A stretch of 32,725 nucleotides of DNA from Opitutaceae bacterium (GTDB taxonomy: Bacteria; Verrucomicrobiota; Verrucomicrobiia; Opitutales; Opitutaceae): assembly GCA_027482905.1 (NCBI GenBank), contig JAIXVP010000250.1, forward strand, positions 1 through 32,725, read 5' to 3'. The notes beneath the pieces were generated by a model that had not been told where the DNA came from, did no database searches, and was given only the letters and a program-made list of their open reading frames with translations. A program made the position numbers and the translations under genes. Shown piece after piece: positions 1 through 32,725 of this stretch (positions are counted from its first letter, which is position 1; each line of letters starts with the position of its first letter).

Positions 1-26
1 CTCCCTTCTCCCCGCTCCCAGCTCCG
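1..26. repeat. C/T-rich CTCCCCGCTCCC-type repeat fragment at the window edge
   Basis: The bases just before rph are built of CTCCC/GCTCC units such as TTCTCCCCGCTCCCAGCTCC. They closely resemble one arm of the hairpin repeat at 12311-12343. The element is cut by the window edge, so its other arm cannot be seen. It may also occupy the leader of rph. Confidence 0.4.
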
Positions 27-33
27 TTCTCGT

Positions 34-786
34 ATGTCCACCGCCCCCCGCCCCGACGGCCGCCTCCCCGATCAGCTCCGCCCGGTCGCCTTCGAGGCCG
101 GCATCGCGCCCCACGCCACCGGCTCCGTCCTGGTCTCCTTCGGCAAGACCCGCGTGATCTGCGCCGCCACCATCGAACCCGGCGTCCCGGCCTGGATGAA
201 ACAGCAGAAGGTCCCCGGCGGCTGGCTGACCGCCGAGTATTCGCTGCTCCCCTACAGCACCCATGAGCGCAAGCCCCGAGACATCTCCCGCGGCAAGCTG
301 GACGGCCGAACGGTCGAGATCCAGCGCCTCATCGGGCGCTCCATCCGCGCCGTGATCGACCTCGACAAGCTCGGCCAGAACACCCTGTGGATCGACTGTG
401 ACGTCCTGCAGGCCGACGGCGGCACCCGCACGGCCTCCGTGACCGGCGCCTACCTCGCCGCCCGCCTCGCGGTGCAAACCCTGCTCGACGCCGGCCGCAT
501 CAAGGAAAACCCACTCGTGGATTCCGTCGCCGCCGTCAGCGTCGGCCTGCTCAAGGGCCGTCCGCTGCTCGACCTGCCCTACGCCGAGGACAAGGACGCC
601 GAGGTCGACTGCAACATCGTCATGACCGGCCGAGGCCGCTTCGTCGAAATCCAGGGCGCCGGCGAGGAATCGACCTTCTCCGGAGAGGAGTTCCAAACCC
701 TGCTGGGCCTCGCCCAAAAAGGCATCCGCGAGCTCTCCGCCGCCCAGACCGCCTTCCTCAGCCGCGAGCTGCTGAAGTTCGCCTGA
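34..786 (+). CDS. rph: ribonuclease PH
   Basis: Phosphate-dependent 3'-5' exoribonuclease that trims the 3' ends of tRNA precursors in the cytoplasm. The protein is 250 aa, slightly longer than the usual ~240. It opens with the family signature RPDGR (residues 6-10), carries GWLTAEYSLLPYST (63-76), the phosphate-binding segment DGGTRTAS (128-135), and the acidic residues D180 and D186 in LLDLPYAEDKDAE, which match the catalytic aspartates known for the family. It runs full length with no frameshift. The start at 34 is the only reasonable ATG and lies directly behind a C/T-rich repeat, with no clear Shine-Dalgarno. The next gene, metF, lies 149 bp downstream on the same strand across an AT-rich spacer, so the two are probably transcribed separately. 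The assignment is very secure. Confidence 0.97.
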   Translation: MSTAPRPDGRLPDQLRPVAFEAGIAPHATGSVLVSFGKTRVICAATIEPGVPAWMKQQKVPGGWLTAEYSLLPYSTHERKPRDISRGKLDGRTVEIQRLIGRSIRAVIDLDKLGQNTLWIDCDVLQADGGTRTASVTGAYLAARLAVQTLLDAGRIKENPLVDSVAAVSVGLLKGRPLLDLPYAEDKDAEVDCNIVMTGRGRFVEIQGAGEESTFSGEEFQTLLGLAQKGIRELSAAQTAFLSRELLKFA

Positions 787-835
787 TCCCGCCCGGCCCA
801 AGATCAAACCAAGCCGGCCAGACGCCTGATTAAAC

Positions 836-863
836 AAATCAACAAATACAAATATGTTGATTT
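836..863. promoter_or_regulatory. AT-rich palindrome between rph and metF
   Basis: AAATCAACA (836-844) and TGTTGATTT (855-863) form perfect 9-bp arms around a 10-bp spacer. The site is in a short AT-rich island (about 828-880) inside otherwise G/C-rich DNA, 72 bp before metF. No T-tract follows, so an operator or promoter element for metF is more likely than a terminator. No binding protein can be named. Confidence 0.35.
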
Positions 864-935
864 ATAGCCTAAGAACAAGCTGTCTCCGACCCCTCCCGTC
901 CACTTTCACCCGCGCTTTTCCGTAGCCTTCCGCCC

Positions 936-1823
936 ATGTCTCCCCTTCGCGCCGACCGTCCCATTTCCGCCCTCTTCGACGCCGGCCGTCCTTTGCGTTC
1001 GCTCGAATTTTTCCCGCCCCGGGACGACGCCGGCGTCGTCGCGTTGAGGGCGGCCGCGACCGCGCTTCAACGCATCCCGTGGGACTTTGTTTCCGTGACC
1101 TACGGCGCGGGCGGCACCACTCGCGACCGGACCGCCCAGGTGAGCGCCCTGCTGAAGGACGAGCTGGGCTTCACCGTGATGCCGCACCTGACCTGCGTCG
1201 GCCACAGCCGCGCCGAACTGGCGGCCATCGCCGACCGGTTGCACGCCGACGGTTTTCGCAACATCATGACACTGCGCGGCGATCCGCCCAAGGGCGTCGC
1301 CGCCTTCACCCCCGCCGCCGACGGCCTGCGCTACGCGAGCGAACTGGTGGCCCTGTTGAAATCCCGCCACCCCGACTTCTGTCTTGGCGTCGGTGGCTAC
1401 CCGGAAAAACACCCCGAGGCCGTGTCGCTCGACGCCGATCTCGACGCCTTGAAACACAAGGTCGACGCCGGCGCCGCCTTCGTGACCACCCAGCTGTTTT
1501 TCGACAACGCCATCTACCTCCGCTTCGTGGAGAAATGTCGGGCGCGGGGCATCACCGTGCCCATCGTGCCCGGCATCATGCCGGTGCTGTCGCTCAAACA
1601 GATCCAGCGCATCGCCACGCTCTCCGGTTCGGTGCTTCCCGGCCCCCTCCTGCGCCGCCTGGAGGTCGCCAGCGAGGACGCCGACGTGGTGGAGTTCATC
1701 GGCGTGGATTGGGCGCTCGACCAGATCCGCGACCTGCTGGCCCACGGCGCGCCCGGTTATCACCTTTATATTCTGAACCGCGCCCGCAGCGCCCTGACGC
1801 TCGCCGCCGGCCTGGCGGAATAA
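936..1823 (+). CDS. metF: methylenetetrahydrofolate reductase
   Basis: Flavoenzyme that reduces 5,10-methylene-THF to 5-methyl-THF, the methyl donor for methionine synthesis; cytoplasmic. The 295-aa length is normal for bacterial MetF. Motifs in order: LEFFPPRD with the catalytic-type Glu24, TYGAGGTTR (55-63), TLRGDPP with Asp116 (equivalent to the conserved flavin-contacting Asp), GYPEKHPE (154-161) and TTQLFFD with Gln186. The ATG at 936 places the LEFFPP motif at the expected distance from the N-terminus. The gene stands alone between rph and a convergent nuclease gene and ends in a strong bidirectional terminator. A palindrome lies upstream, but no SAM riboswitch fold was recognised there. 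Confidence 0.96.
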   Translation: MSPLRADRPISALFDAGRPLRSLEFFPPRDDAGVVALRAAATALQRIPWDFVSVTYGAGGTTRDRTAQVSALLKDELGFTVMPHLTCVGHSRAELAAIADRLHADGFRNIMTLRGDPPKGVAAFTPAADGLRYASELVALLKSRHPDFCLGVGGYPEKHPEAVSLDADLDALKHKVDAGAAFVTTQLFFDNAIYLRFVEKCRARGITVPIVPGIMPVLSLKQIQRIATLSGSVLPGPLLRRLEVASEDADVVEFIGVDWALDQIRDLLAHGAPGYHLYILNRARSALTLAAGLAE

Positions 1824-1858
1824 AAAAACCGGTCGGGTTTAAACCCGATCCGGTTTTT
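1824..1858. terminator. bidirectional rho-independent terminator
   Basis: AAAAACCGG then TCGGGTTT pairs with AAACCCGA, one bulged T, then CCGGTTTTT. A-tract and T-tract flank a G/C stem on both sides, so it can stop transcription from metF (ending at 1823) and from the convergent MBL gene (ending at 1882). Confidence 0.9.
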
Positions 1859-1881
1859 GCGGGCTCCGTCGTCAGGCGAGG

Positions 1882-3240
1882 TTAAACCAGGTAGGTCTGG
1901 CCGGGCACCGGGTCGATGACCTTGGTGTTGGGCAGGCGCGCGGTCAGCTCCTTCATGAACCAGGCGCGCGCGGCCGGCTCGCCGTGGGCGAGCACGATGC
2001 TGCGGGCCTGGGTCTGCACGGCGAACTGCAACAACTCCTCGCGGTCGGCGTGGCCGGAGAGCTCGAAACGCTCCACCTTGGCCGCGATCTTCACCGAGAT
2101 GTTGATCGTTTCGAAAAGGAAGGTGTCGCCGTGTTTCGACTTCTGGAGCTGGCCGCCGGGCGTGTCGGGATCGCAATAGCCGACAAAGGCGACGGTGTTG
2201 CGGGCGTGGCCGAGCAGGCCGGAGGCGAGGGTGTAGCTGGGGGTGTTCTCCACCAACATGCCGGAGCTGATGAGGTAGAGGGCGCGCTGTTTCGGATCCA
2301 CGCCGGGCTCGAGGCGGCGGGGCAGCGGCTTGGTCTTGAGATCCTTCAGTATGCCGCGGCTGAACTGCACGTGTTTCGTCTTGCGGGCGATCTCGTCGAA
2401 ATAGTCGCAGAGGTCGAGGCCGAGGCCGGAGGTGTAGATCGGGCAGTCTACGAGTTTGCCGAAGCGGCGGGCGTCGTGGAAAATGGCCAACAGCTCCTGC
2501 ATGCGGCCGAGGGCGAAGACCGGGATGAGCACGGAGCCGCCGTTCTGGATCGTGTCGTTGATGCAGTCGATCAGGCGGGCGACCTCGTTGATGCGCTCCT
2601 TGCCTTCGGGACGCTCGGTGGTGCCGCGGGTCGTCTCGGTGATGAGGGTGTCGAAGTGGCCGGCGGGGAAGCGGGCGCCCTTCACGACGCGCTGGTCTTC
2701 GAACAGGACGTCGCCGGTCACGAAGATGTGGCGGTGTTTGTGGCGGATTTCGACCGCGCAGGCGCCGGCAACGTGGCCGGCGGGATGCAGCGTGATCTCG
2801 ACCTCGTCCTTGCCGTTGGCGAAGCGTTTGGGCTGGTTGAAGGCGAGACCGGTGAAGCGCGGGGCGCAGCGATCGATGTCGTCGTGGGTGAAGTGGGGCG
2901 CGTCCTTGGTCTGGCCCTCGGTCACCTGGCGGCGCATGACGTTGGCCGAGTTGTGGAGCATGCGCTCGACGATCATGCGGCTCGAGAGCGACATGAGGAC
3001 CGGGGCGTGGGGCTGCTCGCGCATGGCGACGGGCAGGGTGCCGAGATGGTCGAGGTGACAGTGCGTCAGGATGATCAGGTCGACGGTGATGCCGGCCAGT
3101 TTGGCGAACTCGGGCATGGCCGCGCGGCCGGTCATCTTGGGATGCAAGCCGCTGTCGATGAGGATGTTGATGTCGCCGATTTGGAGCAAGGTGCAGCTGC
3201 ACCCGATGCCGCCCTCACGGTTGAGGTCGATTAGTTTCAT
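1882..3240 (-). CDS. MBL-fold beta-CASP ribonuclease-like metallohydrolase
   Basis: A 452-aa metallo-beta-lactamase-fold protein of the beta-CASP/RNA-specificity class (CPSF73/Ysh1-like, COG1236 type), expected to be a zinc-dependent RNase in the cytoplasm. The HxHxDH zinc motif is THCHLDHLG (H60, H62, D64, H65). Further ligands are H156 in HPAGHVAGA, D177 in TGDVLF, and the C-terminal SGHAD and LAHGEP motifs typical of beta-CASP enzymes. The middle ~200 residues form the beta-CASP cap. The ATG at 3240 gives an N-terminus (MKLIDLNREGGIG) that leads straight into the first beta strand. It is divergent from lpd with a 176-bp gap and converges with metF. Substrate unknown; RNA processing is inferred from family. 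Confidence 0.9.
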   Translation of the reverse strand: MKLIDLNREGGIGCSCTLLQIGDINILIDSGLHPKMTGRAAMPEFAKLAGITVDLIILTHCHLDHLGTLPVAMREQPHAPVLMSLSSRMIVERMLHNSANVMRRQVTEGQTKDAPHFTHDDIDRCAPRFTGLAFNQPKRFANGKDEVEITLHPAGHVAGACAVEIRHKHRHIFVTGDVLFEDQRVVKGARFPAGHFDTLITETTRGTTERPEGKERINEVARLIDCINDTIQNGGSVLIPVFALGRMQELLAIFHDARRFGKLVDCPIYTSGLGLDLCDYFDEIARKTKHVQFSRGILKDLKTKPLPRRLEPGVDPKQRALYLISSGMLVENTPSYTLASGLLGHARNTVAFVGYCDPDTPGGQLQKSKHGDTFLFETINISVKIAAKVERFELSGHADREELLQFAVQTQARSIVLAHGEPAARAWFMKELTARLPNTKVIDPVPGQTYLV

Positions 3241-3416
3241 TCTTGGAATCGGTCAGCCGACACGTTGCGCGAGGCGAGCGCAAGCGTAACCTCGGGATTG
3301 ACCGCGCGAAACGACGCGGGCGACGCCGCGAACACGGTTTTCCCCTTGCGGCGCCGGACGGGCGGAGCGACGTTGGCCAATCCGTCCCCGGAGCGTCCGG
3401 GGCGGAACTTTTCACC

Positions 3417-4817
<1,401 letters not shown>

Positions 4818-4986
4818 GCCGGTTCTCGCGCATCGAAAACCGAGCCCCGGTGCCGCGGGAATAATGGCGGGCGGATTCCCGGTGCGGACCGCGCGAGGCG
4901 GAGATGCCCCGGGTCCGCGGCCGACTCTCCGCCCCGGGGACCACCGGGTTCGCCGAGATGCGGCCCGAGCGACGGCGTGAGTTTGC

Positions 4987-6498
4987 TCAGGCGGCGGGCG
5001 CGCCGCCCTCGTTCGTGCCGCCCTTGACGGTCTTGCCCTCGCCGGCGACGGCCGGCTTGACCTCGGTGCCTAGGAAGGTGGGAAGGTTCAAGCCGACGCT
5101 CTTGGCCAGTTCGTTGATCGGAAGCACGCCCTTGTAGAGGTCCTGCACAAACTGACCCGGACCGCTCGCGCCGCCCGTCCCGGCCGCGCCGCCGCCCATG
5201 ACGATGACCTTCTCGAAGGACAGACCCTTGATCGCGCCGGCCTGGATCTCGGCGATGCGCACGATGTTTTCCGCGATGAGCAGCTGGGTCGCCCCGGCGG
5301 TGTCGTCCGCCACCCGCAGCAGTTTTTCAAAGCCCTGGGCCTTGGCGTCGAGCAGGGCGCGCGTGCCTTCGGCCTCGGCCGTCAGTTTGGCCTGGATACC
5401 GGAGGCCTCGGCGGCGAGGCGCGCGCGGATGCCGGCGGCGTCGCCCTCGGCCACGCGGCGGATACCCTCGGCCTCGGCGTCCTTTTGGGTTAGGTAAGCG
5501 GCCGACTGACCCTTCTGGAGAATTTCGGTCTGCGCGGCCTTGGCCTCGGCGTCGATGCGCACGCGCTGACGATCGGTCTCGGCCTTCACGATCTGGTCGG
5601 CCTGCTGGGCCGCCTTGTCGCGCTCGGCGCGGGCGTTTTCCGCCTCCTGCTGGGCGTGGTAGCCCTCCATGAGCGCGCGCGCCTCGGCGACCTTTTGCGC
5701 GGCCTCGACCCGGCGCTTGGCCTCGGCCTGCTCGGCGGCGAGGTCGGCGTCGGATTTGGCGATGATGGTCTGGGCGGTGTTCTGGCCGCGCTTGGCCTCG
5801 GCCTGGGCGTTGGCGACACGCACCACCTGCTCGCGCTCGGCCTCGGCCCGGCCGACGGCACCGCGCTGGTTTTCCTGCGCCACGCGGATCTGGGCGTCGT
5901 TGATCGCCTTCGCGGCGGCCTCCTTGCCCAGCGCGTCGATGTAGCCGGACTGGTCCTTGATGTCGCGGATGTTGCCGTTGATCATGCGCAAGCCGACCTT
6001 GTGCAGCTCCACTTCGACGCCCTTGGTAATGGAGTAGATCAGTTTTTCGCGGTCGTTGTTGATCTCCTCGATCGTCATCGAGGCGAACACCACGCGCATT
6101 TGGCCCATGATGATCTCGCTCGCCAGCTGCTGGATCTCGTCGAGCGAACGCCCGAGCAGACGGGTGGCGGCGTTTTGCATCACCTCGGCGTCGGTCGAGA
6201 TACCGATGGTGAAGGAGGCCGGCGTGTCGATGCGGATATTCTGGCTGGAGAGCGCGCCCTTCAGCTCGATGTCGATGTTGATCGGGGTCAGGTCGAGGTA
6301 GGCGTAGCTCTGGAAAAACGGCATCACGAAGGTCGCGCCGCCATGGTAGCACCGCGAGGACTGGCCGGCGGCGACCTTGCCGTAGACCACCAGAATCCGG
6401 TCGGGCGGACACATCCGGTAGCGCGAGACCAGCGTGACCGCGATGACGAGGAGGAATATCACCACAAGGGCGATGAAGATGATGGCGAGAGGACTCAT
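4987..6498 (-). CDS. flotillin-family SPFH protein (YqiK-like)
   Basis: A 503-aa membrane-anchored scaffold protein of the flotillin/SPFH (band 7) family, associated with functional membrane microdomains. One N-terminal transmembrane helix (about residues 4-25) is followed by an SPFH domain (about 30-200) and a long Ala/Glu/Arg/Lys-rich coiled coil (about 200-400) with repeated A-E-A-x-R/K units, as expected for flotillins. The tail is rich in Gly and Ala. The ATG at 6498 puts the transmembrane segment at the very N-terminus; the upstream in-frame extension is Ser/Pro/Arg junk. It follows an OB-fold membrane protein by 58 bp on the same strand, matching the YqiJ-YqiK arrangement. Convergent with lpd; the 169-bp gap between them holds no clear terminator. 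Confidence 0.92.
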   Translation of the reverse strand: MSPLAIIFIALVVIFLLVIAVTLVSRYRMCPPDRILVVYGKVAAGQSSRCYHGGATFVMPFFQSYAYLDLTPINIDIELKGALSSQNIRIDTPASFTIGISTDAEVMQNAATRLLGRSLDEIQQLASEIIMGQMRVVFASMTIEEINNDREKLIYSITKGVEVELHKVGLRMINGNIRDIKDQSGYIDALGKEAAAKAINDAQIRVAQENQRGAVGRAEAEREQVVRVANAQAEAKRGQNTAQTIIAKSDADLAAEQAEAKRRVEAAQKVAEARALMEGYHAQQEAENARAERDKAAQQADQIVKAETDRQRVRIDAEAKAAQTEILQKGQSAAYLTQKDAEAEGIRRVAEGDAAGIRARLAAEASGIQAKLTAEAEGTRALLDAKAQGFEKLLRVADDTAGATQLLIAENIVRIAEIQAGAIKGLSFEKVIVMGGGAAGTGGASGPGQFVQDLYKGVLPINELAKSVGLNLPTFLGTEVKPAVAGEGKTVKGGTNEGGAPAA

Positions 6499-6556
6499 GG
6501 GAGCGGGATGGGTTGAGCGGGAGAAAAGAGTAAACGCAGGGCCGCGCGCGGCGGCC

Positions 6557-7156
6557 TCACAGCGGCTCGACCCGCACGGTGGCGGCGTCGATGACCTCAC
6601 GCACGCGGACCTTCGCGCCGCTCGGGATGGCCGCGTCGCCGACCGGCACGGCCGCGTAGGTCTCCTGCCGCCCCTGAAAAGTCACCGTCACCTGCCCGCC
6701 CGGCGCGCGCCCGTCCGGCAGGCTGACATACACCGTGCCGACTGCACCGACCGCGTCTTGGATGCGCGCCGTGCCATCGCTCCGCATAGCCAAGATGCCG
6801 CGAAACATAGCCACGATCAACGCCATCAATATCCCGCCCGACACCGTGCCGGCCAGCGTCGCGGCAAAAATCGACCAGCCCGCGTCCAGCGCGAAGCCGC
6901 CCATCCAGCCAAAGCCGAGGAAAAAGCCCGTTAGCGGCTTCACCGTGAAAATCCCCCCGCCCCCCGCCTCGTCGAAGTTCAGCGAGGCGTCGGCCGCGTC
7001 GTGATGCTCCACGCCGATGAGCGCCAACACCGCCAGCAGCAACGCGACGAGCGCCGCGACCAAGCCGATGCCGAAGAAAATGGTCTTCGCGAGGGTAAGC
7101 CCCGCCCACCAATCCAGCGCCACCTGCACGAAGGCCAAGGCCGGGGTGTAACTCAT
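6557..7156 (-). CDS. YqiJ/NfeD-like membrane protein with C-terminal OB fold
   Basis: A 199-aa inner-membrane protein. Hydrophobic segments at about 22-49, 74-91 and 96-122 are followed by a soluble, beta-rich tail (about 133-199) containing GAVGTVYVSLPDGRAPGGQV and ending in a V-R-V-E-P-L strand, the pattern of the NfeD/YqiJ OB-fold domain. Such proteins are known to be encoded beside flotillins; here the flotillin gene follows 58 bp downstream, so an operon is likely. The start at 7156 (MSYTPALAF) is chosen because the longer open frame would run into the divergent accA gene. The exact subfamily is uncertain, but the pairing supports a role in membrane organisation. Confidence 0.8.
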   Translation of the reverse strand: MSYTPALAFVQVALDWWAGLTLAKTIFFGIGLVAALVALLLAVLALIGVEHHDAADASLNFDEAGGGGIFTVKPLTGFFLGFGWMGGFALDAGWSIFAATLAGTVSGGILMALIVAMFRGILAMRSDGTARIQDAVGAVGTVYVSLPDGRAPGGQVTVTFQGRQETYAAVPVGDAAIPSGAKVRVREVIDAATVRVEPL

Positions 7157-7318
7157 TTGTCCGTGGTGGATAGGCCGGCCCATCGCCGACACAACCCAAA
7201 CCATGCCCCAGCCGCGAAAAAGTTGCAAAGCCCCGGCGGCGCGCCCCGACCCGTTCCGTCCGTTGACAGGCCCCGCCGCGCGTCCCAGCCTCCGCCGTTT
7301 TCCCAGCCCAACGCCTTC

Positions 7319-8299
7319 ATGGAAGCCCCCGCCTACACGCTCGAATTCGAAAAACCGCTGCGCGAACTCTCCGCCCAGCTCGAGCAGCTCCGCAAACAAT
7401 CGATCGAGAACAACCTCGATCTCGGCCGGGAAATCGCGGCCATCGAAAAGAAGATCGTCGCCACCCAGCGCGAGATCTACTCCAGCCTCACCCCCTGGCA
7501 GCGCGTCCAGATCGCCCGCCACCCCCGCCGCCCCTACGCCCTCGATTACGTCGCGTTGATGTGCACCGGCTTCCAGGAGCTGCACGGCGACCGCCAGTTT
7601 GGCGACGACCGCGCGCTGATCGGCGGCACCGCCTTTTTCGACGGCCAGGCCGTCATGATCATCGCCCAGCAAAAGGGCCGCGACACCAAGGAAAAGATCG
7701 CGCGCAACTTCGGCATGCCCCAGCCCGAGGGCTACCGCAAGGCCCTGCGCCTCATGAAGCTGGCGGAGAAGTTCAACCTGCCCGTCCTCACCTTCATCGA
7801 CACCCCCGGCGCCTACCCCGGCCTCGGCTCCGAGGAGCGCCACGTGTCCGAGGCCATCGCGGTCAACCTCCGCGAGATGACCCTTCTCGGCACCCCCACC
7901 ATCTCCATCGTGGTCGGCGAAGGCGGCTCCGGCGGCGCCCTCGGCATCGGCGTGACCGACCGCGTGCTAATCTTCGACAACAGCTACTACTCCGTGATCT
8001 CGCCCGAGGGCTGCGCCGCCATTCTGTGGAAGGACCCCGCCGCCGCCCCCAAGGCCGCCGAGGCCCTCAAGCTCAACGCCGACGTGCTGGAAAAACTCGG
8101 CGTGGTCGACGAGGTCATCCCCGAGCCCTTCGGCGGCGCCCACAACAACCCCGAGCAGGCCGCCGCCACGTTGAAGTATTCGATCCAGAAACACCTCAAC
8201 GATCTGCGCGCCCTGTCCGTCACCCGCCTGCTCGACACCCGCTACGAACGTTATCGCCACCTCGGGGTCTACCAGGAAGACGGCGCCATCCACGCCTGA
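7319..8299 (+). CDS. accA: acetyl-CoA carboxylase carboxyltransferase subunit alpha
   Basis: Alpha half of the carboxyltransferase that moves the carboxyl group from biotin to acetyl-CoA, the first step of fatty acid synthesis. The 326-aa protein has the normal length. The N-terminal helical part (LEFEKPLRELSAQLEQLR) is followed by HPRRPYALDY, the crotonase-like core with GDRQFGDD, GTAFFDGQAV, FIDTPGAYPGL, the oxyanion-hole segment GEGGSGGALGI, and SVISPEGCAAILWKD. The ATG at 7319 gives the standard N-terminus; the frame is open further upstream into the 162-bp divergent spacer. accD is not in the window. The radC-like gene starts 31 bp downstream on the same strand and could be cotranscribed. 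Confidence 0.97.
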   Translation: MEAPAYTLEFEKPLRELSAQLEQLRKQSIENNLDLGREIAAIEKKIVATQREIYSSLTPWQRVQIARHPRRPYALDYVALMCTGFQELHGDRQFGDDRALIGGTAFFDGQAVMIIAQQKGRDTKEKIARNFGMPQPEGYRKALRLMKLAEKFNLPVLTFIDTPGAYPGLGSEERHVSEAIAVNLREMTLLGTPTISIVVGEGGSGGALGIGVTDRVLIFDNSYYSVISPEGCAAILWKDPAAAPKAAEALKLNADVLEKLGVVDEVIPEPFGGAHNNPEQAAATLKYSIQKHLNDLRALSVTRLLDTRYERYRHLGVYQEDGAIHA

Positions 8300-8330
8300 G
8301 CGGACAATCCGCCGCCTCGCCGTCGCCCGC

Positions 8331-9143
8331 ATGAGCGCCGAACCGCCGCCGCCCCCCGCCGCCCAGGTTCCCGCTTTCGCCGAACTCGCGGCCCGTCCGG
8401 TCAAGGTGGCCTCGTCGCCGGCCCCGCCCTCCGCGCCGAACGTCCCTAATCGCCTGCGCGGTCTCGCCGCCGGTCAACGTCCGCGCGAACGCGCGCTCTC
8501 GCTCGGCGTCGGCGCGCTCGACGACCTCGAACTCACCGCCCTCATCCTGCGTAGCGGCACCGCCGGCCTGGACGTGCTTACCCTCGCCGAACGCCTGCTC
8601 GCCGAGGCCGGCTCGCTCCACGCCCTCGCCCGCTGGCGCGAAGCGGATTTCCGCCGCCTCAAGGGCATCGGCCGGGTCAAGGCCGTCCAGCTCTGCACCG
8701 TCTTCGAGATCGCCCGCCGCGTGCTGGGCGCCGAGCGCCGCCTCGCGCCCGAGTTGTCCGACCCCGAGTCCATCTACGCCTACCTGCGCCCGAGCGCCTT
8801 CGGCCTGGAGGTCGAGAAATGCTGGGTGCTCGCCCTGAACAGCCGCAACCGGCTGCTGCGCTGCGCCGAGCTGACGTCCGGCACCGCCAACCAGACCCTC
8901 GTGCGCACCGCCGAGGTCCTCCGAGAGGCGGTGCGGGAAGCCGCGACCGGGTTCATCCTCGCCCACAACCACCCCAGCGGCGACCCCGAGCCCAGCTCGG
9001 CCGACCTGCGCATCACGCGACAGATCCGCAGCGCCGCCGACGCCCTCGAGATCCGGCTGCACGACCATCTCGTCGTCGGCGATCCCGCGATCGATAAACA
9101 CGGTCTGGGCTACTACAGTTTTAAGCGCGGCGGGCATTTGTGA
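8331..9143 (+). CDS. radC: RadC/JAB-domain family protein
   Basis: A 270-aa RadC-family protein. A Pro/Ala-rich N-terminal tail (1-40) precedes the UPF0758-type N-terminal domain with RPRERALSLG (50-59) and a helix-hairpin-helix-like LKGIGRVKAVQL (110-121). The C-terminal JAB1/MPN-like domain carries the JAMM zinc motif H212-N-H214-PSGDPEP-S222-SA-D225. The family is conserved but its biochemical role is unsettled; the historical link to DNA repair is not well supported. The name is therefore a family label. The gene lies 31 bp after accA and shortly before tRNA-Tyr. The start at 8331 is the first ATG; the disordered N-terminus makes a later start possible. Confidence 0.9.
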   Translation: MSAEPPPPPAAQVPAFAELAARPVKVASSPAPPSAPNVPNRLRGLAAGQRPRERALSLGVGALDDLELTALILRSGTAGLDVLTLAERLLAEAGSLHALARWREADFRRLKGIGRVKAVQLCTVFEIARRVLGAERRLAPELSDPESIYAYLRPSAFGLEVEKCWVLALNSRNRLLRCAELTSGTANQTLVRTAEVLREAVREAATGFILAHNHPSGDPEPSSADLRITRQIRSAADALEIRLHDHLVVGDPAIDKHGLGYYSFKRGGHL

Positions 9144-9207
9144 CGCCCCCGCCAAAAAACTCCTTGAATTCCCCGGCGGCGCTAGAGAACGTCCACCTCC
9201 CGTTTTT

Positions 9208-9293
9208 GGTGCGATATCCAAGTGGCTAAAGGACGTTGACTGTAAATCAATTCAGCTTGCTGTTCGCTGGTTCGAATCCGGCTCGCACCACCA
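9208..9293 (+). tRNA. tRNA-Tyr (anticodon GTA)
   Basis: A complete class II cloverleaf. Acceptor GGTGCGA (9208-9214) pairs with TCGCACC (9283-9289), discriminator A9290 and encoded CCA (9291-9293). D stem TCC/GGA. Anticodon stem 9235-9239 pairs with 9247-9251, with loop CTGTAAA and anticodon GTA at 9242-9244. A long variable arm CAGC-TT-GCTG (9253-9262) is expected for tRNA-Tyr in bacteria. The T arm has loop TTCGAAT (9271-9277). A strong terminator follows after 3 bp. Confidence 0.97.
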
Positions 9294-9296
9294 CTT

Positions 9297-9326
9297 AAAA
9301 ACCCCGGCCGCCACGCCGGGGTTTTT
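9297..9326 (+). terminator. rho-independent terminator after tRNA-Tyr
   Basis: AAAAACCCCGGC (9297-9308) pairs with GCCGGGGTTTTT (9315-9326) around a 6-base loop. The T-tract follows a G/C stem immediately behind the tRNA. Confidence 0.93.
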
Positions 9327-9396
9327 GCTTGGCCGGCCTCGCCGCCCGCGCCGCTTGCTTCACCCGGCCTGCACGGGCCTAATCTCCCCGCCGACC

Positions 9397-10851
9397 ATGC
9401 TCCTCGCCGAAATGACCCTCGATCCCGTCGTCGCCGACTTGGTGAAGACGAGCCTTTGGTCGCACGTCTACACCATCGGCGGTCTCCTCCTCGGTCTCTT
9501 CGCCCTCGCCCGCCTGCTCAGCGAGCGCCGCCAACCGGCCAACACCCTCGCCTGGCTCTTCGCCATCATTCTGCTGCCCTGGGTCGCGGTGCCGCTCTTC
9601 CTGCTCTTCGGCGGACGCAAGATCCGCCGTCTCGCCGCCCGCAAACGCCGCCTCCGGCTACCCGCTCCCCTCACCGATCGCCCGAGCGCCGCCACCCTCG
9701 CCCACCCCGTCGCCCAGACCATCCGCACCAACGGCGCAGGCGAACCGGTCGGCGGCAACTCCGTGCGACTCCTGACCAACGGCGAGGAGACCTTCGCCGA
9801 ACTCGAACGCCAGATCCTCGCCGCCCGCCACTCCATCCACATCGCCACCTACATCCTGGGACGCGACCAGGTCGGCAAACAGCTCGTCAAACTCCTCGCC
9901 CGCCGCGCCCGCGAAGGCGTCCAGGTGCGCCTCCAACTCGACGCGCTCGGCTGCTTTTTCTCCAGCGGCCGTTTCGTGGAGCCCCTCCGCCAGGCCGGCG
10001 GCGAGGTCGCCAAATTCCTGCCCGTCCTGCCGCTTTCTTCCCGCGGTTCCGCCAACCTCCGCAACCACCGCAAAATCGCCGTCTTCGACCGCCACACCGC
10101 GCTGATCGGCGGCCACAACCTCGCCCGCGAATACCTCGGCCCCCAGCCCTGGCGGAAACGTTGGACCGATGTCGGCGCCGTCCTGCGCGGCCCCGCCGCC
10201 GCCCTGCTCGACGAGGTTTTCACCGCCGACTGGGCCTTCGCCACCGGCCGTCCGCCCGGACCCGCCGAGCCGGAGCCGCCCCGGCCCGAGACCGACTCCT
10301 GCGAAAGCGACATCCAGGTGGTGGCCGCCGGACCCGACGTGTCCGGCGATCCGCTCTACGAGGGTATCCTCGCCATGATCCAGGAAGCCAAACGCAGCAT
10401 CTGGATCGTCACGCCCTACTTCATCCCGGACGAGGTCCTGCTGCGCTCGCTCGTGGTCAAGGCCCGCGCCGGCCGCGACGTCACCCTGATCCTACCCGCG
10501 CGCTCCACCCACCCGATCACCGACCTCGCCCGCCGCCCCTTCCTGCGCCAACTGGTGCGCGCCGGCGCGCGTGTGCTCGCCTACCAGCCGCGCATGCTCC
10601 ACGCCAAGGCCATCATCGTGGACGAGGAAATCGGCCTGCTCGGCTCGGCCAACGTCGACATGCGCAGCCTGTTCGTGAACTTCGAGATCGGCGTCGTCCT
10701 GCACAGCGCGCGCGACGCCCGCGCCCTGCGCGCCTGGGCCGGCGAACTCGCCAGCCACGCCCGCCCACTCGCCCTGGCGGACCTGAAACGCCGCCGCTTC
10801 CCCGCCAACCTCGCCGAAGACCTCAGCCGCCTCCTGGGCCCGCTGCTCTAG
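9397..10851 (+). CDS. cls: cardiolipin synthase (phospholipase D family)
   Basis: Membrane enzyme that condenses phosphatidylglycerol to cardiolipin. The 484-aa length is close to E. coli ClsA. Two N-terminal transmembrane helices (about 25-42 and 51-71) precede two PLD domains with the catalytic HKD motifs: H224-R-K226-IAVF-D231 and H402-A-K404-AIIV-D409, the latter continuing into GLLGSANVDMRS. The ATG at 9397 is preferred; the frame is open to 9325, but that part overlaps the tRNA terminator. A second ATG at 9412 is also possible. The stop TAG at 10849-10851 overlaps the stop of the convergent trmO in a single CTAG. Confidence 0.94.
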   Translation: MLLAEMTLDPVVADLVKTSLWSHVYTIGGLLLGLFALARLLSERRQPANTLAWLFAIILLPWVAVPLFLLFGGRKIRRLAARKRRLRLPAPLTDRPSAATLAHPVAQTIRTNGAGEPVGGNSVRLLTNGEETFAELERQILAARHSIHIATYILGRDQVGKQLVKLLARRAREGVQVRLQLDALGCFFSSGRFVEPLRQAGGEVAKFLPVLPLSSRGSANLRNHRKIAVFDRHTALIGGHNLAREYLGPQPWRKRWTDVGAVLRGPAAALLDEVFTADWAFATGRPPGPAEPEPPRPETDSCESDIQVVAAGPDVSGDPLYEGILAMIQEAKRSIWIVTPYFIPDEVLLRSLVVKARAGRDVTLILPARSTHPITDLARRPFLRQLVRAGARVLAYQPRMLHAKAIIVDEEIGLLGSANVDMRSLFVNFEIGVVLHSARDARALRAWAGELASHARPLALADLKRRRFPANLAEDLSRLLGPLL

Positions 10852-11543
10852 AGGCCCGACGAGATCGGCTCGGCCGCGACGACCTCGACGGTCTCGCCCG
10901 CCAACCGCCAGCGCAGGTTCCAACCCGCGACGGTCATGCCATAGACCCGCCCCGCATCCGCCGCCTGGTAGGCCGGCTGCAAATCGAGGGCGAGCAACTC
11001 GCGCGCAAGGGTCGCCACCTCCTCCGGTAAAGCAGCGGCGATTTCCGGCGGGATGTGAATCTGCCCGGCGGCGCGCACGCTGGGCGCGGCCGCCGCCCAA
11101 TCCGCTCGGGCCTCGGGCCGGGCCTCGCAGTAGGGCAGATAGGGTTTCACGTCGTAGACCGGCGTGCCGTCCACGCAGTCGATTCCGGCCACGCGCAGGA
11201 CCCCCGGCTCCACCGCGAGCAGCCGCACCAACGAAAGCCCGATGCCGTTGGGCCGGAGCGGCGAACGCGAGGCGAAGACCCCCACTCGCTCATTGCCGCC
11301 TAATCGCGGCGGGCGCACCGTCGCAGAGCCGTCCCAAGGCGGGTTTTTGTGAAACCCCGTCACCAACCAAACATGCGAAAACGCCTCCAGCCCCCGCGTG
11401 AAATCCGGCGCGGCGAACTCGGGCAGAAACTCCACCCTTCCCTCCGCCGCCGGCGCGAGCCCGGACTGGCGCGGCACACCGAACTTCTCCGCGAACGGCG
11501 TGCGCAAGACGGCGACGGGGTGGAGCGGGTGTGAGTTAACCAC
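10848..11543 (-). CDS. trmO: tRNA (N6-threonylcarbamoyladenosine37-N6)-methyltransferase TrmO
   Basis: TrmO/TsaA (UPF0066, YaeB-like) methylates t6A37 in tRNA using SAM. The 231-aa protein opens with PVAVLRTPFAEKFGVPRQSG, matching the family start (IGVIRSPYKEKFAVPRQ in E. coli). It then has HVWLVTGFHKN, the highly conserved VFASRSPLRPNGIGLSLV, GIDCVDGTPVYDVKPYLPYC, and a C-terminal domain. No ATG fits. The likely start is GTG at 11541-11543 (V-V-N-S-H-P), which gives the same N-terminal length as homologues. That GTG lies inside the left arm of the TTCGTG-type inverted repeat at 11538-11616, so the repeat supplies its start and leader. A GTG at 11552 is an alternative. No Shine-Dalgarno is evident. 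Confidence 0.9.
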   Translation of the reverse strand: MVNSHPLHPVAVLRTPFAEKFGVPRQSGLAPAAEGRVEFLPEFAAPDFTRGLEAFSHVWLVTGFHKNPPWDGSATVRPPRLGGNERVGVFASRSPLRPNGIGLSLVRLLAVEPGVLRVAGIDCVDGTPVYDVKPYLPYCEARPEARADWAAAAPSVRAAGQIHIPPEIAAALPEEVATLARELLALDLQPAYQAADAGRVYGMTVAGWNLRWRLAGETVEVVAAEPISSGL

Positions 11544-11616
11544 GAAGGGCACGAAGACACGAAGCGGAGCGAAATACGAGGCTCGGAACCTTCGTGGCTT
11601 CGTGCCCTTCGTGGTT
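11538..11616. repeat. TTCGTG-type inverted repeat (27-bp arms)
   Basis: Left arm 11538-11564 and right arm 11590-11616 are reverse complements at 26 of 27 positions, separated by 25 bp. Both arms are built from CACGAAG/CTTCGTG units. The hairpin fills the gap between the CrtI-like gene (ending at 11627) and trmO, and could act as a transcription barrier or be a REP/MITE-like mobile hairpin. There are no transposase genes nearby. Confidence 0.85.
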
Positions 11617-11626
11617 ACCGTTCTTC

Positions 11627-13165
11627 TCAGCCTTTCGCCGCGAGGACGTGGAAGTTCGCCATGCTGATGCCGCTGAGCATGGCGCCGACGATGCCGAGGA
11701 AACCCTGGTCGGTGCCGGCGAGGTAGAGGTTGGCCAGAGGAGTGCGGCCGTCGCGGATTTTCACCGGCGAGCCGTAAATGGCGCCGCCGAGGTGCCCGGT
11801 GAACTTGGTAATGGTGCGCGGGGTGAACATGTCCGTCGCCAGCGTGGCGCGGGCCAGCGCGTCCGGCGTCGGCAAGGGCGGCAGGAAACGCAGCGCGCTG
11901 CGCTGGATGTCGCCATACCAACGCTGTTTCTCCGCCTGGTAGGCGGCCTCGTCGGGCAGACGGGTCCAGTGGTCGTAGTTCGCCAGGCAGGTGCAGCGGA
12001 AAAGGCCTTCGGGCAGGTCCGCGCCGTCCGGGTAGGCGAAGTTGTTGGGCAGGCAGATAACGCCGCTGCGTGCGTCCACCGCGCCGCCAGATTGCTCGTA
12101 GGCGAAGCGCGGGGAGTCGTTGAAAAAGACGATGGTGTCGTCGCCCCAACCCAGCGCGGCCGGCGGACGGTCGAGCACGGTGATGGTCTCGCAATAACTG
12201 AGGCGGCCGACCGGGTGGGAATCGAGCGAGGCGCGAGGAGCGAGGAGCGGGGAGCCAGCGGCGGACACGGAAGGCTCGGATCGATCTCCGCGGCTCGCGT
12301 CGGCTCCTCCGGCTCCTTGCTCCCCGCTCCCTGCTCCCCGCTCCACTAGCCGCTCCGTCTCGGCCGCGCCGATGGTGCTGATGACGTGGGTGGCGGTGAC
12401 CTCGGTGCCGTCATCGAGCACTAGGCGGTCGGCGCGGCCGGCGGCGGCGATGATCCGCTTCACGCCGCACTTCATGCGCCGCTCGCCGCCGGCCTTGCGG
12501 TATTTTTCCAGCAGCACGCGCAGGATAACGCGCACGCCGTCGAGCGGGCGGGCGAAGCCCTCGAGGAAGAGGGCCTTGAACATGATCACGAACTGGCCGA
12601 ACTCCATGTCCCGCTCGGTGGCGCTGCCGTAATACATGACCGGGCAGAACAACATGTCCTCCAGCAGCGGATCGGTGAGGTGGCGCCGCACGATCTCCCG
12701 CGCGCTCTCGGGTTTCGCGTCGAGCGAGACGTCGTCATAGGCGCGCACGACCGCGACCAAGGCGCGGAAGCCGTCGATCTGGGCGGGAAACTTTTGCGCG
12801 ACCTCGGCTTCGAGGACGGCGAAATCGTTGGTGAAGGTGAGCGAGGTCTCGCCGGCCGGACCGAAGGCGACGCGGGAGCGTTTCTGCGGATGGAGGGCGA
12901 ACTCGTCGCGCTCGATGCGGAGCTGGCGGAGGAGTTTGCCGAGGGGCGTGCCTTTGGTGCCGGGCGGCACCCAGTTGGTCATGGCGTGCAGGCCGACATC
13001 GTATTTGCGGCCGGCGAGGGCGTAGAAGGAATTGAGTCCGCCGACGGCGTTGTGGCGCTCAAAGATGCACACGCGTTTGCCGAAATGCGCGAGTCGGATG
13101 CCGGCCGCGAGCCCGGCCATGCCCGCCCCGATGATGGCGACGTCGTAGTGGTTGGCGGTGTTCAT
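11627..13165 (-). CDS. CrtI-like FAD-dependent oxidoreductase
   Basis: A 512-aa amine oxidase/phytoene desaturase-type flavoprotein. The N-terminal dinucleotide motif is DVAIIGAGMAGLAAGIRLA (8-26), followed by E-R-H-N-x-x-GG (FAD binding). The C-terminal FAD segment is NLYLAGTDQGFLGIVGAML. This class desaturates or isomerises polyenes and related lipids; the true substrate is unknown. It lies downstream of an acyl carrier protein and a beta-ketoacyl synthase on the same strand, but a terminator and an inverted repeat separate it from them, so it probably has its own promoter. Residues about 274-315 (Gly/Ala/Ser-rich) are encoded by a G/C-rich hairpin inserted in frame. The ATG at 13165 starts just before the FAD strand; the upstream in-frame extension is unlikely. 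Confidence 0.88.
   Translation of the reverse strand: MNTANHYDVAIIGAGMAGLAAGIRLAHFGKRVCIFERHNAVGGLNSFYALAGRKYDVGLHAMTNWVPPGTKGTPLGKLLRQLRIERDEFALHPQKRSRVAFGPAGETSLTFTNDFAVLEAEVAQKFPAQIDGFRALVAVVRAYDDVSLDAKPESAREIVRRHLTDPLLEDMLFCPVMYYGSATERDMEFGQFVIMFKALFLEGFARPLDGVRVILRVLLEKYRKAGGERRMKCGVKRIIAAAGRADRLVLDDGTEVTATHVISTIGAAETERLVERGAGSGEQGAGGADASRGDRSEPSVSAAGSPLLAPRASLDSHPVGRLSYCETITVLDRPPAALGWGDDTIVFFNDSPRFAYEQSGGAVDARSGVICLPNNFAYPDGADLPEGLFRCTCLANYDHWTRLPDEAAYQAEKQRWYGDIQRSALRFLPPLPTPDALARATLATDMFTPRTITKFTGHLGGAIYGSPVKIRDGRTPLANLYLAGTDQGFLGIVGAMLSGISMANFHVLAAKG
12224..12343. repeat. GAGCGGGGAGC-type hairpin element inside a coding region
   Basis: Arms at 12224-12256 and 12311-12343 (33 bp each) are reverse complements at 26 of 33 positions, with a 54-bp centre. 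The arms consist of GAGCGGGGAGC/GAGCGAGGAGC units. The 120-bp element is a multiple of three and is translated in frame within the CrtI-like oxidoreductase. A similar sequence stands at the start of the window (1-26), suggesting a dispersed family. Confidence 0.75.
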
Positions 13166-13182
13166 TGATCGGAAAACAGAAG

Positions 13183-13268
13183 TGGCCGCAAAAAGGCGCA
13201 AGAGTCGCAAAAAAAGAAAGCCCGGCAAAGGTTCGGCCTTTTGCGTCTTCTGCGGTTTTTTGCGGCCA
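13183..13268. repeat. TTTTGCGGCCA-type imperfect inverted repeat
   Basis: Left arm 13183-13212 begins TGGCCGCAAAAA and right arm 13239-13268 ends TTTTTTGCGGCCA. The 30-bp arms match at about 25 positions around a 26-bp centre. The repeat fills most of the 5' leader of the CrtI-like gene, so any promoter for that gene must lie in or beside it. Confidence 0.7.
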
Positions 13269-13270
13269 TA

Positions 13271-13295
13271 AAAAAGGCCTGACCGCAGTCAGGCC
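13271..13295 (-). terminator. rho-independent terminator for the acyl carrier protein gene
   Basis: On the minus strand GGCCTGAC-TGCG-GTCAGGCC (13276-13295) is followed at once by a run of T (complement of the A-run at 13270-13275). It lies 27 bp downstream of the ACP stop and separates ACP/KAS from the CrtI-like gene. Confidence 0.88.
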
Positions 13296-13321
13296 AAACG
13301 GGCGGGGATGCAACAACCTGC

Positions 13322-13579
<258 letters not shown>

Positions 13580-13591
13580 GGGAGTCGAAAA

Positions 13592-13622
13592 GGGGATCGG
13601 GGAACAGGGGCGGGAATCGGGG
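13592..13622 (+). other. G-tract cluster with G-quadruplex potential
   Basis: Five G runs (13592-13595, 13599-13602, 13607-13610, 13612-13614, 13619-13622) are separated by loops of 1-4 bases on the + strand. This fits the canonical G-quadruplex pattern. It lies in the 56-bp gap between KAS and ACP, on the template strand for both genes, so it could affect DNA but not form in their mRNA. Confidence 0.5.
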
Positions 13623-13635
13623 AAAAGTCGAGGAG

Positions 13636-14880
<1,245 letters not shown>

Positions 14881-14983
14881 GCGGAAGGGGAAAGCGCTAG
14901 CCAAGGCGGGCGGGTTGGCAATACAAGCCTCGCTCCGTTTTTCGCCCGGTCTTTTTCCCAAGCTCCCAGCCCACCACCCAATC

Positions 14984-15982
14984 ATGAACGTCCTTGTCGT
15001 CGGAGGCGCCGGTTACATCGGCTCCCATTGCGTCCGCCAACTGATCGCCGCCGGTCACCAGCCTGTCGTCCTCGACAACCTCGTCTTCGGCTACCGCAAG
15101 GCCGTGCCCGCCGACGTGCCCTTCTACTCGGTCAACCTCGGCAACGAGTCCGAGGTCGGCAAAATCATCAAGAAGGAGAAAATCGAGCTGGTCATGCACT
15201 TCGCCGCCTACGCCTACGTCGGCGAGAGCGTCACCGACCCGTTGAAATACTACTTCAACAACGTCGCCGCCACCCTGCACCTCCTGCGCTGCATGCTCGG
15301 CTGCGGCGTAAAGAAATTCGTCTTCTCCTCCACCTGCGCCACCTACGGCGTGCCGGAGAAGATGCCGTTGGTCGAGGGCATGCCCCAAGCCCCGATCAAC
15401 CCCTACGGCCAGACCAAACTGGACATCGAAAACGCACTCAAATCCTTCGCCCACGCCTACGGGCTGAGCTTCGCCGCCTTCCGCTACTTTAACGCCGCCG
15501 GCGCGGCCGAGGACGGCTCCATCGGCGAGTGCCACGACCCCGAGACCCACCTCATCCCGCTGGCCATCGACGCCGCCACCGGGAAACGCCCCGCGCTCAA
15601 TGTTTTCGGCACCGACTACCCCACCCCGGACGGCACCTGCCTGCGCGACTACGTTCACGTGGACGACCTCAGCCGCGCCCACATCGCGGTCTTCGACAAA
15701 CTCGCGACGCCCGGCGCGCAGTTTTTCTACAACCTCGGCACCGGCACGCCCACCTCCGTGCTCGAGGTCATCCAGGCGGTCGAGAAGGTCACCGGCTTGA
15801 AGGTCCCCTACACCACCGCGCCCCGTCGCGCCGGCGATCCGCCCGCGCTCTACGCCGACTCCTCCAAGGCCAAGACCGAACTCAACTGGGAACCGAAATA
15901 CGCCACCATCGAGCCCATCGTCGCCACCGCGTGGAAATGGCACTCCAGTCACCCCGAGGGCTACGGCCCGAAGACGGGCTGA
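14984..15982 (+). CDS. galE: UDP-glucose 4-epimerase
   Basis: Short-chain dehydrogenase-type epimerase interconverting UDP-glucose and UDP-galactose for surface polysaccharide and galactose metabolism. The 332-aa protein starts MNVLVVGGAGYIGSH with the GxxGxxG NAD motif (7-13). It has S116-T117 in FSSTCATYG and the catalytic Y141-x3-K145 in NPYGQTKLD. Later family motifs include FRYFNAAGA, GTDYPTPDGTCLRDYVHV and the C-terminal R-R-A-G-D-P. Preference for UDP-Glc over UDP-GlcNAc cannot be fixed by eye. The ATG at 14984 is the standard start. A perfect terminator follows. Confidence 0.95.
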   Translation: MNVLVVGGAGYIGSHCVRQLIAAGHQPVVLDNLVFGYRKAVPADVPFYSVNLGNESEVGKIIKKEKIELVMHFAAYAYVGESVTDPLKYYFNNVAATLHLLRCMLGCGVKKFVFSSTCATYGVPEKMPLVEGMPQAPINPYGQTKLDIENALKSFAHAYGLSFAAFRYFNAAGAAEDGSIGECHDPETHLIPLAIDAATGKRPALNVFGTDYPTPDGTCLRDYVHVDDLSRAHIAVFDKLATPGAQFFYNLGTGTPTSVLEVIQAVEKVTGLKVPYTTAPRRAGDPPALYADSSKAKTELNWEPKYATIEPIVATAWKWHSSHPEGYGPKTG

Positions 15983-16016
15983 GGGCGGCCCTTCGTCCGC
16001 CCCCCCGAAAAGGGAA

Positions 16017-16059
16017 AAAACAAACGCCCGCCGGACAAAATCCGGCGGGCGTTTGTTTT
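16017..16059. terminator. rho-independent terminator between galE and ndk
   Basis: A perfect 19-bp stem, A/C-rich at its base (AAAACAAACGCCCGCCGGA at 16017-16035), with a 5-base loop and the complement at 16041-16059 ending GTTTGTTTT. It can serve convergent galE (ends at 15982) and ndk (ends at 16090). Confidence 0.93.
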
Positions 16060-16089
16060 GACCGAAACCCGGCTCGGGGCCGGTTCGAC

Positions 16090-16506
16090 TCAGGCGTAGA
16101 TCTCGTCGGCGCGGAAAAAGCGCGCGATTTCGATGAGGCCGTTTTCCTCGCTGTCGGAGGCATGGACGACGTTCTTCATCATCTCGGTGCCAAAGTCGCC
16201 GCGGATGGTGCCCTTGGGGGCCTTGCGGGAGTCGGTCGGGCCGAGGAGGTCGCGCACCACGGCGACAACGTTTTCGCCGCGCAGGGCGAGCACGATGACC
16301 GGGCGGGAGCTCATGAAGGCCTCGATCTCGGGATAAAAGGGCTTGCTGGCGACATGCGCGTAGTGCTCGCGCAGCTGAGCGGAGGTCAGGCGGGTCATCT
16401 TGCACCCGATGATCTCGAAACCGGCTTTTTCAAAGCGGTCCACCACGTTGCCCACGTGCTTTTGCTCAAGGCAGTCTGGCTTACAAATAATGAGGGTTTT
16501 CTGCAT
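16090..16506 (-). CDS. ndk: nucleoside diphosphate kinase
   Basis: Balances nucleoside triphosphate pools by phosphate transfer through a phosphohistidine. The 138-aa protein starts MQKTLIICKPDCLEQKHVG. K9 lies in the usual KPD motif, and the active-site histidine is H115 in NVVHASDSEE. GTIRGDFG (99-106) is also present. The ATG at 16506 is chosen; the frame is open to 16545, but that adds only a non-conserved MQPGRAFFLFGGS. The gene lies 87 bp beyond a PIN-domain toxin gene on the same strand, with no obvious functional link. Confidence 0.97.
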   Translation of the reverse strand: MQKTLIICKPDCLEQKHVGNVVDRFEKAGFEIIGCKMTRLTSAQLREHYAHVASKPFYPEIEAFMSSRPVIVLALRGENVVAVVRDLLGPTDSRKAPKGTIRGDFGTEMMKNVVHASDSEENGLIEIARFFRADEIYA

Positions 16507-16593
16507 AGAACCGCCGAACAAGAAGAACGCGCGCCCGGGTTGCAAAGCCTGATTTTTGCCGGGAACAACGCAGATTCGCCCGGCCGGGGCCGA

Positions 16594-17061
16594 TCAAGCG
16601 CGGAGGCGGGCGGGACGAACCTTGAGGCCGGCGGCGCGGGCAAGTTCGGCCTGGAGGCGGTCCACGGTGCAAAACAGGTCGGCGCGCAGGTGGACGGCGG
16701 CGGCGACGTGGAGGACGTCGAGGGTGCGATGGCCGCGCGCGAGGGTGTGGGCGGCGCTGAGTTTTTCGGCGGTGGCGTGGACCTCGGGCCACGCCACCGC
16801 GCCAAGGACAAAGGCGCCGGCGGTGAGGTTGGCGTCGAACTGGGCGAGCAGGCGCTCGGTCTCGCGGGCGGGCCAACCCTGGGTTCGGTCCGCGGAGAAC
16901 CGAAAACTCTGCAGGCGGGCGGATTGGCGGAACTCGAATTCGACCAAGGTGGTAAGGCTCAGCGGACCCTTGAGTTCGGCGGATAGGGCCCAGGCGTCGG
17001 GCGAGGTGTCCTGGATGCGCAACAGCGCGCAAACCACGGACGTGTCGGCGAAGGCGATCAT
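16594..17061 (-). CDS. PIN-domain toxin (VapC-like ribonuclease)
   Basis: A 155-aa PIN-domain endoribonuclease, the toxin of a type II pair. The acidic metal-binding residues are D6 (IAFADTSV), E41 (TTLVEFEFRQ), D115 (RTLDVLHVAAA) and D134 (FCTVDRLQAELARAAGL), all in typical PIN positions. The start ATG overlaps the stop of the preceding antitoxin in ATGA, so the two are translationally coupled. The RNA target cannot be deduced. The gene is intact. Confidence 0.9.
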   Translation of the reverse strand: MIAFADTSVVCALLRIQDTSPDAWALSAELKGPLSLTTLVEFEFRQSARLQSFRFSADRTQGWPARETERLLAQFDANLTAGAFVLGAVAWPEVHATAEKLSAAHTLARGHRTLDVLHVAAAVHLRADLFCTVDRLQAELARAAGLKVRPARLRA

Positions 17062-17324
17062 CCCTGCTGGCCCTCGTTCATGAAGTCCTCCATCGCCTGC
17101 ACCTCGGCGGCGGTCATGGGCGGTCGATCGCCCCAGATCGCCTTGGCCTGGGCGGCGAAATCGGGCATCTTGAATGGCTTGTCGGCGAGGCCCGGCGCGG
17201 TGGGCGGCACGAGGTTGGCGACGGTGCGGCCGCGGCGGGTGATGGCGATGGTGTGGCCCTCGGCCACCCAGGCGGCGACCTTGGGGAAATGGTTGCGGAG
17301 ATCGGCGACGGTGGCGGTTTTCAT
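17058..17324 (-). CDS. Phd/YefM-family antitoxin
   Basis: An 88-aa antitoxin. The N-terminal Phd-type DNA-binding domain MKTATVADLRNHFPKVAAWVA...ITRRGRTVANLVP is characteristic of the family. The C-terminal tail (FKMPDFAAQAKAIWGDRPPMTAAEVQ) is the toxin-neutralising part. The ATG at 17324 is preferred over an in-frame ATG at 17342 because MKTATVADL is the standard start. A palindrome directly upstream (17325-17340) probably serves as the autoregulatory operator. The GH20-like gene ends at 17339, so antitoxin expression may depend on read-through or on a promoter inside that gene. Confidence 0.92.
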   Translation of the reverse strand: MKTATVADLRNHFPKVAAWVAEGHTIAITRRGRTVANLVPPTAPGLADKPFKMPDFAAQAKAIWGDRPPMTAAEVQAMEDFMNEGQQG

Positions 17325-17340
17325 GAGAGATTGATCTCTC
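17325..17340. promoter_or_regulatory. palindromic operator candidate for the toxin-antitoxin pair
   Basis: GAGAGAT-TG-ATCTCTC is a perfect 7+7 palindrome abutting the antitoxin ATG and overlapping the stop of the upstream GH20-like gene (17339-17341). Phd-type antitoxins are known to repress their own operon by binding such palindromes, and at this position the bound protein would also cover the ribosome-binding region. Confidence 0.5.
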
Positions 17341-19345
17341 ATTCGGCGCCCGGAGTCAATTTCGATGCCGGGCCAAGAACGAGCGGAATCACCCCGGTGT
17401 TGGTCGCCCAGTCGATTTTGGGCCAGCCCGACGCCGGGGCCGGGGTGCCGAGCACATGGCGGGCGCGGAGCGGGAGGTGTAGGCGGGTGGCGACGCCGTC
17501 AGTCAGTTCGATGTGGCTGACCGCAAACTCGCCCAGGCACCGTGCGGCGATGCGCAGCGGCGCGTCGGGATTCTCGACCGGGACGGCGAACTCGAAGCGC
17601 AGATTCGGGGTGCTCTGCCGGGCGGCGTCGGCGCGGAATTCGATCAGGACGCGGGCGTGGAGTTCGCGCCAAACCGGTGGCGTGTCGGGGGCGGAGGGAT
17701 CGGCGAGGAGTTGTTCGACCACGACTTTTTGGTGGCAGGGGGCGAAGTGGTGGACGGTGAAGCGGAGCGTCCAGCGGCCGCAGACGGGCGAAGCGCGGAA
17801 GACGCGCCGCGGGGCGCGCACGGCGGCGCGGAGCCCGGCCTGCAAAGCGCGGAGGCGGGCGGCATCGGCGCGGAGGAGGGCGGCGTTGGGCGACGCGGCG
17901 AAGGTCGGCGCCGGGCGCGAGGCGGTCCACATCGCGCGCGCGGCGGCGCGAGCGGCGGGCAGACGGACGGCGAAGGCGACGCAGGCCTCGGTCAAAGGTA
18001 TCGGATCGAGCGGCGCGTCGGGATGGCTGGAAACCTGGCGGCGGAGACGGTGAACGTGGCCGGCGGCGGCGCGCACGAAGGCATCGCGGGCGGCGAGATA
18101 GGCCTGGAACCGCGCGGTGGCGCCCAGAAACCCGAACGACGAGGATCCGACTAGGACGGGAGAAGCGGCGAGCCGGGTGAGCTGGCGGGCGAAGCGGGCG
18201 TGGGGCGCGGGACTTTCGCGACGAGGGCCGACGGTATCCCAGCGGGCGTTGATCTCCCAGCGGGAATTGCCGACGAAGGCGTGGGCGTCGTTCGCCATGA
18301 GACGACGCGCGACGGAGCGGGCGGACGCGGCTCCGAGGGCGGGGTCGGTTCGGCGCAGGCCGGCGGCGAGGAGGGCGGCGGGGTCGTCGGGCGCGGCGGG
18401 GTTCAACCAGAGGTTCGCGGCGGCGGCGGACAGGAGGGTCGTGGTCGGAAATGCGAGACGGTGGGGCTCCCAGCTGGTGACGAGATAGCCGGCGGCGCGG
18501 GTGGTGAGGGCGCGGCGGTGCCAGGCGGCGAGGTTTTGCAGTCGGTCGGTCCAGACCGGGGCGGACTCGTGGCGGAAGGCGCCGTTCATCGGGCAGGCCC
18601 AATGCGCGATCCCGGCGGCGGCGAGGGCCGGAGCGAGGTCGTATTCGGAAAAATTATACAACTCCATCCGCGGGCGGCGGCCGAAGGGGTGGTAATACCA
18701 GTCGTAGGCGGAGAGCCCGTCGAGCGGGGCGAGCAGAGGGATGGTTTCGGGCAGGAGGGCGAGCATGTCGGCCCAGAGGCCCAGCCCCAGCCGGTGGCGG
18801 GCGGCGGCGGCGTGGAGACGCGCGACGTGACGGGCGAAGTGGGCGGCGAGGCCGGCCTCGGCGACCTCGGCGCGGCAGAGCGGGTGTTTGCCGAGGTGGA
18901 AACTTTCGTCCAGGCCGGCGTGGATCTCGCCGGCGGTGCAGAACGGAGCGAGGTCGCGGAAGAGTTTCTCGACCAGCTCGGGCGTGCGCGGGTGAAGCGG
19001 GCAGATCTGGCCGGCCGGCAAAGCGGCGCCGGTGGCAGGGTCGCGGAGTTCGTTCAGGTCGCGCCATTCCGGGGTCTTGATCAGGTATTGGGTGTGGCCG
19101 AGGAGGTTGGCGATGGGGACGGTCTCGATGCCGCGGGCCGAAGCGGCGGCCACCAGTTTCTCCAGATCGCGCCGGGGATAGGCGTCGGCCCGCGCGACGC
19201 CGGGAATGGAGGGATAATCGACGGCGTCCTCAAGATGAAGGTAGAGGCGGTTGTAGCCCCAGTCGGCGTGGCGGGGCAGGAGATCGAGGAGATGGTCGAG
19301 GCGTTCGACCTGGCGGGCGAGGTCCCACTGGAAGGCGCGGAGCAT
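17339..19345 (-). CDS. GH20-like beta-N-acetylhexosaminidase domain protein
   Basis: A 668-aa protein whose N-terminal half resembles a glycoside hydrolase family 20 TIM barrel. ADWGYNRLYLHLEDAVDYP (27-45) matches the early barrel strands, and H142-A-G-L-D146-E147 is the H-x-G-x-D-E catalytic Asp-Glu motif. SAYDWYYHPFG and VTSWEPHR follow in the barrel. The C-terminal ~300 residues have no recognised domain and are Arg/Ala-rich. No signal peptide is visible with the ATG at 19345 (MLRAFQWDLARQ), so the enzyme is probably cytoplasmic, unlike most exported hexosaminidases. An in-frame start at 19456 would add a basic non-conserved tail. Divergent from a potassium-channel gene. Substrate unknown. 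Confidence 0.75.
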   Translation of the reverse strand: MLRAFQWDLARQVERLDHLLDLLPRHADWGYNRLYLHLEDAVDYPSIPGVARADAYPRRDLEKLVAAASARGIETVPIANLLGHTQYLIKTPEWRDLNELRDPATGAALPAGQICPLHPRTPELVEKLFRDLAPFCTAGEIHAGLDESFHLGKHPLCRAEVAEAGLAAHFARHVARLHAAAARHRLGLGLWADMLALLPETIPLLAPLDGLSAYDWYYHPFGRRPRMELYNFSEYDLAPALAAAGIAHWACPMNGAFRHESAPVWTDRLQNLAAWHRRALTTRAAGYLVTSWEPHRLAFPTTTLLSAAAANLWLNPAAPDDPAALLAAGLRRTDPALGAASARSVARRLMANDAHAFVGNSRWEINARWDTVGPRRESPAPHARFARQLTRLAASPVLVGSSSFGFLGATARFQAYLAARDAFVRAAAGHVHRLRRQVSSHPDAPLDPIPLTEACVAFAVRLPAARAAARAMWTASRPAPTFAASPNAALLRADAARLRALQAGLRAAVRAPRRVFRASPVCGRWTLRFTVHHFAPCHQKVVVEQLLADPSAPDTPPVWRELHARVLIEFRADAARQSTPNLRFEFAVPVENPDAPLRIAARCLGEFAVSHIELTDGVATRLHLPLRARHVLGTPAPASGWPKIDWATNTGVIPLVLGPASKLTPGAE

Positions 19346-19473
19346 GGGGGCGGACGAAAACGGCGCGGCGGGCGGGAGGCGAGGCGCGACTCGGCGGGCA
19401 TGGATTGTTCCGTTGCGCCGCGCGCGGGGTTTGGCCCTGTTTTTGCGCCGGGCCAACCCGTCCCCTTCACCCC

Positions 19474-20262
19474 ATGCGTCACCAACTCCGGTTCCTCACC
19501 GTCCTGCTGCTGCTGAGTTTTTTCGGCACGATCGGGCTATTCTACGCGCACGAACACGGTCTGAATCCCCAGGTGCGCACCCTTGGCGACGCGGCTTGGT
19601 GGTGGCTGGTGACATCCGCGACGGTGGGCTACGGGGACGTTTTCCCGGTCACCTTCGGAGGGCGGCTGGCCGGGGTCGGCGCGATCCTGACCGGCATCTA
19701 CTGCTACACCAACTTCGTGACCCTGACGGCCGAGTCGCTCAACGGCTTCGCCAACCGGGAGCTCAACGGCATCGCGCCGTTCCGGGGCGGGAACCATGTC
19801 GTGATTTGCGAATACACCGCCTTCGCCGACGAGATGATCCAGGTGATCGACCGCTACCCCGAGCTGGGCGCGCGGGCCGCGGTGCTGGTGACCGATCTGG
19901 TCGCGGTGCAACCCTACCCCCGCGTGCATTTCGTGCGCGGGGTGCCGATCAGCCCGACGGCGCTGAAACAGGCGGGCATCGAGCGGGCGGCCTACGTTTT
20001 CGTCTTCGCGAACATCCGCTTCGTCGATCCGGACCTGAAGACGCTGCATTGCGTGCACCGCATCCGCCAGCTGGCGCCGCAGGCGCGGATTTTCATGGAG
20101 CTGAACGATCCGGCGCACGAGCTGGCCTGGCACCTGGGCGAGAGCGTCACGGTGATCAAGAGCCGGGACATGCTCGAATCCATCCTGCGCGGCGACGGGC
20201 TGGATCTGTCGGCCTGGTTCAAGCGCAAGCCGGGGGAGGAACGGGTGGCGGGCGAGGCCTGA
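19474..20262 (+). CDS. potassium channel protein with RCK/TrkA-N domain
   Basis: A 262-aa inner-membrane two-helix potassium channel. TM1 spans about 7-24. The pore loop carries the selectivity filter T50-V-G-Y-G-D55 (TSATVGYGDVFPVT), and TM2 spans about 62-84. A cytoplasmic TrkA-N/RCK domain follows, with NHVVICEYTAFADEMIQVI and later ALKQAGIERAAYVFVFAN. The dinucleotide loop is GxCEYT rather than the classic GxGxxG, so NAD binding may be lost. The ATG at 19474 is chosen over an in-frame upstream start because it leads directly into TM1. No RCK-C domain is evident. Confidence 0.9.
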   Translation: MRHQLRFLTVLLLLSFFGTIGLFYAHEHGLNPQVRTLGDAAWWWLVTSATVGYGDVFPVTFGGRLAGVGAILTGIYCYTNFVTLTAESLNGFANRELNGIAPFRGGNHVVICEYTAFADEMIQVIDRYPELGARAAVLVTDLVAVQPYPRVHFVRGVPISPTALKQAGIERAAYVFVFANIRFVDPDLKTLHCVHRIRQLAPQARIFMELNDPAHELAWHLGESVTVIKSRDMLESILRGDGLDLSAWFKRKPGEERVAGEA

Positions 20263-20302
20263 AAACAACTCCGCCCGCGGCGTCGGGACGCCGCGGGCGG
20301 AG
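20262..20302 (-). terminator. rho-independent terminator for the TonB receptor gene
   Basis: A perfect 14-bp inverted repeat (CTCCGCCCGCGGCG and its complement, 20269-20302) followed on the minus strand by TTGTTTT. A second smaller hairpin, CCCGGC-GCGA-GCCGGG (about 20311-20326), lies closer to the gene. Confidence 0.8.
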
Positions 20303-20341
20303 AGGGAAAACCCGGCGCGAGCCGGGCGGAACCGACGGGGC

Positions 20342-23113
20342 TTAGAACTTGTAGGAAACGTCGACGAAGAACTGACGGCCGATGGCGCCGTAGGTGCCGG
20401 TGTCGACGTTGGAGTCGGTGTTTACCGTGTAATCGAGCGGCCCGAAACGGTTGAACACGTTGTTCACGCCGAAGGTCACCTTCAGGCCGGAGAGGAATCG
20501 CACGCCTTTCGGCACCTCGTAGGATACGGCGGTGTCGATGGAGTGGAAGGACTTGATCTTCGAATCATCCTCAAATCCGTCGAGGCCGGGGATGTAACGC
20601 CAGCCGACCATGAAGGAGTAGTCCGAGATGGCGTAGTCGAGCGAAGTGTAGGCCTGGTAATCGGGCAGCGTGCCATTCAAGAAAGACGACTTCCCGGCGT
20701 AGTCCTCGGCCTCGTCGCCGGGCAGGATGGCGGTCTCGTAGGAGAGGTAGATGCCGACGTTGGTGTTCAGGGTAAACACGCCCGCGCCGTCGGTGTCGAA
20801 GACGTAGGTGCCGGCGACGTCGAAGCCCTGGATGTCCACGCTGGAGAGGTTGGCCAGCGGGTTGGTGAGATAGACGTTGTCGGGCACGCCGGAAACCTGG
20901 CCCGGGGCGGTGATGGAGGTGCCGTCGAAGCTGTTCAGCTTGACGAGACTGGCGTAGGACGAAGCGGCGCCCTTGGTCTCAACATCCTGGAGGATGTTGA
21001 TATCGGGAACGCGGTCGACCAGCCCCTCCTGCTTGATGCGGAAGTAGTCCACGGAGACCTTCAGGCCCTTGATGGCGACGGGGGAGAGCACGACGCCGAG
21101 GGTGTAGTTCTGGGACTCCGCGGGGGTGAGGTCGGGATTCGAGACGGAGCGGGTGTTGGACTGGTAGTCCTCGACCACATCGCTGCCGTCGGCCGGGGTG
21201 AGATTGCCGGGCTCGGAGAACCCGATGTTATCCGGGCCGTTCACATCATACAGGGTGGGCGCGACGAAGGACTCCGAGTAGGTGCCGCGCAGGGCGAAAG
21301 AGTCGCCGAAGGGCTGATAGCGGAAGGTGAGCTTCGGGACGATGGGGTCCTCGTTGTCGCTATACATTTCCAAACGTCCGGCGGCGCTGACCTCCAGGTA
21401 ATGGGCACCGGGAACGTCTTTCAGCAACGGGACACGGACTTCGCTGAAAACGGATTGGATATCGCGGGAGGCGCTGAAGGGCTGAAGGGTGGTGGCGCCA
21501 AGCCAGCCGATGTTGCCGGAGGAGTCGGGCTGGCTGAGCGGGTCGGCGTTGGCTTCGAGCACTTCGCGACGGGTTTCACCGCCGATCGCGAGATCGAGAT
21601 CGCCGGCGGGAAGGGTGAGGATGGTGCCGTAAAACTTCACGTCGGCCCCGCCGAGGGTGCTCAGGAAATTGCCGTAGGCGGTGCCGATGGCGCCGGACTC
21701 CACGATGGCTCCGGGGGCCTGCTCGCGGGCGAAGAAATTGATCAGACCGCTGTCCACGGCCGCGACGAGATTGTCGTAGTTCACGACGCCGGGATTGCGG
21801 TAGGACTGGTCGGCGCGGCTGTAGTTGCCGGCGACCGACCAATGCCAGGTATCCGACAGCTTGCCCTCGAGGCCGAGCACGCCGCGGTAGGCCTCGGTCT
21901 CGGTGTTGTAGGCGCGGGGATACTCGACGAAGCGGTTGCGGGCGCGCACGCGCGTTTCGACGCCGTCATCCGGGTCGAGATCGACCGCGTCAAACGGATT
22001 GCCGTTCTGGCCGGCGTCGAAAACCAGATTGATGGGCTGGGCGTTGATCTGGGAGGACGTGTTCGTCTTCGACACCAGGATGTCGCCGAAAAGCTTCAGA
22101 CGGTCGTTGAACTCGTGGGAGAACGCCGAGGTGACGCCGGAACGCTCGTTGGCGATGATCTGGGTAACATAGCGGGAGAGATTGAAATTCAGGACCTGCT
22201 GGCCGGCGGTGTTGGGGCCGGCGTAAACGCCGCCGGCGACCAGATCGGCCGCCGATTGACCACCGCCCACCACGGTCGGGGCGTTCAGGGAGGAGTTGAG
22301 CAGATAGTATTCGCTGCCGATGTTGACCGAACCGGCAAACGTCGCCGTTCCGTAGGTCTCGGCGGAGTAGGGCCGCTCGTAGTTGAGCACCGGATCCTGG
22401 TTGGCGAATTCGGCGGCCACCGTGATCTTGGTCTTGCCGTCGCTGACGCCGCCGACGGCGTAGACGGAGCGCTCGATCGCGTTGCCGGTGTTGTCGGTCC
22501 AGGCGTAGCGGCCACCGACCTGAAAACCGTCGAAGTCGTCCTTCATGAGGACGTTGATGACACCGGAGACGGCGTCGGTGCCGTAGATGGCGGAGGCGCC
22601 GTCGGGCAGGATCTCGATGGACTTGACGGCGGCGAAGGGGACGAGGTTGACGTCGGTGAAAACAAACCCGCCGCTGGCGCCGACGGGAGCGGCGGCCATG
22701 CGTCGGCCGTTGATCAGGACGAGCGTGGCGGCGTTGCGCAGGGCGAGCTGGGTGCCGCCGTTGGTGTCGCCGGAACCGACGTTGGCGTTGGCGGTGCCGA
22801 GATTGTTGTTGCCGGAAAGCTGGGGTATACGACGACGCAAGGCGTCGCCGATGTTCGAACGGCTGGAGGCGGAGTTTACCTGGTCGGCGCTGATGCTGAT
22901 CACCGGAATGGCGACGGCGTCGGCCGCGAAAGGAAGATAGGAGCCGGTCACCTGGACGGGCTCCAAGGTGACAATTTGATCGGAAGCGGCCGGGGCGGCT
23001 TCAGTTGTGGAGGCGGGCTCGGCGGCCGGCAACAAAGTGGCGGCGGGCAGGGAAACGGCCAGACAGCCGGTTTTCCAGAATCTACGGGGAGTGCGGGTGG
23101 GTTTGGATTTCAT
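20342..23113 (-). CDS. TonB-dependent outer-membrane receptor
   Basis: A 923-aa energised outer-membrane transporter. The N-terminus MKSKPTRTPRRFWKTGCL followed by AVSLPAATLLPAAEPAS is a signal peptide. A plug domain starts around LEPVQVTGSY and includes LRNAATLVLINGRRM and ILPDGASAIYGTDAVSGVINV, both typical plug motifs. The rest is a beta-barrel of aromatic and Gly-rich strands ending in VDVSYKF, with the C-terminal Phe expected for BAM insertion. There is no carboxypeptidase-like extension and no SusD partner nearby. The ATG at 23113 gives a normal signal peptide. The AT-rich leader at 23200-23300 probably holds its promoter. It is the last gene of a same-strand set with purine-salvage enzymes, so nucleosides or nucleobases are candidate ligands; that is inference. 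Confidence 0.92.
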   Translation of the reverse strand: MKSKPTRTPRRFWKTGCLAVSLPAATLLPAAEPASTTEAAPAASDQIVTLEPVQVTGSYLPFAADAVAIPVISISADQVNSASSRSNIGDALRRRIPQLSGNNNLGTANANVGSGDTNGGTQLALRNAATLVLINGRRMAAAPVGASGGFVFTDVNLVPFAAVKSIEILPDGASAIYGTDAVSGVINVLMKDDFDGFQVGGRYAWTDNTGNAIERSVYAVGGVSDGKTKITVAAEFANQDPVLNYERPYSAETYGTATFAGSVNIGSEYYLLNSSLNAPTVVGGGQSAADLVAGGVYAGPNTAGQQVLNFNLSRYVTQIIANERSGVTSAFSHEFNDRLKLFGDILVSKTNTSSQINAQPINLVFDAGQNGNPFDAVDLDPDDGVETRVRARNRFVEYPRAYNTETEAYRGVLGLEGKLSDTWHWSVAGNYSRADQSYRNPGVVNYDNLVAAVDSGLINFFAREQAPGAIVESGAIGTAYGNFLSTLGGADVKFYGTILTLPAGDLDLAIGGETRREVLEANADPLSQPDSSGNIGWLGATTLQPFSASRDIQSVFSEVRVPLLKDVPGAHYLEVSAAGRLEMYSDNEDPIVPKLTFRYQPFGDSFALRGTYSESFVAPTLYDVNGPDNIGFSEPGNLTPADGSDVVEDYQSNTRSVSNPDLTPAESQNYTLGVVLSPVAIKGLKVSVDYFRIKQEGLVDRVPDINILQDVETKGAASSYASLVKLNSFDGTSITAPGQVSGVPDNVYLTNPLANLSSVDIQGFDVAGTYVFDTDGAGVFTLNTNVGIYLSYETAILPGDEAEDYAGKSSFLNGTLPDYQAYTSLDYAISDYSFMVGWRYIPGLDGFEDDSKIKSFHSIDTAVSYEVPKGVRFLSGLKVTFGVNNVFNRFGPLDYTVNTDSNVDTGTYGAIGRQFFVDVSYKF

Positions 23114-23464
23114 GCGTGGTGGGTGTTGGTTTGCGGAAACGTTACGCCTTGCCTGCGTAAACCGTGATTTGTCACGTGAAGGTAACAGCAAAACATGAGC
23201 CCAAGTCGGGCCTATTTTTCGGCGAATTTATATTTATGAGGAAAAGTAATACTACGCAATATTCTCAACATAAATATTTTACAAAAAAGACCAACAAAGC
23301 AAACAAACTGTGATTTACCGTGGGGAGATTTCAAACGCTATAATCGTCTTAAAAACGGAACAAAAATGGAAACGCGGCCCAAGTTGCGAAGTCATCAATT
23401 TCTCTGGTCGAGTCCCACATCGGCAGCCGACCCGACCGCAGCCCTGCATACGGCGCCAAAGAGG
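23114..23464 (-). promoter_or_regulatory. 351-bp AT-rich leader/promoter region of the TonB receptor
   Basis: This gene-free stretch has an A/T-rich core (about 23216-23375) unlike its surroundings. On the minus strand TTGCGT (23254-23259) and TAAATA (23231-23236) are 17 bp apart, and TATAAA (23227-23232) is an alternative -10. Between that and the gene lie a GCCC-GACTT-GGGC hairpin (about 23200) and the palindrome TCACGTGA (23172-23179). On the + strand TATAAT occurs at 23339-23344 without a good -35. No known riboswitch fold was recognised. Promoter boxes are guesses; the presence of a promoter region is more secure. Confidence 0.45.
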
Positions 23465-24052
23465 CTAACGCAGGCGCCCCCAGAAGACCGCCAGCAACCT
23501 AAAACACTGCACCGCGACCAGAACCAAACCGGCCATGGTCATCGGCTTGGAGAGGGTGGAGCAAAACAAGGGCGTGGCGGCGACCACTTCGCGGTAGGCT
23601 CGGGAAAACACCACCGCTACTATGGGCGAAAGGGCAAGAAACGCGGCGTAAAGGGTGAGCACGATGCCGATGGGCTGAGCGAACATCCCGACCAGGGTCA
23701 TCACCGTGGCGGCGTGCCCTTGGACGGCCGGATCGACCTTGAGCGACGCCAGGCAGAGCGGGCCCAGGACGCCGGCGAGGTATCGGGCCCAGGGGGCGAG
23801 AGTGCGGAACCCGTGGCCGAGGGCGGCGTAGGCCAATGCTAGCACGGCAAAAACTGCGCAGACCGCCACGGTGTCGCTCCAGGACAAAACCCGCAGCCAC
23901 GGCTGAAGAATCAGTCCGGTAAGGCCGGCGAGGCCGAGGCCCATGGCGATGAAGAAGCCGAGTTGCCCCATGGCCATCACGGCCGCCTCGCGTTTCAGGT
24001 AGATCGGGCGAATCTCGGCGGGAGGAGAGGTGGAAGCGGCTTGGCGAAGCAT
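23465..24052 (-). CDS. integral membrane protein, family not recognised
   Basis: A 195-aa hydrophobic protein with a short polar N-terminus (MLRQAASTSPPAEIRPIYLKRE) and about five hydrophobic segments, roughly at residues 26-50, 58-78, 86-105, 113-145 and 165-190. No motif identifies a family. The ATG at 24052 is preferred over an in-frame TTG at 24058. It lies 66 bp after the NUP-deaminase fusion gene and before the TonB receptor on the same strand. An inner-membrane partner, such as a transporter or anchor for the exported fusion, is possible by position only. Confidence 0.7.
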   Translation of the reverse strand: MLRQAASTSPPAEIRPIYLKREAAVMAMGQLGFFIAMGLGLAGLTGLILQPWLRVLSWSDTVAVCAVFAVLALAYAALGHGFRTLAPWARYLAGVLGPLCLASLKVDPAVQGHAATVMTLVGMFAQPIGIVLTLYAAFLALSPIVAVVFSRAYREVVAATPLFCSTLSKPMTMAGLVLVAVQCFRLLAVFWGRLR

Positions 24053-24118
24053 TTCCAAAAGGAAAGACGCGGAACGGACATGCGGCCCACCTTCGCACGC
24101 CGCGTGCCGATTCGGGAC

Positions 24119-25747
24119 TTACTTACGTTCGGCGGCTAGTCGGGCGCTCAGCACGGGGTCGCGCGGCCAGTAGGCTTCGTGAATGGCCAGACCTTCCGCC
24201 TCGAGCAGGGGTCCCTTGACCTGCACGGAAGGCTCGGTCCGGGCGAAAACTTCGCGGCATTCGAGGGGCGGCGGCGAGGGCGCGACGGCCGGGGCGGGCG
24301 GTTCCGCGCCGGCGGGGCGGGACGCGGCGATCACGGACCCGACCACGCGCATCAACTGGGTCGCGGTCGTGCCGTAGACCACCCGGCGGATGCCGGCCCA
24401 GCGAATGGCGCCGCAACACATGATGCAGGGCTCGGTGCTGGCGTAGAGGGTGCAGGCGGCGAGGGTGGCCGGATCGAAGCGCTGGGTGGCCTTGCCGATC
24501 AGCCCGGTCTCGGCGTGCTGGGTGAGGTCGCGGGTGGAGTAGATGGTGTTCTCGTATTCGAAGATCACGACGCCGTCCTTGACCAAAAGCGCGCTGAAGG
24601 GGTGGTTGCCGTGCTCGACGGCGGCGCGCGCGAGAGCGTTGGCCCGGACCATGAAGGCGCGGTCGGCCGCGTCGCAGGCGGGATCGTCGGGCAACGGCGC
24701 GATGGCCGCGACGGCGCCGGGCGGGGTCGTGCGGGCGGCGGGCCAGTCGGCGAGGATTTTCTGGACCACGCGGTTGCCGACCACAAAGGCGGCCTCCAGG
24801 GCCTCGTTGAAAGCGGTGAGGGCCGCCCCGCGTTCCCGGGCCAGACTCTGCCACGCGGTCATGTCGGGCGACTGCATGGTGTGGTTGCTGGCGGTTCGCA
24901 GCACGAGGACCCGGCCGAAGTCCACCCGGCCGGCGCGGGCGAGATTGCGAAGGGCCTGAAGGGTGCCGCTGTCCTCCATCGCCTTGGTGGTGAAGTTGCC
25001 CCGGTGACCGGTCCAGAAATCGACCCAGTCGTTGCCAAATTTCGTCATCCGCGCCCCGTGCCAGAACGTCGAGCTGCTGAGGTTGTCGCCGAGCAACACG
25101 AAGGGCGGCCGCTGTGCGTTCGGGTAGCCGATGAACTCGCTGCGCCGCCGAGCCAGCTCCGGAGAGTCGGGCAAAACCGTGTCCTTGGTCAGTTCGTAGG
25201 CCCACTCGGCGAGGCGTGGATTCAGCGCGAAAACCTGGCTGGGGTCCATCGGACGGTCCGGTTTGCGTTCAAAGGGTCGGGCCGAACCGAGCGGAAGGAA
25301 CCCCGTGCTCCAAGTCTCGGGAATCTCGCGGGCATCCAGTTCATGCGCGAGCCCGCCATCCACGACGTAACGGGTCCAAACCGCGCTGCCCATCGACCCG
25401 TCGGCGGGATCGATGCCCGAGATGCCGGCGACCAGCCAGTAGGCTTCGCGCAGGTCGAAGCGCGGATCGAGGCCAAGCGCCGTGGTGGAGGCTGCGGCGT
25501 TGGAGACGCCCATTCCCGTGGTGTAAACCAAGACGCCTTGGCCGTCGGTCCATACATCGGAATGCCCCGCCGGCAGCGGCAGGCGTTGGTCCAGATGCAG
25601 ACGCTCCTGCCACAAGCGACGCTCGCCCGGCTGACCTTCGTTTTGAAACATGCTGACGATCACCACCTTGATGGGCAGCGGCGGCGGCTCGGCGGTGGCG
25701 AGGGCGAGAGCAGGGCAAAGGAATCCGAAGCACGGGAGGATTTTCAT
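24119..25747 (-). CDS. exported fusion of purine nucleoside permease (NUP) domain and zinc nucleoside/base deaminase domain
   Basis: A 542-aa two-domain protein with signal peptide MKILPCFGFLCPALALATA. Residues about 25-337 match the NUP family: IKVVIVSMF, VYTTGMGVSNAAASTTALGL, FDLREAYWLVAGISGIDP, a GRVDFGRVLVLRTAS segment and AAFVVGNRVVQKILADW. Residues about 361-470 are a cytidine/guanine/tRNA-adenosine deaminase-like zinc domain with the catalytic set H411-A-E413 and P440-C441-I-M-C444. A Pro/Ala-rich stretch (478-495) and a short tail end the protein. The reading frame is continuous, with no sign of frameshift. Two activities on nucleosides or bases outside the cytoplasm, cleavage or transport plus deamination, are the simplest reading; substrate is unknown. 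It follows a cupin gene by 27 bp. Confidence 0.88.
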   Translation of the reverse strand: MKILPCFGFLCPALALATAEPPPLPIKVVIVSMFQNEGQPGERRLWQERLHLDQRLPLPAGHSDVWTDGQGVLVYTTGMGVSNAAASTTALGLDPRFDLREAYWLVAGISGIDPADGSMGSAVWTRYVVDGGLAHELDAREIPETWSTGFLPLGSARPFERKPDRPMDPSQVFALNPRLAEWAYELTKDTVLPDSPELARRRSEFIGYPNAQRPPFVLLGDNLSSSTFWHGARMTKFGNDWVDFWTGHRGNFTTKAMEDSGTLQALRNLARAGRVDFGRVLVLRTASNHTMQSPDMTAWQSLARERGAALTAFNEALEAAFVVGNRVVQKILADWPAARTTPPGAVAAIAPLPDDPACDAADRAFMVRANALARAAVEHGNHPFSALLVKDGVVIFEYENTIYSTRDLTQHAETGLIGKATQRFDPATLAACTLYASTEPCIMCCGAIRWAGIRRVVYGTTATQLMRVVGSVIAASRPAGAEPPAPAVAPSPPPLECREVFARTEPSVQVKGPLLEAEGLAIHEAYWPRDPVLSARLAAERK

Positions 25748-25774
25748 TTTGAGAACGGGACGATTTGGAACGCT

Positions 25775-26134
25775 TCAGGATGTTCCGGACGGGATGGCAA
25801 GCTGGGGCAGGCCGGCGGTGGCCGCGGAGGTGGCGAAGGCGACGAGGGTGACGACATGCGCCTCGGCCATCACCGTGTGCGGCGCGCCGGAGGGGAGGTC
25901 GACCCGCGCGCCGACCGAAGCCCAGACGGGCGGAAAACGCGGGCCGCCTTCGACGCGCAGGGCGCCGGCGAGCACATAGATGCGGACCGGCTCGGCGTGA
26001 CAATGCAGAGGCGCGGCGGGAAAAGCTCCCTGGTGAATCGTGACCGGCCACAAGTCGTCGCGCGCGATCTCGGCCAGAACCTCGGCCTTGCTTGAAAAAT
26101 GGGCGGGCCGGATCGAGACGATGGGCGCGGGCAT
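25775..26134 (-). CDS. cupin-domain protein
   Basis: A 119-aa single-domain cupin. The metal-binding motif H44-C-H46-A-E48 is followed by the V-L-A-G turn and the second-motif histidine H86 in DLPSGAPHTVMAEA. Small cupins of this kind bind a metal and serve as sugar or small-molecule isomerases, dioxygenases or sensors; no specific function can be assigned. It is 27 bp upstream of the NUP-deaminase gene and 43 bp downstream of the SirB1-like gene on the same strand, so cotranscription is likely. The ATG at 26134 is a clear start. Confidence 0.8.
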   Translation of the reverse strand: MPAPIVSIRPAHFSSKAEVLAEIARDDLWPVTIHQGAFPAAPLHCHAEPVRIYVLAGALRVEGGPRFPPVWASVGARVDLPSGAPHTVMAEAHVVTLVAFATSAATAGLPQLAIPSGTS

Positions 26135-26177
26135 GGACGCGGTTCAGCAGGCCACGCGCCAGCGCGGGCGGGGAACT

Positions 26178-27044
26178 TCACGCCTGGTTTTGTTCGTAGG
26201 CGGCGTCGAACTCGGCGACGAAGCGCGCGAAAAGATCCGATCGGGCGGGATCGCCGGAGGCGGCGTAGTGCCCGACGAGGTTGCGACAGCAGCGCGCGAG
26301 CACTTCGCGGACCGGAACGGGCGCCAAATCGGCCAACGTGGGTTCCATTCCCTGGGTGCGCAGCATGAACAGGAGATCGGTGGAAGTGCGGAAGGCGCCC
26401 TGCTCGAAGGCGTCGATGAAAAAGGGCGGGCCATCCTCGAAGCAGCCGACCAGAAAGTGTCCGGGCAAGCCGACCGGTTCCAAATGCAGGCCGATGCGCT
26501 CGGCGACCAAAAGATAGACGATGCCGAGGCTGATGGGAATGCCCTTCCGGCGTTCGAGCACGAGGGGAAGGAAACTGTTGAGCGGGTCGGTGTAGTGCTC
26601 GATGTTGCCGCGGAATCCGGCCTCGTGAAAGAGCACGCGATTCAGAATGCGGCAGCGCTCGCGCGCCGTGGCGGGCTCGGCCACCAGTTCCCGGCAGCGG
26701 GCGGCGAGGCGGTCGAGTTCGCGGGTGCAGGCACCGACGTCCGTCTCGGGCTGGACGGTCCGCGCGAGGAGGAGCGCGCCGGTCTCCAGTTCGTAGCTGA
26801 GCGATTGGATGAAACCGCGGAACTCCGCGACCGGATCGCTGAACCGGAGCTCGGTCAGGAACCAACGTGCATGCCAGGCGAGCGTGCGATTACGACCCTC
26901 GGCCAGTTCCAACAAAAAATGACGGGCCGGGACCGGGTGGGCGGCGAAGTGGGCGACAAGTTCACGACGCACCGTCGGGCTCGGGTCGTCGAGCAGGGAG
27001 GCGAAGGTATCGCAGGCGACGGGGGTGAAGCCCTCCAAGTCCAC
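26178..27044 (-). CDS. SirB1/transglutaminase-like family protein
   Basis: A 288-aa protein of the SirB1 family (Transglut_core2). The N-terminal part (1-110) looks like a short helical HEAT-type region (DDPSPTVRRELVAHFAA). The core has CRILNRVLFHEAGFRGN, YTDPLNSFLPLVLERRKG and IPISLGIVYLLVAERIGL, followed by GLPGHFLVGC, which are the conserved family blocks. The biochemical role is not established. The start is the GTG at 27044 (M-D-L-E-G-F); no in-frame ATG lies nearby, and a TTG two codons later is an alternative. The gene lies 153 bp beyond the exported phosphorylase gene. Confidence 0.82.
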   Translation of the reverse strand: MDLEGFTPVACDTFASLLDDPSPTVRRELVAHFAAHPVPARHFLLELAEGRNRTLAWHARWFLTELRFSDPVAEFRGFIQSLSYELETGALLLARTVQPETDVGACTRELDRLAARCRELVAEPATARERCRILNRVLFHEAGFRGNIEHYTDPLNSFLPLVLERRKGIPISLGIVYLLVAERIGLHLEPVGLPGHFLVGCFEDGPPFFIDAFEQGAFRTSTDLLFMLRTQGMEPTLADLAPVPVREVLARCCRNLVGHYAASGDPARSDLFARFVAEFDAAYEQNQA

Positions 27045-27170
27045 CCCGGAAGCCTGTCCTCCCGAGGCGGGAGACGCAACGGCGTTCCCGCGTCGGTCAC
27101 GTGAAATCTTCGGCGTGCCGCTCGGACCCGGCCGGACGCGAGAGGAGCGGTGAAAAACGCCACGCGGCCC

Positions 27171-27188
27171 CGCCTTTGGCCAAAGGCG
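27171..27188 (-). terminator. palindrome after the exported phosphorylase gene, possible terminator
   Basis: CGCCTTTGGCCAAAGGCG is a perfect 18-bp palindrome just after the stop at 27198. A T-run (complement of AAAAA at 27153-27157) follows about 14 bases later on the minus strand. The distance makes it a weak terminator candidate. Confidence 0.35.
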
Positions 27189-27197
27189 CCTCGGCGT

Positions 27198-28115
27198 TCA
27201 GTGCTTGCTCATCTCCGGGTGAATGCGGAGTCCGTCCCCCACCCTGCCCGCGTCCGGCAGCTTGGCGGCGCGCACCACGGCGCGTTTTACGATCTCGAGG
27301 CAAACCGGGTTCAATCGCTGGTAAACCGCCGGCAGCATGTCCCAACCCCACGCGCCGAGCCCCTCGGCCGGGTTGGAAATCACCACGAGACAGGCGTAGT
27401 TGATCCCGGCCTGCCGCGCGTAGGAAACCTCCGTGCCCACGCTCATGGTCACCAGGTCGCCGCCAATGGACTGGAAATGGCGGATCTCGGCCGCGCTCTC
27501 GAAACGCCCGCCCGCCGCCTGCAGGATGACGCCACGCGCGTGGACGTTGATGGCGTCGTATTGCCGGTCCGGCCGGATCACCGCGCGCGTTTCCTCGACC
27601 AGGATGCGGTGGATCAGCGGATCGACCGCCGGGGTCAGCCGCGCCAGCACCAGTCCCTTGTCCTTGAGCGACCCGTAGGGCAGCATTTTCGGGCGGTCGG
27701 TGTTAAAATCGATCACGTCGTCCGGGACCACAAAATCGAGGGTCTTGAAGGCCACGTTGATGCCGCCGGCGGTGGCTCCGCCGATGGCCTCGCGCACGCC
27801 GAGATGGTGCAGGGCCAGCCACGTGCCGACGAAGTTGCCCGAGCCGTGCATGTGGACGTAGTAAAATGGCACGCCGTCGATCTCGCCGAGGTGGATCTCG
27901 GGCGACGGACCGGTCGCGGTCTCGACGCGGAAACTGCTTTTCAAAAGTCCCGAATCGATCAGCGCATCGTTCAGAAAAGTGCCTCCGACCACCGCGACCC
28001 GCGCTTTGGGCGCGTCGGCCAGCGGGACGATCGAAGGCTCGACGGCGGCGCGGGCGCCGGGAAAACACGCGAACACGAACAGGGCGAGCAGGAGCGGGCG
28101 GAAGGGAAAACGCAT
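27198..28115 (-). CDS. exported purine nucleoside/methylthioadenosine phosphorylase-like protein
   Basis: A 305-aa phosphorylase-superfamily protein (PNP_UDP_1 fold) with an N-terminal signal peptide MRFPFRPLLLALFVFACFP then GARAA. The fold motifs are VAVVGGTFLND (the phosphate-loop position), HMHGSGNFVGTWLALHHLGV, IGGATAGGINV, GGRFESAAEIRHFQ and GGDLVTMSVGTEVSYARQAGI, matching the E-T-x-A-E-I-R and M-S/T-x-x-x-E-x-x-x-A-R pattern of MTA phosphorylases. Catalysis outside the cytoplasm is unusual for this family. The ATG at 28115 is chosen because it opens the signal peptide; an upstream in-frame ATG at 28142 is less likely. It follows the dehydrogenase by 48 bp. Confidence 0.85.
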   Translation of the reverse strand: MRFPFRPLLLALFVFACFPGARAAVEPSIVPLADAPKARVAVVGGTFLNDALIDSGLLKSSFRVETATGPSPEIHLGEIDGVPFYYVHMHGSGNFVGTWLALHHLGVREAIGGATAGGINVAFKTLDFVVPDDVIDFNTDRPKMLPYGSLKDKGLVLARLTPAVDPLIHRILVEETRAVIRPDRQYDAINVHARGVILQAAGGRFESAAEIRHFQSIGGDLVTMSVGTEVSYARQAGINYACLVVISNPAEGLGAWGWDMLPAVYQRLNPVCLEIVKRAVVRAAKLPDAGRVGDGLRIHPEMSKH

Positions 28116-28163
28116 GACCGCGCCGAGCACCGCCCGTGCCACCGGGGAGCCGCAAAGACGGGC

Positions 28164-29018
28164 TCAGGCGCCGAGGACCTTGGCCAGGGCGATGAAATCC
28201 TCGTCACCGTAGCCGCGCGCCTCGGCGGTTTTCAGCTGCTCGCGCACCGCGTCCAGCGCCGGCAGCTCCGCGCACCCCGCCGCCGAGGAGGCGAGGCGCA
28301 GATCCTTGTGCAGGTGCTTCACCGAGAATTGAGGCGAAAAATCCCCGGCGCGCAGCTTGGGCTCCTTCAGCTTCACCAGTCCGGAGTAACCGACGTTGCG
28401 GGCCAGCGCTCCGTAGAAAACGTCGTCGCCGATGCCCGCCGCCGCCGCCAGAGCGCGGGCCTCGATCAAGCCTTGGAGTTGGACGGCGAGGTTGAGGTTC
28501 ATCGCGAGTTTGAGCGCGGCCGCCTGGCGGTGATCGCCGATGAGGAGACGGGTGGCGGAGACGAGCGCGAGGACCGGCTCCAGTTCGGCCGCGAGCGCGG
28601 CGTCGCCGCCGAGGTAGAACACGGTCTGGCGCTGCTCGGCGGCGGGCTTGCTGCCGGTGAAGGGCGCCTCGAGGTGGCGCGCGCCGGTCGCGAGCACGGC
28701 GACGCGAAACTCGTCCGCCGACGCCGGGTCGATGGTGCTCGACTGCACGACCGTCTTGCCCGGCCCGAGGACCGGCGCGATGCGGCTGATCAGGGCGCGC
28801 ACCGCCGCCGGATCGGCGACCACGATCTGGATGACATCCGCCGCCGCGACCACCGCCTCGGGGGTGTCTAGCCAGCCGGGCGCGTCGGGTTGCGCGGTGC
28901 GATTCCAGGCACCGGCGAGCGCTCCGGCCGCCGCGTAGTGCCGCGCCCAGATGCCGCCGATGATGCCGAGCCCGAGCACGCCGACGCGCGGGCCGGAGTA
29001 GGTCGCCGGGGCACTCAC
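28164..29018 (-). CDS. NAD(P)-dependent beta-hydroxyacid dehydrogenase
   Basis: A 284-aa member of the 3-hydroxyisobutyrate/6-phosphogluconate dehydrogenase superfamily. The dinucleotide motif is G16-L-G18-I-I-G21 in RVGVLGLGIIGG. QSSTIDPASA (92-101) and EAPFTGSKPAAEQ (117-129) form the substrate and catalytic region. The catalytic lysine is K170 in ALKLAMNL with N174, and FSVKHLHKDLRLA is the C-terminal family block. The closest known types are glyoxylate/succinic semialdehyde reductases, but the substrate is not determined. The start is GTG at 29018, whose GTGA overlaps the stop of the upstream phosphorylase, so the two are translationally coupled. Confidence 0.9.
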   Translation of the reverse strand: MSAPATYSGPRVGVLGLGIIGGIWARHYAAAGALAGAWNRTAQPDAPGWLDTPEAVVAAADVIQIVVADPAAVRALISRIAPVLGPGKTVVQSSTIDPASADEFRVAVLATGARHLEAPFTGSKPAAEQRQTVFYLGGDAALAAELEPVLALVSATRLLIGDHRQAAALKLAMNLNLAVQLQGLIEARALAAAAGIGDDVFYGALARNVGYSGLVKLKEPKLRAGDFSPQFSVKHLHKDLRLASSAAGCAELPALDAVREQLKTAEARGYGDEDFIALAKVLGA

Positions 29019-29716
29019 GACAGCACCTCCAACAGGCGCGCGATGAAGCGGTTCACCCGCTCCTGATTCTCGTGCACCTTTTGCTTGAAGCTCGCGTAGT
29101 CGATGGCCGCGCCCTCGATGCCGTTGGCGTAGTTGTCCACCATACCGAAGGAGTTGTAGCGCAGCCCCAGCTCGGTGCAGAGGTCGGCCTCGGACGCGAG
29201 GGTCATGCCGACGACGTCGCCCCACGTTTTCATCACGCGGATCTCGGCCTTGGTCTCGAAGCGCGGACCGCGGGTGTGGACGTAGACCTGGCCGGTCGCG
29301 ATGGCGAATTCGGGCGCGAGCGCGGCGGCCACGACGGGCACGAGGTTGTTGGCGATGCCGGGCGCGCCCGCCTGCAGGACCTCGTCGTGGTAGGTCGCGG
29401 GCGGCTGCTGGATGGCCACGTAGTCGGAACAGGATACGAAGGTGCCGGGCGCGAGCGCGGGTCGGAGCGAGCCGACCGAGTTGAACGACACCACGTCGGC
29501 GAAACCGAGCTGCGCCAGCGCGGCGAAGTTGGCGCGGGCGTTGATCGAGTGCGGCGGCAGCGGGGCCGGGCCGGACCCGTGGCGGTTCAAGACCACCTGG
29601 TCGCCGCGCGATCGTAGCGTCACCGGACCGTATTTCGTCTCGACCGTCAGCGTGGTCCACGACGTAAATACCGGCGAATGAATGATGCTGGTTCCACTCA
29701 CGAGGGCGAACTTCAT
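29015..29716 (-). CDS. methylthioadenosine/purine nucleoside phosphorylase family protein
   Basis: A 233-aa cytosolic phosphorylase-superfamily enzyme. It starts [17 protein letters not shown] (phosphate loop near GTS) and contains RHGSGPAPLPPHSINARANF, the RHG...PHxxNxRAN pattern of MTA phosphorylase. It then has VSFNSVGSLRP, TRGPRFETKAEIR and GMTLASEADLCTELGLRYNS, ending with NYANGI. No signal peptide. The likely reaction is phosphorolysis of 5'-methylthioadenosine or purine nucleosides in the cytoplasm. It is the first gene of the minus-strand purine set and overlaps the dehydrogenase start by 4 bp. Its start overlaps that of the divergent lipoprotein gene by 39 bp. MTA versus inosine or guanosine specificity cannot be told by eye. 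Confidence 0.9.
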   Translation of the reverse strand: MKFALVSGTSIIHSPVFTSWTTLTVETKYGPVTLRSRGDQVVLNRHGSGPAPLPPHSINARANFAALAQLGFADVVSFNSVGSLRPALAPGTFVSCSDYVAIQQPPATYHDEVLQAGAPGIANNLVPVVAAALAPEFAIATGQVYVHTRGPRFETKAEIRVMKTWGDVVGMTLASEADLCTELGLRYNSFGMVDNYANGIEGAAIDYASFKQKVHENQERVNRFIARLLEVLS

Positions 29717-30523
29717 GCGTTCGGGTTAACCGCCCCCGCCCGCCGCGCAAAACCAAAGGCGCTTTTTCGCGGATTCGTCGCGCTCGGCCTGCTCGGTCTG
29801 GCGCTCGGCCTCGCCGGCTGCAGCACGCCCGGCCCGAGCCACGCCTACCTCTACACGCCCGCGCTCGGCCCCACCATTCGGGACATCAACCCCCTGGACG
29901 GCGCGGAAAGCTCCAACGTTGTCGCCTTCGTCGACGGCGGCGAACAGGTGCTGGGCCTCGCCTACGAGCCCTACACCGACCACCTCTACATCCGCATTTT
30001 CCCGGGCAATCGCATCCGCGTGATCGACCGGCCGGCCGGAAAGGTAAAACGCGAGATCCACGTGCCCAGCCTGCCCCTCGGCGGCCACGATTTCGCGATC
30101 CGCTCCGTCGACCGACATTTTTTCTTCACCGATCCGACCGCGCCGGCCCTCATCGAGGTCGACCTCGCCGGCAACCTGGAAGGCTACATCAAACTTGAGG
30201 GCCTCGACCAACCCGTCTGGGGCGTGGCCCACGACCAGGTGAGCGGCGAGCTCCTCATCCTCGCCTCGGAAACCACCGATCGAATCCGGAGGCACGGCAC
30301 CGACGGGGCCCTGCGCTCGGAGCTGAAACTTGAGCGCGCGGTGCGCGGCCTCTCCCTCGCCTACGATCCGGTCGAGCGCCTGAGCTTCGCCTCCCTGGAC
30401 GACGGCTCCGCCATCGGCGTCTTCGACGATCGCGGCCGGCTGGTGCGTTCGCTGCCCCGGCCCGACCCGTCGCGCGAGACGTTCATCGGGATCGGCCCGC
30501 GTTCGTTGCTGCGGCTTTTTTGA
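29678..30523 (+). CDS. lipoprotein with beta-propeller-like repeats
   Basis: A 281-aa predicted lipoprotein. A hydrophobic stretch [16 protein letters not shown] contains the lipobox L-A-G-C48, preceded by a basic n-region ([12 protein letters not shown]). The mature part has NHL/SMP30-like propeller blades such as [63 protein letters not shown] and [21 protein letters not shown]. Function unknown; it may bind a ligand or a cell-surface partner. The only in-frame ATG before the signal is at 29678, which overlaps the divergent phosphorylase gene by 39 bp and leaves an unusually long n-region; a non-ATG start further down is possible. Confidence 0.72.
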
Positions 30524-30596
30524 CGGTTTCGTCCGGCCGGCGCCCGGCTTGCGCGTTGCCAAGCCCGGCGCAACGTGTCCGGTTTCCGCCTTCACC

Positions 30597-31541
30597 ATGT
30601 CCACTTCCGTCGAAAACGTCGTCATCGTCGGCACCGGCTGCGCCGGCCTCACCGCCGCCATCTACACCGGCCGCGCCAACCTGAACCCCCTCGTGCTCGA
30701 GGGCCCGCTCCCGGGCGGCCAGCTGACGACCACCAGCGAGGTGGAGAACTTCCCTGGTTTCGCGCACGGCGTGGACGGGTTTCAACTCACCCAAAACATG
30801 CGCGAACAGGCCATGCGCTTCGGCACGCGTTTTGAGCAGGCCCTCGTAACCGCCGTCGATTTCTCCGTCTTCCCCCGCCGCCTGACCCTCGGCGACCGCG
30901 AGATCCTCGCCAAGGCCGTGATCATCGCCACCGGCGCCTCCCCCCGCATGACTGGCATCCCCGGCGAGAAGGAACTCTACGGCGGCAAGGGCGTAACGAC
31001 CTGCGCGACCTGCGACGGCGCCTTCTACCGCAAGATGGAAGTGGCGGTGCTAGGCGGCGGCGACAGCGCCGCCGAAGAGGCCCTTTTCCTAACCCGCTTC
31101 GCCAGCAAGGTCTACCTCGTTCACCGCCGCGACTCCCTGCGCGCCTCGAAGATCATGGCCGACCGCGCCGTCGCCCACGAAAAGATCCAGATGGTCTGGG
31201 ACACCGTGCCCGTCGAGGTGCTCGGCGTGCCCGAGGGCGCCGTCTCCGGCCTCAAGGTGAGGAACGTCAAGACCGGCGCCGAATCCATCCTCCCGGTAAA
31301 GGGCGTCTTCGTTGCCATCGGACACGTGCCCAACACCGGCCCGTTTACGCCGGCGTTGGAGGTGGACGAAGGCGGCTACTTCAAACCCTCCACCGGCTCC
31401 CAAGTGCAAACTCGCGTGCCCGGCGTCTACGTGGCCGGCGACTGCTCCGACCACGTCTACCGCCAGGCCATCACCGCCGCCGGCATGGGCTGCCAGGCCG
31501 CCATCGAGGCCGAACGCTGGCTCGCCGAACACGAGGGCTGA
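30597..31541 (+). CDS. trxB: thioredoxin-disulfide reductase
   Basis: FAD/NADPH flavoenzyme that reduces thioredoxin in the cytoplasm. The 314-aa protein has the FAD motif [14 protein letters not shown] (8-21; one G-x-G-x-x-G), the redox-active C136-A-T-C139 in [12 protein letters not shown], the NADPH-binding [14 protein letters not shown], and the C-terminal [27 protein letters not shown]. The ATG at 30597 is preferred over an in-frame TTG at 30549 because it directly precedes the FAD strand. The lipoprotein gene ends 73 bp upstream. A G/C stem follows the stop. Confidence 0.96.
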
Positions 31542-31567
31542 GCCCCTCCCGGTCGCCTCAAATCGAA

Positions 31568-31594
31568 GGCGGCGCGGGTAAGGTCCGCGCCGCC
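31568..31594 (+). terminator. G/C stem-loop after trxB, possible terminator
   Basis: GGCGGCGCGG (31568-31577) pairs with CCGCGCCGCC (31585-31594) around a 7-base loop, 26 bp after the trxB stop. The stem is very stable but no T-tract follows, so it is a terminator or mRNA-stabilising candidate. Confidence 0.45.
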
Positions 31595-31666
31595 ACCGTC
31601 CGGGTTCCTCCCCGCACCGGCGGGAGACGCTTACCCCCGTCCAAAAACCTGTGCTGTCGCCTTCTT

Positions 31667-31683
31667 TAGAATAATTCTCATTC
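31667..31683. promoter_or_regulatory. Fur-box-like site 1 upstream of the Fur-family gene
   Basis: TAGAATAATTCTCATTC contains the palindrome AGAAT-A-ATTCT. It lies in an AT-rich stretch about 70 bp before the regulator start and shares ATTCTCATTCGC with site 2 in direct repeat, 29 bp apart. The sequence resembles the Fur consensus GATAATGATAATCATTATC only in part. Confidence 0.55.
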
Positions 31684-31697
31684 GCGCTTGCTGATTG

Positions 31698-31714
31698 TAA
31701 TGATTCTCATTCGC
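31698..31714. promoter_or_regulatory. Fur-box-like site 2 upstream of the Fur-family gene
   Basis: TAATGATTCTCATTCGC contains AATGA-TTC-TCATT, a 5+5 inverted repeat close to the Fur box core. It lies 37 bp before the regulator start and supports autoregulation of this gene. Confidence 0.6.
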
Positions 31715-31750
31715 TCCGCCAGTCAGACTCGATATCCGACCCAATCCACG

Positions 31751-32179
31751 ATGCGCCCCGACCTCCCAGAGCAACCCGCCAACCTAGCCGAACGGCTGGC
31801 CCACAGCGGGTTGCGCAATACCCCGCAACGCGAGGTGGTCTACCACGCCTTGCTCGTTCGCCGCGACCATCCCACCGCCGACGAAGTTTACTCCCGCGTC
31901 CGTCCCGAGATGCCGTCGATCTCCCTCGCCACGGTTTACAACTGCCTCGAAACCCTCGTGCAATGCGACCTCGTGCGCCAGGTGAATTTTGAGCGCGGAC
32001 CGTCCCGTTACTGCGCCAACCTTCACCCTCACGCGCACTTCCACGACGAGAAGACCGGCGCGACCTACGACATCTCCCTCCCGCCCGAGGTTCTCGCCCA
32101 CGTGCGAAGCATCCTGCCGACCGGCTACGACGCCAAAACGGTCGAGATCACTTTCCACGGCCAATCCCCCGCCGCCTGA
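31751..32179 (+). CDS. Fur-family metal-responsive transcriptional regulator
   Basis: A 142-aa Fur/PerR-family repressor. The winged helix contains LRNTPQREVVYHALL, HPTADEVYSRV, SISLATVYNCLETLV and VRQVNFERGPSRY, all family blocks. The dimerisation domain carries a His-rich H92-P-H94-A-H96-F-H98 stretch and probable regulatory ligands H40 and E81. The usual structural zinc cysteines (CxxCG after the His cluster and a C-terminal CxxC) are absent, replaced by DEKTGATYD. The ATG at 31751 (MRPDLPEQP) is preferred over upstream in-frame codons that would cover the two Fur-box-like sites. sufC follows 45 bp downstream, so iron or oxidative-stress control of the SUF system is likely. Whether it is Fur, PerR or Irr-like is not decided. 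Confidence 0.88.
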   Translation: MRPDLPEQPANLAERLAHSGLRNTPQREVVYHALLVRRDHPTADEVYSRVRPEMPSISLATVYNCLETLVQCDLVRQVNFERGPSRYCANLHPHAHFHDEKTGATYDISLPPEVLAHVRSILPTGYDAKTVEITFHGQSPAA

Positions 32180-32224
32180 CCCCTTTTCCACCTCCGCGCT
32201 CCGCGCGCCTAGCGCCTTTCCCTC

Positions 32225-32725
32225 ATGCCCTCCCTCGAAATCCGCGATCTGTTCGTCGCCCTCGCCGCGACCCCTGACAAGCCCATCGTCAAAGGCCTCA
32301 ACCTGACGATTCGCACCGGCGAGGTCCACGCCATCATGGGGCCGAACGGCACCGGCAAATCCACCCTTTCCAAAGCCATCGCCGGCCACCCCGACTACGC
32401 CATCACCTCCGGCGACGTCCTCCTCGACGGCAAATCCATTCTCGAGATGGAACCCGACGAACGCGCCCGCGCCGGCCTCTTCCTCGCTTTCCAATACCCG
32501 AGCGAGATCCCCGGCGTCTCGATCGCCAATTTCCTCCGCGCCGCCGTCCAGGCCCGCCTCGCCGAGGGCGAGGAGCTCGACGCCACCGCCTACTACAAAC
32601 GCCTCTACTCCAAGATGGATCTGCTCAAGATCGACCGGAAGTTCACCTCCCGCTCGGTCAACGAGGGCTTCTCCGGCGGCGAAAAGAAACGCTGCGAGAT
32701 CCTCCAGATGGCCATGCTCGAACCC
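32225..32725 (+). CDS. sufC: Fe-S cluster assembly ATPase SufC (partial)
   Basis: ABC-type ATPase of the SufBCD scaffold complex for iron-sulfur cluster assembly. The first 167 codons are visible; the gene runs off the window end. Walker A is G39-PNGTG-K45-ST. The Q-loop region [13 protein letters not shown] and the signature [17 protein letters not shown] (about 152-168) are characteristic of SufC. The ATG at 32225 starts [11 protein letters not shown], the normal N-terminus. The preceding Fur-family gene and the missing downstream sequence suggest the start of a sufC-B-D-type operon under iron control. Confidence 0.95.

Follow-up and report, generated by a model that had tools for sequence, protein, structure and literature searches.

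A NUP-deaminase fusion gene in a draft Opitutaceae genome and its putative role in extracytoplasmic purine breakdown

Introduction

The NUP (PF06516) of Candida albicans was reported, in passages of one article, to enable adenine-auxotrophic yeast to use adenosine, and yeast carrying it was not sensitised to toyocamycin; in the same passages the authors regard CaNUP as a transporter by which toyocamycin is not carried (PMC9431476). A NUP protein is listed in an excerpted table of PsbU-APEX2 labelling of the thylakoid lumen (PMC7880944), and a passage of a third article assigns NUP matches to the PUP phosphorylase superfamily (PMC9815663). Among zinc deaminases, structures of Msd (Msmeg3575) were solved with ammeline and with 5-azacytosine. 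A literature search that had most subscription papers outside its reach returned no paper on a NUP-deaminase fusion, and searches on PF06516 and on Msmeg3575, with the same limited coverage, returned none. Here, a gene is described in which both domains are joined in one frame. The domain architecture is new; its component parts are already known.

Materials and methods

The window is the whole stretch of DNA analysed (32,725 nucleotides), and all coordinates refer to it. NUP and deaminase parts were modelled separately by AlphaFold from a 29-row (A2) and a 31-row (A3) alignment, respectively. These alignments replaced a joint alignment of the fusion with relatives of both its domains (A1), in which the NUP rows had their latter halves set against deaminase sequence. 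Repeated sequences were removed prior to tree construction and the hydropathy test. For trees, rows were truncated at the stop codon, and a minimum length of 270 residues (NUP) or 120 residues (deaminase) was required; the deaminase tree was calculated from 39 sequences with FastTree and midpoint-rooted. Signal calls were based on Kyte-Doolittle hydropathy and not on a dedicated signal predictor.

Results

The fusion gene and its parts are located as follows.

24119..25747, minus strand: NUP-deaminase fusion gene, 542 aa, ATG to TAA
25691..25747, minus strand: signal-peptide-like N-terminus by hydropathy, residues ~1-19, cleavage point guessed
24743..25672, minus strand: NUP domain, residues 26-335, NP-I/MTAN-like fold (Pfam and predicted model)
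24974..24976, minus strand: E258 of the invariant M257-E258 pair (29/29 rows of A2)
24884..24886, minus strand: N288 in R-x-x-S-N (29/29 rows of A2; local alignments non-significant)
24668..24742, minus strand: linker, residues 336-360 (comparison with L005 and with L034, L036 and L037)
24122..24667, minus strand: zinc deaminase domain with C-terminal extension, residues 361-542 (Pfam, alignment and model)
24509..24517, minus strand: H411-A-E413, zinc ligand and catalytic glutamate (sequence and 31-row alignment)
24416..24427, minus strand: C441-x2-C444, zinc ligands (sequence and 31-row alignment)

The sequence-only reading had claimed a continuous frame with an N-terminal NUP domain. The frame is single and uninterrupted, and a full-length PF06516 match bears out the domain (residues 26-335, E 4.3e-103, 345.2 bits, cut-off 27). 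The second Pfam domain, PF00383 dCMP_cyt_deam_1, was matched at residues 362-460 (E 7.5e-19, 68.0 bits, cut-off 25); both scores are far above chance level in the profile search. GC3 was 0.70-0.95 per 60-codon block over both domains and the joint (final 3-codon block excluded), and this uniformly high level gives no sign of a frame break. The gene is very probably real. It was seen in a single draft genome (457 contigs, 86.85% complete), which is probably a MAG.

The N-terminus, MKILPCFGFLCPALALATA, is hydrophobic; a 17-aa Kyte-Doolittle mean >1.6 occurs nowhere else in the protein. As the only hydrophobic stretch it resembles a signal peptide, in line with the earlier claim of one, and the protein is probably exported to the periplasm. 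Since hydrophobic 17-aa windows were confined to the N-terminus and the multiple membrane spans of a permease were not found, the NUP domain is best explained as soluble and not as a membrane permease.

The NUP-part model (pLDDT 90.9) matched 628 PDB chains at E<=0.001 in Foldseek, with MTA/SAH nucleosidase 4x24 as best match (E 3.3e-12). In VIA comparisons, which were drawn from chains ranked high by Foldseek, the top row was the periplasmic Aeromonas MTAN 5b7q (Z 24.3, 2.9 A, 234 residues), tied with the following rows to within 1. The domain as modelled thus adopts the nucleosidase/phosphorylase fold, and the kinship to nucleoside phosphorylases stated in the sequence-only reading holds at the level of fold. 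A Pfam search gave no PF01048 match to the NUP part at E<=1, and hhalign comparisons with PF01048 proteins, used as a register hint only, gave probabilities of 0.1-3% and no significant score. Because these sequence links are weak, the tie to the PF01048 superfamily rests on the fold.

Along the NUP sequence, G-M-G is followed by A-M-E-D (E258) and by R-T-A-S-N (N288), an order that the ME and S-D/N motifs also follow in the alignments with MTAN-like and trimeric-PNP-like proteins. E42, H230, M257, E258, R284, S287 and N288 were invariant in all 29 rows of A2. M257-E258 resembles the ribose-binding ME motif of nucleosidases. The MTAN-type SD position reads SN in 29/29 rows, in a register taken from non-significant alignments, and the SN motif is also present in alignment A5. 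By its place in the motif, N288 probably occupies the site of the catalytic Asp of MTAN or the base-binding Asn of trimeric PNP. Trimeric PNP uses Asn at this position, and D197N of MTAN is a crippled mutant; the MTAN structures 1z5o and 4p54 are titled as mutants. In one natural NUP (L155, G413:C60), D replaces N288 and V replaces H230, both otherwise conserved.

The window NUP and the stand-alone NUP L005 depart from near-invariant sites 35, 132, 237 and 238, which the other 27 of 29 rows keep, so this subclade may have altered or lost activity. The E to Q change at position 35 may reflect loss of a catalytic Glu, but E42, kept in 29/29 rows, is just as good a candidate for that residue, and the placement of position 35 varies with the alignment.

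Nucleoside-cleaving enzymes of the nucleosidase type protonate N7, and toyocamycin, a 7-deaza nucleoside, lacks N7. For this reason, the yeast result as given in the passages of PMC9431476 would also fit extracellular cleavage of adenosine to adenine. NUP as an extracytoplasmic adenosine-cleaving enzyme is a reading of those passages, not proof.

In the deaminase part, H411, E413, P440, C441 and C444 were identical in 31/31 rows; they lie at the positions given in the sequence-only reading. The C-terminal extension after residue 460 belongs to the same deaminase subfamily. The model (pLDDT 92.6) was matched best by Msd 8wlv in VIA (Z 20.8, 2.4 A, 153 residues, 33% identity), with chain 2-159 aligned to model residues 19-191. 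Six Msd entries lead this ranking (Z 20.1-20.8), followed by TadA (19.2) and guanosine deaminase (18.9), and Foldseek returned Msd 5xko (E 1e-11). In the profile search 1wkq and 1tiy were on top, with guanine deaminase 1wkq first (8.3e-31); among the matches listed, Msd chains alone were aligned to near the profile end. The TadA profile NF008113 scored 60.2 bits, under its curated cut-off of 150.

The deaminase relatives split into two clades in the 39-sequence tree. One, which contains the fused domain, is marked by C445 directly after C444 (CCG motif). By a crude hydropathy test with a self-set cut-off on 38 distinct sequences, a signal-like stretch lies upstream of the deaminase in 24/27 members of the CCG clade and in 0/11 of the other. 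Deaminases of this class were described in the sequence-only reading as mostly cytosolic, which is not true of the CCG clade. The three members of that clade lacking a signal-like stretch are the fusion, L069 and L070; the latter two (G633, G644) are either cytosolic or have a mis-set start codon. Given this distribution, the fused domain most likely derives from an exported stand-alone deaminase. The fused deaminase forms a group with those of G398 and G397 (node support 0.908; 0.05 for the next node out, with G360). A genome of the set, G541, carries six CCG-type deaminases (L047, L057, L061, L064-L066), two of them in tandem, and a seventh of the other type (L067).

The NUP half pairs with L005 (~65% identity, local support 1.0), which belongs to a different family within the order, and own-family NUPs are at most 56% identical to it among the matches listed. 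The closer relation to L005 may point to transfer or to an ancient paralogue. L005 terminates ..DDWDTFREDIPGGLD-stop, and the fusion reads ..ADWPAARTTPPG at the joint, continuing AVAAIAPLPDDPACDAADRAF; stand-alone deaminases have a signal-like peptide followed by ..DDPAC... By this comparison, the joint sets the native NUP C-terminus against the mature deaminase N-terminus, with just the internal signal peptide missing. Such a clean joint is the expected outcome of selection for a working exported protein and difficult to obtain by misassembly. Origin of the fusion from two stand-alone proteins is well supported. A repeat search around the gene found nothing accounting for the fusion.

Genes surrounding the fusion are the following.

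20342..23191, minus strand: TonB-dependent receptor, downstream on the strand of the fusion, context only
23465..24058, minus strand: predicted membrane protein of no family, directly downstream of the fusion (hydropathy)
25775..26134, minus strand: small cupin-like protein (Pfam cupin matches below cut-off)
27198..28142, minus strand: MTAP/PNP-like phosphorylase with signal-like N-terminus, context only (profile matches, hydropathy)

In G398 (L036/L039/L108) and G397 (L037/L040/L109), two other genera with deaminases among the closest stand-alone ones, this cupin-like gene also adjoins the stand-alone deaminase; none was seen in the remaining 15 of the 17 exported-deaminase neighbourhoods (L107-L123, 5-19 kb). 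The window aligns on either side of the fusion with the same-genus genome G484 (L127) at 79-92% DNA identity; G484 has 339 bp where the window has 23117-25799, i.e. the fusion, the membrane protein gene and the last cupin codons. This empty site implies either a gain of the fusion in the window's genome or a loss in G484. The membrane protein gene was absent at the empty site and at every other locus of the 192.

The MTAP/PNP-like gene at 27198-28142 may encode another exported purine enzyme. A further MTAP/PNP-like copy, at 29015-29716, has no signal-like N-terminus. These genes are independent of the fusion, since the empty site of G484 has them too. In two other genomes (G140, G476), NUP and PF01048 genes are immediate neighbours on one strand.

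On contig C299 of the same genome, XDH-like, xanthine-permease-like and 8-oxoguanine-deaminase-like amidohydrolase genes lie side by side. The permease-like gene scored above the NCS2 superfamily cut-off and below that of PbuX, and the XDH-like and 8-oxoguanine-deaminase-like genes were below the equivalog cut-offs. With these uptake and oxidation genes, externally made xanthine could be used. The purine catabolism genes adjoin a sequence encoding the oxygenase domain of a bacterial nitric oxide synthase (PF02898, 420.6 bits; L187 3841-5643, minus strand, G000:C299).

Among 192 loci, NUP was present in 89, such a deaminase in 70 and both in five, all five being the window's own place; the search for the same two-domain architecture, which had been suggested from the sequence, therefore gave no second case. 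NUP was found near the exported deaminase in 0/17 neighbourhoods and such a deaminase in 0/18 NUP regions (L124, L126, L128-L140, L142-L144). Prevalence was tallied with the window's own genome included, from overlapping draws and with the best few candidates per genome scored: the deaminase part was matched in 16/252 genomes of the family (E<=1e-20), 8/372 of the order and 9/384 of the class (both E<=1e-30), the NUP part in 102/252 genomes of the family (E<=1e-60) and 2/2 in the family of G363, and the whole fusion protein as query in 26/387 genomes of the phylum (E<=1e-20). A search for related loci in genome contigs returned 4, none fused. In none of 220 matching plasmid records was 80% of the query covered at a single place, and no relative was found in viral sequences.

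Matches beyond the 192 loci were judged on frame length, except for five long NUP frames that were examined. These (669-1072 aa; G531 twice, G538, G580, G122) contain no such deaminase. No NUP is present in the long frames that encode the deaminase in G541 (351 aa), G531 (479 aa) or G398 (370 aa), and a 617-aa open frame in G986 was rejected as a second fusion: its upstream frame has no NUP match and its own signal-like start. Two NUP domains occupy one 710-aa open frame in G223 (L018/L031), and adjacent NUP pairs in frames of ~670-720 aa appear, from the match table only, in G543, G546, G548, G549, G551, G552 and G494. Relatives are thus not all single-domain.

Discussion

The best-supported reading, to which we assign a probability of about 0.5, is that of an exported, apparently lineage-specific bifunctional enzyme acting in two steps in the periplasm. 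The NUP domain would cleave a purine nucleoside into base and ribose or ribose-1-phosphate, and the C-terminal zinc deaminase would then deaminate the released base, most likely converting guanine to xanthine. Overall, guanosine would go in and xanthine and ammonia come out; the genome's xanthine permease could import the xanthine and its xanthine dehydrogenase oxidise it. Both activities, the preference for purines and for guanine, the order of steps and their coupling are put forward on the strength of domain families, folds and gene content. Doubts arise because Asn stands where a catalytic residue would be expected, because sites 35, 132, 237 and 238 are changed, and because the fusion occurs only once. 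The observation made from the sequence alone is confirmed and its interpretation partly supported.

If the two-step reading is true, some bacteria degrade purine nucleosides to xanthine before import and within one protein. Exported deaminases and soluble "permeases" would then be explained, and the function of the widely annotated NUP family corrected. As the fusion ties NUP to a purine-base enzyme, the family's real activity becomes directly testable. Somewhat more tentatively, we suggest a wider picture, in which a single polypeptide, made by fusion of two exported scavenging enzymes, provides a periplasmic route from guanosine to xanthine. Such a route would in turn argue well for the entire NUP family being misnamed extracytoplasmic purine nucleosidases or phosphorylases, and for guanine-type deaminases of this lineage including an exported branch with an extra Cys (PC-x-MCCG).

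Less probable, and still to be taken seriously, is a real exported fusion with two working and uncoupled activities, in which fusion merely co-expresses and co-exports the halves. The deaminase could then act on guanosine, isoguanine, ammeline-like or other amino-purine compounds, consistent with Msd in complex with ammeline and 5-azacytosine as nearest structure and with the closeness of plant guanosine deaminase; the 17 neighbourhoods in which stand-alone exported deaminases lack a nearby NUP point the same way. Coupling is instead favoured by the partner, a purine-nucleoside-type domain, and by the xanthine uptake and oxidation genes of the genome.

It is unlikely that the deaminase alone is active and the NUP half a silent or binding carrier that supplies the signal peptide. 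The four changes shared with L005 at sites kept in 27/29 rows, and Asn in place of the MTAN Asp, would suit such a carrier; the domain is nevertheless complete to its native end and retains all seven invariant residues from E42 to N288, and Asn is what trimeric PNP uses there.

Misassembly of two single-domain genes is very improbable, even in a fragmented draft and with the fusion in no other genome searched. The joint is in frame at a domain boundary and lacks just the internal signal peptide, and GC3 is high throughout. The cupin-like gene upstream of NUP is also the neighbour of two of the closest stand-alone deaminases, and G484 matches both flanks; with both flanks corroborated, misassembly would take two precise misjoins. 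Two circumstances had been named in advance as speaking against the fusion: relatives without the architecture and an error joining two genes. The first was encountered, as no other NUP with a deaminase occurs in the 192 loci; the second is unsupported, because the frame is unbroken, the joint falls at a domain boundary and the flanks agree with other genomes. Least probable of all is that the NUP half is a genuine membrane permease for nucleosides to which a deaminase has been joined, as the family name and the complementation of adenosine use by CaNUP in passages of PMC9431476 would suggest, since no hydrophobic 17-aa window lies beyond the N-terminus and the model is compact and nucleosidase-like.

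The preferred two-step enzyme can be set beside five kinds of known protein. With the PF06516 family, including Candida albicans NUP, it shares a full-length domain (345 bits) and differs by the fused deaminase and by belonging, with L005, to a pair changed at near-invariant sites. With MTA/SAH nucleosidases and the NP-I superfamily (PF01048) it shares the predicted fold (Z 24.3) and the ME and R-x-x-S-N/D motifs in the same order, whereas its NUP part has no PF01048 profile match, probably an Asn where MTAN has the catalytic Asp, and insertions. Msd is the top structural match (33% identity) over near-whole length including the C-terminal part, but is a small, single-domain chain of 157-159 aa with a substrate that may differ from that of the fused deaminase. 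Guanine deaminase (B. subtilis type 1wkq/1tiy; NE0047) and plant guanosine deaminase belong to the same zinc deaminase group; their chains are single-domain, whereas the C-terminus of the fused deaminase is Msd-like. The stand-alone deaminases L034, L036 and L037 are 72-75% identical to the fused domain and share its C-terminal extension, but have their own signal-like N-terminus in place of a NUP domain.
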